A DNA stretch of 64,000 nucleotides, taken from Solirubrobacterales bacterium. GTDB lineage: Bacteria > Actinomycetota > Thermoleophilia > Solirubrobacterales > 70-9. The notes under the pieces are model-generated. The model searched no databases. It was given only the letters and a program-made list of their open reading frames with translations, and was not told the DNA's origin. Position numbers and translations under genes: made by a program. Positions 1 through 64,000 of this stretch are shown piece after piece. Every line of letters begins with the position of its first letter. The first letter of the stretch is position 1. Location: assembly GCA_021155855.1 (NCBI GenBank), contig JAJNAZ010000008.1:1-64000 (forward strand), read 5' to 3'.

Positions 1-222
1 CCTTCCGCTCCGAACAGCAGTGACAACCGCCGTTCTAAGGAGCGTGGCGGAGGCCCTTTCTAGTTCGGGGTCAGCGGCGCCCCGTCATGACATTCCATGC
101 AAAGCGACATTGTCCGAGGCGCGAATCAGACGGTGCTCGGGTGGCAAAACGCCCGGTGAGCGTCAAACTTCCAGGAGCCGAAGTCCGCCGGCAAGGTCGG
201 CGGAACGCCTCGGCTCGATCTC

Positions 223-516
223 ATGAGCTACATCGACGAAATCGCTAATGCCATACAGGAGCGGGTTGATTCCAACCGACTTCCCGAGAAGCCCGAGGTA
301 ACCGGGCTCTTTCGGCTCTATGCCCTGCTCGTCTTGACTACTGGGGAGGAGACGACCAGGGAGAACGTGCACGACGCCTGGGCAGTCTGGATGCTCGGAC
401 GAGACGCTGACCACAGGTCCATCGAACCGTTCGACGAGCTCGACCCTTCCACACAATCGGAGGATGAGCCTTTCCGCCGAGCCATCATTCAGGTCGCAAG
501 AACACGGCGTGCCTGA
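223..516 (+). CDS. small conserved hypothetical protein (DUF7701-like)
   Basis: 97-residue acidic soluble protein with no signal peptide or membrane segment. The central stretch LFRLYALLVLTTG followed by an HDAWAVWM helix and a PFDELDPS motif resembles, from memory, a short actinobacterial family of unknown function (DUF7701), whose members are about this length and often sit in accessory DNA. It stands alone in a gene-poor region, with weak Shine-Dalgarno context before the ATG. The function is not known. The family assignment is recalled, not searched. Confidence 0.6.
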   Translation: MSYIDEIANAIQERVDSNRLPEKPEVTGLFRLYALLVLTTGEETTRENVHDAWAVWMLGRDADHRSIEPFDELDPSTQSEDEPFRRAIIQVARTRRA

Positions 517-713
517 GCCGATCTCAGATCGGATCGTCCGCCGTCGATTGCGACGTTCAGGGTGGGTGGTCAGCTATACCGCTGGAGTGGAGGCGACGGC
601 ACTCCTGGAGCAGGACGATGTCGTAACGCTGCTCGGCGAGACCTTCTTCACCGGCGGCCAAGGATCTCCCATGGGCAAGGACACGGTTCAGGCTGGGCCG
701 GAACGTCGCTGAG

Positions 714-1988
714 TCAGCGGTCGGCGAAGCGGGCGAGCGCGACTCGAGTGTCACGACCTCCGATCCCGCCGATGAAGAGGTTGCGACCGCGGGCTCGGCC
801 GGCGGCGACGATCTTGTCGTCCTGGAGGGCGACCCCGAGCGCGGCGTCCTCTCCGCCGAGGTCCTCGATCGCGAAGCCGTCGGCGCCGAAGCGGCGATCG
901 AGCTTGCCGCTCTTCTTCAGTCGCGCGACCGCGAAATGCTTCCCACGGCGCCCGGCGGTGCCGCAGAGCACGAGCGATCCGTTCGGTCGCACCGCAAGAC
1001 CCTCGGCGGAAAAGCGCTTGGCGCGACCGAACTCGAAGGTCCCGCGGTCCGCGAACGAGGCGTCGAGCGCACCGTCGCCCTCGAACCGGGCGATCGTCCT
1101 ACCGCCAGCGGCGACGAGCCTGCCCGCCGAGTCCAGGGCCAGCTCGGTCACCCCCGAGCCCGGGGCCTTCGCCAAGCCGTCCCTGCCGAAGGTGGTGTCG
1201 ATGGTTCCGTCGGAACTGAAGCGGATCAGTCCGAACTTGTGCGCTCCAAGCGCATCTGAGTCGACGACGGCCACAATCTTGCCGTCCTCCGCGAGCACCG
1301 CGTGCGCCACCCTCGCTTTGGCGCCGAGATCGTGGGTCGCCACACCGTCCACGGCGAATCCGGAGTCGAGGGCGCCGTCGGCGTTGAACCTGGCCACCGC
1401 GACGCTCTGCCGGGCCGGCCCGACGACGTAGAAGTCCCCGTCGGCGACCGGCAGCACGGCGGTCGCCTCCTCGAGCCCATCCGGGTTCGTGTTCAACGTG
1501 CCGTCGCCGGCCAAGGAATGGTCGAACGTGCCGTCCGCGTTCAGGCGGGCGATCCCGGCTCCGGCCTCGAAGTCGGCGACCACGGTCGTCCCGCCGACCA
1601 AGATCTTGCCCTCGTCTGTGATTGCGAGATCGTGAGGAAGCTCCCAGACATAGTCCTCGCCGAAGTCGAAGACGTTGGCGCCGTTCGCGCCGAAGCCCTG
1701 GTCGAGCTTTCCCCGCGCCGTGTAGCCGACTATGGCGAAGTCGGCGTCCGTGTCCTCGCCGAGACCGTCGAAGCCGACGCCGGCAACGACAAGCCCCCCG
1801 TTCGGCATGACCGCCACCCTGGCCGCCCCGGATCCGGTCTTGTCCACCTGGGTCAGGGTCACGCCCCGCTTGCCGAAGCTCCGGTCGAGATCGCCGGACG
1901 CAGCGCTTGCGATCAGCGGGGCGCCGAGGGCAGCTGCGCAGCCGGCGGCAACGACCACCGCTCGCAGAGGTGCCTGCCGAATCCCCAC
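714..1988 (-). CDS. secreted delta-60 repeat protein
   Basis: 424 residues with an N-terminal signal peptide (hydrophobic core about 9-29, cleavage near ASA). The rest is a chain of delta-60 repeats, each with the signature LDxxFGxxG at about residues 34, 95, 155, 207, 263, 308 and 363, followed by a DGKIVVAG-type strand. The family forms beta-propeller-like extracellular or periplasmic domains of unknown ligand. Repeat spacing of about 50-60 residues fits the family and suggests a seven-unit array, possibly one closed propeller. There is no catalytic domain or C-terminal anchor. It is probably monocistronic. Confidence 0.85.
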   Translation of the reverse strand: MGIRQAPLRAVVVAAGCAAALGAPLIASAASGDLDRSFGKRGVTLTQVDKTGSGAARVAVMPNGGLVVAGVGFDGLGEDTDADFAIVGYTARGKLDQGFGANGANVFDFGEDYVWELPHDLAITDEGKILVGGTTVVADFEAGAGIARLNADGTFDHSLAGDGTLNTNPDGLEEATAVLPVADGDFYVVGPARQSVAVARFNADGALDSGFAVDGVATHDLGAKARVAHAVLAEDGKIVAVVDSDALGAHKFGLIRFSSDGTIDTTFGRDGLAKAPGSGVTELALDSAGRLVAAGGRTIARFEGDGALDASFADRGTFEFGRAKRFSAEGLAVRPNGSLVLCGTAGRRGKHFAVARLKKSGKLDRRFGADGFAIEDLGGEDAALGVALQDDKIVAAGRARGRNLFIGGIGGRDTRVALARFADR

Positions 1989-2675
1989 AGCGAGGATTAT
2001 GCACCCGTCGGCTGGGGGCGAGCGGTCGCTGTTCGAATCCAGTCGCCCCGACTATCGGAAAGGCCGCGTCTGAACGCGGCATCAGGCGTCGCCCTCTCAG
2101 CCGATCACGAGCAGATGGGCCCCGTGGTGGTACCGGCCGCCGATTGAGTGCCCGGAGACGTCAGGATCGCCCCGCCGAACGGGTCCGCCGACGCAACCCG
2201 CGCCGGTTCGTTCGCAGCCGCCGAGAACAGCTCCCTCCGCCGGGCTCGCCCGACGAGCACATCCTCGGAGCGATCCATCACTCCTTCGAGAGGCACCGCG
2301 CCGAGGTCGAGGCAGTCACCGCATGGAACTTTCAGCCTTCCTGCGCGGACGCTCGCGGAACGCAGGCTCCGTGATTGGCGCAGGCCGATTCTCGTGCCCG
2401 ATCTCAGGCCATGGCTAACAACCTGCAGTGCAAGAGCAACGATCCTCCGCCAGCTGTCTGCACTGGTCTTCCTTGTTGCCCTGAACCACTTCGGGCCGCC
2501 GACGTCTAGGGCGTTTTCCAACCGCCACCGGAGACTTCTTAGAGACCGGCTCCTCACTCACCGTCGCACTAACTGGCGCGCGCCGGTGCAACTTCACGCC
2601 GCTGTCGTCGTCCCGCTAGCCGCGGGTGCCTTGGGTTCCGCGGGGTCCGGTGACGAAGGCGGCGTCGTAACGGCG
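1989..2675. other. gene-poor interval
   Basis: About 690 bases with no open frame that looks like protein. The ORFs here are arginine- and serine-rich GC shadows. It holds the tRNA 3' fragment and, at 2063-2080, a perfect 7-bp hairpin (GCCGCGT / ACGCGGC around CTGA) with no T-run after it. Confidence 0.6.
2022..2052 (+). repeat. 3' fragment of a tRNA gene (possible att relic)
   Basis: The stretch ending TTCGAATCCAGTCGCCCCGA has the T-loop, 3' T-stem strand and 3' acceptor strand of a tRNA, most like tRNA-Pro. No anticodon or D-arm precedes it. One G is missing from the 5' T-stem strand (GCTG instead of GCTGG), so it could not fold correctly. Such 3' tRNA pieces are typical leftovers of integration at tRNA genes. 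The source element is not recognisable here. Confidence 0.5.
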
Positions 2676-3005
2676 TCAGTCCCGGCGCCCTTCGCGAAAG
2701 GTCCACACCTGCGCCCAGCGTCGGTCGAACGGAGCCCCGCTGCCTCTTCCTCGGCCTCGCTCGTGGACGACAACAACACTCGATCCCGCGTCGATCAACT
2801 CGTCAGCATCGAGGCTGTACTCATCCCAGGTTCCCCAGTAGCGACGAGACGCTTCGATAACCGAATCGCGCCCGACGTAGACGCCGTGTATGTCCGGAGG
2901 CGGGTCCCTGCCCAGGTCCCAGACCACGTCTTCGTCGAGCAGCGCCCAGAACGCTTCGACGCTCTCGATCCCGCGACGTACCATCTCGACGTTCTCCTGC
3001 GACAT
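2676..3005 (-). CDS. NTF2/SnoaL-like protein, short at the C-terminus
   Basis: 109 residues from the ATG of MSQENVEMVRRGIE, the standard opening of a large actinobacterial SnoaL-like (nuclear transport factor 2 fold) family; a farther upstream ATG would add 11 unconserved residues. The expected pattern is visible: an EDVVWDLG strand, GRDSVIEASRRYW and ending VWTFREGRRD. Typical members continue for another 20-30 residues after FRDG, so the last strand and helix are missing. The substrate is unknown, since the fold serves both enzymes and binding proteins. The early stop could be true truncation or a frameshift. I found no convincing continuation in another frame. Confidence 0.65.
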   Translation of the reverse strand: MSQENVEMVRRGIESVEAFWALLDEDVVWDLGRDPPPDIHGVYVGRDSVIEASRRYWGTWDEYSLDADELIDAGSSVVVVHERGRGRGSGAPFDRRWAQVWTFREGRRD

Positions 3006-3156
3006 CGCGCGCTCAGTATCGCGCCTGGAGCACGGCATTTTCGCGCGGCGCAGTAAGCCGGTGAACCGACAGCCCAGCCCAAAAAAACGACATAGCCGAG
3101 CGGCGAGCCGGACCTACTCTCTGGCTCCCGCTTCGGCGACTATGACGATGACGGCG

Positions 3157-3438
3157 TCAGTCGTTACAGGTGTTCGGCAACACCGCGTCGGGGATCAAAC
3201 CGGCCTGCCCGGCCTGGACGGTATCACCGAGCCCAGGGCGCCCACTCGGGTCCTGAGCGAAGCTGACGACTGCGGCCCCGAACGCGCCGGGGGACGGCTG
3301 GTTGGTCGCGAGGGCCGACAAGCTCTCACCGACGCAGCCCTGGTTGGCGGGCTTGGCGGCGCCGGCGACACTCCCGGAGCCGAGGCTGACGCCAGCGGTG
3401 ACCATCACAGCCACCGCCGCAATACGAATCCTGCGCAT
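3157..3438 (-). CDS. small secreted protein
   Basis: 93 residues from MRRIRIAAV; this ATG is preferred over one 36 bases upstream because a strong GAGGAGG ribosome-binding site sits just before it and the signal peptide begins there. Signal peptide about 1-28 (ends AGAA). The mature part is about 65 residues with two cysteines (CVGESLSAL and a C-terminal NTCND) that could form one disulfide, and is rich in Gly, Ala and Pro. I do not recognise a characterised family. Similar short secreted proteins are common in actinobacteria. Confidence 0.7.
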   Translation of the reverse strand: MRRIRIAAVAVMVTAGVSLGSGSVAGAAKPANQGCVGESLSALATNQPSPGAFGAAVVSFAQDPSGRPGLGDTVQAGQAGLIPDAVLPNTCND

Positions 3439-3743
3439 GATTCCCTCCTCCTCTTCGCCGCTTTCAGTGCGCAATTCTCTCGCCTGGCAAGCCGCAGGTC
3501 AAGGCGTGCAACCGCCGCGGGCCCCTCCACTCCGGCCCGAGATAGCCCGGACCGGCTTTTTGGGAGTCGCGCGCTTAAGACCGTAACCCGCTTCACCTCG
3601 CCGAGGCGCTGGCGGACTAAGGCGGTCGGATACGACCTCCTTCGCGGGTGCATCGAGCGCCTTCCGGTCGGACCCGACCTGCTCAATGACCATTCGGTCG
3701 GCGGGTAGAGGATCGCGGGCGACGCCGACCTGGGAGACAACAC

Positions 3744-4142
3744 ATGCTCATAGCAGAAGCCGACTTCCCTTTCCTCGAATTCCTTTGGGCGATGATCGTC
3801 TTCTTCGCCTGGGTGGCGTGGATCTGGATCGCAATCACGTGCTTCATGGACATCTTTCGCCGTCACGACATCGGCGGCGGGCACAAGGCCGCCTGGGTCG
3901 TGTTCATCATCGTGATCCCGTTCCTCGGCGTGCTCGCCTATCTGATCTCCCAGCACGACGCGATGCGCGACCGAAGCATCGAAAAGGCCAAGAGCCAACA
4001 GGCCGCCATGGACGAGTACGTGCGCCAGACCGCCGGCGGCTCGGCGAGCGAGATCGCCAAGGCGAAGGAACTGCTCGACTCCGGAGCGATCACCCGGGCG
4101 GAGTTCGATTCGATCAAGGCCAAGGCGCTTTCCTTGCCTTGA
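3744..4142 (+). CDS. membrane protein with PLDc_N and SHOCT domains
   Basis: 132 residues. Two membrane segments (about 10-36 and 50-69) joined by a short loop containing FMDIFRRHDIGG match the phospholipase-D-nuclease N-terminal (PLDc_N) membrane module. Residues about 100-130 (AKELLDSGAITRAEFDSIKAK) are a SHOCT domain, a short oligomerisation motif. The combination is common in actinobacteria as a stand-alone membrane protein; no nuclease domain is present. GGAGA precedes the ATG at good spacing. Function unknown, possibly envelope-associated. Confidence 0.85.
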   Translation: MLIAEADFPFLEFLWAMIVFFAWVAWIWIAITCFMDIFRRHDIGGGHKAAWVVFIIVIPFLGVLAYLISQHDAMRDRSIEKAKSQQAAMDEYVRQTAGGSASEIAKAKELLDSGAITRAEFDSIKAKALSLP

Positions 4143-4175
4143 CCTTGGCTTTGCGCTGCTCGGGCGTAAGCGGTG

Positions 4176-4313
4176 ATGTACCGCGAGCAGGTCGAGCGGC
4201 CCTCTTTCGAGTTGCAGACCCTCCGCAACCTCGCGGAGTCGCGCATCCAGTGCCAGGACGGCGAGACCGTCGAGTGCGTGATCCAGCGAGTCCCGATCGA
4301 GGAGGAGGTCTGA
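4176..4313 (+). CDS. 45-aa ORF upstream of integrase relic
   Basis: Short frame starting MYREQVERPSFELQT and ending VPIEEEV, with its TGA one base before the integrase ATG. It overlaps the integrase ribosome-binding site (GGAGGAGG), so the two were probably translationally coupled. The position and size fit a small excisionase-like or accessory gene of an integrative element, but the sequence shows no motif that proves this. Confidence 0.4.
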   Translation: MYREQVERPSFELQTLRNLAESRIQCQDGETVECVIQRVPIEEEV

Positions 4314-4314
4314 G

Positions 4315-4805
4315 ATGCCCGCGATCCAGAGGGGCCAGGCGTACAAGCTCGGCCCGGGCAAGTGGGGCCTACGCTAGTACGACCAGGGCGGCCGCCGCCG
4401 CCGCAAGAGCCCGTTCCCGTCGAAGTCGGCCGCGCTCGCCCACCACCGCGAGGTGATCGAGTGGACGCCCTGCCGGCGCGACTCGACACCGGGCTCCCGT
4501 TCCCGACCTCGTGTGGTGGACTGATCAACCTCGACAAGTTCCGCCGCCGCGAGTGGGCGCCGGCGGTCGCCGCGGCTGCGATCGCTCGCCCGGCGCGCAT
4601 CTACGACCTCCGGAGCACGTTCGCCTCGCGGGCGCTCGCGGCGGGCGCTCCGGTGTTCGAGCTGGCGAGGGTGATGGGGACGTCGATCGAGATGATCGAG
4701 CGCCACTACGGGACGTTGCTCGACGGTTCCGCCGCCGGATTCGCCGAGCGGCTCGACGCGCTCGATCGCGGTCGTGGCGCCGTGGGCAAGGAGGAGGGAC
4801 GGTGA
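4315..4805 (+). pseudogene. tyrosine recombinase (integrase) remnant
   Basis: Two pieces of one phage-type integrase. The 5' piece (ATG at 4315 after a GGAGGAGG site) reads MPAIQRGQAYKLGPGKWGLR, stops at TAG 4375-4377, and continues in frame as YDQGGRRRRKSPFPSKSAAL, the usual arm-DNA-binding N-terminus. The 3' piece, in another frame from about 4462, is the catalytic C-terminus: YDLRSTFASRALAAG, ELARVMGTSIEMI and ERHYGTLL with the nucleophilic Tyr. Family members are about 350-400 residues, so roughly 200 central residues are lost, along with one nonsense codon and a frame change. It cannot be active. The conserved box II HxxR reads YDLR here. Confidence 0.8.
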
Positions 4806-4896
4806 TCACATCGCGGATCACCCGCGTCTCGGGGGCGCAACTCGCCCCGAGGCGCAGGGTTAACCGCTACGACCAAGACGGATGGAGGTAAGAAAC

Positions 4897-5343
4897 GTGC
4901 GAAAGAAGTTCATGGGCGCCGGGTGCGTCGCGGCCCTTTGCGTGGCGCTGGCGATTCCGCTTACGGCCAGTGGGGCCACGGTGGTCTCGGGCCACCTAAA
5001 CGCCGGGCAAATCGTCAATCCGAACGGCGGCGATCGCGGAGCTAGCGGGGATGTCACGCTGAGGGTGAATCGCGCCAAGAAGCGAATCTGTTACGAGATC
5101 ACCTACCGCAACCTCGAAGACGTCACCGGTGCGCACCTGCATAAGGGCGACAGGGGTGAGATCGGTCGCGAGATTCTCAGCTTGTTCGAGGGCGACGAGG
5201 CGAGCCCGGTGAGCGGCTGCGTGCGCGACGTGCGCAAGCGGATCGTCAAGCGCCTGAAGCGCAAGCCGGAAGCGCATTACGTCGACATCGACACCAAGGC
5301 CTATCCTGACGGAGCCATTCGCGGGCAGCTGCACCGCAATTAG
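4897..5343 (+). CDS. secreted CHRD-domain protein
   Basis: 148 residues from a GTG at 4897; the ATG 15 bases upstream lies inside the GGAGG ribosome-binding site, so the GTG is the credible start. Signal peptide about 1-28 (ends ASGA). The mature protein is one CHRD domain: a beta-rich fold with GAHLHKGDRGEIG in the middle and DGAIRGQLH at the end. CHRD is the chordin-derived domain, widespread in bacterial secreted proteins of unknown ligand. Two cysteines may pair. It lies between an integrase relic and tRNA-Arg and is followed by a good hairpin terminator. Confidence 0.85.
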   Translation: MRKKFMGAGCVAALCVALAIPLTASGATVVSGHLNAGQIVNPNGGDRGASGDVTLRVNRAKKRICYEITYRNLEDVTGAHLHKGDRGEIGREILSLFEGDEASPVSGCVRDVRKRIVKRLKRKPEAHYVDIDTKAYPDGAIRGQLHRN

Positions 5344-5389
5344 GCCGCGGCGGGTGCCGCCTTGCGCGGAGCCAAGCTCAGGACGGACG

Positions 5390-5425
5390 AGAGGGCGTCG
5401 CATCGAGCGGCGCCCTCTGTTTGCT
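5390..5425 (+). terminator. rho-independent terminator after CHRD gene
   Basis: Perfect 8-bp inverted repeat AGAGGGCG (5390-5397) / CGCCCTCT (5411-5418), 13-base loop, followed by GTTTGCTT. It lies 46 bases after the CHRD stop codon. Confidence 0.6.
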
Positions 5426-5542
5426 TGGGTAGCTACGCGTGTCCACCGCGAGGCCGTTTGGGCCACGATCGGGCCACGTCTTTCCCGATGAGCACCAGCG
5501 CGCCGTCGGCGGCCTCCGGTGATTTGCAGGGATTTCGTGGAG

Positions 5543-5616
5543 CGGGCCCGACAGGATTCGAACCTGTGACCTTCGGTTTCGTAGACCGACGCTCTATCCG
5601 GCTGAGCTACGGGCCC
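5543..5616 (-). tRNA. tRNA-Arg (anticodon ACG)
   Basis: On the minus strand the sequence folds as a standard cloverleaf: acceptor GGGCCCG / CGGGCCC, anticodon loop CTACGAA giving ACG, T-arm ACAGG-TTCGAAT-CCTGT, discriminator G, no encoded CCA. ACG (read as ICG) decodes CGU/CGC/CGA. Its 3' end faces the integrase relic, the orientation expected if the lost element used this gene as its target. Confidence 0.95.
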
Positions 5617-6302
5617 TGAGTGCCCGGGGGACCGGCCCGGGAGCTAGCGATTGTAGGAGCTGCTTCGCGAGGCGGGCTCCTCGGGTCGTCGGATGTAGCG
5701 ACGATCTAGCACCGAACCCGAACAGAGTCGACAGCGGCCGTCGCCCGCTGTCGGGGCAGCACTCGCAAACGTTCCCAGCTGTCGGCATCCGGTGCCGGCG
5801 CTCGCGCTGGGACAGCAGGCGAAATCGGCCTTGCCGGCGTCGCGTAGGCCGGCATGCGAGCCCCGCGAGTTGCACAGCCTCCACAAGCCTCTGGCGAAGT
5901 CGGCCTCAGGAATCAGCGCCTCCAGGAAGCTGCGCGCCTTTGCGTTAGCGCCCTCCCAATTGCCCGGGCCGCCCACTCGTCGCTGCCCTCGGACGCCCTA
6001 TAGCGATGAGTTTGGGGGCTCCCGACCGTCATAGGCGATGAGGCATGCCGCTTCAAGGCGGCAATCCTTTCGTCCCCCTCGAACCCCACACCCACAGTCG
6101 GCCCGGTGCGTGCGCCTACCACACCGCTCTGTTTCTACACCGCGCTGATCGAGGTGAGCCCCCCGATGGCGGACCGCTCCCCCCTCGGCGGGAATAGCAC
6201 TTCGGCCGGTGGGCGCCGTTCGAAGACCCGGTGGAACCCGTTACGCGCGCGGCCAGTGGGACTGAGCCAGATGACAATCCACGCGACCGGAGGGAGCTAC
6301 AG
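5617..6302. other. interval without recognisable genes
   Basis: About 690 bases between tRNA-Arg and the reductase gene. The open frames on both strands have shadow-like composition and no start with a plausible ribosome-binding site. No promoter, tRNA or repeat stands out apart from a weak TGCCGGC / GCCGGCA hairpin near 5830. Confidence 0.55.
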
Positions 6303-6905
6303 ATGAGCAAGCTCGTCGTCACCAGCAACCTGACGCTCGACGGCGTGATGCAGGCGCCGGGCCGATCCGACGAGGACACCCGCGGCGGCTTCGAGCACGG
6401 CGGTTGGGCGCTGCCCTACAACGACGAGGTCATGGGCCGGGTCATGGGGGAGCGAATGGCCGAGGGAGGGCCGCTGCTGCTCGGGCGACGGACCTATGAG
6501 GACCTCTACGGCTTCTGGCCCAACCAGCCGGAAAACCCGTTCACCGAGGTGCTCAACAAAGTCCAGAAGTACGTCGCGTCGACGACGCTCCAGGAGCCGC
6601 TGCCGTGGAGCAACTCCACGCTCCTGAAGGGCGACGCCGCCGAGGCCGTGGCCGAGCTCAAGCAGCGATCGGGCAAGGACATCGGCGTGCTGGGGAGTGG
6701 GGAGCTCGTTCACTCGCTGATGCGCCGTGGTCTCATCGACGATTTCGTGCTGTTGATACACCCGCTGGTTCTCGGTTCGGGGCGCCGCCTCTTCCCCGAC
6801 GGCGCATTCGCTGCCTTGCGCCTCGTCGACTCCGTGACGACGACCACCGGCGTCGTGATCGCTACCTACCGGACGGCCCAACCGACGGCGGAGGGAGGGG
6901 AATGA
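6303..6905 (+). CDS. dihydrofolate reductase family / RibD C-terminal-like reductase
   Basis: 200 residues from MSKLVVTSNLTLDGVMQAPG, the typical opening of the stand-alone RibD-C (DHFR-like) family; the ATG follows GGGAGC and an upstream in-frame ATG lacks one. Landmarks are LLLGRRTYEDL (NADPH-binding region), IGVLGSGELVHSLMRRGLID and HPLVLGSGRRLFPD. The fold binds NADPH, but true DHFR or riboflavin activity is rarely shown for these short proteins, so the substrate is open. The next genes are an ECF sigma factor and its partner, about 110 bases downstream on the same strand; co-regulation is possible but unproven. Confidence 0.85.
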   Translation: MSKLVVTSNLTLDGVMQAPGRSDEDTRGGFEHGGWALPYNDEVMGRVMGERMAEGGPLLLGRRTYEDLYGFWPNQPENPFTEVLNKVQKYVASTTLQEPLPWSNSTLLKGDAAEAVAELKQRSGKDIGVLGSGELVHSLMRRGLIDDFVLLIHPLVLGSGRRLFPDGAFAALRLVDSVTTTTGVVIATYRTAQPTAEGGE

Positions 6906-7012
6906 CCGAACGACTGCGACGAGCCGGTGCGGCTCGACCCGTGCGACAGAAACCGTTCCGGGGGTGCTGGACATGCACTCCCTGACGACCGGGGAGTCGG
7001 CGTGGCGCGACG

Positions 7013-7645
7013 ATGCCCATCCCACGCCCCTTGAGGAGTTGCGCCCTAATCGCCGAGAAATCCACCGTTACCACGCCGGAGAAACGGTTCGCCGAGCTCT
7101 ACGAGACGAGCTTCTCGCGCCTTCTCGGCTACACGGTTCGCCGCACCCAGACCCCTGAGGATGCGGCGGACGCCGCATCGGAGACGTTCCTGATCGCTTG
7201 GCGGCGGCTCGACGACGTGCCGACCGGAGAACCGGCAAGGCTGTGGCTCTACGCGACTGCGCGGCGCGTGCTCGCGAACCAACGCCGCTCGAGTGCGCGG
7301 CGTACGCGGCTTTCCGAGCGCCTGCGGTCCGAGCTCGATGTGGCCGCCGAGGCGCGCGAGCAGAGCTCCGAGGACCTCGACCTCGTGAGGCGAGCAATGG
7401 CCCGCCTGCGCCAAGACGACCGCGAGCTGCTCGGCCTCGTCGCCTGGGAGGGACTCGACCCCGCCGAGCTCGCAACCGTGCTGGGCTGCTCGCGAAACGC
7501 GGCCAAGATCCGCACCCATCGGGCCCGCAAGCGCCTGGCGCGCGAGCTCGCCGGGCTGGAGCAGAAACCGCAGCCCCGCGGCGGACATCCACCCAATGCC
7601 CACCGGGCACGGGCGTCGCTTCGCGAGACAGGAGAGAGACGATGA
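7013..7645 (+). CDS. ECF-type RNA polymerase sigma factor
   Basis: About 210 residues. Region 2 (about 26-95) shows FAELYETSFSRLLGYTVRR, DAADAASETFLIAWRRLDDVP and LYATARRVLANQRRS, the -10-recognising core; region 4 (about 125-180) has LVAWEGLDPAELATVLGCSRNAAKIRTHRARKRL, the -35 helix-turn-helix, in two adjoining pieces. No region 3 or 1.1, hence ECF. The N-terminal 20 residues are poorly conserved, so the real start may be a little downstream. Its TGA overlaps the ATG of the next gene, the usual sigma / anti-sigma arrangement. Confidence 0.85.
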   Translation: MPIPRPLRSCALIAEKSTVTTPEKRFAELYETSFSRLLGYTVRRTQTPEDAADAASETFLIAWRRLDDVPTGEPARLWLYATARRVLANQRRSSARRTRLSERLRSELDVAAEAREQSSEDLDLVRRAMARLRQDDRELLGLVAWEGLDPAELATVLGCSRNAAKIRTHRARKRLARELAGLEQKPQPRGGHPPNAHRARASLRETGERR

Positions 7646-8547
7646 TTTCGAAGCAATCCAGGCGGACCGCCGATCGCGTCGAGCAGCTCTCGCCCCTCAC
7701 CGATCGCGAGCTCGACTCGCTCGCGGCCGGCCCCGAGGCGCGGCTGCTACTCGAGGAGATCATCGCGACCCCGCGCGAGCCGGCGAACTCAACCAGCCGG
7801 CACGGCCGGGCACCGCGAGCGGCCTCGCGACGGCCACGCTCGGGCAGGCTTGCTCTCGCCGCCGGTGTCGCGGCGCTGGCGGCAGCGGTCGTCGTGACCG
7901 CTCCGGGCCTACTGGGCGGCGACTCCGGCACGGCCGCGGCAGGCGTGCGCTTCGAGACCCGCGGCGAATACATCCTCGCCCGCGTCACGGACCCGTTCGC
8001 GGCCGCGGACGAGCTCGACGCGGCCTTTGAGGCCGAGGGCCTCGACATCGGCCTCTCGCTCGCACCCGTCTCGCCCAGCCTCGTCGGAGCCGTCATCTAC
8101 GTCGCTGAGTCGGGGGATCCTCGGCCGATCGAGAGCATCCCCGGCGGTGCCTGCGTGACCGGCGGGGGCAGGTGTCCGATCGGCCTACGGATCCCGCGCG
8201 ACTACTCAGGGCAGGGCGAGATCACGCTCGGCCGCCCCGCCGCACCGGGTGAGGAGTACGTCTCGACCGCTGATGCGTTCGCTCCGGGTGAGGCGCTCCA
8301 CTGCGCCGGCGAGCCCGGCTCGACCGTCGGCGAGCTTCTGCCGGCCCTCGAGGCCAGCTTCGCGGCGGTCGAATGGCGCCGCCGCGGCGGGCAGCCGCTC
8401 GCCACGGCGCCGCCCCGCGACCGTGTCGTCACCCGGGTCACTCCGGTCAGCGTCGACAGCGCGATCGTCTGGACCGGCACCGAACGCGGCGACGCGACCC
8501 GGAACTCCACAGCCGCATACCGAGCCAGCCTCGCCGCGGGCTGCTGA
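7642..8547 (+). CDS. single-pass membrane protein, probable anti-sigma partner
   Basis: 301 residues, start ATG overlapping the sigma-factor stop (ATGA). The N-terminal 65 residues are cytoplasmic and charged (VEQLSPLTDRELDSL), followed by one transmembrane helix at about 68-88 (LALAAGVAALAAAVVV) and an extracytoplasmic domain of about 210 residues with two cysteine pairs (CVTGGGRC; later single Cys). Topology and coupling fit an anti-sigma factor that holds the upstream ECF sigma at the membrane. No zinc-binding HxxxCxxC anti-sigma motif is visible, so this is inferred from context. The outer domain is unknown. Confidence 0.65.
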   Translation: MISKQSRRTADRVEQLSPLTDRELDSLAAGPEARLLLEEIIATPREPANSTSRHGRAPRAASRRPRSGRLALAAGVAALAAAVVVTAPGLLGGDSGTAAAGVRFETRGEYILARVTDPFAAADELDAAFEAEGLDIGLSLAPVSPSLVGAVIYVAESGDPRPIESIPGGACVTGGGRCPIGLRIPRDYSGQGEITLGRPAAPGEEYVSTADAFAPGEALHCAGEPGSTVGELLPALEASFAAVEWRRRGGQPLATAPPRDRVVTRVTPVSVDSAIVWTGTERGDATRNSTAAYRASLAAGC

Positions 8548-8684
8548 AAGCCCCGCGGGAGGCCTTGGCAAGGTTCGAAGGTCCCGGCAAGATCGGGGCC
8601 TCGGCGCTCTGTCCGGCTGAGCTGCGGGCTCTGGAAGGGACTCGTCCCTGGACGGGCCATCGTGGGGCGGGATACGATCGGCGC

Positions 8685-9197
8685 GTGGCCGAGGACACCG
8701 CCGCCAACGCGGCCCTGATCGAGCGCTTCTACGGGGCCTTCGCCCGCCGCGACCACGAGGCGATGGCGTCCTGTTATGCGCCCTACGCTCGGTTCTCGGA
8801 CCCGGTGTTCCAGGACCTCAACGGCGACGAGGTGCGGGCGATGTGGCGGATGCTCTGCGAGCGGGCGATCGACCTCGAGCTCAGTCACTCCGGGGTCCGG
8901 GCCGAGGGCGACCGCGGCTCAGCACATTGGGACGCCGACTACACCTTCACCGCCACCAGCCGGCGAGTCCACAACGAGATCGTCGCCGACTTTCGATTTC
9001 GCGACGGGCTGATCGCCGAGCACCGCGACGAGTTCGACCTCTGGCGCTGGGCTCGCCAGGCGCTGGGTCCGGTCGGGGTGTTGCTCGGCTGGTCACCGCC
9101 TGTGCAGAGCAGGATCCGCGGCCAGGCGCGCGAGAACCTGGACCGGTTCATCGCCGGCGAGTCAGAGCCCGGCTCCGGCCCCACCCCGGCGGCCTGA
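8685..9197 (+). CDS. SnoaL/NTF2-like protein
   Basis: 170 residues from a GTG at 8685; the long open frame upstream is a shadow of the preceding gene. It has the SnoaL-like fold pattern: LIERFYGAFARRDHEAMASCY, a FSDPVFQDLNG strand, HWDADYTFTATSRRVHN and FRFRDGLIAEHRDEFDLWRW, then a tail predicted to lie along WARQALGP. These are small polar-cavity proteins, often of unknown substrate; WRWARQALG tails are common in the stand-alone actinobacterial subgroup. Expression is probably independent of the upstream pair, since about 140 bases separate them. Confidence 0.8.
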   Translation: MAEDTAANAALIERFYGAFARRDHEAMASCYAPYARFSDPVFQDLNGDEVRAMWRMLCERAIDLELSHSGVRAEGDRGSAHWDADYTFTATSRRVHNEIVADFRFRDGLIAEHRDEFDLWRWARQALGPVGVLLGWSPPVQSRIRGQARENLDRFIAGESEPGSGPTPAA

Positions 9198-9277
9198 GTC
9201 AGGCCGGCTGCCGGCGGCGCGGATCGTCGCCGTCGTACTCGGGACGGCTACGATCGAGCGGCTGCCTAACGGACCCG

Positions 9278-9623
9278 CCGGCCCCGGGCCTGCTCGGACG
9301 CCTTCAGTCGTGCCGTCTCAGCCCGCCGACCATCAACCGGGTGCTCGCCGGCGCCATCGCTCGGCCGCTGGCCTTCAACCTGGCTGTCTCGAACGTGCCC
9401 GGTCCGCAAGTCCCCTTCTACCTCCTCGGTCGGCGCCTGGAAGCGATCTACCCGTTCGTGCCCCCTCACCCCAGAACATGCGCTCTCGATCGGCGTCCTC
9501 TCCTACGACGGCGGCGCCTTCTTCCGCCTCGCCGGCGACCGCGACGTGCTCGCCGACATCGACGAGCTCGCCGCCGACCTGGAGGCGGCGCTGGCCGAGC
9601 AAATCTCCGCGGCCGGCCGCTAG
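9278..9623 (+). pseudogene. C-terminal fragment of WS/DGAT acyltransferase
   Basis: Only the last 110 or so residues of a wax ester synthase / diacylglycerol acyltransferase remain: FNLAVSNVPGPQVPFYLLGR and LEAIYPFVP, then after a one-base insertion in a C run (about 9460-9464) HALSIGVLSYDGGAFFRLAG through to EQISAAGR and TAG. The family is about 460 residues and the catalytic HHxxxDG lies in the missing N-terminal part, so the product would be dead. The fragment ends directly beside tRNA-Ser, suggesting a rearrangement or deletion junction near 9270. Confidence 0.7.
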
Positions 9624-9633
9624 CTGCGTTCAG

Positions 9634-9722
9634 CGGAGAGGGCGGGATTCGAACCCGCGAGAGAGCTTGCGCCCCCTACTCGCTTAGCAGGCGAGTGCCT
9701 TCAGCCGCTCGGCCACCTCTCC
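9634..9722 (-). tRNA. tRNA-Ser (anticodon GCT)
   Basis: Minus-strand class II tRNA: acceptor GGAGAGG / CCTCTCC, anticodon loop CTGCTAA giving GCT (reads AGC/AGU), long variable arm, T-arm with GGTTCGAATCC, discriminator G, no encoded CCA. Confidence 0.95.
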
Positions 9723-9759
9723 TGGGCAGGGCACGATTCTAGATACGCTCGCCGGCGCT

Positions 9760-11007
9760 GTGAGTCCGGCCGTCTCCGAGAGCATCGACCGCGAGGCGCT
9801 GAAGGCGCGTTACGATGCGATCCTGGCGACGGCGACGCCCCCGTTTGCCTTCGTGGACCTCGACGCGATGGGGCGCAACGCGCGCCGGATGCTCGACCAG
9901 GCCGCGGGGCTGCCGATCCGGGTCGCCTCGAAGTCGGTGCGCTCGACCGAGGTCCTGCGCCGGATAGCCGCAATCGACCCGGGCTTTCGCGGCGTGCTCG
10001 CCTTCACCCTGCCCGAGGCTCTGTACCTGACCGAGCGCGGCTTCCGCGACGTCGTCGTCGCCTACCCATCGGTCGATCGCGGGGCGCTCGGTCGCCTCGC
10101 GCGGCTCGCGGCCGAGGCGCCCGGAATAGCCCCGGTGCTGATGGTCGACGACCGCCCCCATCTGGACCTGATCGAGGGCGCGATCGGGGGCGGGCCGGCG
10201 CAGCTGCGCGTCTGCCTCGACGTCGATGTCGGCTGGTCCCCGCTGGGGGAGCGGCTGGCCCGGATCGGGCCGAAGCGCTCGCCCGTACACGACCCCGCCC
10301 GCGCCCGGCAGATGGCGGAGGAGATCAGCGACCGCCCGGGCACGCGACTCTCCGGACTCATGGCTTACGAGGGACAGATCGCCGGCGTCGGCGACAGGAT
10401 CCCCCGCAAGCCGCTGCGCAGCGCCGCGATCACCGCGATGCAGTCGGCGTCCGAGCGCGAGATCCGCCGGCGCCTGCCGCGGATCGTCGCGGCGGTTCGC
10501 GACGCGCTCGCGGCGCGCGACGAAGCGCTCGAGTTCGTCAACGGCGGCGGCACCGGCAGCCTCGCCCGGACGGCCGCCGGGGGCGTGGTCGACGAGCTGA
10601 CCGCGGGCTCGGGCTTCTACGCGCCGGCGCTCTTCGACAGCTATCGCTCACTCGACCTGGAGCCGGCGGCGTTCTTCTGCCTGCAGGTGACCCGGCGCCC
10701 GGTCGGCGGTGTCGCCACCCTGCTCGGCGGCGGCTACGTCGCCTCCGGGGTTCCCGCCGGCGACCGGCTCCCGGAGCCCTACCTTCCCGGGGGCCTTCGG
10801 CTCGACCGCCAGGAGGGTGCCGGGGAGGTGCAGACCCCCCTGCACGGCGCCCCCGCCCACCGGCTGCGGATCGGCGATCGCGTCTACTTGCGCCACGCCA
10901 AGGCCGGGGAGCTGTGCGAGCGCTTCAACTCGCTGTATCTGATCGAGGGCGAGCGCATCGTCGATGAGGTGCCGACCTACAGGGGCGAGGGCAAGGCGTT
11001 CTTGTGA
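9760..11007 (+). CDS. amino acid deaminase/aldolase (alanine-racemase-fold PLP enzyme)
   Basis: 415 residues, GTG start. The N-terminal half is the PLP-binding TIM barrel of the alanine-racemase / D-threonine-aldolase family: FAFVDLDAMGRNAR, then PIRVASKSVRS with the likely Schiff-base lysine at about residue 58, and SGLMAYEGQIAG; the phosphate-binding glycine loop is FVNGGGTGSL. The C-terminal domain ends RHAKAGELCERFNSLYLI, as in D-serine dehydratase / D-threonine aldolase proteins. It probably acts on D-3-hydroxy amino acids, but the exact substrate cannot be read from sequence. Cytoplasmic. It sits with a sugar-lactone oxidase on the other strand and between two gene stumps. Confidence 0.85.
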   Translation: MSPAVSESIDREALKARYDAILATATPPFAFVDLDAMGRNARRMLDQAAGLPIRVASKSVRSTEVLRRIAAIDPGFRGVLAFTLPEALYLTERGFRDVVVAYPSVDRGALGRLARLAAEAPGIAPVLMVDDRPHLDLIEGAIGGGPAQLRVCLDVDVGWSPLGERLARIGPKRSPVHDPARARQMAEEISDRPGTRLSGLMAYEGQIAGVGDRIPRKPLRSAAITAMQSASEREIRRRLPRIVAAVRDALAARDEALEFVNGGGTGSLARTAAGGVVDELTAGSGFYAPALFDSYRSLDLEPAAFFCLQVTRRPVGGVATLLGGGYVASGVPAGDRLPEPYLPGGLRLDRQEGAGEVQTPLHGAPAHRLRIGDRVYLRHAKAGELCERFNSLYLIEGERIVDEVPTYRGEGKAFL

Positions 11008-11026
11008 GCCCGGAGCGAACACCGAC

Positions 11027-11161
11027 AGGGTGGTCACCGAGCACGGCGCCGAGCTCCAGGGCCAGTCGATCCGCGAGCGCACCAAGCGCCTGATCGCGAT
11101 CGCACATCCGAAGTTCCGCGACGAGCTGACCGCGAGCGCGCGCGAGTTCGGCTACCTCTGA
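11027..11161 (+). pseudogene. C-terminal fragment of acetyl-CoA hydrolase/transferase
   Basis: The last 40 or so codons of a CoA-transferase family 1 protein survive: VVTEHGAELQGQSIRERTKRL, in two adjoining pieces, then IAIAHPKFRDELTASAREFG and YL-TGA. Intact members are about 430-500 residues. Everything upstream, including the catalytic glutamate, is absent, and the piece starts 20 bases after the preceding gene. It is a second C-terminal-only remnant within 2 kb. Confidence 0.65.
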
Positions 11162-12468
11162 TCGCCGGAAGCGATCGGCCCCAGCACCCGCTCGAGGTAG
11201 GCGTTGTCGAACAGTCCCCCGGGGTCGAGTTTCGCCCGCAGCGACCGGAACTCGTCCCAGCGCGGATAGCGCGGGGCGAGGGTGGCGGCGGTCTGGAAGT
11301 GGCGCTTGCCCCAGTGGGGCCGGCCGCCGTAATCGTCCATGATCTCCTCGACGCCGCGGAAATACGGCTCCCAGTCGAGCTTGCGGTCCTGGTGCACGGC
11401 GACGTAGCAGGTGTCGCGGGCGTGCGAGGCGCTCAGCACGACGTCGTCGGCGGCGACGAAGCGGACCTCGATCGGATAGGCGACCCGGTGCTCGGCGCGG
11501 GTCGCGCGCTCGAGGACCCTGCGCACCGCCTCGGCGGCGTGCTCACGCCCGATCCCGTATTCCATCTCGGTGAACCGGATCCGCCGTTCGCTGGCGAAGA
11601 CGCGATAGCTGCGGTCGACCTTGGTCGAGCGCCCGACGCCGCTCGCGGCCAGGCGCGAGAGCCGCGGCGCCTGCGAGGGCAGGTGGCGCCCGGCGAGGGC
11701 GAAGAGCTGGCCGAGCCAGTTCTCGAGCATCACCTCCTGCGCATACACGGCGGCGCGGGAGCGCGGGCGCGGTGGCTCGTCGGTGCGCCGGCTCTCGCGG
11801 CATAGCGCGATCTCGGTGTTGGGGAAGACGTAGAACTCGAAATGGTCGTTGACATCGTTGAGCTCGTCGAGCCGGGCGAGTGTCTCGTCGAGCGGCTTCG
11901 GGCTGTCGACCCGGTGCAGCGTGAACGCGGGCACGGTGCGAATCGTCACCGCGTAGATCAGCCCGAGGGCGCCGAGGCCGATCCGGGCGCAGGCGAGCCC
12001 GGCGGGATCGTCGCCGGCCGAGAGCTCGAGCGTGCTGCCGTCGGCGAGCACCATCTCGATCGCCTCCACCTGAGCCGAGACGCTGCGAAAGCGAGCCCCG
12101 GTGCCGTGGGTGCCGGTCGAGATCGACCCGGCGATCGTCTGGCGGTCGATGTCGCCGAGGTTCTCGAACGCGAGCCCGAGGTCGTCGAGGCGGCGGTTGA
12201 GCTCGCCGAGCACGGTCCCGGCCTCGACCTTGACCAGGCCGGCGCCTCGATCGACCTCGAGCACGCGGTTGAGCCGGTCGAGCCGGACCATGATCCCGTC
12301 GGTGAGCGCGATCTCGGTGAACGAGTGGCCCGATGCCGACGCACGGACGCGCAGGCCCTCCCCGGCGGCCCGGCGGACCACCTCCGAGAGCTCCTGCCGG
12401 GTGCCGGGGCGCTCGATCGCGGCCGGGATACAGCGCTGATCGCCCGCCCAGTTCCGCCACTCCGCCAT
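11152..12468 (-). CDS. FAD-linked sugar-1,4-lactone oxidase
   Basis: 438 residues of the VAO/PCMH flavoprotein family with the D-arabinono-1,4-lactone oxidase (ALO) C-terminal domain. The FAD domain has RVRASASGHSF, with His48 at the position used for covalent flavin attachment in relatives, and TIAGSISTGTHGTG. The C-terminal HWGK motif (about 385-388) is the family signature near the active site. Relatives oxidise L-gulono-, L-galactono- or D-arabinono-lactone, or alditols, with O2 or another acceptor. The exact sugar is not predictable. Its stop overlaps the CoA-transferase stump by ten bases, convergent. Confidence 0.85.
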   Translation of the reverse strand: MAEWRNWAGDQRCIPAAIERPGTRQELSEVVRRAAGEGLRVRASASGHSFTEIALTDGIMVRLDRLNRVLEVDRGAGLVKVEAGTVLGELNRRLDDLGLAFENLGDIDRQTIAGSISTGTHGTGARFRSVSAQVEAIEMVLADGSTLELSAGDDPAGLACARIGLGALGLIYAVTIRTVPAFTLHRVDSPKPLDETLARLDELNDVNDHFEFYVFPNTEIALCRESRRTDEPPRPRSRAAVYAQEVMLENWLGQLFALAGRHLPSQAPRLSRLAASGVGRSTKVDRSYRVFASERRIRFTEMEYGIGREHAAEAVRRVLERATRAEHRVAYPIEVRFVAADDVVLSASHARDTCYVAVHQDRKLDWEPYFRGVEEIMDDYGGRPHWGKRHFQTAATLAPRYPRWDEFRSLRAKLDPGGLFDNAYLERVLGPIASGDQR

Positions 12469-12518
12469 CGCGCGCAGGGTATTCGAGCGACGATCGCGTC
12501 AGACTGAGTACCGCACCC

Positions 12519-12608
12519 GGAGGGGTGGCAGAGCGGTCGAATGCGGCAGCCTTGAAAGCTGTTGACCGGGGTCCCCTCGGTCCGTGGGTTCGAATCCCAC
12601 CCCCTCCG
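12519..12608 (+). tRNA. tRNA-Ser (anticodon TGA)
   Basis: Class II cloverleaf: acceptor GGAGGGG / CCCCTCC, anticodon loop CTTGAAA giving TGA (reads UCA and wobble), long variable arm around CCGGGGTCCCCTCGG, T-arm GTGGG-TTCGAAT-CCCAC, discriminator G, CCA not encoded. Confidence 0.95.
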
Positions 12609-12677
12609 CTGGCGCTCGCGGGCGCAACGAACCTCTCGCGGCGCGTCTTCGCCGCCGCTACGGTGTTCAACGCTCAG

Positions 12678-13832
12678 ATGACGGGACCAGCGAAGGCGGG
12701 AACCCTCCTGCTCGCAGCCGTGATTGTGGTCGCCTGCGCACCGCCGGCGGCGGGCAAGCCCCACGCGCCGCGCAATGGGCTCGCCTACCACGGCGTCTCC
12801 GACACGGGGGACGCCGCCGACCTCTTTCGCTTCGCCGACCAGGTCGGGGCGCATCCGGCGGTGCTCCAGGACTTCTTTCACTGGCGGGTGCCGTTGACCA
12901 CCGGCGCCCTCTATCGGTGGGGGATCACCGACACCCGGGGCGTGCTCAGCCTCTCGACCGCCACCGGGGCGGGCGTCGAGATGATCACCCCGCAGCAGAT
13001 CGCCGAGGGGCGCGACGACCGCTACATCCTCCGTCTCGCGCGGACGATCGCCGAGTCCGGCCAGACGGTCTACATCCGGCTGATGGCGGAGATGAACGGG
13101 CACTGGAACCCGTACTCGGCCTTCAACGCCGACGGCAGCGCCCGCCACAACGGTCACTCCACCCATTGGTTCAAGCGCGCCTGGCGCCGCTTCGCGCTGA
13201 TCGTCCGCGGCGGCTCGCGGCAGCGGATCAACGAACGGCTCGTGCGGATGGGGCTGCCGCGGATCCTGCGCGCACGCTCTCAGAACGACCCCGTGTACGC
13301 GGGCGGGCCCGAGGGCATCCCGTTGCCCGTGCCCGAACGGCTCCCGGAGCCGCGGGTGGCAATGATGTGGGTTCCGCAGAGCTTCGGCTCCCCGAACATC
13401 GCCGGCAACCAGCCCCCCGACTACTGGCCCGGCGGCCGCTTCGTCGACTGGGTCGGGATCGACATCTACTCCAAGTTCGCGGGCGCCTTCGACGAGGGCA
13501 AGGCGTTCTTTCGCCGCTATGACCGCTGGCCGTTCGTGATCGGCGAGTACGGGCCCTGGGACAACGACCAGAGCGGCTCGTTCACGAACGCGCTCCTGCG
13601 CTGGGCCGAGCGCCACAAGCGGGTGAAGATGGTCATCTACTACCGCGGCGTCGACCCCGACAACGCCTACAACCTCCAGCACTACCCCGGCGCCCAGCGC
13701 GTCCTCCGCCGTCACCTCGACAAGCGGCGTTGGGACGAGTACGCCCCGGGGGTCCGGGCGCTCACCGATCCGCCAGCGCCCGCGAACCCCGAGCGCGTAG
13801 CGCCGCCCGCCCCTCGGCGAGGCATCGGTTGA
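12678..13832 (+). CDS. GH26-like glycoside hydrolase lipoprotein
   Basis: 384 residues from MTGPAKAGTL; the frame is open far upstream through the tRNA, but this is the first start followed by a secretion signal. The lipobox VVAC (Cys20) suggests a membrane-anchored lipoprotein outside the cell. The TIM-barrel enzyme resembles family GH26 (beta-mannanase/glucanase): the acid/base glutamate is Glu138 in YIRLMAEMNGHW and the nucleophile is Glu290 in PFVIGEYGPWD. A VDWVGIDIYSKF strand precedes the latter. The substrate could be mannan, xylan or mixed-linkage glucan. A hairpin overlaps its stop codon. Confidence 0.8.
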   Translation: MTGPAKAGTLLLAAVIVVACAPPAAGKPHAPRNGLAYHGVSDTGDAADLFRFADQVGAHPAVLQDFFHWRVPLTTGALYRWGITDTRGVLSLSTATGAGVEMITPQQIAEGRDDRYILRLARTIAESGQTVYIRLMAEMNGHWNPYSAFNADGSARHNGHSTHWFKRAWRRFALIVRGGSRQRINERLVRMGLPRILRARSQNDPVYAGGPEGIPLPVPERLPEPRVAMMWVPQSFGSPNIAGNQPPDYWPGGRFVDWVGIDIYSKFAGAFDEGKAFFRRYDRWPFVIGEYGPWDNDQSGSFTNALLRWAERHKRVKMVIYYRGVDPDNAYNLQHYPGAQRVLRRHLDKRRWDEYAPGVRALTDPPAPANPERVAPPAPRRGIG

Positions 13833-13845
13833 CCTTGGTCAACCG
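13826..13845. terminator. perfect palindrome overlapping the GH26-like stop codon
   Basis: CGGTTGACC TT GGTCAACCG, 9-bp arms with a 2-base loop, containing the TGA at 13830-13832. No T-run follows, so a terminator is only one reading; a two-base loop would open to four bases in RNA. It could equally be a protein-binding site. Confidence 0.4.
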
Positions 13846-14237
13846 TACGGGGTGTCCCCTGCAGTTGCCACCGCTGGAGATCCGCGCGGCTTAATTCGAC
13901 CCGAGGCGTACGGATCGCTCACTGTCACTCGGAATCAGCTGCGGCGGCCATGTGAGGGCTCGCGCTTCAAAGAGAAAGCAGTCACGCCGGGTCATGAGCA
14001 ACGCAGACGAGCACCAGGAAGCGAACCGCTGATTGCGAGCCCGGCTTCAGTTTGTTGGCTTTCTTTTCTAGAAAATCTTTTCATGAATCATGATACAATG
14101 CTTTCCGCACAGGTCTTATCGCCGCTTACTGAACTTTTCGTGCGGCCGTCTTGGACCAGCCAAAGAGCCTCGGCGACCTCCCGGCTCGTTTCCAGCGGTG
14201 GAGACGGCCAAGACCAATGACTCAACAGAGGTGACTT
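13846..14237. other. intergenic region with AT-rich island
   Basis: About 390 bases without a gene. Most is ordinary GC-rich sequence, but 14050-14100 is strikingly AT-rich and carries TTTTCTAGAAAA, a perfect 12-base palindrome, and two copies of TCATGA one base apart, just before TACAAT (14094-14099), which matches a -10 hexamer with one mismatch. No convincing -35 is seen. It is the best candidate for the promoter and operator of the next gene. Confidence 0.5.
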
Positions 14238-14516
14238 ATGAACATCGTTGCGCAGCACCGGATCACCGATCCGGAGAAGTTCTTCTCGATGAACGCCGAG
14301 GAGGTTGCGGGAGGAGGGCCCCCGGGTGTCCAGGGGCGGCAGTTCTTCCCGTCCCAGGACGGGTCGGTAGCCGTCTGCCTGTGGGAGGCGGACTCGATCG
14401 ACACGCTCCGCGACTACCTCGATCCGGCTACCGCCGGCGTGAGTGAGAACACGTACTTCGAGGTCAACGAGGAGCGCGCTATGGGCCTTCCGGAGGCTGC
14501 TGCGGCACGCGCGTAG
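14238..14516 (+). CDS. conserved small hypothetical protein
   Basis: 92 residues, soluble, beginning MNIVAQHRITDPEKFF after a GAGGTG site. The pattern QHRITDPEKF... VAVCLWEADSIDTLRDYLDPA... ENTYFEVNEERAMGLP recalls a family of about 90-residue ferredoxin-fold-like actinobacterial proteins of unknown function (dimeric alpha-beta barrel type). One Cys, no metal motif. It has its own AT-rich upstream region and a strong hairpin downstream, so it is probably a monocistronic, specifically regulated gene. Confidence 0.75.
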   Translation: MNIVAQHRITDPEKFFSMNAEEVAGGGPPGVQGRQFFPSQDGSVAVCLWEADSIDTLRDYLDPATAGVSENTYFEVNEERAMGLPEAAAARA

Positions 14517-14537
14517 TAGGGCTTCCGAGCGGCACTC

Positions 14538-14566
14538 GAAGCGCCCCCAAATTGGGGGCGCTTCAC
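14538..14566 (+). terminator. strong hairpin after 92-aa gene
   Basis: Perfect 11-bp arms GAAGCGCCCCC (14538-14548) / GGGGGCGCTTC (14554-14564) with a 5-base AAATT loop, 21 bases after the stop codon. The T-run is poor (CACCTTG), as is common for GC-rich actinobacterial terminators. Confidence 0.65.
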
Positions 14567-14807
14567 CTTGCTGCGCTGGTCCACCCGCCGACGTTCGGAC
14601 GGGCTCTGCGTGACGCGACCGAGAACGTCCTCTTGCTTGGCGCGAGCACCGGGAGCCAGCAGCACGGCTGTCGCTGCTCGCGCGAAGGAGGAGTGGCTCG
14701 GCGGAGGCGCTCGGGCGCTCCTCGTCGTCCAAGGGGCACAACTGCGCGGTCATTGTCCGCTCACCAGAGCTCCGGCTCAACCCTGCTGTCGTCGTCGCCC
14801 TGGCAAG

Positions 14808-15323
14808 TTAGGCCGCGGTCTCGCGCTGTGGCAGCTTCCAGCCTGGCCGCGGGTAGTGGCACGTGTAGCCGTTCGGGTAGTGCTGGAGGTAGTCCTGGTG
14901 CTCGGCCTCGGCCTCCCAGAACGATCCGGCCGCGCTGATCTTCGTCACGACCTTGCCGGGCCACAGGCCCGAGGCGTCGACGTCGGCGATCGTGTCCTCG
15001 GCGACCTCGCGCTGCTCGTCGCTCGTATAGAAGATCTCGGAGCGGTAGGCAGAGCCGATGTCGTTGCCCTGGCGGTCCTTGGTCGTCGGGTCATGGATCT
15101 GGAAGAGGAACTCGAGGATGTCTCGATAGGAGATGCGCTCCGGGTCGAAGACGACCTCGACCGCCTCGGCGTGACCCGGATGGTTCGCGTAGGTCGGGCT
15201 GTCGTTCTCCCCGCCGGTGTATCCGACCCGGGTGGAGATGACCCCGTCGCGCTGGCGCAGCAGCTCCTGGACGCCCCAGAAGCAGCCTCCGGCGAGGATC
15301 GCGGTCTCGGTGTTGTCGCTCAT
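14808..15323 (-). CDS. msrA: peptide-methionine (S)-S-oxide reductase MsrA
   Basis: 171 residues, full length for MsrA. It reduces methionine-S-sulfoxide in proteins using thioredoxin, in the cytoplasm. The catalytic cysteine is Cys14 in GGCFWG; other family marks are [22 protein letters not shown] (active-site strand, in part), [18 protein letters not shown] and [19 protein letters not shown]. No other cysteine of the usual C-terminal recycling pair is seen except in YTCHY. AAGGA precedes the ATG. Downstream of it on the opposite strand lies nothing coding for 240 bases. Confidence 0.95.
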
Positions 15324-15372
15324 CGGATGGTCCTTTCTCGTTGAAGACTCGTCTCGGAAGGCCCGCAGCCAC

Positions 15373-16005
15373 CTAGGGCGGCGGGCCGTTCTCCCGGGCG
15401 ATCTCCGCGCGGTACCGCGCGTCGTCCGCCTTGATCGAGCGTGCCTCGGACAGCACCTGCTCGAGGTCGCCCGGCGGCATCACGACCGCGCCCGAGGAGT
15501 CGGCAAACACATACACGCCAGGGATGACCCCGACGCCGCTCAGGACCACGGGTACGTTGGCCTGAAACGGTGTCACCTCGTCCCCACCCCATCGTGTCGC
15601 CTCGCCAGCGCAGTAGGCGGCGAAGTCATACCCCGCCAGCTCGTCGAAGTCACGCAGGCGTCCGTCGGTCAGCACGCCTGCCAGACCATGGTGCTCAACG
15701 CGCATCAGCTTCGTTCCCCCACCCATCGAGACATCGGTGTAACCGTTCGAGGCGAGCACCAGCACCTTGCCTTGCGGCTCGTCGCCGACCGCCTCGTAGA
15801 ACAGGTTGGCGAGGTTGTAGCGCTCGGGATCAAGCGAAGCCGAGCAGCTCGGGAAGTAGGAGATGGTCACCGCGGGGCCAAACAGGATCCGACCCGGCGT
15901 CGGAGTGACGAGATCGAGGATGTGACAACGGTGGCGATGCAGCCGCCCCATCGCATCGACCAGGTCCGCGCACTTGAGCCCCTCTACGGCCGACGCATGG
16001 TCCAT
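15373..16005 (-). CDS. RraA-like / HMG-aldolase family protein
   Basis: 210 residues of the RraA / demethylmenaquinone-methyltransferase-like fold. Signatures are the metal and pyruvate-binding segment [17 protein letters not shown] (the GxxxDxxxR type motif) and [19 protein letters not shown] near the C-terminus. Members include 4-hydroxy-4-methyl-2-oxoglutarate / oxaloacetate aldolases and the RNase E inhibitor RraA; the aldolase role is more likely because the Asp/Arg catalytic motif is kept, but this is family inference. 49 bases separate it from msrA on the same strand. Confidence 0.8.
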
Positions 16006-16021
16006 CGATTCGATCCTACGC

Positions 16022-16210
16022 TCAGGAAGCGGCGAAACCCAGCCCCGTCACGTCGGTCGAATCGCGCCCGAGGTACGCCCCCAGCGCTGCGAATCCGACC
16101 GCTACGGCGACGAAGCCCATGACCGGCCCGAGCAGCTCCCGGGCGCGGTCGCGCGCGATCGCCTCGCCACTGAGGGCCGAATCGTCGTAATTGCTCCCGA
16201 GTGTGCTCAT
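16022..16210 (-). pseudogene. truncated Bax-inhibitor-1/YccA family N-terminus
   Basis: 62 residues: the N-terminal part (DRARELLGPVMGFVAVAVGF, AALGAYLGRD) matches the first transmembrane helix and the YxGRD turn of BI-1-like membrane proteins, which are usually about 230-260 residues with seven helices. Here the frame stops right after LGFAAS, 16 bases before the RraA-like gene. It is likely a decayed stump; a short functional membrane peptide cannot be excluded. Confidence 0.55.
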
Positions 16211-16234
16211 GTTGTGACTCGCAAGCGCATCGGG

Positions 16235-16450
16235 TCAACGCAGCAGGTCGCGTGCCTCTTGCGCGTCGGCCGGGCTGACCAGAATGTCGTGCGCCCCGAC
16301 CGTCCCCAGGCCGTCACCAGCCCCGGCCCCGCTGTTCGTCAACCGGGGCAGGCACTCGATGCCGGCTCCACGCAACACCGAGCAGAGCAGCTCGGCCTCG
16401 GGCTCACTTCGGGCGACCCCAACTACGACCCAATTGCCAGGGCGAAGCAT
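16235..16450 (-). CDS. DUF2007-like small signal-transducing protein
   Basis: 71 residues from MLRPGNWVVVGVA. The pattern NWVVVGVARSEPEAELLCSVLRGAGI followed by GAHDILVSPADAQEARDLL is the DUF2007 (putative signal-transducing, PII-like ferredoxin fold) family, quoted here in parts. Two base pairs separate it from the stop of the upstream thioredoxin-like gene, so it is probably translated from the same mRNA. Function unknown. Confidence 0.7.
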   Translation of the reverse strand: MLRPGNWVVVGVARSEPEAELLCSVLRGAGIECLPRLTNSGAGAGDGLGTVGAHDILVSPADAQEARDLLR

Positions 16451-16452
16451 CT

Positions 16453-17379
16453 CTACCCGAACGTGAACGAGTACGCCTCGGCGCCGCGCTCTAGGAAGGC
16501 GATCTCCAGCGTCCGCTCGCGCACCTCGTCCAGCTGGCGCACCAGCTGGTACATGCGGCCCGCTCCCAACGTGCCATTGCCGTCCTCGTCGACGTCCACT
16601 CCGTGGGAAGCGCCGGGAGCCTCGCCGTCGACGAGCACGCGGAACGGAATCGCCGTTTCGGCGCCGCCCGACAGAACGGCATGCGCGTCGCGCGCGTGAA
16701 ACCGGAAGGCGATGCTGCCGCCGGCCTGGTCGAGCACGACGTTCTCTTGGCCGATCGTCCACTCGCCGCTGAGGGCCCAGTTGTTGACGCTCAGCTCATC
16801 CGGTGAGGCGGGCGACCCGCCACGCCCGTAGCCGAGATACGTCTCGGGGGTACTGAGGTCCTCCCAGTCGGCCTCGGCCTCTACGCCGACCCCTTCGGCG
16901 GAGACGAGCTCACGCTCGACGCCGAGCAGGCGCTGGATCGATCGCTCCAATTCCTCGTAACGCCCTTCGCCGAAGTGGTGGTCGCGGATGATGCCTTCCC
17001 CGTCGACGAAGTACAGCGCCGGCCAGTAGTGGTTGTCGAAGGCGGTCCAGACTGCGTAGTCGTTGTCGGCAGCGACCGGGTAGCCGATTCCTCGCTCCTT
17101 CGTCGCCGCGCGGACGAGTTCGATCTCGTGCTCGAACGAGAACTCCGGCGTGTGGACTCCGATGACGACAAGACCGTCGCCGTGGTAGGCCCGCGACCAG
17201 GCGCGGACGTACGGCTCTTGGCGCAACCAGTTGATGCAGGTCAGTGTCCAGAAGTTGACGAGGACGACCTGGTCGCGGAGCCCGTCGGGGCTGAGTGGCT
17301 CGGAGTTGAGCCACCCGGTCGCCCCACCGAGCGCGGGCATGTGCAGACGTTCGAACGGCCGGTGCAGACGGTCGAACAC
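16453..17379 (-). CDS. thioredoxin-like (TlpA/DipZ-type) protein
   Basis: 308 residues, GTG start six bases after the epoxide hydrolase stop. The N-terminal thioredoxin fold (about 15-160) has VLVNFWTLTCINWLRQEPY, GVHTPEFSFEHE and PALYFVDGEGIIRDHHFGEG; the C-terminal 150 residues form the beta-rich domain found in DipZ/NHL-type redoxins (ENVVLDQAGGSIAFRF). In DipZ relatives the redox motif is CINC; here it reads CINW, so the resolving cysteine is lost and a classic disulfide exchange is doubtful. No signal peptide. Coupled upstream to an epoxide hydrolase and downstream to a DUF2007 protein. Confidence 0.8.
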   Translation of the reverse strand: MFDRLHRPFERLHMPALGGATGWLNSEPLSPDGLRDQVVLVNFWTLTCINWLRQEPYVRAWSRAYHGDGLVVIGVHTPEFSFEHEIELVRAATKERGIGYPVAADNDYAVWTAFDNHYWPALYFVDGEGIIRDHHFGEGRYEELERSIQRLLGVERELVSAEGVGVEAEADWEDLSTPETYLGYGRGGSPASPDELSVNNWALSGEWTIGQENVVLDQAGGSIAFRFHARDAHAVLSGGAETAIPFRVLVDGEAPGASHGVDVDEDGNGTLGAGRMYQLVRQLDEVRERTLEIAFLERGAEAYSFTFG

Positions 17380-17385
17380 GGTCGC

Positions 17386-18596
17386 CTAGCGGAGCTTTCG
17401 CAACCCCGTGCGGACCTCTTGTGAGAAGAGTTGCGGCTGTTCCCACGCCGCGAAGTGCCCACCCTTGTCGACCTCGTTGTAGTGGATGAGATTTGGATAC
17501 GCCCGCTCCGTCCAGCTTCGCGGCGCCTCATATTGCTCGCCGGGAAAGACGCTCACGGCGACCGGAATTGAGACGCCCTTCGCGTTGAAAAAGCCACCTT
17601 GTATTCCCAATAGAGACGAGAAGCAGAGACCCCCGTGTTCGTCAGCCAATAGAGCGTGATGTTGTCGAGCAACTCGTCACGCGTCAGTTCCCCGTTCGCG
17701 CTCGTGGTCCGGTCCAGAGCCTCGACGACCGCTGCGGCCGGCTGGTCGTCGGCATCGTTGTGGTCGAGAAGCCAGGCGGCCAGCCCAACGGGTGAATCCG
17801 CGATCCCGTACAACGTCTGCGGGCGCGCGGCCATGTACCTGGCGTAGTCGACTTGTTTGAACGTTTTCTCCAGCTGCGCATACGCGCGTCGTTCCTCAGC
17901 TGAAAGGTCGGATGGCGGCGGGTCGCCGGCCTGGAGAGCCTCGTCGACGTCAGCCGGAACCGTGGCCGGCATGTTGGTGTGGATGGCGAGCAATCCGTCA
18001 GGTGCCTGCAAGCCCATCTGGTCCACGACGAAAGCACCCCAGTCGCCGCCTTGGGCGACGTAGCGGTCATATCCCAGCCTCCCCATGAGCTCTGCCCAGG
18101 CTCGGCCCATGCGCTCAGGACCCCAGCCGGTGCTCGTGGGCTTGCCGGAGAACCCGTAGCCGGGCATCGACGGAATCACCACATGGAAGCCGTCCGATGC
18201 GCTGGCGCCGTGCGCCGTGGGATCGGTCAGCCGATCAATGATCTTCAGCTGTTCGATGATCGAGCCGGGCCATCCGTGATTGACGATGAGCGGTAACGCG
18301 GCGTCATGTTGCGAACGAACGTGCATGAAATGAATGTCCAGCCCGTCGATCTTGGTGATGAACTGCGGTAGAGCGTTCAGCTTTGCCTCGCACTTGCGCC
18401 AGTCGTAGTCCGTGGCCCAGTACTTGGCGAGTTCCTGAGTCATCGCAAGCGGCACGCCCTGCGAATGATCTGGGACGGTTTCCTTCTCCGGCCAGCGCGT
18501 CGCCGCAATCCGGCGGCGGAGATCGGCAAGTTCGTCTTCCGGAAAGTCGACGTGGAACGGACGGATCTCGTTGGCTGTTCCGACAGTCGTGCTCAT
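17386..18596 (-). pseudogene. epoxide hydrolase 1 (single frameshift)
   Basis: An alpha/beta-hydrolase epoxide hydrolase of the N-terminal EHN type, starting [14 protein letters not shown] after an AGGAGA site. EHN domain about 12-115; HGWPG oxyanion segment about 107-111; nucleophile Asp185 in [11 protein letters not shown]-terminal catalytic His in [12 protein letters not shown]. The frame breaks near 17598: LYWEYK should be followed by GGFFNAKG, and restoring one lost G gives exactly 403 residues, the same length as its neighbour. It is otherwise intact, so this may be a sequence error. It would hydrolyse an epoxide to a diol in the cytoplasm. Confidence 0.8.
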
Positions 18597-18739
18597 GAGG
18601 ATCTCCTTTCGCGAGACCGGATGGCGCTCGGTATTGCGACGCGGCCCCGCGGCTCGGCGGGGCCCAGCGGCTCGGAGTTGAGCCACTCGGTCGCCCCGTC
18701 GAGCGACGGCATGTGGACACGTGTGCGACGTTCCAACAC
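18593..18739 (-). pseudogene. fossil 5' end of a second thioredoxin-like gene
   Basis: A 48-codon frame beginning with GTG five bases after the stop of epoxide hydrolase 2 reads [20 protein letters not shown], matching the start of the thioredoxin-like gene at 17379 (LHMPALGGATGWLNSEPLSP). It loses similarity after about 30 codons and runs into the start of epoxide hydrolase 1 with an ATGA overlap. It is the remnant of a tandem duplication of an epoxide hydrolase + thioredoxin-like module. Confidence 0.75.
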
Positions 18740-18744
18740 GCTGT

Positions 18745-19956
18745 CTAGCGCAGCGGCCGGAACGCCGACCGAACCTCGTCGGTGAACACGTCGGGCTCCT
18801 CCCAGGCCGCGAAGTGGCCGCCCTTGTCGGCCTCGTTGAAGTAGGCGAGGTCGGGGTAGACGGCCTCGACCCAGCTCCGGGGCGACGCCCAGATCTCGCC
18901 GGGGAACGTGGTGAAGCCGACCGGCACCGTGACCGCCGGAGGAGGCTGACCGCTCGCAAGCGATGCGGCCAGCGCTCGTGCGTCCTCCCAGTACGACCGG
19001 GCCGCCGACGCTGCGGTGCCGGTCAGCCAGTACAGCGTGATGTTGTCGACGATCGACTCCTGTGTCAGGTTGCCCGTGGGCTTTCCGTCGACGAAGGCGC
19101 CGGCGATCTTGTAGTAGCTGTCCGTGTCGTGATCGAGCAGCCAGGCCGCGAGGGCGACCGGTGAATCGAGCAGGGAGTAGCCGATCGTCTGCGGCCGGGT
19201 TGCCATCTCAAGGAAGTAGCCGAAGCCGTCTTCCCTGAACGTCGCGACCGCCGCGGCCGCTGCGCGTTCCTGTTCGGATTCCTTGGGCAGGTGATCGCCG
19301 ATCGCGAGCACCGCCGTGAGCAGGTTCAGGTGGTAGCCGACCAAACCCTCGACACCCTGGCGACCCATCAGGTCCGTGACGAGGGCACCCACGTCGCCGC
19401 CCTGGGCGACGTAGCTGGTGTAGCCGAGGCGGTGCATCAGCTCCGCCCAAGCCCGTCCAGTCCGGGCGGCGTCCCAACCGAGCTCGGGCGGCTCACTGGA
19501 GAACCCGTAACCGGGCAACGAAGGCAGCACCAGGTGGAACGCGTCCCCCGCGCTGCCGCCGTGCGCGGTCGGGTCCGTGAGCGGGCCGATCGTATCCAGC
19601 AGCTCGACGACCGAGCCGGGCCAGCCGTGCGTCATGATCAGTGGCAGCGCGTCCTCGTGCGGTGACTGCACGTGGATGAAGTGGATATCGACGCCGTCGA
19701 TCTCGGTCTTGAACTGAGGCAGCGCGTTCAGCCTGGCCTCGCACTCGCGCCAGTCGTACTCGTTCGCCCAATAGTCGGCCAGGGCCTTTGTCGTAGCCAG
19801 TTGCACGCCCTGCGACCGATCGTCGACGAGCTCCCTTGAGGGCCAGCGCGTCGCGGCGATGCGGTGACGGAGGTCGTCCAAATCCTCTTTCGGAACCTCA
19901 ACCTGGAAGGGACGGATCTCTGTGGCCTCCGCTGCCGTTCCGGTGGTGGTTCGCAT
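18745..19956 (-). CDS. epoxide hydrolase 2 (EHN family)
   Basis: 403 residues from [17 protein letters not shown], which follows TTAGGAGC; the longer upstream frame is unconserved. Same architecture as its neighbour: EHN domain about 14-115, HGWPG at 110-114, nucleophile Asp188 in [10 protein letters not shown] (Val in place of the usual Trp), acid and His in the C-terminal part ([13 protein letters not shown]). It adds water to an epoxide through an alkyl-enzyme ester. Paralog of the gene at 17386-18596, roughly half identical by eye. Confidence 0.9.
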
Positions 19957-20149
19957 GTCGCTCCTAACTCTGGGTGGTGATGGCGCAGACCGTGTGAGGT
20001 CGGCACGCCCATTCACCAGCCGAGGGTCGGGGCCGGAACGATTCGCTCGCCGAGGTTTGAGGCGAAGCGCATGGCCACCATACACCCGGACGCACGAGGC
20101 CCTCGGCGGGCGCTGGCCAGAGTTAGACTCGGGACTGACTGGACCGTCG

Positions 20150-20743
20150 ATGAGCTATCGCGAGACCGACCATCTCCGGGTGCTGATCGCCAACGAGAGC
20201 AAGGATCGGCTGGCGCTCGTTGCGCCGATGGTCGCGAACCTCGGGCATGCGGTGATCGCACGCGAGATCGACGTTGCGCACGCCGGAGTCGTGACCGCCA
20301 GGGAGCAACCTGATGTGGCCCTCGTCGGCCTCGGCAAGAGCTCGGAGCATGCCCTCGCCTTGATCGACAAGATCGTGCAGGAGGCCGCGTGCCCGGTGAT
20401 CCTCCTCATCCATGCGCCCGATCCCGCCTTCGTCAAGGAGGCATCGAAGCGCGGCATCTTTGCCTGCATCACCGACGTCGAGGTCGACGATTGGCAGAGC
20501 GCGATCGACATCGTGCTTCGCCGGTTCACCGAGTACCACGACCTCGAGGGTGCGTTCGGCCGCCGCGCGGTCATCGAGCGAGCCAAGGGCGTCCTGATGG
20601 AGCGTCATTCGGTCGATGATGCTGACGCCTTCGAGATGCTGCGCGACCAATCGCGCCGCGCGAACACCAAGCTCGCCGACGTTGCGGCCGCCGTCGTCGA
20701 CGGCCATCGGCTGCTGCCGAAGCAGCCGGACATCACGTCCTGA
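20150..20743 (+). CDS. ANTAR-domain regulator with degenerate receiver
   Basis: 197 residues from MSYRETDHLRVLIANES. The N-terminal 120 residues have response-regulator receiver topology, but where the phospho-acceptor Asp is expected the sequence is DVALVGLGKSSEHAL, with Gly in place of Asp. Residues about 135-190 form an ANTAR RNA-binding domain: RRAVIERAKGVLMERHSVDD, DAFEMLRDQSRRAN and KLADVAAAVVDG. ANTAR proteins act as antiterminators by binding dual-hexaloop hairpins in leader RNAs. With the acceptor Asp missing, control by a histidine kinase is unlikely; a ligand or partner could replace it. No target hairpin was found next to the gene. Confidence 0.85.
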   Translation: MSYRETDHLRVLIANESKDRLALVAPMVANLGHAVIAREIDVAHAGVVTAREQPDVALVGLGKSSEHALALIDKIVQEAACPVILLIHAPDPAFVKEASKRGIFACITDVEVDDWQSAIDIVLRRFTEYHDLEGAFGRRAVIERAKGVLMERHSVDDADAFEMLRDQSRRANTKLADVAAAVVDGHRLLPKQPDITS

Positions 20744-21036
20744 CCCGGTTACTCGTCTCTTGGCGTGACGCGGACGATCGGCACCACCTCTCCCCGTCGC
20801 AGCCTCAGCATGCACGGGCGCTCGGGACCGCCGCCGAGGTGATGTCGCTTCCGCTTCCGCTTCCGCGTGAGAGGGGGCGGACACGCCGCCTTCAGGCCGA
20901 GGTTGGCCGCTCCCGCTCAGGACGACGAGGGGGAGCGAGTTCAGCGGAACGATTCGAGCCTCCAGGACCACCCACGCACGCGCCGCCGGGCAGCTGTCTC
21001 GCGCTCGGCGAGCAGGGCGCTCGCGTGTCGGCCAGC
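20744..21036. other. intergenic interval
   Basis: Just under 300 bases between convergent genes with no gene-like frame. It holds a short run of GCTTCC hexamers (about 20847-20870). Nothing else is visible. Confidence 0.5.
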
Positions 21037-21582
21037 TCACCGACCGCGGCCGGCCACCGCGCGCAGCCTGGCACGACCCTCGGCCAATGAGCGATTTACC
21101 TTGGTGTAGGTCCACCCGCAGGCGATGCAGATCTCGGCGTACGAGTAGCCCTGGGCCTGGAGCACGATCGCGAGCCGCTGATGCGGCTTGAGCACGGCAA
21201 GCGCCGCTCTGGCCTCGACCAAGCGCTCGTCACGCTGGACGCGCTCGGCGGGGCCCGGCAAATCGCAGGGAGTAGTCTCGAGCGCATCCGGGAGCGTGCC
21301 GCCGTCGAACTCGCGGCGGGGGGAAGCCAGCAACCGCTCCCGGGAGCGCCGCACCGCCATCGCCTCGCGCTTGGTGACGACGGTCATCCAGGCGATCAGA
21401 CGATCCGGGCCCAGCGGCGGAGCCTTGGTCAGCAGGATCTCCAGCGCCCGCTGGAGCGCGTCGTCGGCATCGGCGGGGCAGATCGAGAGCCGCTGCGCGA
21501 TCTGCCGAAGCCTGCGCTCGTGGGCGGCGAGCAGCGCGATCGCGGCGTTCGCCCGGTCGGGTTCGGCGGCTGCACGGTCCAC
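21037..21582 (-). CDS. ECF-type sigma factor
   Basis: 181 residues, GTG start. Region 2: [20 protein letters not shown] and [18 protein letters not shown]; region 4: [20 protein letters not shown] and [20 protein letters not shown], a helix-turn-helix for -35 contact. An 80-residue linker joins them. The conserved region-2 DDALQ version of the core-binding helix is kept. No anti-sigma gene is adjacent; the upstream neighbour is a divergent sugar-nucleotide enzyme 59 bases away, which may be a target or share its control region. Confidence 0.8.
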
Positions 21583-21641
21583 GTCAGCTTCAATCCCGCC
21601 CCTCCCCCGGGTGCCCCGTTCGCCGCTATCCTCGCCCGGCG

Positions 21642-22589
21642 ATGGCGACCTGCATCGTCACCGGCGGCGCCGGCTTTCTGGGCTCGCACATGTGCGACCA
21701 CCTGCTCTCCGCGGGCCAGCGGGTGATCTGCTTCGACAACCTCGACACCGGCTCGCTGCAGAACATCGAGCACATCCGCTCGGCCGACTTTCGCTTCATC
21801 CAGCACGACCTCACCGAGCCGCTGTTCATCGACGAGCCGGTCGACTTCGTCTATCACCTCGCGTCCCCGGCGAGCCCGATCGATTATCTGCGCCTGCCGC
21901 TGCACACGCTCAAGGTCGGCTCCTACGGCACCCATCACATGCTCGGGCTGGCGAAGCAAAAACGGGCCCGCTTCGTCCTGGCCTCGACCTCCGAGGTCTA
22001 CGGCGACCCCCAGGTGCACCCCCAGCCCGAGAGCTACTGGGGCCACGTCAACCCGATCGGCCCGCGCGGGGTCTATGACGAGGCAAAGCGCTACGCCGAG
22101 GCGCTGACGATGGCCTATCACCGCCAGCAGGGCGTCGACACCGCGATCGTGCGCACTTTCAACACCTACGGAGCCAGAATGCGTCCCCACGACGGGCGCG
22201 CGATCCCCACCTTCCTCCGCCAGGCGCTGCAGGAGAAGCCGCTGACCGTGTTCGGCGACGGCACCCAGACACGCAGCTTCTGCTACGTCGACGACCAGAT
22301 CCGCGGCTACGTTGCGATGGCCGAATCGGACGTGCACGAGCCAATCAACATCGGCAACCCGATCGAGTTCACCCTGCTCGAGCTCGCCGAGACCGTGATC
22401 GAGGTGACCGAGTCGCGCTCGGAGATAGTCTTCGAGGCGCTGCCCACCGACGACCCCCAGGTGCGCCAGCCCGACATCACCCGCGCCAAGCAGCTGCTCG
22501 GCTGGGAGCCCGAGGTCGAGCTGCGCGCCGGGCTTCAGACGACGATCGAGCAGGCCGGCGTCGAGCGGCTCGTCGGCATGGGCGATTAG
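21642..22589 (+). CDS. UDP-glucuronate decarboxylase-like SDR
   Basis: 315 residues of the extended short-chain dehydrogenase family. NAD-binding [16 protein letters not shown] at the N-terminus; catalytic YDEAKR (Tyr/Lys) at about residue 144; [21 protein letters not shown] and the UXS-type segments [12 protein letters not shown] and [12 protein letters not shown]. These features match UDP-xylose synthase (UDP-GlcA to UDP-Xyl plus CO2) better than 4-epimerases, but dTDP-glucose dehydratase relatives are close. First gene of a likely three-gene glycan operon, coupled directly to the next glycosyltransferase. Confidence 0.85.
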
Positions 22590-23766
22590 CGCGCTGCGGA
22601 TCGCCCACCTGACCGCGACCTTTCCGCCCTACCCGGGCGGGGCCGGCAACACCGCGTACCGCTTCGCACGCGAGCAGGCGGCCAGCGGTGACCTGGTCGA
22701 GGTGTTCACCGCCCCGGCGCCAGGCGAGGCGCCCGACCCGGGCGGCGTGATCGTGCACCGGATCGAGCCCGTGCTCTCGATCGGCAACGCGCCGCTGATC
22801 CCACGCCTGGCCCGGATCGAGGGCTTCGACGTCGTCCACCTGCATTATCCGTTCATTTTCGGCTCCGAGGTCACCCTGCTCGGCCGGCTGCGGGCGCGGC
22901 GCCGCTCGCAGGCGCTGCTGATCCACTACAAGAACCGGCTCGTCGGCGAGCGCGGGCGCCGGGCGCCGTTCGCCGCCTACGAGCACACCGTCGCGCCGCT
23001 ACTCGTCGGCGCCGCCGATCGCGTCTGCGTGCTCTCCGCCGACCACGCGCGGTCGGTGCCATATTTGCGCCGGACGTCGGAGCGCGACCCGGAGAAGCTG
23101 GTCGAGATGCCGAACGGGGTCGACGCCGGCCTGTTCACGCCCGAGGGAGGCGACGACGGGCTCCGGGAGCGGCTCGGGATCGGAGCCGAGGCGATCGTCG
23201 TCGCCTTCGTCGCCACCCTCGATCGCGCCCACCACTTCAAGCGCCTCGACATCGCGATCGACGGCCTCGTCCGGCTGGGCGACGAGCGCCTGCATCTGGT
23301 CGTCGCCGGAGACGGCGAGCTGCTCGACGGCTTCCGGGCCCGAGCCGCGGGCGCCGGCGTCGGCGAGCGGGTCCATTTCCTCGGCGGCGTGGCGCACGCG
23401 GAGCTCCCGGCGGTGCTGCGCGCCGCCGACCTCTTCCTGCTCACCACCGAGCCGCCGGAGTCGTTCGGGATCGTGCTGATCGAGGCGATGGCGTGCGGGC
23501 TTCCGGCAATCGCGACCGACTACCCCGGTGTGCGGGCGGTGATCGACGAGGGCGAGAACGGGCTCCTCGTCCCCCGCGGCGATCCCGACGCGGTCGCGGG
23601 CGCCCTGCGCGAATTGGTGGACGCGGGCGCCGCGCGCCGGCGGGCACTCGGCGAGGCCGGCCGGCGCAAGGCGGTCGCCGAGTGGAGCTGGCCGCGGTTG
23701 GTCGAGCGCATGGGCACGGCATACGAGGAGGCGATCGCGGCGCGGCGCCGCAAGGAAGGTCGATGA
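22585..23766 (+). CDS. GT4-type glycosyltransferase with non-canonical start
   Basis: About 393 residues of a GT-B fold glycosyltransferase. The conserved N-terminus [17 protein letters not shown] begins before any ATG, GTG or TTG in the frame; the only starts available between the last in-frame stop and this segment are ATT at 22585, overlapping the upstream TAG (ATTAG), or CTG at 22594. Coupled initiation at ATT is proposed. Family 4 marks: [11 protein letters not shown] (domain junction), [38 protein letters not shown] with the sugar-nucleotide-binding E-x7-E motif. Donor and acceptor unknown. Confidence 0.8.
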
Positions 23767-25013
23767 GCCGCTCGATCCTGCTGATCGCCTACTTCTACCC
23801 GCCGTGCCGCGACACGGGGGCGCTGCGCCCGGCCTCGATGGCGAGGTGGCTGCGGCGGTTCGGCCACGAGGTCACGGTGCTGACCACGTCCGCCTATGGA
23901 CCGTCCCCGGAGGCCGAAGTCGTACAGTCGGCCGACGCGCAGCTCTGGCGCGCCCGCATGCGCGGCGAGGAGCGGATCGACGCGCTCTTCGACGCCGACA
24001 CCTACGCCGGTCGCGCGCATCCGCTCAGCAGGCTCGTCGTGCCGGAGGCGCTGGCGCTGGCCTGGGCGCCGTTCGCCCGCCGCCGCGCCCTCGGCCTCGT
24101 CCGCCGAGGCAGTTTCGACTGCGTGATCACGACTTCGCCGCCAGAGTCGGCGCATGCGATAGGGCTCGCCCTGCAGCGGCGCGGGCTTCCCTGGGTAGCC
24201 GACGTGCGCGACGCGTGGACGTTCGAGCCGCTTCGACCAGAGTTCCCGACCGCCGCCCAGCGGCGGCTCGACGAGCGGCTCGAGCGTCGCTGGCTGGGTC
24301 GCGCCGACGTGGTCGTCTGCGTCTCGAAGCCCGCCGCGGAGGATCTGCGTCGGCGGCGAATCGCCGCGCCGCTGCTCGTTCCCAACGGCTGGGACCCCGA
24401 GCCGGCGAGCGCGCCCGTCGCCGATCCGACCGGCCTGCTCGACCCGGAGCGCGTCTCGCTCGTCTACACCGGGCGCTTCGGCAGCTATGGTCGCGACCCC
24501 CGCCCCCTGATCGAGGCGCTCGGGCGGCTCGCCCGCGAGCAGCCCGAGGCGGCGGCGAGGCTCGAGCTCGTCGTCGCCGGACCGCTGACCGATACCGAGG
24601 CCGCACTGGTATCGACCGACGTCGCCCCCGCGCGAATCGTCGCCGCGGGCAGCCTCGAGCGCGATCGCGCGCTCGGCCTCCAGCGCGAGGCCGACACGCT
24701 GCTGCTGCTCGCCCAGCCGGCCCGGTCGCAGCTGCTCAACATCAAGCTGTTCGAGTACCTGGCCGCGGGACGGCCGGTGCTCGCGCTCGCCGCCGGTACC
24801 GAGGCCGGGCGCGTGGTAGAGGAAATCGGCGGCGAGACGGTGCGCGCCGACGACCCGGGCGCGATCGCGGCGGCGCTTGCGCGGCTGGCGCGGGGTGGGC
24901 TGCCGGCTCCCGCACCCGAGGCAGTCGCCCGGTACACCTACCCGGCCCCCGCCGAGCGCATGGCGGAGGCGGTCGAGGCGGCGATCGCCCGGCGCCCCCG
25001 CGGCGCCACCTAG
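23763..25013 (+). CDS. GT-B glycosyltransferase
   Basis: 416 residues, ATG overlapping the previous stop (ATGA). The N-terminal domain opens ILLIAYFYPPCRDTGALRP, the usual entry of WbuB-like family 4 enzymes; mid-protein WVADVRDAWTFEPLRP and VCVSKPAAEDLRRR; the C-terminal nucleotide-sugar domain has LVYTGRFGSYGRDPRPLIEA and LLNIKLFEYLAAGRPVLAL. Together with the two genes before it, it likely builds a surface polysaccharide or glycolipid. Cytoplasmic face of the membrane. Confidence 0.85.
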   Translation: MSRSILLIAYFYPPCRDTGALRPASMARWLRRFGHEVTVLTTSAYGPSPEAEVVQSADAQLWRARMRGEERIDALFDADTYAGRAHPLSRLVVPEALALAWAPFARRRALGLVRRGSFDCVITTSPPESAHAIGLALQRRGLPWVADVRDAWTFEPLRPEFPTAAQRRLDERLERRWLGRADVVVCVSKPAAEDLRRRRIAAPLLVPNGWDPEPASAPVADPTGLLDPERVSLVYTGRFGSYGRDPRPLIEALGRLAREQPEAAARLELVVAGPLTDTEAALVSTDVAPARIVAAGSLERDRALGLQREADTLLLLAQPARSQLLNIKLFEYLAAGRPVLALAAGTEAGRVVEEIGGETVRADDPGAIAAALARLARGGLPAPAPEAVARYTYPAPAERMAEAVEAAIARRPRGAT

Positions 25014-25023
25014 ACTTCCGCCC

Positions 25024-26706
25024 ATGTCCGAGCGCTCCGCCACCGAGCAGGCCGAGCCGTCCGATCCTCAGCAGGCCGCGGCGGTCGAGGCCGACCTCCA
25101 CCGTTTCGTCGCCCCGGTCGTCGGGCCCGACGACGAGCGGGTGTTCACCGACTCGGGAATCGAAATCGACCGCGTCTACGATCCGGACGACGTCGCGCCG
25201 GGCCTCGAGCAGCGGCTCGGCGAGCCGGGCGCCTACCCGTTCACCCGCGGGATCCACGGGGGCATGTACCGCGACCGGCTGTGGACGATGCGCCAGTACG
25301 CCGGCTTCGCCAGCCCCGAGGACACCAACGAGCGCTACCGCTATCTGATCGAGCACGGCTCCACCGGGCTCTCGATGGCCTTCGATTTGCCGACCCAGCT
25401 CGGCCGCGACTCCGACGACCCGCTCTGCGACGGAGAGGTCGGGCGCACCGGGGTGCCGATCGACACGATCGAGGACATGCGGATCTGCTTCGAGGCGATC
25501 CCGCTCGACGAGGTCTCGACCTCGATGACGATCAACGCCCCGGCGGCGATCCTGCTGCTGCTCTACGAGCTCGTCGGCGAGGAGCACGGGGTCGAGGCCG
25601 AGAAGCTGCGCGGCACGGTTCAGAACGACGTGCTCAAGGAGTACGTGGCGCGGGGCAACTACATCTACCCGCCCGAGGCGACGATGCGGCTGACCACCGA
25701 CATCTTCGAGTACTGCCGCGACCGCGTGCCGAAGTGGAACACGATCTCGATCTCGGGCTACCACATCCGTGAGAAGGGCTGCTCGGCGGTGCAGGAGGTG
25801 GCGTTCACGCTCTCGAACGCGATCGCCTACACCGAGGCGGCGCTCGCGCGCGGCCTGAAGATCGACGAGTTCGCCCCTCGGCTCGCGTTCTTCTTCAACT
25901 GCCATAACAACGTCTTCCAGGAGATCGCCAAGTTCCGCGCCGTGCGGAGGATGTGGGCCGAGATCGTCCGCGAGCGCTTCGGCTCTGCCAACGAGCGCTC
26001 GCAGACGATCCGCTTCCACACCCAAACCGGAGGCGTGACGCTGCAGGCCCAGCAGCCGGAGGTGAACATCATCCGGGTCGCGCTGCAGGGGTTCGCGGCC
26101 GTCTGCGGCGGCACCCAGTCGCTGCACACCAACGGCTTCGACGAGGCGCTGGCGCTGCCGACCGAGCGCTCGGCGCGGATCGCGCTGCGCACCCAGCAGG
26201 TGATCGCTCACGAATCTGGCGCCGCCGACACCGTCGACCCGTTCGCGGGCTCCTATTTGGTCGAGTCGCTGACCGACGAGATCGAGAGGCGGAGCTGGGA
26301 GCTGATCGACAAGGTCTCGGAGCTCGGCGGTTCGGTCGAGGCGCTCGAGTTCATCCAGCGCGAGATCGAGGAGTCGGCGCTCTCCTACCACGAGCGCTAC
26401 CGGACCGGCCAGGACATCGTCGTCGGTGTCAACAAGTACGTCACCGACACCGTCGACGACGTCGACATCCTCCGGGTCGACCCCGAGTCCGAGCGCCGCC
26501 AGAAGGAGCGGCTGGCGAGGTTCAAGGCCAATCGCGACCAAGCCGGGGTCGACTCGCGGCTCGAGACGCTGCGCGAGGTTGCCCGCGACGAGGGCAATTT
26601 GCTGCACCCGATCCGCGATGCGCTCGCCGCCGAAGCCTCGATCGGCGAGGTCTGCAACGCGATGCGCGACGTCTTCGGGGAGTACCGGGGCGGGGCGTTC
26701 TTCTGA
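25024..26706 (+). CDS. acyl-CoA mutase large subunit (methylmalonyl-CoA mutase family)
   Basis: 560 residues, the usual size of the stand-alone large (substrate-binding TIM-barrel) subunit. Marks: YPFTRGIHGGMYRDRLWTMR, in which the RQYAGF continuation is the CoA-ester site; SMAFDLPTQLGRDSDD; the ISGYHIREKGCSAVQE stretch around the substrate-binding His; and the conserved GGTQSLHTNGFDEAL. The B12-binding small subunit (DxHxxG) is not in this window, so a partner must be encoded elsewhere. The RGIHGGMY version differs from classic methylmalonyl-CoA mutase (RGPYPTMY), so isobutyryl- or another acyl-CoA is possible. Confidence 0.9.
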   Translation: MSERSATEQAEPSDPQQAAAVEADLHRFVAPVVGPDDERVFTDSGIEIDRVYDPDDVAPGLEQRLGEPGAYPFTRGIHGGMYRDRLWTMRQYAGFASPEDTNERYRYLIEHGSTGLSMAFDLPTQLGRDSDDPLCDGEVGRTGVPIDTIEDMRICFEAIPLDEVSTSMTINAPAAILLLLYELVGEEHGVEAEKLRGTVQNDVLKEYVARGNYIYPPEATMRLTTDIFEYCRDRVPKWNTISISGYHIREKGCSAVQEVAFTLSNAIAYTEAALARGLKIDEFAPRLAFFFNCHNNVFQEIAKFRAVRRMWAEIVRERFGSANERSQTIRFHTQTGGVTLQAQQPEVNIIRVALQGFAAVCGGTQSLHTNGFDEALALPTERSARIALRTQQVIAHESGAADTVDPFAGSYLVESLTDEIERRSWELIDKVSELGGSVEALEFIQREIEESALSYHERYRTGQDIVVGVNKYVTDTVDDVDILRVDPESERRQKERLARFKANRDQAGVDSRLETLREVARDEGNLLHPIRDALAAEASIGEVCNAMRDVFGEYRGGAFF

Positions 26707-26774
26707 TCGCCAGGCTCGTTGCAGCCGGATGATCGGCGGCAGGAGTCGGGAGCGGGCGGCAGAACCCCGCGCAC

Positions 26775-27122
26775 ATGGAATCGAAGGCGAAGCGAACCCT
26801 GGTCAAATCGGCGCCGGAGCTGTGGGAGCTCGCCGACGACCTGGAGCGGATGGAGTCATGGATGGGCGGCCTTGTCGGCATCGCCCGTCCGATCGCCGTC
26901 CAGATCACCGACCGGGACCCCGGGCGAGTGCTCGCCTGGCGCTCCGCGCAGCCCGGGGCGCACGCCAGGATCGCGGTCGAGCTCGCCGAAAGCGGCTTCG
27001 GGACCGCGGTCGCGATCACCGCCCAGCACTCCCGGCCCGATCCGGCTGAGGCGATCGCTGCGCTCGAGGGGCTGCTCGACGAGCTCGGATCTCCCGCGCG
27101 ACGCCCGTTCGTCCGCGGCTGA
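26775..27122 (+). CDS. small SRPBCC-like hypothetical protein
   Basis: 115 residues: [21 protein letters not shown], then alternating strands ending [20 protein letters not shown]. The opening phrase ([13 protein letters not shown]) and length suggest a START/SRPBCC-type lipid-cavity protein or a close relative that occurs next to acyl-CoA metabolism genes in related actinobacteria. This assignment is tentative. It lies between the mutase and carboxylase genes on the same strand, probably in one transcript. Confidence 0.6.
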
Positions 27123-27169
27123 GCGCCGCGAGCCGACCTCCGCGCACGGCCCATAGAATCCGCGCCCCG

Positions 27170-28738
27170 ATGCGCGAGCGCAATCCCGTCACCCACGAGG
27201 AGAAGCTCGCCTACCTGCGCGAGCTGCGCGAGCAGGCGGTCCACTCGGCCTCCGCCGAGGCGGTCGAAAAGCAGCACGCGAAGGGCAAGCTGACCGCCCG
27301 CGAGCGGATCGAGAAGCTGCTCGACCCGGGCTCGTTCGAGGAGCTCGACACCTTCGTCCGCCACCGCACACACGAGTTCGAGATGGGCAAGAAGCGACCC
27401 TACGGCGACGCCGTGGTCACCGGCTACGGGACGATCGACGAGCGGCCGATGTTCGTCTTCAGCCAGGACTTCACCGTCTTCGGTGGCTCACTCGGCGAGG
27501 TGATGGCGGAGAAGATGTGCAAGGTGATGGACCTCGCCGCCAAGGTCGGGGCGCCGGTGATCGGCCTCAACGATTCCGGCGGGGCCCGGATCCAGGAGGG
27601 CGTCGTCTCGCTCGGCGCCTACGGCGACGTCTTCGTCCGCAACGTCCAGTGCTCGGGGGTGATCCCGCAGATCTCGGCGATCATGGGGCCGTGCGCGGGC
27701 GGCGCCGTGTACTCACCGGCGATGACGGACTTCATCTTCATGGTCAAGGAGACCTCGCACATGTTCATCACCGGGCCCGAGGTGATCAAGACGGTGACCG
27801 GCGAGGAGGTCGAGTTCGAGGAGCTCGGCGGGGCGATGACGCACAACACGAAGTCGGGGGTCGCGCACTTCGCCGCCGACGACGAGGAGCAGTGCCTCGC
27901 CGACATCCGCTACCTGATGAGCTTCCTACCCTCCAACAACCTCGAGCTGCCGCCGCGGGTCGAGCCCTTCGACGACCCCGAGCGCATGGACGAGGCGCTC
28001 GATGCGATCGTCCCCGACGATCCCTCGAAGCCCTACGACATGCGCGACCTGATCGCCCTGATCGTCGACGACGGCGATTTCTTCGAGGTCCATGAGCACT
28101 TCGCGCAGAACATCGTCGTCGGCTTCTCGCGACTCGACGGTCATCCGATCGGGATCGTCGGCAACCAGCCCAAGCACCTCGCCGGCGTGCTCGACATAGA
28201 GTCGTCGGAGAAGGCGGCTCGCTTCGTGCGTTTCTGCGACGCCTTCAACATCCCGCTGCTCACGTTCACCGACGTCCCGGGCTTCCTCCCCGGCACCTCA
28301 CAGGAGTGGAACGGGATCATCCGCCACGGGGCGAAGCTGCTCTACGCGTTCACCGAGGCGACGGTGCCGAAGCTGACCGTAGTCACCCGCAAGGCCTACG
28401 GAGGCGCCTACGACGTCATGAACTCGAAGCACATGCTCGCGGACTTCAACTTCGCCTGGCCCTCGGCCGAGGTCGCGGTGATGGGTCCCGACGGCGCCGT
28501 CAACATCATCTACCGCCGCGACATCCAGACCTCGCCGACGCCCGAGGAGCGCCGGGCGAAGCTGATCGACGACTACAAGGCCCACTTCGCCAACCCCTAC
28601 TCGGCCGCCGAGCGCGGCTACATCGACGACGTGATCGAACCGCACCAGACGCGGCCGAAACTGATACGCGCCCTGCGCACGCTGCAGACTAAGCGGGCCG
28701 AGCAGCCGAAGCGCAAGCACGGAAACATCCCGCTGTAG
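27170..28738 (+). CDS. acyl-CoA (propionyl-CoA) carboxylase beta subunit
   Basis: 522 residues, full-length carboxyltransferase subunit. It transfers CO2 from biotin on the alpha chain to an acyl-CoA. Marks: [40 protein letters not shown] (acyl-CoA oxyanion site), [37 protein letters not shown] (biotin oxyanion site). Asp415 in [10 protein letters not shown] corresponds to the residue that favours propionyl- over acetyl-CoA in Streptomyces PccB (an Ile in AccB), so propionyl-CoA is the likely substrate, feeding the mutase nearby. The biotin carboxylase/carrier subunit is not in the window. Confidence 0.95.
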
Positions 28739-28782
28739 GGTCGGTCGGTCAGAGCATCAACAGCCACGAAGGGGAGGTCGCG

Positions 28783-29241
28783 ATGACCCCGCTGCTCGAC
28801 GACATCCACCATCTGACCTTCGTCACCGCCGACATGGATCGGCTGATCGCGTTCTACGAGCGCCTCTTCGATGCCCGGACGACGGTCGACATCGAGGAGG
28901 AGGGCCTGCGCCACGCCTTCATCGAGGTCGGCCCGCACACAGTCCTGCACCCGTTCCAGATCCCCGGGGTGGACCCGCCCGGGCGGCAGGAGATGTTCGC
29001 GCGCGGACGGCTCGACCACTTCGCCCTCAAGGCCGCCAGCGAGGAGGCGTTCTGGGAGCTGCAGCGGCGGGTGGTCGCCGAGGGCGCGGGCGACGGGCTG
29101 GTCTCAGACATGGGCTCCCTGCTCAACCTGGGGTTCACCGATCCCGACGGTGGCGAGCACGAGATCATCTGGGTGAAGCCGGGGGTCCCGGTGGAGCAGG
29201 GCCTCAGAAGAGCCGAGTGGACCTACATCGAGATCGAGTGA
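28783..29241 (+). CDS. VOC-family protein (glyoxalase/dioxygenase fold)
   Basis: 152 residues, two beta-alpha-beta-beta-beta modules of the vicinal oxygen chelate superfamily. Likely metal ligands are His9/10 (DDIHHLTF), His in GRLDHFALKA and Glu in GGEHEIIWV. AGGGGAG precedes the ATG. Next to the mutase and carboxylase genes a methylmalonyl-CoA epimerase would make sense, but the epimerase landmarks are not clear, so a generic lyase or isomerase is the safer call. It is the last gene before a convergent cyclodeaminase-type gene. Confidence 0.8.
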   Translation: MTPLLDDIHHLTFVTADMDRLIAFYERLFDARTTVDIEEEGLRHAFIEVGPHTVLHPFQIPGVDPPGRQEMFARGRLDHFALKAASEEAFWELQRRVVAEGAGDGLVSDMGSLLNLGFTDPDGGEHEIIWVKPGVPVEQGLRRAEWTYIEIE

Positions 29242-29277
29242 CCGGGGCTGCCAGGGGCTGAGAACGAGATCATGGTC

Positions 29278-30225
29278 TCAAAGCGAGGCCATCGGCGCCG
29301 GGAGCCGGCCGGCCCGCCAGGACTCGAGTACCCCCGCGGCGATCGCGAGGTCCTGGATCGCGAGCCCGGTCGAGTCGAACAGGGTGATCTCCTCGTCCGC
29401 GGTCCGACCCGGGCTGTGGCCGAGGAGCACCTCGCCGATCTCGGTCACGTCGCCGTGCGCCACCAAGCCGGAGCTGACCGCCCCGGCAAGCTCGCCGCCC
29501 TTCGATGCCTGCTCCCACTCGTCGCAGAAGAGCCGGCATCGGGAGAGCGCGTCGAGCGCGACCTCGGCCTTGCCGTGCACGTCGGCCCCAAGGACGGCGA
29601 AGTGCTGGCCCGCGCGCAGGTCCTCGAGCCCGATCACCGGCTGGTCGGCCGGGGTGACGGTGACGACCACATCCTGCGCGGCCGCCCGATCGCGCGGGCC
29701 GGACTCCCAGCCGAGCTCCGCCGCAAGCGCCTCGGCCGCCTGCGGCCGCGCGTCGGCGCAGATGCCGGGCCCGTAGCCCGCCGCCGCCATGCAGCGCGCC
29801 GCCCAGGCGCCGTTGACCCCGCAGCCGATCACCCCAACCGAGCGCGCATCCGCGCGCGCGAGCACCTGCGCCGAGAGCGCCGCCGCGGCGCCGGTGCGCA
29901 GCGAGGTCACCGCGGCGCAGTCGAGCAGGGCGAGCAGCTCCCCGGTCTCGGCGCTGGACACGAGCAGCGCGCCGGTGACCACCGGCAGCCCGCGCTCGCG
30001 GTTGCGGGGAAACGAAGTCACCCACTTCAGTGTCGCGAGGCCGCCGCCGCGGGCGGGCATCGCCCGGAAGTCGCCATTCGGAGGGGCGTCGAGGTAGACC
30101 TTCGCCGGCATCGCCCAGTCACCGGCGGCGTGGCGCTCGAAGGCGACGCGGGTGCGCTCGATCGCCGCCGCGGCCGGCACCGACGCCAGCACCGCCTCGG
30201 AGTCGAAGACGGGAATCTCGGCCAC
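29278..30225 (-). CDS. ornithine cyclodeaminase/mu-crystallin family protein
   Basis: 315 residues from a GTG at 30225; an upstream ATG at 30291 would overlap the divergent gene and adds unconserved residues. NAD(P)-binding GVIGCGVNGAWAARCMAA is the Rossmann core; GDFRAMPARGGGLATLKWVT and GALLVSSAETGELLALLDC form the substrate domain with the conserved Lys; GADVHGKAEVALDAL is the family's pyrroline/nicotinamide-side loop. Members are ornithine cyclodeaminases, ketimine reductases and alanine dehydrogenases; the exact reaction is not decidable here. Confidence 0.85.
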   Translation of the reverse strand: MAEIPVFDSEAVLASVPAAAAIERTRVAFERHAAGDWAMPAKVYLDAPPNGDFRAMPARGGGLATLKWVTSFPRNRERGLPVVTGALLVSSAETGELLALLDCAAVTSLRTGAAAALSAQVLARADARSVGVIGCGVNGAWAARCMAAAGYGPGICADARPQAAEALAAELGWESGPRDRAAAQDVVVTVTPADQPVIGLEDLRAGQHFAVLGADVHGKAEVALDALSRCRLFCDEWEQASKGGELAGAVSSGLVAHGDVTEIGEVLLGHSPGRTADEEITLFDSTGLAIQDLAIAAGVLESWRAGRLPAPMASL

Positions 30226-30248
30226 GCCGAGCAGGTTAGATTTCAGCG

Positions 30249-30497
30249 GTGATGAAGGGCACCAACGGCACGCGAAGACCTCCGCGGCCACGGATCGAGG
30301 TCGTCTCCTCCGCCGCCACCGAAACCGAGGCGGCGGCGATCGTCGCCGCGGTCGAGCAGTACCTGGTCGAGACCGCGCCCGCGCCGGCCGCCAGCGACCG
30401 GGGGCAGAGCCGTTGGCAGCGGGCCACGCTCGAGGAAGGGATCGCCGCGCGCCAGGTCAGCGGCTACGCCTGGGGCCACTCGCGCTTGCCTCGCTGA
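30249..30497 (+). CDS. probable acyl-CoA carboxylase epsilon subunit
   Basis: 82 residues; GTG at 30249 or the adjacent ATG. The central EVVSSAATETEAAAIVAAVE helix, a variable Pro/Ala linker and the terminal SRWQRATLEEGIAA resemble the small epsilon subunits of actinobacterial acyl-CoA carboxylases (AccE/PccE), which dock on the beta subunit by such a short SxWxRAA helix. A carboxylase beta gene lies 1.5 kb away. The assignment is by pattern only. It is divergent from the cyclodeaminase with a 23-base gap. Confidence 0.6.
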   Translation: MMKGTNGTRRPPRPRIEVVSSAATETEAAAIVAAVEQYLVETAPAPAASDRGQSRWQRATLEEGIAARQVSGYAWGHSRLPR

Positions 30498-30559
30498 CCG
30501 GTTCGGGATAGAACACCGGCATTGCCCCGCACGGGGCGACCCCAAGCAAGGAGGAGAGA

Positions 30560-30769
30560 GTGGCCGTAGTGAAGATCATCGAGCTCGTCGGGAGCTCGAA
30601 GACCTCGACCGACGACGCCGCCAAGCAGGCGCTGAACCAGGCGCAGTCGTCGCTGCGAAACATCCGCGCCGTGGACATCGTCTCGACCGGGATCCGCGGC
30701 GACAACCTCGACGAATACCGCGCCCACGTGCGGGTCGCGTTCCTGATCGAGGGCACCGACGTGGGCTGA
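30560..30769 (+). CDS. dodecin
   Basis: 69 residues, GTG start after GGAGGAGAG. It reads VVKIIELVGSSKTSTDDAAK, then RNIRAVDIVSTGIRG and YRAHVRVAFLIEG: one beta-alpha-beta-beta dodecin chain. Dodecins assemble as hollow dodecamers that store flavin or CoA. The conserved flavin-stacking Trp of the archaeal type is absent, as in other bacterial dodecins, which keep other contacts. It lies 56 bases upstream of the sulfite reductase ATG but is probably separate, since a promoter with an operator-like palindrome lies between. Confidence 0.9.
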   Translation: MAVVKIIELVGSSKTSTDDAAKQALNQAQSSLRNIRAVDIVSTGIRGDNLDEYRAHVRVAFLIEGTDVG

Positions 30770-30789
30770 TTACCTAGCTCTTAAATACC

Positions 30790-30825
30790 CAAATCCCAAT
30801 CGGGATTTGTGTAATATGCGCCGCC
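30790..30825 (+). promoter_or_regulatory. promoter and palindromic operator of the sulfate operon
   Basis: CAAATCCC (30790-30797) / GGGATTTG (30802-30809) is a perfect 8-bp inverted repeat with a 4-base spacer. TAATAT at 30812-30817 is a near-consensus -10, placing the start of transcription at about 30824-30826, on the ATG itself. No ribosome-binding site precedes that ATG, so the transcript is probably leaderless. The palindrome covers the -35 and spacer, the place for a repressor. Confidence 0.65.
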
Positions 30826-32715
30826 ATGGAGCCGACGGCCGCCCCCGAGGCGACGACCGCCGCCGAGCGGATCGCCGCTGAACACAAGCTCGAGGTTCAC
30901 GCCGCCAAGCACCAGAAGGGCAAGGGCCCGGTTGGCTCACTCGAGAACCCGGAGGTCTACGAGAACGTCCCCGGCCACGTGATCCCGATCCTCGAGCGCG
31001 AGTTCGACGACTTCGACAGCGAGGCGGGCAAGTTCCTCGACGGCCAGACGGCCGAGAACGAGTTCATCGGCTTCCGGCTCAAGCAGGGGGTCTACGGCCA
31101 GCGCCAGCCTGACGTGCAGATGATCCGGGTGAAGCTGCCGATGGGCGGCGTCAACCCCGCGCAGCTGGAGGCCTTCGGCTCGGTGATCGAGAAGTGGGCG
31201 CCGCTGAAGAAGGGCCACATCACCACCCGCCAGAACATCCAGATCCATCACGTCCCGCTCCCCGACGCGGCCGAGTTGATCCGCGAGCTCTCCGACGCCG
31301 GGCTCTCCTCGCGCGAGGGCTGCGGCAACACGGTCCGCAACGTCACCGGCGACCCGTTCGCGGGCGTCGCCCACTCCGAGCTGTTCGACATCACCCCCTA
31401 CGCCGGCGCCTACGTCCGCTACTTCGTCCGCCACCCCACCACGCAGCTGATGCCGCGCAAGATCAAGACCGCGTTCACGGCCACCGACGAGGACGTGGCG
31501 ATCACGCGTATCCACGACATCGGCTTCATCCCGAAGCAGCGCGACGGGGTGCGCGGGGCCGAGATCGTGGTCGGCGGCGGCACCTCGATCATGCCCCGGA
31601 TCGCCCCGACGTTGTACGAGTTCGTCGAGCTCGACAACGGCGACTACCTCAAGGTCACCGAGGCCTGCCTGCGGATCTTCGATCGCCAGGAGTGGCTGCG
31701 TGTGAACCGTGCCCGGGCGCGGATTAAGGTGCTGGTCGACAAGGTCGGCATCGATGCCTTCCGCGAGATGGTGGATGAGGAGCTCGAGGGCGACTGGGTC
31801 GCCGAGCGCGACTTCTCGATCGACAGGCTGCTGTTCGTCGACGACGAGGAGGCCCACGCCCCCGGCCCGTACGCGGCCGGCGCGAGCCCGAACGGCGATC
31901 GCTCGGAGTTCGATCGCTTCACCGAGTCCAACGTCGCCCCACAGCGCCAGCACGGCTTCTCCACCGTGACCGTCAAGGTCACCCGCGGCGACCTCACCCC
32001 GGCGCAGCTCCGCGGCCTGGCCGCGATCATGCGCGAGCTTACCGGCGGCTACGCGCGGACCACCGTGCAGCAGAACCTGGTCCTGCGCTGGGTCCGCGAC
32101 GAGGCGGCCTACGACGTCTGGCAGCGCCTGGTCGAGCTCGGCCTCGGCGGCTCCGGCGCGCTCGGGATCGACGACGTCGTGTCCTGCCCCGGTACCGATA
32201 GCTGCAAGCTCGGGATCACCAGCTCGATGGGGCTCAACCGGGCGATCCAGGACCGGATCGAGTCGATGCGGATCACCGACCCGCTGACCCGGCAAATCCA
32301 GATCAAGATGTCGGGCTGCCCGAACGGCTGCGGCCAGCACCACATCGGGACGATCGGCTTCTACGGCGCCTCGATCAAGGCCGGCGAGCGGACGATGCCC
32401 GCTTACATCCCCCACGTCGGCGGCAACTTCACGGGCGGCAATGTGGTCTTCGGCCACCGGCTAAAAGTGCGTCTGCCCGCCAAGCGCGTCCCCGACGCGG
32501 TCGAGCGCTGGATCCGCCACTACCAGGTCGAGCGCTCGGACGGCGAGACCTTCAACGGCTTCGTCGAACGGGTCGGCACCGAGCCCTTCGAGGCGCTGAT
32601 CAAGGACCTCGCGATGCCGGCCGAGTTCAACCTCGAGACGATGAGCCAGTTCATCGACTGGAACCGCTCCGAGCCCTACAAGGTCGAGCGCGGCGAGGGC
32701 GAGTGCGCAATCTGA
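30826..32715 (+). CDS. assimilatory sulfite reductase (nitrite/sulfite reductase family)
   Basis: 629 residues. Two ferredoxin-like half-domains plus the siroheme/4Fe-4S domains; cluster cysteines Cys454 and Cys460 in CPGTDSCKLG and Cys498 and Cys502 in MSGCPNGCGQHH, the C-x5-C ... C-x3-C pattern. Reduces sulfite to sulfide with six electrons, normally from ferredoxin. Its place just before APS reductase, ATP sulfurylase and APS kinase favours sulfite over nitrite. The TGA overlaps the next ATG by one base. Leaderless start inferred from the promoter. Cytoplasmic. Confidence 0.92.
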   Translation: MEPTAAPEATTAAERIAAEHKLEVHAAKHQKGKGPVGSLENPEVYENVPGHVIPILEREFDDFDSEAGKFLDGQTAENEFIGFRLKQGVYGQRQPDVQMIRVKLPMGGVNPAQLEAFGSVIEKWAPLKKGHITTRQNIQIHHVPLPDAAELIRELSDAGLSSREGCGNTVRNVTGDPFAGVAHSELFDITPYAGAYVRYFVRHPTTQLMPRKIKTAFTATDEDVAITRIHDIGFIPKQRDGVRGAEIVVGGGTSIMPRIAPTLYEFVELDNGDYLKVTEACLRIFDRQEWLRVNRARARIKVLVDKVGIDAFREMVDEELEGDWVAERDFSIDRLLFVDDEEAHAPGPYAAGASPNGDRSEFDRFTESNVAPQRQHGFSTVTVKVTRGDLTPAQLRGLAAIMRELTGGYARTTVQQNLVLRWVRDEAAYDVWQRLVELGLGGSGALGIDDVVSCPGTDSCKLGITSSMGLNRAIQDRIESMRITDPLTRQIQIKMSGCPNGCGQHHIGTIGFYGASIKAGERTMPAYIPHVGGNFTGGNVVFGHRLKVRLPAKRVPDAVERWIRHYQVERSDGETFNGFVERVGTEPFEALIKDLAMPAEFNLETMSQFIDWNRSEPYKVERGEGECAI

Positions 32716-33485
32716 TGGGCGGCCGGGCCTACGTCATCGACACCCCGATACCGTCGGGGCCGGTCAACGGGAACGGCAACGGCCATCGCCGGCCGACAGT
32801 GATCGACGGCGAGCTCGTCGACCCGGCCGCGGTCCGCGCCGAGGTCGAGTCGCTCGACGCGGAGGAGATCATCGCCTGGGCGCTCGAGGGCTTCGGTCAC
32901 GACCTGCGGTTCGCGGTCTCGTTTCAGAAGACCAGCTCGGTGATGGTGGATCTCGTCAACCGGATCGAGCCGCGGGCGAAATTCTTCTACGTCGACACCG
33001 GGCTCCTGTTCCCGGAGACCTATGAGACCCGCGACGCGCTCGAGGAACGGTACGGGGTGCAGTTCGAGCGGATCGCCGACCGCATGACCGCGGAGCAAGG
33101 AGGGCCGGACGCCGCTAACCTCTTGCCGCCCGAAGGTGCCTGCTGCGCCGATCGCAAGGTCGAGCTGATGGGCACGGCCCTCGGCGAAGTGAGCTGCTGG
33201 GCATCGGGAATCCGCCGGGTCGACTCTCGGACACGGGCCAACGCTCCGAAGTTCGGCTGGGATGAGCGTTTCGGCCTCTGGAAGCTGAACCCGCTGGCGG
33301 ACTGGGACGACAAGCGAGTTTGGAACTACATAAAGGATCATCACGTGCCCTACAACCCACTTCACGACCAGGGCTATCCGTCGATCGGATGCATGCCCTG
33401 CACGAGCGCGGCGCCCGACGGCGAGGACGCCCGAGCCGGCCGTTGGGCCGGAACCGACCGGACCGAGTGCGGCATCAATGGGTAG
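32715..33485 (+). CDS. cysH: adenylyl-sulfate (APS) reductase, thioredoxin-dependent
   Basis: 256 residues, ATG sharing a base with the preceding TGA. Reduces APS to sulfite and AMP. Substrate-binding VSFQKTSSVMVDLV and FFYVDTGLLFPETYETRDAL; four cluster cysteines Cys143/Cys144 (CCADRK) and Cys226/Cys229 (GCMPCTSA) bind a 4Fe-4S, and Cys252 in TECGIN is the catalytic C-terminal nucleophile. Presence of the cluster pairs marks the APS rather than the PAPS type. The C-terminus overlaps the next gene by eight bases. Confidence 0.92.
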   Translation: MGGRAYVIDTPIPSGPVNGNGNGHRRPTVIDGELVDPAAVRAEVESLDAEEIIAWALEGFGHDLRFAVSFQKTSSVMVDLVNRIEPRAKFFYVDTGLLFPETYETRDALEERYGVQFERIADRMTAEQGGPDAANLLPPEGACCADRKVELMGTALGEVSCWASGIRRVDSRTRANAPKFGWDERFGLWKLNPLADWDDKRVWNYIKDHHVPYNPLHDQGYPSIGCMPCTSAAPDGEDARAGRWAGTDRTECGING

Positions 33486-34575
33486 CGCCGAGACCGCCCT
33501 GGCGCTGACGCTCACCGCGCGCCAGGCCTCAGACTTCGAGCTGCTCGCCAACGGCGGCTTCGCGCCGCTCGGCGGCTATCTCGGCTCCGAGGACCACCAG
33601 TCCGTCTGCAAGAACATGCGCCTGACCCGGGGCGAGATCTGGCCGATCCCGATCACGCTCGCGACCGACCTCGAGTGCTCGGTCGGCGACGTGATCGAGC
33701 TCAGCGCGCCGAACGGCAAGCAGCTCGGTCGGCTCACCGTTTCCGAAATTTTCGATCGCGACGTCGAGCTCGAGGCCGAGCAGGTCTACCGGACCACCGA
33801 CTCCGAGCACCCGGGCGTCGCGGCGATCCGCGAGGAGGGCGCCCGCTGCCTGGCCGGCTCGATCGAGGCCGACGCGCTGCCCGACCACGATGAGGCGTTC
33901 ATGCGCCGCTACCAGACGCCGGCCGAGTCGAAGGCGTCGTTCGAAGAGCGCGGCTGGAAGCGGATCGTCGCCTTCCAGACCCGCAACCCGATCCACCGCG
34001 CGCACGAGTACCTGACCAAGGCCGCGCTGGAGATCTGCGACGGGCTCTACATCCATCCGCTGATCGGCGAGACCAAGAAGGGCGACATCCCCGCCGACGT
34101 GCGGATGCGCTGCTACGAGGTCCTGATGGACAACTACTACCACCCCGATCACGTGATGCTCGGCGTGAACCCGGGCAAGATGCACTACGCGGGGCCGCGG
34201 GAGGCGGTCCTGCACGCGATCATCCGCCGCAACTACGGCTGCACGCACTTCATCGTCGGCCGCGACCACGCGGGCGTCGGCGATTACTACGGCACCTACG
34301 ATGCGCAGCGGATCTTCGACGACATCGACATCTCGGAGCTCGGGATCACGCCGCTGTTCTTCGAACACACCTTCTGGTGTCACGAGTGCGAGGGGATGGG
34401 CTCGGCGAAGACCTGCCCGCATCCCCAGGAGTCGCACCTGTTCCTCTCCGGGACCAAGGTGCGGGAGCTGCTCGAGGCCGGCGAGAAGCCGCCGCACGAG
34501 TTCTCCAGGGACGAGGTTGCCCAGATCCTGATCGACGCCTACGCAAATGAGGAGGAATCGGCTACCGATGGCTGA
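33478..34575 (+). CDS. sat: sulfate adenylyltransferase (ATP sulfurylase)
   Basis: 365 residues, the homo-oligomeric bacterial Sat type, not the CysDN heterodimer. Makes APS from sulfate and ATP. N-terminal PUA-like domain ([18 protein letters not shown]), catalytic domain with [19 protein letters not shown] (QTRNPxHRAHE, ATP-sulfate site) and [29 protein letters not shown] near residue 300 is a Cys/His cluster that may bind zinc, common to this type. Overlaps the flanking genes by eight bases each. Confidence 0.95.
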
Positions 34576-35227
34576 CGACAATCAGGCGCCTCAACAACGG
34601 CGCGGCTCGGCTTCGCCTGCGGCTCCGCCCGACAATCAGGCGCCTCAACAACGGCGCGGCTCGGCTTCGCCTGCGGCTCCGCCTCACGAGGGCTTCTGCC
34701 TCTGGTTCACCGGGCTCTCTGGCTCGGGCAAGTCCACGATCACCACCCACCTGGTCAAGGAGCTGCGCAAGCGCGGCTCGAAGCTCGAGGTGCTCGACGG
34801 CGACGTCGTGCGCGAGAACCTGTCCAAGGGCCTCGGCTTCTCGAAGGAGGACCGCGACACCAACATCCGCCGGATCGCGTTCGTCGCCAACCTGCTCTCG
34901 CGCAACGGCGTCCCGGTGATCACCGCCGCGATCTCTCCCTACCGCGAGATCCGCGACGAGGCCCGCCAGATGATGGGCGACCGCTTCGTCGAGGCCTACG
35001 TCAAGGCCTCGGTCGAGACCTGCGAAGAGCGCGACGTCAAGGGGCTGTACGCGAAGGCGCGCTCGGGTGAGATCAAGGAGTTCACCGGCGTCTCCGACCC
35101 TTACGAGCCGCCCGAGAACCCCGAGCTGGTGCTCGAGACCGAGCAGCAATCACCCGAGCAGTCGGCGCAGCAGATCCTCGTCTATCTGGAGGAGCGCGAG
35201 CTGATCCCGGCCCCGATCGCCGCCTAG
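34568..35227 (+). CDS. cysC: adenylylsulfate kinase with duplicated N-terminal tail
   Basis: 219 residues. Phosphorylates APS at the 3' position to PAPS. The kinase begins at about residue 40: P-loop GLSGSGKST (49-57), [20 protein letters not shown] with the adenosine/sulfate site, [15 protein letters not shown]. Residues 4-39 are an 18-residue unit ([18 protein letters not shown]) repeated twice, encoded by an exact 54-base tandem repeat except for its last base. This tail is absent from ordinary CysC and is probably disordered. ATG overlaps the sat stop. Confidence 0.93.
34577..34684 (+). repeat. 54-bp tandem duplication in cysC
   Basis: Two direct copies, 34577-34630 and 34631-34684, identical except for the last base (C versus T). 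Each unit carries a GC-rich imperfect hairpin (GGCTCGGCTTCGCC followed by GGCTCCGCC) and stays in frame. Confidence 0.95.
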
Positions 35228-35278
35228 CGGCGAGCGGAACGGAGACATCGGCGCCGGGGCCCGAATAAGCTCGCTCGT

Positions 35279-36826
35279 GTGCGTACGCGGAAACGGCCGC
35301 CGCTGGCCTGGTTGATCCCGCGCCCCGACGAATCGGGGGCCGACCTTGCCCGCCGGACCCGGCTCCTGCTGATCGTCCTGCTCGTCGGCGCGAACCTGAT
35401 CGGTGCGGCGATCGTGTTCGCGATCGCGAGTTGGGTCTTTCCCTATCCGGACGTCGACGATCCCGGCAGCGCCCGGATCGCGAATCTGATCGCGATCGGC
35501 GTCTACTTTCTGATCGTCACACCATTCGGCATTCGCTGGGGGATCGGGCGTCTCGGCGGCACCCGCGCCTGGCTCGACGAGGAGCGCGCGCCGACCGCCG
35601 AGGAGCGCCGGCTCGTGCTCCGCGCGCCGCGCCGGATCGTCATCGTCCACCTCGTCATCTGGTCGCTCGCCGTGATCGTCTTCGGCGCCCTGAATGCGGT
35701 CTTCTCGCTCGAGCTCGCCCAGCGGGTGGCGATCACCGTCGGGCTCGGCGGCCTGACCACCTGCGCCTTCGTCTATCTGTTCGCCGAGCGCCAGTTGCGT
35801 CCGGCGGCCGCAAGAGCGTTGGCGACCGGTACCGACGATCGCCGCCTCGCCCCCGGGGTGACGAGCCGCGCGCTGCTCGCCTGGGCGCTGGGGACGGCGG
35901 TGCCGATCGTGGGGCTGATTCTGGTCGCTGTTTCAACCCTGATCGAGGAGGATTTCAGCGCCGACGAGCTCGCACTGGTCGTCCTCTCGCTCGGCGGGCT
36001 CGGGCTCGCGATCGGCCTCTATCTGTCGTTGCTCTCCGCGCGCGCGATCGCCGATCCGGTGATCTCGCTTCGCCAGGGGATCGAGCGGGTCCAGCGAGGG
36101 GAGCTCGAGGTCGAGGTGCCGGTCTACGACGCGAGCGAGATCGGCCAGCTCCAGACGGGCTTTAACAGCATGGTCGCCGGACTGCGCGAACGCGAGCGGC
36201 TCCAGGACCTGTTCGGCCGCCAGGTCGGTGAGGACGTCGCCCGCGTCGCGCTCGAGCAGGAGATCGAGCTCGGCGGCGAGACCCGCGAGGTCGCCGTCCT
36301 GTTCACCGACGTGATCGGTTCGACGGAGCTCGCCGCCAAGCGCCGGCCCGAGCAGGTCGTCGAGCTGCTGAACGACTTCTTCGGCCTCGTGGTCGAGGTG
36401 GTCGGCGCGCACGGTGGCTGGGTGAACAAGTTCGAGGGCGACGCCGCATTGGCCGTCTTCGGCGCCCCGGTGGCACTGGATGACGCGCCCTCGGCGGCGC
36501 TCGCCGCGGCCCGCGAGCTGGCCGCGCGGCTGCCGCGCGAGGCCGAGGGTCTGGAGGCTGCGATCGGGGTCTCGGCGGGCGAGGTCGTCGCCGGCAACAT
36601 CGGTGACGAGCGGCGGTTCGAGTACACGGTTATCGGCGACCCGGTCAACGAGGCCGCGCGGCTGACCGAGCTCGCGAAGGAGCGCCCGGGCCTGGTGCTC
36701 GCCTCGGGCTCGATCCTCGACCGCGCCTCCGAGGAGGAGGCCGGTCGCTGGCGCCTCGACGGCAGCGTCAGGCTGCGCGGACGCGAGCAGGAGACCCGGC
36801 TCGCGGAGCCGGTCGGTACGAGCTAG
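35279..36826 (+). CDS. membrane-bound class III adenylate cyclase
   Basis: 515 residues, GTG start. Six predicted membrane helices in the first 280 residues (first at about 28-52), a HAMP linker (about 255-305, ISLRQGIERVQRGELEVEVP) and a C-terminal class III cyclase domain. Catalytic marks: VLFTDVIGSTELA (first metal Asp), VNKFEGDAALAVFGAP (Lys/Glu base-recognising and second Asp), GVSAGEVVAGNIGDERRFEY (transition-state Asn region). It makes cAMP (or cGMP) from the membrane. It directly follows the sulfate operon with a 51-base gap; whether it is cotranscribed is unknown. Confidence 0.9.
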   Translation: MRTRKRPPLAWLIPRPDESGADLARRTRLLLIVLLVGANLIGAAIVFAIASWVFPYPDVDDPGSARIANLIAIGVYFLIVTPFGIRWGIGRLGGTRAWLDEERAPTAEERRLVLRAPRRIVIVHLVIWSLAVIVFGALNAVFSLELAQRVAITVGLGGLTTCAFVYLFAERQLRPAAARALATGTDDRRLAPGVTSRALLAWALGTAVPIVGLILVAVSTLIEEDFSADELALVVLSLGGLGLAIGLYLSLLSARAIADPVISLRQGIERVQRGELEVEVPVYDASEIGQLQTGFNSMVAGLRERERLQDLFGRQVGEDVARVALEQEIELGGETREVAVLFTDVIGSTELAAKRRPEQVVELLNDFFGLVVEVVGAHGGWVNKFEGDAALAVFGAPVALDDAPSAALAAARELAARLPREAEGLEAAIGVSAGEVVAGNIGDERRFEYTVIGDPVNEAARLTELAKERPGLVLASGSILDRASEEEAGRWRLDGSVRLRGREQETRLAEPVGTS

Positions 36827-37647
36827 CGATCGGGGCGTTCCGGGACCTTGGGCTCACCGAGGCCGTAGGTGTCGTAGGCGCCCCAGCGGCTGAAGGTCTT
36901 GTGGGTCGGGCCGTGGAAGTCCGAGGAGCCGGTGGGCACGAGGTCGAACTCATCGCAAAGCTCGAGGCAGTGCCTCGTCTGCGCCGCCGTGTGCGGCGGG
37001 TAGAAGCTCTCGATCCCGTCGAGCCCGACGTCGCGAACCAAACTCTCGACCAGATCGCGGACCTGATCGGGATCCTGGACGTCCCAGTAGGGGTGGGCGA
37101 CGACGGCGACGCCGCCGGCATCGTGGATCAGCTCCACCGCCTGCTCGGCGGTCGGCCACTTTCGCGCCACGAACGCCTTTGCCCCCGGCACCAGATACTC
37201 CTCGAAGAACGGTCCGAGGTCGGGCCCGGCGCCGACGGCCTTGGCGATGTGCGGACGCCCGATCGCGTCCGCGGCGCCGGCCTTTGCGACCGCATCCTCG
37301 AACGACACCTCGACCCCGTGCGCGTTGAGCCGGGCGATGATCTCCTTGGCCCGGTCGACGCGCTCCTGCTGGGCCCTCTCGCAGGCCGGAAGGATGCGCT
37401 CGGGGTCGACCCAGTAGCCGCAGATGTGGAGATCCTCGGAGTACTTGTGCACGCAGGACATCTCGACCGCGGGCACGTTGACGATCCCCGCGGCCTCGGC
37501 CGCCGCGGTGGCCTCCGCGACGCCGGCGATCCCATCGTGGTCGGTCAGCGACATCACCGTCACTCCGGCCTCTGCGGCCGCGCGGGCGACGTCCGCCGGC
37601 TCGAGCTGGCCGTCGGAGACGGTCGAATGGGCCTGAAGGTCGATCAT
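36823..37647 (-). CDS. PHP-domain phosphoesterase (YciV/TrpH type)
   Basis: 274 residues. Metal-binding motifs of the PHP fold: MIDLQAHSTVSDG, SLTDHDGIAG, PAVEMSC, VVAHPYWD and TGSSDFHG. The AMP/3',5'-bisphosphonucleoside phosphatase and 5'-3' RNase AM group (E. coli YciV, Chromobacterium Cv1693) has this layout. In a sulfate locus, hydrolysis of pAp (3'-phosphoadenosine phosphate) would be fitting, although the APS reductase here yields AMP; PAPS-using sulfotransferases would produce pAp. The stop overlaps the cyclase stop by four bases, convergent. Confidence 0.85.
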   Translation of the reverse strand: MIDLQAHSTVSDGQLEPADVARAAAEAGVTVMSLTDHDGIAGVAEATAAAEAAGIVNVPAVEMSCVHKYSEDLHICGYWVDPERILPACERAQQERVDRAKEIIARLNAHGVEVSFEDAVAKAGAADAIGRPHIAKAVGAGPDLGPFFEEYLVPGAKAFVARKWPTAEQAVELIHDAGGVAVVAHPYWDVQDPDQVRDLVESLVRDVGLDGIESFYPPHTAAQTRHCLELCDEFDLVPTGSSDFHGPTHKTFSRWGAYDTYGLGEPKVPERPDR

Positions 37648-37728
37648 TTCGAGCGCGGGATGGTAGCGGCGGGCTTTGCCACCGCACGCTGTCAGCGAAT
37701 TCTTGACCTCGGATGCGAAAATCGAGCG

Positions 37729-38187
37729 ATGCGGATCTCAGCCAAGGCCGACTACGCGGTCCGAGCGGCGCTCGAGCTGGCGGCGAGCCCGAACGGCGAG
37801 CCGGTCAAGGGCGAGCGGCTCGCCGAGGCGCAGGACATCCCGCTGCAGTTCCTCGAGCACATCCTGCTCGAGCTCAAGCACGCGCGCCTGATCCAGGCGC
37901 GGCGAGGCGCGAAGGGCGGGTACTGGCTCGCCCGTGATCCGAAGCAGGTCACGATCGCCGACGTGATCCGCGCGGTCGAGGGCCCCCTGGCGAACATTCA
38001 CGAGAACGCCCCCGAGGACCTCCACTACGGCGGTCCGGCGACCAGGCTCCGCGACGTCTGGGTCGCGGTTCGCGCCGGGCTGCGCTCGGTACTCGAGAAC
38101 GTCACCCTCGCCGACGTCGCCGGCGACGACCTTCCCTGGCGGATCGACGCGACCCTCAACGACCCCGAGGCCTGGATCAAGCGCTGA
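37729..38187 (+). CDS. Rrf2-family transcription regulator without cysteines
   Basis: 152 residues. N-terminal winged helix: MRISAKADYAVRAALELAA, LAEAQDIPLQFLEHILLELK, GAKGGYWLARDPKQVTIADV, ending in a dimerisation helix (DVWVAVRAGLRSVLENV). There is no cysteine at all, so it cannot hold the Fe-S cluster of IscR/NsrR. This is the CymR-like situation, in which sulfur state is sensed through a partner or small molecule. With sulfate genes on one side and a sulfur-anion permease on the other, a role in sulfur control is likely (inference). Confidence 0.85.
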   Translation: MRISAKADYAVRAALELAASPNGEPVKGERLAEAQDIPLQFLEHILLELKHARLIQARRGAKGGYWLARDPKQVTIADVIRAVEGPLANIHENAPEDLHYGGPATRLRDVWVAVRAGLRSVLENVTLADVAGDDLPWRIDATLNDPEAWIKR

Positions 38188-38239
38188 CTCCCGCGGCGGC
38201 CAGGCGCGAGCGCTGCTAGCATCCGGCGCTGGCTTTTGA

Positions 38240-38256
38240 GGACTAAGTCGGTCCAC
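38240..38256 (+). promoter_or_regulatory. candidate operator upstream of permease
   Basis: GGACTAAGTCGGTCC contains the perfect palindrome GACT-A-AGTC inside a wider GGAC / GTCC pair, 30-50 bases upstream of the permease start. It resembles the inverted repeats bound by Rrf2-family proteins and lies just after the Rrf2 gene. Confidence 0.4.
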
Positions 38257-38288
38257 AAAGGTAACTAAGCCTTCGCTCCCCCTGCCGC

Positions 38289-39227
38289 ATGGACCCAGTC
38301 GTCACCATCTTCGGGCTCGGCATCGACCCGGCACTAATCGTGTTCGGGTTCGGCATCGGCCTGCTGGTCGGTATGACCGGCATGGGCGGCGCCTCGCTGA
38401 TGACCCCGCTGCTGATCCTCGTCTTCGGGATCAAACCGGTGACCGCGATCGGGACCGACATCTTCTACGCCGCGGTGACGAAGACGGTCGGCGGCTGGAA
38501 GCACATGAAGCTGGGCACCGTCCATCGCGGGATCGCCTTCTGGCTCGCGGTGGGCAGCGTGCCCTCGGCGATCGCCGGCGTCTGGGTGATCGAGCTGCTG
38601 CAGCAGCGCTACGGCGATGACCTCGACGCGGCCGTGCTCGGGATGCTCGGCGGCGCCCTGCTGGTCGTCGGCATCGCCACGCTGCTGCGCTCGCTGTTCC
38701 TCGCCGGCGTGATCCAGGAGCGGTCGGCGCTGCACCTATACCGCCGCCACATAATCGCCGCGGTCGTCACCGGGATCGTCACCGGCTTCGTCATCGGCCT
38801 GACCTCGGCGGGAAGCGGCACTCTGATCGCGATTGCCCTGATCGCGATCTTCCGGCTCACCCCGCAGCGCGTCGTCGGCACCGACGTCTTTCACGCCGCG
38901 GTCCTGCTGTGGGCGGCCGGGGCGGCCCACTGGCTCGGCGGCAACGTCGACTTCCTGCTCGCCGGCACGATCCTGGTCGGCTCGGTCCCGGGTGTGATCG
39001 TCGGCACCAACCTCTCGGTCAAGGCACCGCAGAAGCTGCTTCGCTACGCGCTCGCGGTCGTCTTGATCGTCTCCGGGACGACGTTGATCACGAAGGAGGG
39101 CTCGCCCGGGGTCGTGATCCCAGCGATCGCGGTCGCCAGCGTGATGATCGGGGTCCTCTTCGCCGCCCAGGCGATCTCCCGCGGGCGCTCCAAGGGCCGC
39201 CAGAAGCCGGCCGGCGCCCCCGCGTAG
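38289..39227 (+). CDS. TauE/SafE-family anion permease
   Basis: 312 residues, eight predicted membrane helices in two repeats; each starts with the family glycine-rich loop (GLLVGMTGMGGASLMTPLL in the first half, GFVIGLTSAGSGTLIAIAL in the second). TauE/SafE proteins move sulfite, sulfonates or sulfoacetate, and some relatives handle sulfate or thiosulfate. It follows the Rrf2 regulator in the sulfate locus, so import of sulfate or export of sulfite is the likely role. Direction cannot be told from sequence. Confidence 0.85.
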   Translation: MDPVVTIFGLGIDPALIVFGFGIGLLVGMTGMGGASLMTPLLILVFGIKPVTAIGTDIFYAAVTKTVGGWKHMKLGTVHRGIAFWLAVGSVPSAIAGVWVIELLQQRYGDDLDAAVLGMLGGALLVVGIATLLRSLFLAGVIQERSALHLYRRHIIAAVVTGIVTGFVIGLTSAGSGTLIAIALIAIFRLTPQRVVGTDVFHAAVLLWAAGAAHWLGGNVDFLLAGTILVGSVPGVIVGTNLSVKAPQKLLRYALAVVLIVSGTTLITKEGSPGVVIPAIAVASVMIGVLFAAQAISRGRSKGRQKPAGAPA

Positions 39228-39292
39228 CCCGCCCGGTTGATCCACTCCGGCGGAGGGCGCAACTCCGGCGCCTGCGCAAGTAGGCTGGCGCT

Positions 39293-40552
39293 GTGGACTT
39301 CGACCTCAGCCCCCGCGTGATTGAGCTTCGCGACCGGATCCGCGCGTTCATGGACGAGCACGTCTATCCGGCCGAGGCCGAGGCGCTGCGCGCGCTCGAC
39401 GAGGAGGTGACGGTCGACTCCGGCCGCACCTACCCCGAGGTCCTGGTCGAGATCCGTGAGCGGGCGCACTCGGAGGGCCTTTGGAACCTGTTCATGCCCG
39501 ACTCCGAGCATGGCGTGGGGCTGACCAACTGGGAGTACGGGGTGCTCTGCGAGGAGATGGGACGCAGCCCGGCGATCGCCCCGATGGCGTTCAACTGCGC
39601 CGCGCCCGACACCGGCAACAGCGAGATCATCGCCGAGCACGGCACCGAGGAGCAAAAGCGACATTGGCTTGCGCCGTTGCTGGACGGCGAGATCCGCTCC
39701 TGCTTTTCGATGACCGAGCCCGAGGTCGCGGGCTCGGACCCTCGGACGCTGCGGACCCGCGCCGAGCTCGACGGCGACGAGTGGGTGATCAACGGCCACA
39801 AGTGGTTCACCTCCGGGGCCGTCGGTGCCTCGGTGGCGATCGCGATGGTGGTCACCAACCCCGAGGCCCACCCGTACGCCCGCGCCTCGATGATCCTCGT
39901 GCCCACCGACGCGCCCGGCTTCGAGCTCGTCCGCCCGGTCCCGGTGATGGGCCACGACGGCGGGCCCGGCCATTGCGAGATCCGCTACACCGACTGCCGG
40001 GTGCCGGCCGAGAACCTGCTCGGCCCGCGCCAGGCCGGATTCGTGATTGCGCAGGACCGCCTCGGTCCCGGTCGCATCCACCACTGCATGCGCGCGATCG
40101 GCACCTGCGAGCGGGCGATCGAGATGATGTGCAAGCGCGCGAATGAGCGCGAGGCGTTCGGCGGCAAGCTGGCCGAGAAGCAGTTCGTCCAGGACTTCAT
40201 CGCCAAATCGCGGATCGAGACCGAGCAGGCACGGCTGCTGACCCTGAACGCGGCCTGGCGCATGGACACCTACGGCAAGAAGGAAGCGCGGCGCGAGATC
40301 TCGATGATCAAGGTCGTCGCCGCCAACGTGGTCATGGACGTGCTCGATCGCGCGATCCAGGTCCACGGCGCGCTCGGGATGTCCGACGACATCCCGCTCG
40401 CGGGCATGTGGCGCTTCTCGCGCATGCTCAAGGTCGCCGACGGCCCCGACGAGGTGCACAAGATGGTGATCGCGCGGCGCGAGCTCAACCGCTGGGCGAA
40501 GGAGGGCGAGGCGGCCGAGCGCCCCGCGCCCGCAGCACCGGTTCGCGCCTAG
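39293..40552 (+). CDS. ACAD10/11-like acyl-CoA dehydrogenase
   Basis: 419 residues, GTG start. Acyl-CoA dehydrogenase fold: CFSMTEPEVAGSDPRTLRT (FAD/substrate loop), WFTSGAVGASVAIAMV, RLGPGRIHHCMRAIG and QVHGALGMSDDIPLA, FAD-binding, with DGPDEVH near the C-terminus. The phrase LGPGRIHHCMR is a mark of the ACAD10/ACAD11 branch. The adjacent gene encodes the matching APH-like kinase. Together they would process 4-hydroxyacyl-CoAs by phosphorylation and elimination, as reported for the mammalian enzymes. Confidence 0.88.
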   Translation: MDFDLSPRVIELRDRIRAFMDEHVYPAEAEALRALDEEVTVDSGRTYPEVLVEIRERAHSEGLWNLFMPDSEHGVGLTNWEYGVLCEEMGRSPAIAPMAFNCAAPDTGNSEIIAEHGTEEQKRHWLAPLLDGEIRSCFSMTEPEVAGSDPRTLRTRAELDGDEWVINGHKWFTSGAVGASVAIAMVVTNPEAHPYARASMILVPTDAPGFELVRPVPVMGHDGGPGHCEIRYTDCRVPAENLLGPRQAGFVIAQDRLGPGRIHHCMRAIGTCERAIEMMCKRANEREAFGGKLAEKQFVQDFIAKSRIETEQARLLTLNAAWRMDTYGKKEARREISMIKVVAANVVMDVLDRAIQVHGALGMSDDIPLAGMWRFSRMLKVADGPDEVHKMVIARRELNRWAKEGEAAERPAPAAPVRA

Positions 40553-40650
40553 CCGGGACGCTCGGTTATCTGGCCGCGATCGATGGTCGGTCCCCGCTCC
40601 TCGCTGCGTCGCCCCCCTCGCCGCGCGCCTTCTCGCGGCCGTGTGAACCG

Positions 40651-41685
40651 CTACGAGAGCCGCCGCTCGGCCGCGTCGGCCGCCTCGACCAGGCGTTCGA
40701 CGGTGTGGGCGAACTGCTGCACGCCGTCATCGGCGTCGGACTCGCCGTACTGCCCTGCGGTGTAGCGGGCGAAGACGCCCTCGAGCACGATCGCCAGCTT
40801 CCAGAGCCCGAGCGCCATGTAGAAGTCGATCTCGGAGAGATCGCGGCCGGAGCGCTCGGCGTACAGGGCACGGACCTCGTCGCGGGTAGGGAACCCCGGG
40901 GCGATGGTCGCCGGCTCCAGCAGCGGCACCAGCTCGTCGCCCTCCTCGCCCCAGTAGACGAGCAGCAGGCCGACGTCGGCGAGCGGGTCGCCGAGCGTGC
41001 ACAGCTCCCAGTCGACCACCGCCGCGACCTCGCCGTCGGACGAGAGGATCACGTTGTCGAGCCGGTAGTCGCCGTGGACGATCGTCGCCGGCCCCTGCTC
41101 GGGGATCCTGGCGGCGAGCCGGTCGTGAACGTCGTCGACAAGCGGCAGCTCGCGCGTGTGCTGCTTCTGCCACTGCCCGTGCCAGCGATGCAGCTGCCGC
41201 GCTACATAGTCCTCCTTTCGCGCCAGTTCGCCGAGGCCGACCGCATCGGGGTCGACATCGTGAATCGTGACCAAGGTCTCGACCACGCGCTCGCCGATCG
41301 CCCGGCGGTCGGAGGGGCGCGGAAACGCGTCCGCCTCGCGGCGCGAGCGCAGGATCGGGCCGTCGACCCAGCCCATGACGTAGAACGGGTCCTCGCCCTC
41401 CTCGGAGAGCCCGACGGCCGGCGGCACCGGGACGGCGGTCCCCTCAAGCGCGGAGATGATTCGAAACTCGCGACCCATGTCGTGGGCGGACGCGAGGCGC
41501 TTGCCCAGCGGCGGCCGGCGCAGGGCCCACCGGCGCCCGGCGGCATCGGCGACCGCGAAGGTCAGGTTCGAGCGCCCGCCGGCGATCCGCTCGAACTCGA
41601 GCGGAAGCTCGACCTCGCCCGCGTTGGCGCCGAACCAGGCCTCGATCCTGGGGGCGTCGAGTCCGTAAGTAGCCTGCTCGGCCAT
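40651..41685 (-). CDS. ACAD10/11-type phosphotransferase (APH family kinase)
   Basis: 344 residues from MAEQATYGLDAPRIEAWFG; the longer upstream frame is a shadow. It has the aminoglycoside-phosphotransferase fold: nucleotide-binding GGRSNLTFAVAD and RRPPLGKRLASAHDM, the catalytic loop IVHGDYRLDNVILS (Asp and Asn) and metal-binding VVDWELCTLGDPLADVG. In animals this domain precedes the dehydrogenase in ACAD10/11. Convergent with the dehydrogenase gene (98-base gap) and divergent, overlapping by two bases, with a HAD remnant. Confidence 0.88.
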   Translation of the reverse strand: MAEQATYGLDAPRIEAWFGANAGEVELPLEFERIAGGRSNLTFAVADAAGRRWALRRPPLGKRLASAHDMGREFRIISALEGTAVPVPPAVGLSEEGEDPFYVMGWVDGPILRSRREADAFPRPSDRRAIGERVVETLVTIHDVDPDAVGLGELARKEDYVARQLHRWHGQWQKQHTRELPLVDDVHDRLAARIPEQGPATIVHGDYRLDNVILSSDGEVAAVVDWELCTLGDPLADVGLLLVYWGEEGDELVPLLEPATIAPGFPTRDEVRALYAERSGRDLSEIDFYMALGLWKLAIVLEGVFARYTAGQYGESDADDGVQQFAHTVERLVEAADAAERRLS

Positions 41686-41890
41686 GGCGCGCAAGCATAT
41701 GGCCCTGATTGTCGATTTCGGCGGCGTGCTGACGACCAGCATCTGGCCGGCGTTGGCGTCCTTATGCGAGGCGAGGGCTTGGCGCCGGACACTGTGCGCG
41801 AACTGCTCAGCTGCGACACTGAGGCACTCACTTTGCTCCGCGGGCAGGAAACCGGGGAGCTCAGCCTCGATGGTGACGCGCCGCCATCCG
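41684..41890 (+). pseudogene. broken HAD-family hydrolase (ACAD10-like N-domain)
   Basis: MALIVDFGGVLTTSIWPALA is the first HAD motif (Asp nucleophile, DxxGV). Near 41774 a one-base loss moves the frame to GLAPDTVRELLSCDTEALTL and LRGQETGELS, the cap-helix segment normal for this family; similarity ends at about 41880. Intact enzymes are about 210-240 residues, so both a frameshift and truncation exist. Start codon within two bases of the divergent kinase start. Confidence 0.65.
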
Positions 41891-42090
41891 CCTTCGCTGA
41901 CGGTTCGCCTACCCGGCGTGGGTCCGCGGAGGGCCGGCGTCGGCGCGGCTTCACCCACCTTGGCGCTCGAAGCGCGCCCGTGTAGCTGACGGCGCAAGCG
42001 CCGAAGTCGAGCGCGCTCGACCATCGCCTTCGGTTTGGCGAGACGAACCGAGAGGTACTTACCGGCGCCACCCGGGTAATAGTCATCCGA

Positions 42091-44772
42091 ATGACAAGCG
42101 GAAATCTTCACGCGTCCAAAAACACCGTGCATCGGGAGGCGCTCGACGCCTTCCGTGTGCCATCGCCGAATGGCGGCCATCCCCAATCGCCGGACGGCGC
42201 CACTCGGCGATCGCCTGGGACCTCCACTCGGCCGCGCAGCGAGGGCAAGTTCGTCTGGCGGGGTGAGCGAAAGCTCTACGTCCGCGGAGCGACGTACGGG
42301 ACGTTCCGCAGGGATCCGCGAAACGGTGCGGAGTATCCCGACCCGCGGGTGGTCGCGCGGGACTTCGCGCGAATGGCCGCCAGCGGCTTCAACGCGGTCA
42401 GGACGTACACCGTTCCTCCGCGCTGGCTTCTCGACCTGGCGGCGGACCACGGCCTCTTCGTCATGGTCGGCCTCCCGTGGGAGCAGCACATCCCCTTCCT
42501 CGACGACCGCGACCGCGCGAGGTCGATCGAGGAGCGCATCCGGGCCGGAGTCGCCGCCTGCACCGGCCACCCGGCCGTGCTGAGCTACGCGATCGGCAAC
42601 GAGATCCGGGCGCCGATTGTGCGTTGGCACGGCCCCCGAGCAGTGGAGCGCTTCCTGGAGCAGCTTTATGCGGCGGCCAAGGATGAGGACCCCGATGGGC
42701 TCGTCACCTACGTCAACTATCCGTCCACCGAGTACCTGGAGCTGCCCTTCCTCGACATCGTCTGCTTCAACGTGTACCTCGAGGCCAAGCGCACGCTCGA
42801 GGCCTACATCGCACGGCTGCACAACCTGTCGGGGGACCGACCGCTGATTCTCGCCGAGATCGGCCTCGACAGCAGGCGAAACGGCGAGGAGCAGCAGGCC
42901 CGAACGCTCGACTGGCAGGTCCGCAGCACCTTCGCGTCGGGGTGCGCCGGGGCATTCGTGTTCGCCTGGACCGACGAGTGGCACATGCACCAGGCAGGGC
43001 CGGAGATGGATTTCGCGGTCGAGGACTGGGACTTCGGGCTCACCGACAGGGGGCGGCGTCCGAAGCCCGCCCTCGCCGCCGTCGCCGACGCATTCTCCGA
43101 GGCGCCCCTCTCCACCGACACCAGCTGGCCTCGGATCTCGGTGCTGGTCTGCACCCACAACGGGGCCCGGACCCTGCCGGACTGCCTCGCGGGCCTCGAG
43201 GCGCTCGAGTACCCGGACTTCGAGGTGATCGTGGTCAGCGACGGCTCCACGGATGCGACGGCGGAGATCGTCCACCGGCACGGCTTCGCGTTGATCCGCG
43301 GTGAGCGGATGGGCCTCGCGGCCGCCCGCAACGCGGGCCTGGAGGCGTCCACCGGCGAGATCGTCGCCTACATAGACGACGACGCGCGGCCGGATCCGCA
43401 TTGGCTCACCTATCTCGCGGACTCGTTTCGGCGTTGGCCCTGGGCGGGGGTCGGCGGGCCCAACCTTCCGCCGCACGGCGACGGATCGGTCGCCGAGGCG
43501 GTCGCCAACGCGCCGGGCGGACCGATCCACGTGCTGGTCTCCGACCAGGAGGCCGAGCACATTCCCGGTTGCAACATGGCGTTTCGCAGGACGGCCCTCG
43601 AGGCGATCGGCGGGTTCGATCCGATCTTCCGTGCCGCGGGCGACGACGTCGACGTGTGCTGGCGGCTCCAGGATCGCGGCTGGAAGATCGGCTTCAACCC
43701 GGCGGCCGTGGTTTGGCACCGCCGCCGCGACTCGGTCGGCGGCTACTGGCGTCAGCAGCGCGGATACGGCCAAGCCGAGGCTCTGGTCGAGCGCAAGTGG
43801 CCGGAGCGCTACAACGGCGCCGGCCACTTGACCTGGAGCGGCCGCATGTACCACCCGGTCACCGAATCGCCGTCGGTGCGCCGGCGGCGAATCCGCTACG
43901 GCAAGTGGGGATCGGGCCTCTTCCAGTCGGTCTACGAGCGGAAGTCGGGAATACTCGCGGCGCTCCCGCTGATGCCGGAGTGGTACCTCGCGATCGTCGG
44001 CCTCGCGCTCCTGACCGCGCTCGGGGCGTTCTGGGCGCCCCTGCTGCTGATCTCCGCGGCGCTCGCGCTCGCCGTCGGCAGTACCCTCACCCAGGCCGGC
44101 CTCGCGGCCAGCCGAGTGGTGCTTCCGGCGACCGAACGCTTCTCAATTGAACCGATGAGGATCCGCACGACGGTCGCCACCCTCTATCTCCTGCAGCCCG
44201 CCGCGCGGCTGTTGGGGCGCATCCGCGGTGGGCTGGCCCCCTGGCGGATGCGCCGCGGCGCCACCCTGCGCGTACCGCGACCGCGACGGGCGGCTCTGTG
44301 GAGCGAGTCGTGGCGGGCGCCGGAGGAGCGGATTCGCGATCTCGAGACGGCGATCAAGGAGGGCGGCGGCTCGGTCGTACACGGCGGAAGCTTCGACCGC
44401 TGGGACCTCGAGGTGCGCTGGGGCGCGCTCGGCTCGGCGCGCCTTCTGATGGCGATCGAGGAGTATCCCGAGGGCAAGCAGTATGTGCGCTGGCGATCCT
44501 GGCCGCGGTTCTCCCTCCACGGGGTCCTGGGCGCCGTCGCCTGCGCCGCGCTCGCGCTCGGGGCGGCGAGCGACGGCGCGCCGGTCGCCGCCGCGGTGCT
44601 TGCCGCGATCGCGGTCGCCCTGCTCGCGCGAACGCTGCGCGACGCCGCCGCGGCCATGGGCAGCATCGTCCGCAGCCTCGACGCGAGCAGGCCATCGCCC
44701 CGTGATGCGGACACGGTGGCCACCCGAAGGGCAAGGGAGGACGACCATGTCGGCGAACCGGCACACCCCTAG
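42091..44772 (+). CDS. fusion: GH2/GH5-type hydrolase domain plus GT2 glycosyltransferase
   Basis: 893 residues. Residues about 52-335 form a TIM-barrel glycosidase of the GH2 catalytic type: KLYVRGATYGTFRRDPR, acid/base Glu171 in YAIGNEIRAP, nucleophile Glu256 in LILAEIGLDS. Residues about 348-600 form a GT2 domain: VLVCTHNGARTLPDCLAGL, DDDARPD (metal-binding, about 429-435), GCNMAFRR and DDVDVCWRLQ (about 518-525). Two to three membrane helices follow (about 631-660, 810-848). One chain thus carries a likely synthase and a hydrolase. The first 50 residues are unconserved. The 3' end overlaps the exporter gene by 26 bases. Confidence 0.88.
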   Translation: MTSGNLHASKNTVHREALDAFRVPSPNGGHPQSPDGATRRSPGTSTRPRSEGKFVWRGERKLYVRGATYGTFRRDPRNGAEYPDPRVVARDFARMAASGFNAVRTYTVPPRWLLDLAADHGLFVMVGLPWEQHIPFLDDRDRARSIEERIRAGVAACTGHPAVLSYAIGNEIRAPIVRWHGPRAVERFLEQLYAAAKDEDPDGLVTYVNYPSTEYLELPFLDIVCFNVYLEAKRTLEAYIARLHNLSGDRPLILAEIGLDSRRNGEEQQARTLDWQVRSTFASGCAGAFVFAWTDEWHMHQAGPEMDFAVEDWDFGLTDRGRRPKPALAAVADAFSEAPLSTDTSWPRISVLVCTHNGARTLPDCLAGLEALEYPDFEVIVVSDGSTDATAEIVHRHGFALIRGERMGLAAARNAGLEASTGEIVAYIDDDARPDPHWLTYLADSFRRWPWAGVGGPNLPPHGDGSVAEAVANAPGGPIHVLVSDQEAEHIPGCNMAFRRTALEAIGGFDPIFRAAGDDVDVCWRLQDRGWKIGFNPAAVVWHRRRDSVGGYWRQQRGYGQAEALVERKWPERYNGAGHLTWSGRMYHPVTESPSVRRRRIRYGKWGSGLFQSVYERKSGILAALPLMPEWYLAIVGLALLTALGAFWAPLLLISAALALAVGSTLTQAGLAASRVVLPATERFSIEPMRIRTTVATLYLLQPAARLLGRIRGGLAPWRMRRGATLRVPRPRRAALWSESWRAPEERIRDLETAIKEGGGSVVHGGSFDRWDLEVRWGALGSARLLMAIEEYPEGKQYVRWRSWPRFSLHGVLGAVACAALALGAASDGAPVAAAVLAAIAVALLARTLRDAAAAMGSIVRSLDASRPSPRDADTVATRRAREDDHVGEPAHP

Positions 44773-46597
44773 CCGGACCTCCGAAACCGGCGGGAACGGC
44801 TCGCGCCGCGCCCCGAGCGCGGCGAGCGATCGTGCGGACGGGTTGCGCACGCCTCCTCGACACGCGCGATCGAGCGTCTACCGGCGGCTGCTTCGCGACG
44901 CCAGGCCGTATGCGCCCCGGATCGCCACGCTCACCCTCCTCAGCCTGCTCGCTACCCCGCTGGCTCTGCTGCTCCCGGTTCCGCTCAAGGTCGCCGTCGA
45001 CAGCGTGATCGGCTCACAGCCCCCGCCCGCGATCCTCGACGACCTGCTCCCTACAGCGGCCACTCAGTCCGATACCGCGCTGCTGATCACGGTCGCGGTG
45101 GTGTTCGTGGCGATCGTCTTCTTGAGCCAACTCGTGGAGCTGGGGAGCCTGATGCTCGGGACCCACGTCGGCGAGCGCCTGCTGATCCTCTTCGGACCTC
45201 CCTGTTTCTGCACGTGCAGCGCCTCTCGCTCTCCTTTCACGACCGTCGAGCGGTCGGCGACTCGGCCTATCGCATCCACTGGGACGCGTCGAACATCCGC
45301 GACCTCGTCGAGGCGCTGTTCCCACTGCTCGCCGGAGTCTCGATGTTCGGGGGGATCCTTTACGTCACCGTGCGAATCAACTGGCAGCTCGCGCTCGTAG
45401 CGATCGCGGTCGCCCCGGTCCTGATCGCGATCGCACGGGTCTACGCGCGGCGGCTGCGCGCGCACTGGCACGCGGCGGAGACGTTCGAGAGCCGCGGGCT
45501 CTCCGTGGTCCAGGAGACGCTGGGCGCCCTGCGAGTTGTGAACGCCTTCGGGCAGGAGCAGCGTGAGGCGGCCCGATTCGCAGAACGCGCGGCGGACGGG
45601 TCGCGGACGCGGCTGCGACTCGCCTTCACCCAGGGCGGCCTGGCGCTCCTGGTCGGGCTGACGACCGCGATCGGGACCGCCGTCGTCCTGTTCGTCGGCG
45701 TCAGCCAGGTCAACTCTCGGTGCGATCACCCTGGGCGAGCTGCTGCTGGTGATGGCGTACCTGACGCTGCTGTATCAACCCCTCGAGGACATGGGCAAGA
45801 GGGTGGCCGATCTTCAGCAGGCGTTCGTCGGGCTTGAGCGCGCGTACTCGCTGCTCGACGAGGATCCCGACGTCGTCGAACGTCCGAACGCTCGCCCGCT
45901 GGCGCACGCGCGGGGGGCGGTCGGCTTCCGCGGGGTCTGGTTCGGCTACCAGCCGGGCGTCTCTGTGCTGGAGGACGTGTCGTTCGAGCTGGCACCGGGA
46001 AGCTTCGTCGGGATCGCCGGAACCACCGGAGCGGGCAAGACGACGCTGGTCAGCCTGCTGACCCGCTTCTACGACCCCGACGCCGGCCGGATCGAGATCG
46101 ACGGGGTCGACCTGCGCGACTACCGGATCGCCGACCTGCGAAACCAGTTCGCGATCGTCCTGCAGGAGCCGGTGCTGTTCTCGACCACGATCGCCGAGAA
46201 CATCGCCTACGGGCGCCCCGGTGCGGGCGAGGAGGACCTCGTGAGCGCCGCGAGGGCCGCCAACGCGCACGACTTCATCGCGGCCCTGCCGGACGGCTAT
46301 CGGACGCAGGTCGGCCAGCGCGGCATGCTGCTCTCGGGGGGCGAGCGACAGCGGATCTCGCTCGCTCGCGCGTTTCTCAAGGACGCCCCGATTCTGATCA
46401 TGGACGAGCCCACGAGCGCCGTCGATTTCGCCACCGAGGAGGCGATCATCGACGCGGCCGACCGCCTCGCGAAGGGGCGCACGACGCTGTTGATCACGCA
46501 CCGCCAGAACGTGCAGCTGCGCTGTGAGCGGATCCTCCGCGTCGAGCGGGGCCGGGTGGCCGAGGGTAAGCCCGCAGCGCCCTCCGGGATTGTGTAG
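44747..46597 (+). pseudogene. ABC exporter (permease-ATPase), two frameshifts
   Basis: A fused MsbA-type ABC exporter, GGGAGG before the ATG, about 616 residues if repaired. The membrane part (TLTLLSLLATPLALLLPVPL, VAVDSVIGSQPPP) breaks near 45193, where a lost C shifts the frame, resumes as RLSLSFHDRRAVGDSAYRIH, and breaks again near 45717, where an extra base precedes GAITLGELLLVMAYL. The ATPase half is intact: Walker A GTTGAGKTT, signature LSGGERQR, Walker B ILIMDEPTSA, H-loop LLITHR. The two indels cancel, and conservation on both sides is high, so sequence error is likely. Exports a lipid or glycan. Confidence 0.8.
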
Positions 46598-46605
46598 GGG
46601 GCCCC

Positions 46606-47232
46606 GTGGAGGGATCGGGGCCCGCCACCGCCGGAGAGGACGAACTGGGACCCGACGGGTGGGCCCACCTCCACGCCTGGGACGATTCGCCGCTCCCGCC
46701 CAACGTTCACGTCGGCGAGGACACCGTGTTCGAGCGCACGAGGCACACGCTTGCCGACTTCCGCAGCACGCGGGCCCCGGGGCTGATGCTCGGCGACGGC
46801 GTTCGTGTCCACCACGGAACCGCCTTCGGCGTCGAGGCCGGGGGGACGGTCGAGGTCGGCGACGGCTCGATCCTCGCCGGGGTCGTCTTCATGTGCGCCG
46901 AGAGGATCACGCTCGGCAGCTGCGTGGTCGCCTCCTACAACGTGACGATCGCCGACTGCGACTTTCACCCCCTCGATCCGGACCTGCGTCGGCGCGACGC
47001 GGTCGCCAACGCCCCGGAGGGCGACCGAAGCGATCGACCGCCCCTGGTCACGGCCCCCGTCGTGGTCGAAGACGGGGCCTGGATCGGGATCGGCGCGATC
47101 GTCCTCAAGGGCGTTCGAATCGGCAGCGGCGCCCGGATCGGGGCCGGTGCGGTGGTCAACGCCGACGTCCCGCGTGGCGCGACCCTCGCCGGCAACCCCG
47201 GCCGGCTGCTGTCCCCGGGGGAGTTCGAATGA
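46606..47232 (+). CDS. hexapeptide-repeat acyltransferase 1
   Basis: 208 residues, GTG start eight bases after the exporter stop. Left-handed beta-helix: repeated hexads such as GVRVHHGTAFGVEAGGTVEV and VVEDGAWIGIGAIVLKGVRI, with the acyl-donor loop NVTIADCDFHPLDPD and a closing AGAVVNADVPRGATLAGNPG. The family moves an acetyl or similar group to a sugar; His in the CDFHP loop is the usual base. Next to a glycan synthase and exporter, O-acetylation of the exported glycan is the natural reading. Confidence 0.85.
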   Translation: MEGSGPATAGEDELGPDGWAHLHAWDDSPLPPNVHVGEDTVFERTRHTLADFRSTRAPGLMLGDGVRVHHGTAFGVEAGGTVEVGDGSILAGVVFMCAERITLGSCVVASYNVTIADCDFHPLDPDLRRRDAVANAPEGDRSDRPPLVTAPVVVEDGAWIGIGAIVLKGVRIGSGARIGAGAVVNADVPRGATLAGNPGRLLSPGEFE

Positions 47233-47779
47233 CCGTCCTCGGCCACGATTGGTACGCGGGCGAGGTGCCGGCCAACGTGGCCCTGGGCGAGCGCAGCTGG
47301 CTGTACAGCTCGTTTGCGTTCGTCCACCATCGCAGCGAGCGCGACCCGAGCGTCCGGGTCGGCCCCGACAGCGGCGTCTACGTCGGCAGTTACTTCGACC
47401 TGGGTCCGGAGGGTGAGGTGGAGATCGGAAGGTATTGCGCGGTCGCGGGCGCGATCTTCCCTCCAACGGCCGTATCGTGATCGGCGACTACGCCTTCATC
47501 GCAAACGGCGTCGTGTTCGCGGACTCGTTCGCAGCGCTCCCGCCCGAGGCCCGCTCGTTCCGGGAGCGCGATCGGGGACCGCGCCGAGGCCTATGGATCG
47601 GCGACGACGTCTGGATCGGGGCGCGCGTCGGGGGAGCCAAGATCGGCGACGGCGCGGTGATCGGCGCGGGCGCGGTGATCGAGGCCGAGGTCCCCGACCG
47701 TGCGGTCGTCGCCGGCAACCCGGCTCGCATCGTCGGCTGGGCGCGACCGGGCACCGGCGCCCGGTCGACCGCCTCATAG
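47229..47779 (+). pseudogene. hexapeptide-repeat acyltransferase 2 (frameshift)
   Basis: ATG overlaps the previous stop (ATGA). It reads MTVLGHDWYAGEVPANVALG, then GVYVGSYFDLGPEGEVEIGR; after AIFP one base is missing in a C run (47459-47461), and the frame continues as SNGRIVIGDYAFIANGVVFA through GDDVWIGARVGGAKIGDGAV. Restored, it is about 183 residues of the same left-handed beta-helix family as its neighbour. The frame is otherwise intact, so error is plausible. Same proposed role: acylating the exported glycan. Confidence 0.75.
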
Positions 47780-47793
47780 ACTGGGGCCCGCCC

Positions 47794-47925
47794 ATGACCA
47801 GCATCGAGACATTCACCGGCCGGATCGAAGCGGCCGAGCTCGGCGCGACCCCGGTCCACGAGCACCTGCGCACGACGACGAGGTGCACGCGCATTGGCCC
47901 CTGCTCGGGATCGAGCTAGCTGCCG
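47794..47925 (+). pseudogene. N-terminal fragment of phosphotriesterase-like amidohydrolase
   Basis: The short frame contains GRIEAAELGATPVHEHLRT, the start of phosphotriesterase-related proteins with the metal-binding HxH (HEH). After one lost base near 47873 the frame reads DDEVHAHWPLLGIEL, as the family does, then stops being coding at the convergent EamA gene. Family proteins are about 310-330 residues, so over 270 are missing. Confidence 0.5.
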
Positions 47926-48755
47926 GCGGCGATCATCGCCACACCTAAGAAGGCGATCAGCACACCGCCCCGCTGCGCCGGCGCGAGCCGCTCGCCGAGA
48001 ACGACGCGCGCCAGCAGGACCGTGACCGCGCCGTAGAGCGAGCCCGCGACCGCGACCAGGGCCAGCAGCCCATGGTTGGTGGCCACGGCGAAGAGGCTGT
48101 TGGCGAGCACGTCGCAGCAGCCGATCGCGATCAGCGCCGGGAACATCGGGCGGGGAACCCGCATCCCCGGCTTCGCCACCGCCGCCACGATCACCAGAGC
48201 CGTCACCCCTCCGGTGCGCGCGGCGACCACGGTCCAGGCGGGTTGCTCGCTGGAGGCGAGGTCGAGGAGCAGAAAGAAGGTGCCGAAGCCCACCGCCGCC
48301 AGCCCCGCGAGGCCGATCGCCGCGCGGCCCGCCGCCCGCCACTCCGGGTCGGGCTCGCGCGCGGCGAGCACCACACCCGGGATCGCGACGGCTGCGCCGA
48401 CGGCCGCGAGCGCCCCCGGCTCCTCGCCCTGGACGAGTCCGCCGGCGACCGGGACGAGCACGCCGAGCGCACCGATCGTCGCCACGACGCTGACCGACCC
48501 GAGCGCCATCGCGCGGTAGAAAGCGCCGAGTGCGCCGACCACGATCGCCCCCGCGGCCGCGCCGGTGAGCGCGTCCTCGCGACTGAGCGGATCGCCGCCG
48601 GCGATCACGGCGTAGGCGAGCGCCAGCACGAGGCCGACCGGCTGGGTCACGAGCAGCACCGTCAGCGCGGAGATCCGCCGGCTCTGCAGGCCGCCGAGGA
48701 AGTCGGAGACACCCCAGGCGATGCTCGAACCGAGGCCGAGCGCTACCCCGAGCAC
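47916..48755 (-). CDS. EamA/DMT-family transporter
   Basis: 279 residues, GTG start, about ten predicted membrane helices in two EamA repeats (SSIAWGVSDFLGGLQ opens the first; TFFLLLDLASSEQPAW opens the second). Members export amino acids, sugars or nucleotide intermediates, with no safe substrate call from sequence. Its start overlaps the end of the next gene upstream (501 aa) by 13 bases, so both are in one operon. Confidence 0.85.
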   Translation of the reverse strand: MLGVALGLGSSIAWGVSDFLGGLQSRRISALTVLLVTQPVGLVLALAYAVIAGGDPLSREDALTGAAAGAIVVGALGAFYRAMALGSVSVVATIGALGVLVPVAGGLVQGEEPGALAAVGAAVAIPGVVLAAREPDPEWRAAGRAAIGLAGLAAVGFGTFFLLLDLASSEQPAWTVVAARTGGVTALVIVAAVAKPGMRVPRPMFPALIAIGCCDVLANSLFAVATNHGLLALVAVAGSLYGAVTVLLARVVLGERLAPAQRGGVLIAFLGVAMIAAGS

Positions 48756-50248
48756 GAGTCCCCGCCCAGGTGGGCCTCGACCCGGACCCGTCCCGGGGTG
48801 GCCGCTTCGATGACCGTCGAGCCGTCATCCGCCTCCCGCACGCAGGCGCTGCCCTCGACCACCCGCCACCAGGACGTGAACTCGATCGCGAGCCGATGGT
48901 CTCCCGGCCGGCGGGCGTCGATCTCGAACCAGTCGGTGCCCACCGCCGCGGCGCCGACGGCGGCCGGCATCTCAACCCGGAAGAGGCGCCAATCGTCGTT
49001 CTCCCACACCGGATCGAGGTAGTCGAGACCAGCCCCGATCAGCTCCACCTCGTCCTCTGCGAGGTAATCGAGGTCGGCATCGGGGACGGCGACGTAGTCC
49101 ACACCGTGGGCATCGAGCCACTCGCGGTAAGCCTCGGGGGTGAGGTTGCCGTCGGTGAACAGCTCGAAGTCGTCGGACTCGAGCTGGCGCAGCCAACCGC
49201 GAGCCAGCGGCTGCTCGGGGGCGACGTAGGCGGCCTCCCATCGGTTTGCCGTCGGCGGAACGTGGATGCGCGTGGGCGACAGCGGCTCGAGTCGGGCGAG
49301 CAGCGGGTCGTAGAAGGCGCGTTCGGTCGCGGGGTCGCCGGCACCCCTGGCGACGTCGCGTACGGGGGCGATCAGCTGCCAGTAGAGCAGCGGGATCGCG
49401 ACCGCGACCACCACCAGCCGCCCGCGCGGCCACAGCACCAGCGCCAGCACCGGCCCGGCGAGTAGCGCCCCGAGCCGGGTGACGTTGCCGCCGAGCGGGT
49501 TCGGGATCACGAACACGGCCAGCGCCAGCAGGGCATAGAGCACGACGCCGATCCGCAGCGCCCGGTACCGGACGGACACGAGCCAGAGCACCGCTGCGGC
49601 GAGCAGTGGCACCGCGATGAACGCGTCGAATACAAACGGCTCCTCGCCGCCGACCGGAAAGGCCAGGTTGAGGGCCACGATAGGCACCGCGGCCCCGAGC
49701 GCCAGCCAGGCGCCGCGGGCACGGGCGCCGGCGAGGCCGATCGCGACGCCGGCGAGGCCGACGAAGAGGCCGGCGACGGGGCTCGCAAGGCTCGCGAGAG
49801 CGGCGAGCAGGGCGCCGGTCGGCGACCGATCCCGGTCGGCGGCGAGCAGGGCGCCGAGCCCGAACGGGACCGCGAGCAGGAACGCCATCCGTCCGGTGAG
49901 CAGCCAGCTCGCAACACCCGCGGCGAACCAGAGCGCCGGGATCAGCCCCCGGTCGCCGAAGCGGCGGTGAACCAGCGCGGCGAAGGTCGCCGCGCCGGCG
50001 ACGACCGCGATCGCGCCCACCAGCCGCACCCCGACGGCGGCGGCCAGGGGCTGGTAAAGCACGCTGTAGGAGAGCAGGTGATGACCCGAGTACCAGCCGT
50101 TGTTCCAGAGCGCGAACCCGTGCTCGGAAAACAGGTCGGCGCGGAAAGTCGCGGCGGCGAGGTCTTGGCTCGGCGGCGCCCAGATCAAATAAACGCCGGC
50201 GAGGACCGCCGCGAGCACGGTCGGGGCCACGATCGTGCGCGCGGGCAA
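48743..50248 (-). CDS. polytopic membrane protein, GT-C-like
   Basis: 501 residues. About ten membrane helices in residues 5-310, with an N-terminal outer loop containing DLFSEHGFALWNNGWYSGHH, then a soluble C-terminal domain of about 190 residues (RIHVPPTANRWEAAYV, DGNLTPEAYREWLDAHGVDY). The acidic first outer loop and many helices recall GT-C polyprenyl-sugar transferases, but no DxD-type motif can be assigned with confidence. It may act on cell-envelope glycans. Coupled to EamA downstream and 7 bases from a helicase stop upstream. Confidence 0.6.
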   Translation of the reverse strand: MPARTIVAPTVLAAVLAGVYLIWAPPSQDLAAATFRADLFSEHGFALWNNGWYSGHHLLSYSVLYQPLAAAVGVRLVGAIAVVAGAATFAALVHRRFGDRGLIPALWFAAGVASWLLTGRMAFLLAVPFGLGALLAADRDRSPTGALLAALASLASPVAGLFVGLAGVAIGLAGARARGAWLALGAAVPIVALNLAFPVGGEEPFVFDAFIAVPLLAAAVLWLVSVRYRALRIGVVLYALLALAVFVIPNPLGGNVTRLGALLAGPVLALVLWPRGRLVVVAVAIPLLYWQLIAPVRDVARGAGDPATERAFYDPLLARLEPLSPTRIHVPPTANRWEAAYVAPEQPLARGWLRQLESDDFELFTDGNLTPEAYREWLDAHGVDYVAVPDADLDYLAEDEVELIGAGLDYLDPVWENDDWRLFRVEMPAAVGAAAVGTDWFEIDARRPGDHRLAIEFTSWWRVVEGSACVREADDGSTVIEAATPGRVRVEAHLGGDSCSG

Positions 50249-50255
50249 CGCGGAG

Positions 50256-51713
50256 CTAGTCCTTTGCGTACTCGACCCTGATCTGCTTGCCCTCGAGCTT
50301 GGTCCCGTCGAGGCGCTCGAGCGCGATCTTGGCCTGCTCGCCCGAGAGCTCGACGAACGAGAATCGCTCGAGCACGCGGATGTCGCCGATCTCGTCCGCG
50401 GGGATCACGGCACCCTCGGTCAGTGCCCAGCGCAACTCCCGCTCGCCGATGCCGCTGCGCTTGCCGCGGTTGACGAAAAGCTTCACCGAGCCGTTCTCCT
50501 CGCTCACGCGCTCACCGGCCGCGGAGGACTCGGTCGCCCGCAGCCGCTCGCGCTCACGGGTATGGTCGCGCCGGCGGGGACGCGGGGCGTGCTCGATCCG
50601 CTCCTCGGGCGGCTCCCACTCGCCGATCGCAGTGTTCGCCTCACGCTCGATCCGCGGGATCTCGGCACGCTGCTTCGGGGTGACGAAGGTGATCGCTCGT
50701 CCAGTGCGACCGACCCTGCCGGTGCGCCCGATCCTGTGGACGTACATCTCGGTGTTGTTGGGGAGGTCGTAGTTGATCACGTGGGTGACGTGCTCGATGT
50801 CGAGCCCGCGCGCGGCGACGTCGGTGGCGACCAGCAGCGGCAGGCGGTGGTCCTTGAACTGGATCATCACCCCGTCGCGTTGGCCCTGGCTCATGTCGCC
50901 GTGCAGCGCCTTGACCCGCAGGCCACGGTCGGCGAGCAGGCGGTCGAGGCGCGCCGCGCCGATCTTCGTGCGGCAGAAGATGATCGCCTGCTCGGGCTCC
51001 TCAGCCCGCAGCACCTCGACCAGCCGCTCGGTCTTGGCCCGCGGGTCGACCTCGACATAGGCCTGCTCGATCGCGTCGACCGTGAGCTTGCGCGGAGTCA
51101 CCTTGATCGTCACCGGGTCGTACATGTACTGCTCGGCGAGGCGCGCGATCGGCGCCGGAATCGTCGCCGAGAACAGCGCCGTCTGGCGGCCGGATGGGCA
51201 CATGCGCAGGATCTTCTCGACCTCCTCGATGAAACCGAGGTCGAGCATCTCGTCGGCCTCGTCGAGGACGACGTAGCGAGCCGAGGTGAGGACCAGCGAA
51301 CGGCGCGACATCAGGTCCATCATCCGTCCCACGGTGGCGACGACGACGTGCGCCCCCCTGCGCAGCCGCGACTGCTGGGTCGAGATCGGCGCACCGCCGA
51401 AGACCGCCACGATCTCGACCTCGAGGTGCTCGGCATAGGCGCGAAGCGCCTGGGTCACCTGGATGCAGAGCTCGCGTGTCGGCGTCAGCACGATCGCCTG
51501 GGTCTCCTCGGAGGAGGGGTCGAGGTACTGGAGCAGCGGCAGGCCGAACGCGGCGGTCTTTCCGGTCCCGGTCTGCGCCTGGCCGATCACGTCGTGACCG
51601 GCGAGAAGCTCAGGAATCGCTCGCTCCTGGATCGGGGTCGGTTCGGAGTAGCCGAGCTCCTGGAGGGCGAGCAGGAGCTCCTGCTTGAGCCCGAGGGCGC
51701 TGAACTTCGTCAT
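50256..51713 (-). CDS. deaD: DEAD-box RNA helicase (CsdA/DeaD type)
   Basis: 485 residues. Complete helicase core: AQTGTGKTAAFGLP (Walker A), PTRELCIQV (Ia), VLDEADEMLD (DEAD box), SAT, and in domain 2 ATDVAARGLDIEH and HRIGRTGR. A basic linker (about 395-415) leads to a C-terminal DbpA-type RNA-binding domain (SVKLFVNRGKRSGIGEREL to GKQIRVEYAKD). It unwinds structured RNA in ribosome assembly and cold adaptation. ATG overlaps the quinone reductase stop (ATGA), a two-gene operon. Confidence 0.93.
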   Translation of the reverse strand: MTKFSALGLKQELLLALQELGYSEPTPIQERAIPELLAGHDVIGQAQTGTGKTAAFGLPLLQYLDPSSEETQAIVLTPTRELCIQVTQALRAYAEHLEVEIVAVFGGAPISTQQSRLRRGAHVVVATVGRMMDLMSRRSLVLTSARYVVLDEADEMLDLGFIEEVEKILRMCPSGRQTALFSATIPAPIARLAEQYMYDPVTIKVTPRKLTVDAIEQAYVEVDPRAKTERLVEVLRAEEPEQAIIFCRTKIGAARLDRLLADRGLRVKALHGDMSQGQRDGVMIQFKDHRLPLLVATDVAARGLDIEHVTHVINYDLPNNTEMYVHRIGRTGRVGRTGRAITFVTPKQRAEIPRIEREANTAIGEWEPPEERIEHAPRPRRRDHTRERERLRATESSAAGERVSEENGSVKLFVNRGKRSGIGERELRWALTEGAVIPADEIGDIRVLERFSFVELSGEQAKIALERLDGTKLEGKQIRVEYAKD

Positions 51714-52657
51714 GCCGAGGGATCGAGCAGCAGCTTGCCCGCGGTGCGGCGTGCGGCGAGGTCCTCGTGCGCGCGCCGCGCCTCGGACAGCGGGTAGACC
51801 TCACCGACGATGACCTCGAGCTCGCCCGACGCGACCGCGCCCAGCAGGTCGGCGATCATCGCCGCGACCTCGTCGCGATGCGGGATCAGGTGCATGAGCC
51901 AGAACCCGATCACGGCGCGGGAGTGTCGCAGCAGGTGGCCGGTGTCGACCTCGTTCTGCTCACGCGAGGCGATCCCGAAGACGACGTGGCGCCCGAACGG
52001 CGCCAACGCCCGCAGGCAGGCCTCGAACGTCTCTCCGCCGGTCATCTCGAGCACCGCGTCGACCGGTCGGCCCTCGTTGGCCTCGAGAATCGCCTGCTTG
52101 AGCTCGGCCGCTCGCGAGTCGACAGTCGCATCGGCGCCGAGACGCGCCGCGAGCTCGCGCTTCTCGGGGCTCGACGCGAGCGCAATCACGCGCGCCCCGA
52201 GCCGTTTGGCGAGCTGCACAGCGAGCGTGCCGGTGCCTCCCGCCGCGGCCTGCACGACCACCGTCTCCTCCGGTTGCAGCCGAGCGCAGCGATGGACCAG
52301 GGCGTGCGCGGTCAGCCCCTGCAACAGCAGGGAGGCGGCCTGGTCGTCGGAGACCTGGTCGGACACCGGCACCAGCCAGCCCTCGGGTACGGCAACCTTC
52401 GAGGCGTAGCCGCCGCCGGCGAGGATCGCCGCTACCCGCCGCCCGTCCGCGGTGCGACCCGAGATCTCACCGCCGGGGATCATCGGCAGGGTCTGCTCGG
52501 CGAGGTAGTCGTTGCGGGTCGCGTGTGTGTCGGCGAAGTTGACCCCCGCCCGCGCGACCTCGACCACGACCTCGCCGTCGGCCGGCTCGGGGTCGGGAAC
52601 CTCGACGAGCTCCATCACCTCCGGCCCGCCGAACTGTTCGATTCGGATCGCTCTCAC
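51710..52657 (-). CDS. NADPH:quinone reductase-like MDR protein
   Basis: 315 residues from a GTG at 52657, chosen because RAIRIEQFGGPEVMELVEVP begins there and a divergent kinase starts 31 bases upstream. Medium-chain dehydrogenase fold without zinc ligands; NADPH-binding VVVQAAAGGTGTLAVQLAKR is the quinone oxidoreductase type (AAGGTG). ANGAVVGF-type landmarks are replaced by VIGFWLMHLIPHRDE. Likely reduces quinones or enones. Translationally coupled to the helicase. Confidence 0.88.
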   Translation of the reverse strand: MRAIRIEQFGGPEVMELVEVPDPEPADGEVVVEVARAGVNFADTHATRNDYLAEQTLPMIPGGEISGRTADGRRVAAILAGGGYASKVAVPEGWLVPVSDQVSDDQAASLLLQGLTAHALVHRCARLQPEETVVVQAAAGGTGTLAVQLAKRLGARVIALASSPEKRELAARLGADATVDSRAAELKQAILEANEGRPVDAVLEMTGGETFEACLRALAPFGRHVVFGIASREQNEVDTGHLLRHSRAVIGFWLMHLIPHRDEVAAMIADLLGAVASGELEVIVGEVYPLSEARRAHEDLAARRTAGKLLLDPSA

Positions 52658-52687
52658 GGGGCTTGAGTCTGTCAGGATGCCGCAGCC

Positions 52688-53665
<978 letters not shown>

Positions 53666-54045
53666 ACCGCAAGGGCGTGAGCCCGGCCGCTGTGGTCCTG
53701 GTCGCGGACGCGGTCGACCGCCTGTTGCGCGGGTGTCCGGCGGTGTACCACCACACCGGGGCGCCGACGACTCACCCGGGCCGGCACCGAGACCTCGACC
53801 ATCCGACTCGCCGGCGGTCGCACTCCCCAGAGGGCCGCCGCGTTCTCGTGACTGAGGACGGCCCGGTCGCCGCAGCTCAACACCGCCGCCATCCGGTACG
53901 CGTGGCCAGTCAGCTCGGGCCGGCCGACCGCATAGACGCCTCGCGAGATCGGACTGAAGGCTTCCGCGAACGGGATTCGCCCCCGACGTGGCTGGCTCCG
54001 GTTGGGCGAGGTGCGATTGCTGCGAGAATGGGTACGACGACGCAT
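53666..54045 (-). pseudogene. AbiEi/DUF559-like remnant
   Basis: On the minus strand RGVYAVGRPELTGHAYRMAA, VLSHENAAALWGVRPP and VEVSVPARVSRRRPGVVVHRR match the middle of the type IV TA AbiEi-like / DUF559 antitoxin-related family common in actinobacteria. The N-terminal helix-turn-helix part is poorly kept, and after about residue 105 the frame changes to GLTPLRFTHAQVQ, which resembles the family's C-terminus. So it has an internal deletion and frame change. It overlaps the PfkB stop and fills the gap to citrate synthase. Confidence 0.55.
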
Positions 54046-54065
54046 ACCGACCGCGAGGAGAGGTG

Positions 54066-55465
<1,400 letters not shown>

Positions 55466-55469
<4 letters not shown>

Positions 55470-55816
55470 GTGCGCTGAGCTTCAGGCTCACGATCCGCAG
55501 CGGTTCGTCGGTGCGCCGCGAACGCTTCGAGCACCTCGACGAGGCCGTGGCCGCGATGCGCGCGGCGGCCGATGAGGTCAGCGGCGCCGGCCCGCTGGGC
55601 GCGGTGAGGATCATCCGCGAGTACGAGCCCGGCGAGCGCGTCGCCGCCCGGCTCGAGATCTCGACCGGCGGTCCCCTGCGCGGCGGCCGCGACGCCGGCC
55701 TCGACGTCATGGGCGACGGCCGGCTGGTTCCCTACACCGGCGCCAGTCGCCGGCGCAGCCTCGAGCTCGAAGCCGGCGAGTCTCCGTTCGACGCGGTCAG
55801 GCGCGCACTCGCGTGA
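55466..55816 (+). CDS. small hypothetical protein coupled to citrate synthase
   Basis: About 102-116 residues. The conserved frame FRLTIRSGSSVRRERFEHLD begins before the first usual start; candidates are CTG 55466 overlapping the citrate synthase stop, or GTG 55511. It has beta-hairpin-like alternation and a Gly-rich loop (GGPLRGGRDAGLDVMGDGRL). I do not recognise a family. Its TGA overlaps the following GTG (GTGA), so the pair are translated together after citrate synthase. Confidence 0.6.
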
Positions 55817-56136
55817 GCCCCGACGCCGGCGAGATTCCCAAAGGCAGCTACGCCGCCGGGCGCCGGGTGCGCCTCCCGCGCGGCGCCGAGCCGCCGATCC
55901 GCGTGCACGTTAACGGGGTCGAGCAGCGCGAGGGCCGTGACTACGAGATCCGCGGCGGCGAGATCGTCTTCGCCCGCCCGATCGTCAAGGAGACTGTGAC
56001 CAAGGGGCGCTGGATGGCGATGTATCTGGGCCTCTTCGGGACCTACCGCAAGCATGAGGCCGTCGACGTCGAGTACCGCCTCGGCGGCAAGACGCAGCTG
56101 GCCGCCGATGTCGAGGTCATTCCCGACCCGAGCTAA
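55813..56136 (+). CDS. small hypothetical protein
   Basis: 107 residues, GTG overlapping the previous stop. Beta-rich: VHVNGVEQREGRDYEIRGGE, IVKETVTKGRWMAMYLGLFG, YRLGGKTQLAADVEV. The DYEIRGGEIVF phrase looks like a tail- or adhesin-associated small beta domain, but no homology is claimed. Third gene of the citrate synthase transcript. Confidence 0.65.
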   Translation: MSPDAGEIPKGSYAAGRRVRLPRGAEPPIRVHVNGVEQREGRDYEIRGGEIVFARPIVKETVTKGRWMAMYLGLFGTYRKHEAVDVEYRLGGKTQLAADVEVIPDPS

Positions 56137-56152
56137 CTGTGGGTCCCCAGGG

Positions 56153-56962
56153 CTAGCGCGCCAGATCGCTCTCCGCGGCGACCTGGTCCTCGAGCCCGCT
56201 GACCCGCTCGATCTTCGTCCCGGTCCGCGCGCGCTCACGGATCTCGAGCCGGCGCGAGAGCCGCGACAGAGCGAGGTTGACGAACACGAACAGAAGGCCC
56301 ACGACGATGTAGACCTGGAGCACAGGAGCCGGGACGTCGCCGAAGAAGCCGGCCGAGCTGGTGACATTGCCGGCGCGCCCGATGACCTCCTGGATCGCGA
56401 TGATGCTGACCAGCGTCGTGTCCTTGTTCAGCGTGATCAGCTGCGAGACCGTCGCCGGCACCATCCTTCGCAGCCCCTGGGGCAGGATCACGAACCGCAT
56501 CTGCTGGACGTAGGTGAGGCCCAGCGAGGCGGCCGCCTCGCGCTGGCCGCGATCGAGGGAGAGGATGCCGGAGCGCATGATCTCGCAGAGAACGGCGGAG
56601 TTGTAGAGGACGAGCCCGAGCAGCGCCCCGAGGACGAGCTCGTCCTGCAGCGCTTCGGGGAAGAAACCGGGGACCGCGTCGGCGTAGGCCTGGCGCCACG
56701 AGGTCGGGACGGCGAGCGCGAGATAGAGGATGATCAGGATCAGCGGCAGGTTGCGCCAGACGTCGACCCAGACTCCCGCCGGGAAGCTGATCCACCGCCG
56801 CTTTGAGATCCTCATCAACGCCAGCAGGAGACCGAGGATGAGCGAGAACACGATCCCGATCAGGGCGATCTCGAGGTTGACGAGAAAGCCTTCGAGGATG
56901 AAGCGGAAGTTGTTGCCCGTCCACAGCCACTCCCAGTTCGACGAATCGATCAGGTAGTCCAT
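56153..56962 (-). CDS. amino-acid ABC transporter permease 2 (HisM type)
   Basis: 269 residues, about five helices with the BPD inner-membrane component motif EAAASLGLTYVQQMRFVILP (EAA loop) that contacts the ATPase. The GNNFRFILEGFLVNLEIALI start is typical of the polar amino-acid (glutamate/glutamine) class, and the C-terminal 40 residues form a cytoplasmic tail of charged residues. It pairs with the permease just upstream on the same strand. Confidence 0.9.
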   Translation of the reverse strand: MDYLIDSSNWEWLWTGNNFRFILEGFLVNLEIALIGIVFSLILGLLLALMRISKRRWISFPAGVWVDVWRNLPLILIILYLALAVPTSWRQAYADAVPGFFPEALQDELVLGALLGLVLYNSAVLCEIMRSGILSLDRGQREAAASLGLTYVQQMRFVILPQGLRRMVPATVSQLITLNKDTTLVSIIAIQEVIGRAGNVTSSAGFFGDVPAPVLQVYIVVGLLFVFVNLALSRLSRRLEIRERARTGTKIERVSGLEDQVAAESDLAR

Positions 56963-56972
56963 CGCCGTCCCC

Positions 56973-57635
56973 TCATCGCCTGATCGCGTAGCGATGCTCG
57001 AGGTAGCGGAAGGCCAGCGTCGCCGTCAAAGTCAGGATCAGGTAGCCGACCGCCGCCCAGAAGAACACCTCGTTGGTCTGGAACGTGTCCGCCTGGACCT
57101 CTCGGGTCTGCTTGAGCAGGTCAGGGAGCGCGACCAGCGAGCCGCCGACGATCGCCGAGTTCTTGATCATCGCGATCACGAGGCTGCCGAGCGCCGGGAT
57201 CACCGTCCGGAACGCTTGCGGGAGAATGATCCGCCGCATCGTCCGCGGATAGCTGAGCCCGAGTGAGAGCGCCGCCTCGATCTGCCCCCTGCCGACGGCG
57301 AACACCCCGGACCGCAGCGCCTCGGCGATGTAGGCGGCGGTGTAGAGGCCAAGGCAGGCGGTGCCCGCGACCCACTGCGAGACCGGCACCCCGGCCCGCG
57401 GGAGCCCGGAGAAGGCGATGATCAGCAGCACGAGCAGCGGGACGTTGCGGAACGTCTCGACGTAGATCCCACCGATCCGGTTGAGCCAGCGAACCGGCGC
57501 CACGCGTAACGCCGCGATCAGGATGCCCACGGCCATCGCGATCACGAACGAGATCGCGACCAGCCGGAAGGTGACCCAGAGGCCAGAGCTGAACTCCGGG
57601 AGGTGCTCGGAGAGCACCTCCCAAAGCTCGCTCAC
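56973..57635 (-). CDS. amino-acid ABC transporter permease 1
   Basis: 220 residues, GTG start. Opening SSGLWVTFRLVAISFVIAMA and the EAA motif EAALSLGLSYPRTMRRIILP identify a HisQ/HisM-like polar amino-acid permease; five helices. It forms a heterodimer with the downstream permease, 10 bases away. Confidence 0.9.
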   Translation of the reverse strand: MSELWEVLSEHLPEFSSGLWVTFRLVAISFVIAMAVGILIAALRVAPVRWLNRIGGIYVETFRNVPLLVLLIIAFSGLPRAGVPVSQWVAGTACLGLYTAAYIAEALRSGVFAVGRGQIEAALSLGLSYPRTMRRIILPQAFRTVIPALGSLVIAMIKNSAIVGGSLVALPDLLKQTREVQADTFQTNEVFFWAAVGYLILTLTATLAFRYLEHRYAIRR

Positions 57636-57670
57636 TCTCCTGTCCTCGTCTCAGTGACCGCCGACCCCCA

Positions 57671-58579
57671 CTACTCGAGCGGGAACAGCTTCAGCGCCTC
57701 CTTCAGGGTGATATCGGGCGGACCCTGCTGCTGGTCCTCGGGGATGTACTGGCCGACCCACTCGTCGTAGGTCTCCTGCCAGGCGCCGCTGTCGATGAAC
57801 TCGGTGATCGAGTCGTCGACGAACTGCTTGAACTCCGTGTCGCCCTCCGGGATCCCGGCCCCGTACGGTTCGGTGGTGTAGTCGAGCCCGAGGAGCTCGA
57901 GCGTGTCGTCCTGGATCACCATTCCGGTCAGGATCACGTTGTCGGTCGAGACCGCGTCGACCTGGCCCGTCTGGACCTGGTCGAAGCACTCGGAGTAGAG
58001 GTCGACCAGCCGCAGCTCGGCGTCCGGCGCCTCCTTCTTGATCGTGTCCTGATAGGTGGAGCCGAGGGCGGTGCACACGGTGTTGCCGTTCAGGTCGTCC
58101 AGCGACTGGATGTCCGAGTCCCCGGGCACCAGGACATCGCCGTTGGCGACGTAGTAGGGCTCCGAGAAATCGATCTCCAGATCGCGCTCCTCGGTGATCG
58201 TCATCGTCGACAGGATCAGATCGATCGTGCCGTCGACCAGCAGCGGAATCCGGTTGTCCGTAGTCGCCTCGCGGAAGGTCGCCTCGACCCCGAGACGCTC
58301 GGCGATGTAGTTGCCCAGGTCGACGTCGAAGCCCTCGACCTCGCCGGTGTCCGGATTGTTGAGCCCGAACGGCGGCACATCGTACTTGACCCCGATCGTG
58401 ATCTCGCCCGCCTCCTGGAGCTCGCCCATGGTCGTGCTGGCGGGGAACTGCTCGACCTCGGCGGCCGGCTCTTCGCCGTCGCCCTCATCCTCGTCGTCGT
58501 CGCCGCAGGCGACCAGGGTCAGCGCGGCAAGCACCAGCATCGCGATCGCGAGCAGGTGCCATCTGCGTCCTCTGTCCAT
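57671..58579 (-). CDS. glutamate/polar amino-acid-binding lipoprotein
   Basis: 302 residues. Lipobox TLVAC, with Cys25 the lipidated residue. The mature part is an SBP3 (GluB/GlnH) domain: GEITIGVKYDVPPFGLNNPD, GEVEGFDVDLGNYIAERLGV, GTIDLILSTMTITEERDLEI and QTGQVDAVSTDNVILTG, with Arg/Asp/Asp contacts typical of amino-acid ligands. It delivers substrate to the two permeases. An acidic linker follows the lipid anchor. Confidence 0.92.
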   Translation of the reverse strand: MDRGRRWHLLAIAMLVLAALTLVACGDDDEDEGDGEEPAAEVEQFPASTTMGELQEAGEITIGVKYDVPPFGLNNPDTGEVEGFDVDLGNYIAERLGVEATFREATTDNRIPLLVDGTIDLILSTMTITEERDLEIDFSEPYYVANGDVLVPGDSDIQSLDDLNGNTVCTALGSTYQDTIKKEAPDAELRLVDLYSECFDQVQTGQVDAVSTDNVILTGMVIQDDTLELLGLDYTTEPYGAGIPEGDTEFKQFVDDSITEFIDSGAWQETYDEWVGQYIPEDQQQGPPDITLKEALKLFPLE

Positions 58580-58610
58580 GTCCGTTGCCTCTCTCTCCCC
58601 CCGCTTTTCC

Positions 58611-59486
58611 TCAGTGATGAATGATCTTGTCGACGAACTCCTTCGCTCGGTCGCTCCGGGTCTGGTTGAAGAACTCGTCCGGGGTGCCCTGCTCGACGAT
58701 CCGGCCTTCGTCGATGAACACGATGCGGTCGCAGACCTCGCGCGCGAAGCCCATCTCGTGCGTGACCACGATCATCGTCATCCCCTCCCGGGCCAGATCG
58801 CGCATCACGTCGAGGACCTCGCGAATCATCTCCGGGTCGAGCGCCGAGGTCGGCTCGTCGAAGAGCATCAGCTTCGGCTCGACCGCCAGCGCCCGCGCGA
58901 TCGCGACCCGCTGCTGCTGGCCTCCGGAGAGATCGGCCGGGGAGTCGTCGGCCTTCTCGGGGATTCCAACCCGCTCCAGCAAACGGAGCGCACGCCGGCG
59001 GCCCTCATCCTTCGACGCGTGCTCGACCTCGAGCGGCGCCAGGGTGATGTTCTCGAGCACGGTCATGTGCGGAAACAGGTTGAACTGCTGAAAGACCATC
59101 CCGATCTCGGCGCGGATGCCGTAGATCTCGCGTCCGGTCGAATGCACCGCCCTGCCGTCGAAGCGAATCGTCCCCTCGTCGATCGCCTCGAGCCCGTTGA
59201 TGCAGCGCAGCATCGTCGACTTGCCCGAGCCCGACGGGCCGGCCACCACGACCGCGGAACCGCGGTCGATCTCGAGATCGATGCGGTCGAGGACCAGGTT
59301 GTCGCCGAAGCTCTTGCTCACCTCGGCGAGGGTCACCAGGTGGGTGCCCGCGCTCGCTGTCGCCGCGCCCCCAGGGGCTGCGGGCTGCCGAGCAGGCTCG
59401 GCGGCACTCGGTGAAAGCTCATCCACCTCGTCAGGGCCGTACCCCGAAGCGGTCGGCTGCGAAACTTGTCGTCGTGAGCGATCCAT
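58611..59486 (-). CDS. glnQ: amino-acid ABC transporter ATP-binding protein (GlnQ/GluA)
   Basis: 291 residues as called from the ATG at 59486; the ABC domain begins at about residue 50 (LVTLAEVSKSFGDNLVLDRI), so the actual start may be an internal GTG. Walker A GPSGSGKST, Q-loop MVFQQFNLFPHMTVLEN, signature LSGGQQQRVAIARAL, Walker B LMLFDEPTSALDPE, H-loop VVTHEM. First gene of the importer operon. Its called start is two bases from the divergent GFA start at 59489, leaving no room for promoters. Confidence 0.9.
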   Translation of the reverse strand: MDRSRRQVSQPTASGYGPDEVDELSPSAAEPARQPAAPGGAATASAGTHLVTLAEVSKSFGDNLVLDRIDLEIDRGSAVVVAGPSGSGKSTMLRCINGLEAIDEGTIRFDGRAVHSTGREIYGIRAEIGMVFQQFNLFPHMTVLENITLAPLEVEHASKDEGRRRALRLLERVGIPEKADDSPADLSGGQQQRVAIARALAVEPKLMLFDEPTSALDPEMIREVLDVMRDLAREGMTMIVVTHEMGFAREVCDRIVFIDEGRIVEQGTPDEFFNQTRSDRAKEFVDKIIHH

Positions 59487-59488
59487 CG

Positions 59489-59893
59489 ATGACCGGGGGC
59501 TGTTTGTGCGGCGGCGTCCGATTCGAGCTCACCGAGCCGGCCCCCGGCGCGGGCTACTGTCACTGCACGCGCTGTCAGCGGCGCACCGGGACCGCCGCGT
59601 CGGCGCAGGCGCGGATCGACGGCCGCACCTTCAAGCTGCTCCGGGGCGAGGGCCTGGTCAAGGCCTGGCGGCACCCCGACGGCGGGTTCGAGAAGTGCTT
59701 CTGCGGCGAGTGCGGCGCCCACCTGTTCAGCCGCGACCCCGACGACCCGACCCAGATGAGCATTCGCATGGGGGCCTTCGACGGCGACCCGGGAGTGCGG
59801 CCGCGCTGGCGGACCTACGTCGCCTACGCGGCACCGTGGGAGCCGGTCCCCGACGACGGACTCGAGCGCTTCGACGAGGGCAAGGCGCGCTGA
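59489..59893 (+). CDS. GFA-family zinc protein
   Basis: 134 residues from the ATG at 59489; a GTG at 59474 would overlap the divergent ATPase. Zinc-binding Cys motifs of the glutathione-dependent formaldehyde-activating family: GGCLCGGVRFE, GYCHCTRCQRRTG and KCFCGECGAHLFSRDPD. Stand-alone GFA proteins are widespread; formaldehyde activation is shown only for some, so the substrate is open. Confidence 0.88.
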   Translation: MTGGCLCGGVRFELTEPAPGAGYCHCTRCQRRTGTAASAQARIDGRTFKLLRGEGLVKAWRHPDGGFEKCFCGECGAHLFSRDPDDPTQMSIRMGAFDGDPGVRPRWRTYVAYAAPWEPVPDDGLERFDEGKAR

Positions 59894-59926
59894 GCGCCGA
59901 CGGCGCAGCCAACCGCAACCGGGATG

Positions 59927-60946
59927 TCAGGCCGGCGTCGCCGCTGGCTCGCCGAGCCCGGCGAGGTCGGCGACTCGCTCGCGGTGCTGTCGGGCTGAGC
60001 CGAGCATCCGGGCGCCGACGCGGGCGCGCTTGAGCAGGAAGTGGACGTCGTGCTCCCAGGTGAACCCGATCCCGCCGAGGGTCTGGATCGCGTTGTGGGT
60101 CACCGAGCCCGCGGCGTCGGAGGCGCGAGCCTTGGCCATCGAGGCGGCGAGCGGCAACGATTCGGGCTTCGCGTCGGCACACCAGGCCGCGTAGTAGGTC
60201 AGCGAGCGGGCCTCCTCGACGTCCCAGAGCATGTCGGCGAGCCGGTGGGAAACCGCCTGGTAGGAGCCGATCGGGCGACCGAACTGCTCGCGCTCCTTCG
60301 CGTACTCGACGCCGATGTCGAGCGCCCGCTGCCCGACGCCGACCAGCTCGGCGGCGAGCGCGACCATCCCGGTGTCGACCGCGGCGCTGACATCGCCCGG
60401 GAGCGAATCGCCGTCATCGGCCGAAACACGAAAGTAGGCCCGCGTGGTGTCGATCAGGCCGACGCGCTCGATCTCTGCCGCCCCGGGCTCGACGAGACGC
60501 GCCCCCTCGCCCTCGGCCAGGACCAGGATCGACGCCCCCTCCGCCGCCCCGACGATCGCGCCGTCGTCGTCGGTGAGCTCGGCCGCGCCGCGACCCTCGC
60601 CCGAGGCAATGCCCGGCAGCCAGCGGCGCCTCTGCTCGTCCGAGCCCGCGACCTCGATCACCGCCCCCGCATAGGCGTTGGAGATCATCGGTGAGGGGGC
60701 GCAGGCATAGCCGAGCTCCTCCTGCACGATCACAAGCTCGACCACGCCGAGGCCTTGGCCGCCGTACTCCTCGGAGATCGCGATCCCGGGCCAGCCGAGC
60801 TCGCTCATCTCCTGCCAAGTGCCCTCGTCGTAGGGAGTCTCGGACTCCGCCAGCTCACGGACCTTCTCGGGTTTGAAGCGGTCGGCGACGAACTCACGGG
60901 CGGTGGACTTGATCTCGTGCTGCTCGTCGTTGAAGCCGAAGTCCAT
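59927..60946 (-). CDS. acyl-CoA dehydrogenase, small subunit type
   Basis: 339 residues. ACAD fold: REFVADRFKPEKVRELAESE, GIAISEEYGGQGLGVVELVI, FGRPIGSYQAVSHRLADMLW and NAIQTLGGIGFTWEHDVHF with the QxxGGIGFxxEH FAD loop. It is short and lacks a clear catalytic Glu in the usual place, as in the non-catalytic beta chains of FadE heterotetramers that oxidise sterol or bile-acid side chains. 8 bases downstream of its probable partner. Confidence 0.85.
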   Translation of the reverse strand: MDFGFNDEQHEIKSTAREFVADRFKPEKVRELAESETPYDEGTWQEMSELGWPGIAISEEYGGQGLGVVELVIVQEELGYACAPSPMISNAYAGAVIEVAGSDEQRRRWLPGIASGEGRGAAELTDDDGAIVGAAEGASILVLAEGEGARLVEPGAAEIERVGLIDTTRAYFRVSADDGDSLPGDVSAAVDTGMVALAAELVGVGQRALDIGVEYAKEREQFGRPIGSYQAVSHRLADMLWDVEEARSLTYYAAWCADAKPESLPLAASMAKARASDAAGSVTHNAIQTLGGIGFTWEHDVHFLLKRARVGARMLGSARQHRERVADLAGLGEPAATPA

Positions 60947-60954
60947 TCGTCTCC

Positions 60955-62094
60955 CTACCTGAGCTTCGGCAGCCCGAGCACCCGCTCGGCGACGATGTTG
61001 CGGAGCACGTCACTGGTTCCGCCCTCGATCGAGTTCGCCCGCGAGCGCAGGAACCGATACGCCCAGAGCGAGTCCCGGCGCAGGACCTCCATCCCGCCGA
61101 CCTCCAGCGCCAGCTCGCACAAAGCCTGGTTCGCGGACGACCACTGCAGCTTCGCGATCGAGCCCTCGGGCCCCGGGGTGCCGACCTTCATCGTCGCCGT
61201 CAGCGAACGCATCGCGCCCAGCCGCAGGCCCTCGATCCCGATCTTCAGCCGCGCGATCTTGTCGCGGACGATCGGATCGTCGGCCAGGTCGCGCTCGCGG
61301 GCCAACTCGACCAGCTCGTCGAGTGCGTTCGCGAGCCCGAGCGCTGCCGACGCGCCGAGCCCGGCGCGCTCGTTCATCAGCGTTGTGATCGCGACCATCC
61401 AGCCGTTGCCGACGCCGCCGACCACGTTTTCGTCGGCCACGTGGGCGCCCTCGATGAAGAGCTCGTTGAACTCGGCCTCGCCGGTGATCTGGCGCAGCGG
61501 TCGGACCTCGACCTCGTCCTGCTCCATGTCCATGAGGAAGTAGGTGAGCCCCTTGTGCTTGGGGACGTCGGGGTCGGTGCGGGCGACCAGCATGCACCAC
61601 TTCGCCTCGTGCGCAAACGTCGTCCACACCTTCTGGCCGGTGATCCGCCAGCCGCCGTTGTCGGCCACCGCCTTGGTCCTCAGCGATGCGAGATCGGAGC
61701 CCGACTCGGGCTCGGAGAACCCCTGGCACCAGATCTCCTCGGCCGAGAGGATCGGCTCGAGGAAGCGCTCCTTCTGCTCGGTGGTGCCGTGGGCGATCAC
61801 CACCGGCCCTCCCATCACCAACCCGAGCACGTTCGCGGGACGCGGCGCCCTCGCCCGCGCCAGCTCCTCGCCGAAGATCGACTGCTCGATCAGGGTGGCG
61901 CCCCGGCCCCCGTACTCCCTCGGCCACGAGATCCCGGCCCAGCCCGCGGCGTGGAGCTGGCGCTGCCACTCGCGCTCGAACTCGAACTGGACCTGGTCAC
62001 CACCGCTCGGGGCCGGGCCCGGATGGTTGTCCTTGAGCCAGGCCCGAACCTCGTCGCGAAACGCCTGCTCGTCGGCGGTCAGGGTCAGGTCCAT
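60955..62094 (-). CDS. acyl-CoA dehydrogenase, large subunit type
   Basis: 379 residues from MDLTLTADEQAFRDEVRAWL; the longer frame upstream is a shadow. GFSEPESGSDLASLRTKAVA, GQKVWTTFAHEAKWCMLVAR and SIEGGTSDVLRNIVAERVLG are the flavin and catalytic-end motifs. Heteromeric ACAD pairs of this type (FadE26/27-like) act on bulky CoA esters such as sterol side chains. Substrate not proven here. Confidence 0.88.
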   Translation of the reverse strand: MDLTLTADEQAFRDEVRAWLKDNHPGPAPSGGDQVQFEFEREWQRQLHAAGWAGISWPREYGGRGATLIEQSIFGEELARARAPRPANVLGLVMGGPVVIAHGTTEQKERFLEPILSAEEIWCQGFSEPESGSDLASLRTKAVADNGGWRITGQKVWTTFAHEAKWCMLVARTDPDVPKHKGLTYFLMDMEQDEVEVRPLRQITGEAEFNELFIEGAHVADENVVGGVGNGWMVAITTLMNERAGLGASAALGLANALDELVELARERDLADDPIVRDKIARLKIGIEGLRLGAMRSLTATMKVGTPGPEGSIAKLQWSSANQALCELALEVGGMEVLRRDSLWAYRFLRSRANSIEGGTSDVLRNIVAERVLGLPKLR

Positions 62095-62136
62095 CGGGAG
62101 CCAAACCCTATCTCGCCGGACGAATATGGTCACCCC

Positions 62137-63037
62137 GTGATCCCGGAACGCTTCGAGCTCACCGCCGCCGACGGCCGCCCCCTCGAGGCCCTCGTCGCCG
62201 GACCCGACGACGGCACCCTGTTGGTGGAGCATCACGGTACGCCCGGATCGGCGCATGGGTTCTGGCCGCCTCACCTCGAGCAGGCGTCGGCGCGGGGCCT
62301 GCGGATGGCCGCATATTCGCGGCCCGGGTCGGCGGGCTCGGCCCGCGACGAGGGCCGCAGCGTCGGCAGCTGTGCCGCCGACGCGGCCGCGCTCGCCGAC
62401 GCGCTCGGCGCCGACCGGTTCCTCAGCATCGGCGGCTCCGGGGGCGGTCCGCACGCGCTCGCCTGCGCGGCGCTGCAACCGGATCGCGTGCTCGCCGCGG
62501 CGACCATCGCCGGCGTTGGACCGGCGCACGCCGAGGACCTCGACTGGCTCGACGGGATGGGGGCCGAGAACCTGGAGGAGTTCGCCGCCGCGCGGGCCGG
62601 TCCCCAGGAGCTCGGAGCCTTTCATCTCGAACTGGGGGCCGCAGCTGCGCGAGATCACCGGCCCGCAGGTGCTCGACTCGCTCGGCGACCTCGTCTCGGC
62701 GCCCGATGCCGCGGTGCTGAGCGGCGAGTACGCCGACTTCGCCGCGGCCGGCATCCGCCACTCGCTCAGTGCCGGGATCTGGGGTTGGTTCGACGATGAC
62801 CTGGCGATCCTCGGCGACTGGGGCTTCGACCCAAGCGCGATCGAGGTCCCGGTGAGCGTCTGGCACGGACGCGAGGACCGTTTCGTTCCCGCGGCTCACG
62901 GTGAGTGGCTCGCGGCGCAGGTCGGCGGCGCGCGGGGGCACCTGCTCGACGACCACGGCCATCTCTCGCTGGCACTCGCCCACTTCGGCGCGATCCTGGA
63001 CGAGCTCCTCGATGCCGCCGGTCAGTCGAACACGTAG
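62137..63037 (+). pseudogene. alpha/beta hydrolase (frameshift in a G run)
   Basis: GTG start 42 bases from the divergent dehydrogenase. Alpha/beta-hydrolase fold: VEHHGTPGSAHGFWPPHLEQ (oxyanion region), nucleophile Ser in SIGGSGGGPHALACAA, acid Asp in VWHGREDRFVPAAHG, His in LDDHGHLSL. Near 62634-62638 a G run has one extra base; without it the frame reads ELGPQLREITGPQV and continues to TAG at 63037, about 300 residues. Otherwise intact, so an indel error is plausible. Confidence 0.8.
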
Positions 63038-63912
63038 AGCACCGCGAGCGCCGAGGCGACCCAGGTGACCTCGGCGAAGATCATCCCCGGGTCCTCGAGC
63101 AAGATCGCCGCGGTCGAGCGCGTGTCGCCCCGGTCGTAAATCAGATAGAGGTAGCGGAAGATCCCGTAGAGGACCGAGGGCGCGGTGGCGAGCATCCGTG
63201 AGCCGGCCAGCGGGCTGTCGACGGCATAGATCACGTAGCTGAGAATCGCCGTCGCGGTGACCATCGCGACCATCTGGTCGAGGAACGGCAGCGAGTAGTG
63301 CTCGAGCACCGGACGCGTGACCTCGGGCTCCGGCGCCTGTGCGGCGGAGGCCGAGGACAAAGGCTGCTGCTCGAGCATCGCCTCCTGGCGCCGCTTGGTG
63401 AACCCGAGGAAGAGGGCGAGCATGCCGGTGCAGATGAGCAGGAACTCCGACGCCTGTGCCTCGACCGCGACCGCGCCGGCGACGACGCGGAGGATGAACA
63501 GCGAGGCGATCGTCATCACGTCGAGGATCACCAGGCGCTTCAGCAACAGCGAGTAGGCGGCCGTGATCACGCCATAGGCGGCCACCAACCCGCCCACCTC
63601 GGGCTCGACGGCGAAGCCGATCGCGAGCGCGGCGGCGGCGAGCGCGGCGGCGACCGCGGCGGCGGCGACCGGGGCGATGGCGCCGCTGGCTATCGGCCGA
63701 TGGCGCTTCTCTGAATGGCGGCGGTCATGCTCGCGGTCGAGCAGGTCGTTGAGCAGGTAGCCGGCGCTCGAAACGCCGCAGAAGGCGACGAAGGTGAGCG
63801 TCGCAGCGAGGACCTGGTGGGACTCGTCGAGCTGCCCGGAGAAGAGCAGGCCCGCGAACACGAGGAGGTTCTTGATCCACTCCTGCGGGCGCAGGGCTGC
63901 GAGCAGGGGCAT
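63022..63912 (-). CDS. decaprenyl-phosphate phosphoribosyltransferase (UbiA family)
   Basis: 296 residues, nine predicted membrane helices. It opens LRPQEWIKNLLVFAGLLFSG, the start of actinobacterial DPPR synthases, and carries the two UbiA aspartate motifs as NDLLDREHDRRH and DVMTIASLFILRVVAGAVAV. The enzyme makes 5-phosphoribosyl-1-phosphodecaprenol, the precursor of decaprenyl-phospho-arabinose for cell-wall arabinan, so this lineage likely has arabinose-containing surface glycans. Convergent with the hydrolase by 16 bases. Confidence 0.88.
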   Translation of the reverse strand: MPLLAALRPQEWIKNLLVFAGLLFSGQLDESHQVLAATLTFVAFCGVSSAGYLLNDLLDREHDRRHSEKRHRPIASGAIAPVAAAAVAAALAAAALAIGFAVEPEVGGLVAAYGVITAAYSLLLKRLVILDVMTIASLFILRVVAGAVAVEAQASEFLLICTGMLALFLGFTKRRQEAMLEQQPLSSASAAQAPEPEVTRPVLEHYSLPFLDQMVAMVTATAILSYVIYAVDSPLAGSRMLATAPSVLYGIFRYLYLIYDRGDTRSTAAILLEDPGMIFAEVTWVASALAVLYVFD

Positions 63913-63924
63913 GGCGCGGAGAGG

Positions 63925-64000
63925 TTAGGGCGTCCGCGCCGCGGCGACCACGAGCAGCGCCGCGCTGGACGAAATTCGCCACCGGCAGCTGTTCCGGCGG
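63925..64000 (-). CDS. possible 3' end of a gene entering from the right
   Basis: A minus-strand frame open from the window edge to TAA at 63925-63927 ends SAALLVVAAARTP. It is 12 bases upstream of the prenyltransferase start, as an operon neighbour would be. Too short to identify. Confidence 0.3.
   Translation of the reverse strand, partial: RRNSCRWRISSSAALLVVAAARTP

Follow-up and report, generated by a model that had tools for sequence, protein, structure and literature searches.

In animals, the kinase and the dehydrogenase of this type are fused into single proteins that serve the breakdown of 4-hydroxy fatty acids, ACAD10 being arranged as HAD-kinase-dehydrogenase and ACAD11 as kinase-dehydrogenase (PMC11342911, PMC12440821). 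The lva operon of Pseudomonas putida, which serves the catabolism of levulinic acid, carries LvaA and LvaC as separate genes, according to the accounts of Rand et al. 2017 given in PMC11342911 and PMC12440821. It was documented that ACAD11 and LvaA/LvaC function without a HAD, and that bacterial orthologues of both ACAD10 domains, from B. pseudomallei, work in vitro (PMC11342911). Paquay et al. reported that the HAD of ACAD10, which is without a complete DxD motif, has negligible phosphatase activity and restrains the kinase, and that disabling it raised the kinase output (PMC11342911). Modelling and mutagenesis led Rashan et al. to locate R626, H634 and R637 of ACAD11 at the 4-phospho group, with R631 and the catalytic D753 adjoining them (PMC12440821). 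In the lva cluster of P. citronellolis there is also a histidine phosphatase, for which the authors of that study suggested an action on the 4-phospho intermediate (PMC6692424).

The window, meaning the whole stretch of 64,000 nucleotides of Solirubrobacterales DNA analysed here, had been predicted to hold a dehydrogenase, an APH-type kinase and a broken HAD gene next to each other. The trio exists, as indicated by Pfam, by the solved relatives of the two enzymes and by matches of the HAD remnant to intact HADs. The features of the locus are listed below.

38289-39227, plus strand: TauE/SafE-type exporter, upstream of the dehydrogenase and in the conserved block of several relatives
39293-40552, plus strand: acyl-CoA dehydrogenase of the ACAD10/11/LvaC type, 419 aa, intact, assigned by Pfam and solved relatives
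40651-41685, minus strand: APH-fold kinase of the ACAD10/11 (LvaA-like) type, 344 aa, intact, PF01636, convergent with the dehydrogenase
41684-41868, plus strand: HAD pseudogene remnant of about 60 N-terminal residues (VDFGGVLTTSIW...) in two frames, divergent from the kinase, 3' two thirds lost
41869-47915, no strand assigned: segment replacing the 3' part of the HAD gene, absent from this site in all relatives compared
42091-44772, in the segment: glycosyltransferase-2 fusion gene, fused to a glycoside-hydrolase-2-like N-terminal region
44776-46597, in the segment: ABC exporter in broken frames, more than one frame being needed
46606-47779, in the segment: two hexapeptide acyltransferase ORFs
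47916-48755, minus strand: transporter-like gene, which adjoins the intact HAD in two relatives (G012 and G019) and bounds the segment on its far side

As far as the published description goes, the locus resembles LvaA/LvaC of P. putida in having separate kinase and dehydrogenase genes of the same families with the same predicted 4-phosphoacyl-CoA chemistry. Unlike the lva operon, the pair in the window is convergent and does not form one operon, and it has, or once had, a HAD gene beside it. LvaB, LvaD (SDR) and LvaE (CoA ligase) were looked for next to the pair in the flanks of the locus and not found; these flanks hold the TauE exporter, a PHP gene, a cyclase gene and the inserted segment. 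With mammalian ACAD10 and ACAD11, the locus shares the domain families, the conserved dehydrogenase pocket and the incomplete-DxD type of HAD, the ACAD10 HAD being compared by its description. It differs from ACAD10 in that the genes are separate, lie on two strands and include a broken HAD, so that its present state resembles ACAD11. The original prediction described an ACAD10-like pathway that had been split, and this has to be reversed, because bacteria normally have these genes separate, as in the lva operon, and it is the animals that have fused them (PMC11342911, PMC12440821).

The dehydrogenase matched the Pfam Acyl-CoA_dh N, M and 1 domains in a profile search, and its best matches among solved structures were 4hr3 (1.3e-110) and mouse ACAD11 (8v3u, 2.7e-109). 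All of 4hr3, 8v3u, 8v3v and 2wbi scored E values below 1e-106, while the next dehydrogenase class came at about 1e-48 or weaker. The RLGPGRIHHCMR motif occupies residues 256-267, and a catalytic-type DGPDE with D386 is present. In a gapless alignment, the counterparts of R626, H634, R637, R631 and D753 of ACAD11 were all found in the dehydrogenase, in RLGPGRIHHCMR and DGPDEVH. The full phosphate-contact trio was seen in this protein only, one of the eight dehydrogenases checked in the genome, and was missing from the seven paralogues; the other dehydrogenase matches in the genome had at best 35% identity over most of their length. By these matches and residues, the dehydrogenase belongs with ACAD10/11 and not with other dehydrogenase classes.

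The kinase matched PF01636 (1.9e-47 in the Pfam search), and its nearest solved relatives are 9o56, 3dxp and ACAD11 (8v3v), with an E value of 2.2e-35 to the ACAD11 kinase domain. The best of them, 9o56, is annotated just as an aminoglycoside phosphotransferase. D206 and N211, both in the motif HGDYRLDN, and R163 align with the catalytic D220 and N225 and the CoA-contact R176 of ACAD11, and R86, the second CoA contact reported for ACAD11, has no certain position in the alignment. The fold and these catalytic and CoA-contact residues assign the protein to the ACAD10/11 (LvaA-like) type. Only one other kinase match occurs in the genome, at 33% identity; the genome-wide search thus gave one close dehydrogenase and one close kinase. 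A search of viral contigs for a relative of the kinase found none, and a literature search on FadE36-type phosphotransferases gave nothing relevant.

The HAD gene was recognised through the intact HAD genes of relatives, as the frames of the remnant alone matched no Pfam or NCBIfam family. The intact HADs match the remnant at 41696-41776 and 41761-41868 in two different frames. Against the copy of the same genus, the identity was 83% over 24 residues and 67% over 30 (E 1.8e-12), or 40 of 54 residues (74%) when the pieces were pooled. The remnant lies at the orthologous site and is divergent from the kinase, and is therefore no chance match. The kinase is also 74% identical to its copy in that genus, and since the remnant has stayed as similar as the kinase, the loss of the HAD in this genome looks recent. 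At 41683-41686, the kinase start codon overlaps the first ATG of the remnant frame on the opposite strand; in relatives, the two matches are 20-78 bp apart.

The remnant keeps about 60 of about 205 residues, so that about 145 codons are gone, which goes beyond a mere frameshift. When the lost C-terminal part was sought in 41600-48800, only chance-level matches appeared, and a genome-wide search found no close match, the closest other HAD being a 37% paralogue on another contig (C9). The segment is bordered by syntenic sequence on either side, and the homologous flanking genes are full length; in a further relative (G001), the intact HAD is adjoined by a gene that matches 48749-50245 of the window. 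From these comparisons, the break is a segment replacement, or an insertion with deletion, and not a simple frameshift. The predicted frameshift in the HAD is real, in that two frames are needed, and it gives an incomplete account of a gene that is also truncated and whose remainder was replaced by an unrelated segment of about 6 kb. The HAD is intact in other members of the family, which places the break in this genome alone. Given the synteny of both flanks, an assembly join is an unlikely cause of the break. A check of the segment edges for repeats gave no clear insertion signature. At the far end of the segment, a short phosphotriesterase-like start was noted by eye only. The membrane and ATPase parts of the ABC exporter at 44776-46597 are in different frames, by genuine decay or by a local sequence error.

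The original prediction had proposed a search of bacterial genomes for the trio, and the combination was found beyond this genome. The comparison set comprised 81 related genomes, with the kinase in 68, of which 44 are in the same family. The dehydrogenase lies within 3 kb of the kinase in 35 of these 44 family genomes, convergent downstream in most, and a HAD of the right type is divergent from the kinase, at a distance of 20-78 bp, in 12; most of the other family genomes have none beside the kinase. The arrangement varies outside the family: in families f2 and f3, the HAD mostly follows a kinase closely, downstream of it and in the same orientation, and the dehydrogenase orthologue of f3 is away from the kinase. 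At the order level, 28 of the 34 HAD matches with at least 39% identity have a kinase within 500 bp. When 296 genomes from across the phylum were sampled, the same distance to an ACAD10/11-like kinase was found for 22 of 36 HADs scoring at least 160 bits and for none of the 11 weaker ones, the 160-bit line having been picked after the scores were seen. On a Tsukamurella plasmid, a single run of genes comprises the HAD, fabG, MaoC, the kinase and a dehydrogenase that has the complete pocket, and a Rhodococcus opacus plasmid has the HAD, fabG, MaoC and the kinase. A literature search on a HAD-kinase-dehydrogenase gene cluster found nothing relevant.

The kinase that partners the HAD in f2 and f3 belongs to another deep clade than the kinase of the window. 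In two f3 loci (L101 and L102, in genomes G067 and G050), a HAD 57-58% identical to a HAD of family f1 stands downstream of such a kinase, which is about 41% identical to that of the window. The HAD and its kinase partners seem, from their sequences, to have been exchanged. The kinase tree joins the window to the same-genus relative bearing the intact HAD (support 99/94). Genus g4, with none beside its kinase, falls inside the HAD-bearing clade, in which the ordering branches are moderately supported (80-87), and at least two separate losses inside this clade, in the window genome and in g4, are likely but not certain. Genera g8, g10 and g11 of the family lack a HAD of this type in the vicinity of the kinase, and most of them retain the dehydrogenase there. 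The predicted dispensability of the HAD for the core reaction agrees with the many relatives without an adjacent HAD, but as a new hint it does not stand, as the same was known from ACAD11 and LvaA/LvaC. The repeated absence of the HAD beside the kinase and dehydrogenase of many relatives is also better evidence for dispensability than the break in the window, which is the local segment replacement of one genome.

Among the families tested, the intact HADs matched best to TIGR02247 (HAD-1A3-hyp, epoxide hydrolase N-terminal-like phosphatase), with 82-109 bits, well above other subfamilies and below the curated cut-off of 125.4 bits. The nearest solved protein, by sequence and by predicted structure, is the N-domain of soluble epoxide hydrolase (mean pLDDT 92.7; TM 0.80 to 5mwa). 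In contrast to TIGR02247, the second Asp of the DxD motif is replaced by Gly in all 12 aligned HADs, which carry DFGGVLT, and most of the further HADs carry D[FY]GGVLT; the other motif positions, D12, S116, K144 and D168-D169, are kept. The incomplete DxD is common to the HADs of the relatives and the ACAD10 HAD, known to us by its published description, and this supports their correspondence. The predicted equivalence of the trio to the three parts of ACAD10 was thus upheld by the phospho-pocket residues of the dehydrogenase, by the D/N and CoA-contact R of the kinase and by these TIGR02247-type HADs.

The gene identities, the pocket residues, the conservation of the linkage and the broken state of the HAD are established, and we consider it probable that the locus is a two-enzyme route feeding 4-hydroxyacyl-CoAs into beta-oxidation; the substrate, the reaction in the organism and the role of the HAD are what we infer. 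Judging from the protein families (PMC11342911, PMC12440821), the kinase would phosphorylate the 4-hydroxyl of a 4-hydroxyacyl-CoA with ATP, and the dehydrogenase would oxidise C2-C3 with transient use of FAD, eliminate the 4-phosphate and hand the hydride back, so that a 2-enoyl-CoA would be formed and enter beta-oxidation. The ancestor presumably had a stand-alone HAD gene of the sEH-N/ACAD10 type divergent beside the kinase. In lineages retaining it, the HAD probably acts as a restraint on this step: it may hydrolyse 4-phosphoacyl-CoA that has strayed, or it may bind this compound and so dampen the kinase. In the window genome, most of the gene was replaced by the segment of about 6 kb, and a dead remnant was left. 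Against this route, the match of the kinase to ACAD11 is moderate, 9o56 being closer, the flanks hold no genes like LvaB, LvaD or LvaE, the f3 dehydrogenase orthologue is away from its kinase, the intact HADs stay under the TIGR02247 cut-off, and the two genes are on opposite strands rather than in one operon. The kinase might act on another hydroxylated substrate, such as another CoA ester or a small molecule, leaving only the dehydrogenase in the 4-hydroxyacyl-CoA route, and the bare aminoglycoside phosphotransferase annotation of 9o56 and the pairing of the f2/f3 HAD with a different deep kinase clade, whose substrates may differ, are in line with it. However, the linkage to the sole dehydrogenase with a 4-phosphoacyl pocket is conserved and the genome has no second close kinase to make the substrate of this dehydrogenase, and we regard a different kinase substrate as unlikely. 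It is still less probable that the HAD gene is in fact intact and its break an assembly or sequencing error: the assembly is incomplete, with 75 contigs, and the frames needed by the neighbouring exporter could mean poor local sequence, but the missing codons are absent rather than shifted, no close C-terminal fragment was found in the genome, and the conserved genes on both sides are syntenic and full length.

Within the two-enzyme route, the HAD partner may have true phosphatase activity, by which 4-phosphoacyl-CoA is recycled or detoxified, as opposed to being the purely allosteric damper proposed for ACAD10. The retained motif positions speak for a phosphatase, as do the histidine phosphatases standing directly after kinases of the same kind on plasmids of Deinococcus and Azospirillum and the one present in the P. 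citronellolis lva cluster. The absence of the second Asp from every aligned HAD argues against it, as does the negligible activity of the ACAD10 HAD, and the chances of a phosphatase role are about even, if anything slightly below.

The core reaction was already known, and the gene set is widespread in bacteria and was largely expected. The least expected finding is that a conserved family of stand-alone HADs, whose DxD is incomplete (DxGGVLT), is paired with ACAD10/11-type kinases. Tentatively, and with somewhat less than an even chance in our estimate, the D[FY]GGVLT family of Actinomycetota, paired with at least two deep kinase clades, may be the free-standing counterpart of the regulatory HAD of ACAD10, acting as a separable brake or a phosphatase at the step of 4-phosphoacyl-CoA, lost on more than one occasion, here recently, and substituted by an unrelated histidine phosphatase in other phyla. 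These genomes offer natural pairs for the same kinase-dehydrogenase route, with the HAD present, absent or freshly broken, and what the HAD domain of ACAD10 does could thereby become approachable with simple bacterial proteins.

The P. citronellolis lva cluster likewise has a phosphatase gene beside the kinase and dehydrogenase (PMC6692424), although its histidine phosphatase has a fold unrelated to the HAD. In the stretches read from Bosea, Cytobacillus, Terrarubrum, Sphingopyxis and D. psychrotolerans, no phosphatase is annotated next to the kinase. A histidine phosphatase directly follows the kinase on plasmids of Deinococcus deserti, D. gobiensis, D. radiodurans and Azospirillum thermophilum, PF00300 being confirmed in three of the four proteins. 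The histidine phosphatases beside the kinases favour a genuine phosphatase role for the accessory proteins at the 4-phospho step. At these four plasmid loci (L112, L115, L116 and L119), an unrelated phosphatase fold stands in the place that the HAD holds in Actinomycetota.
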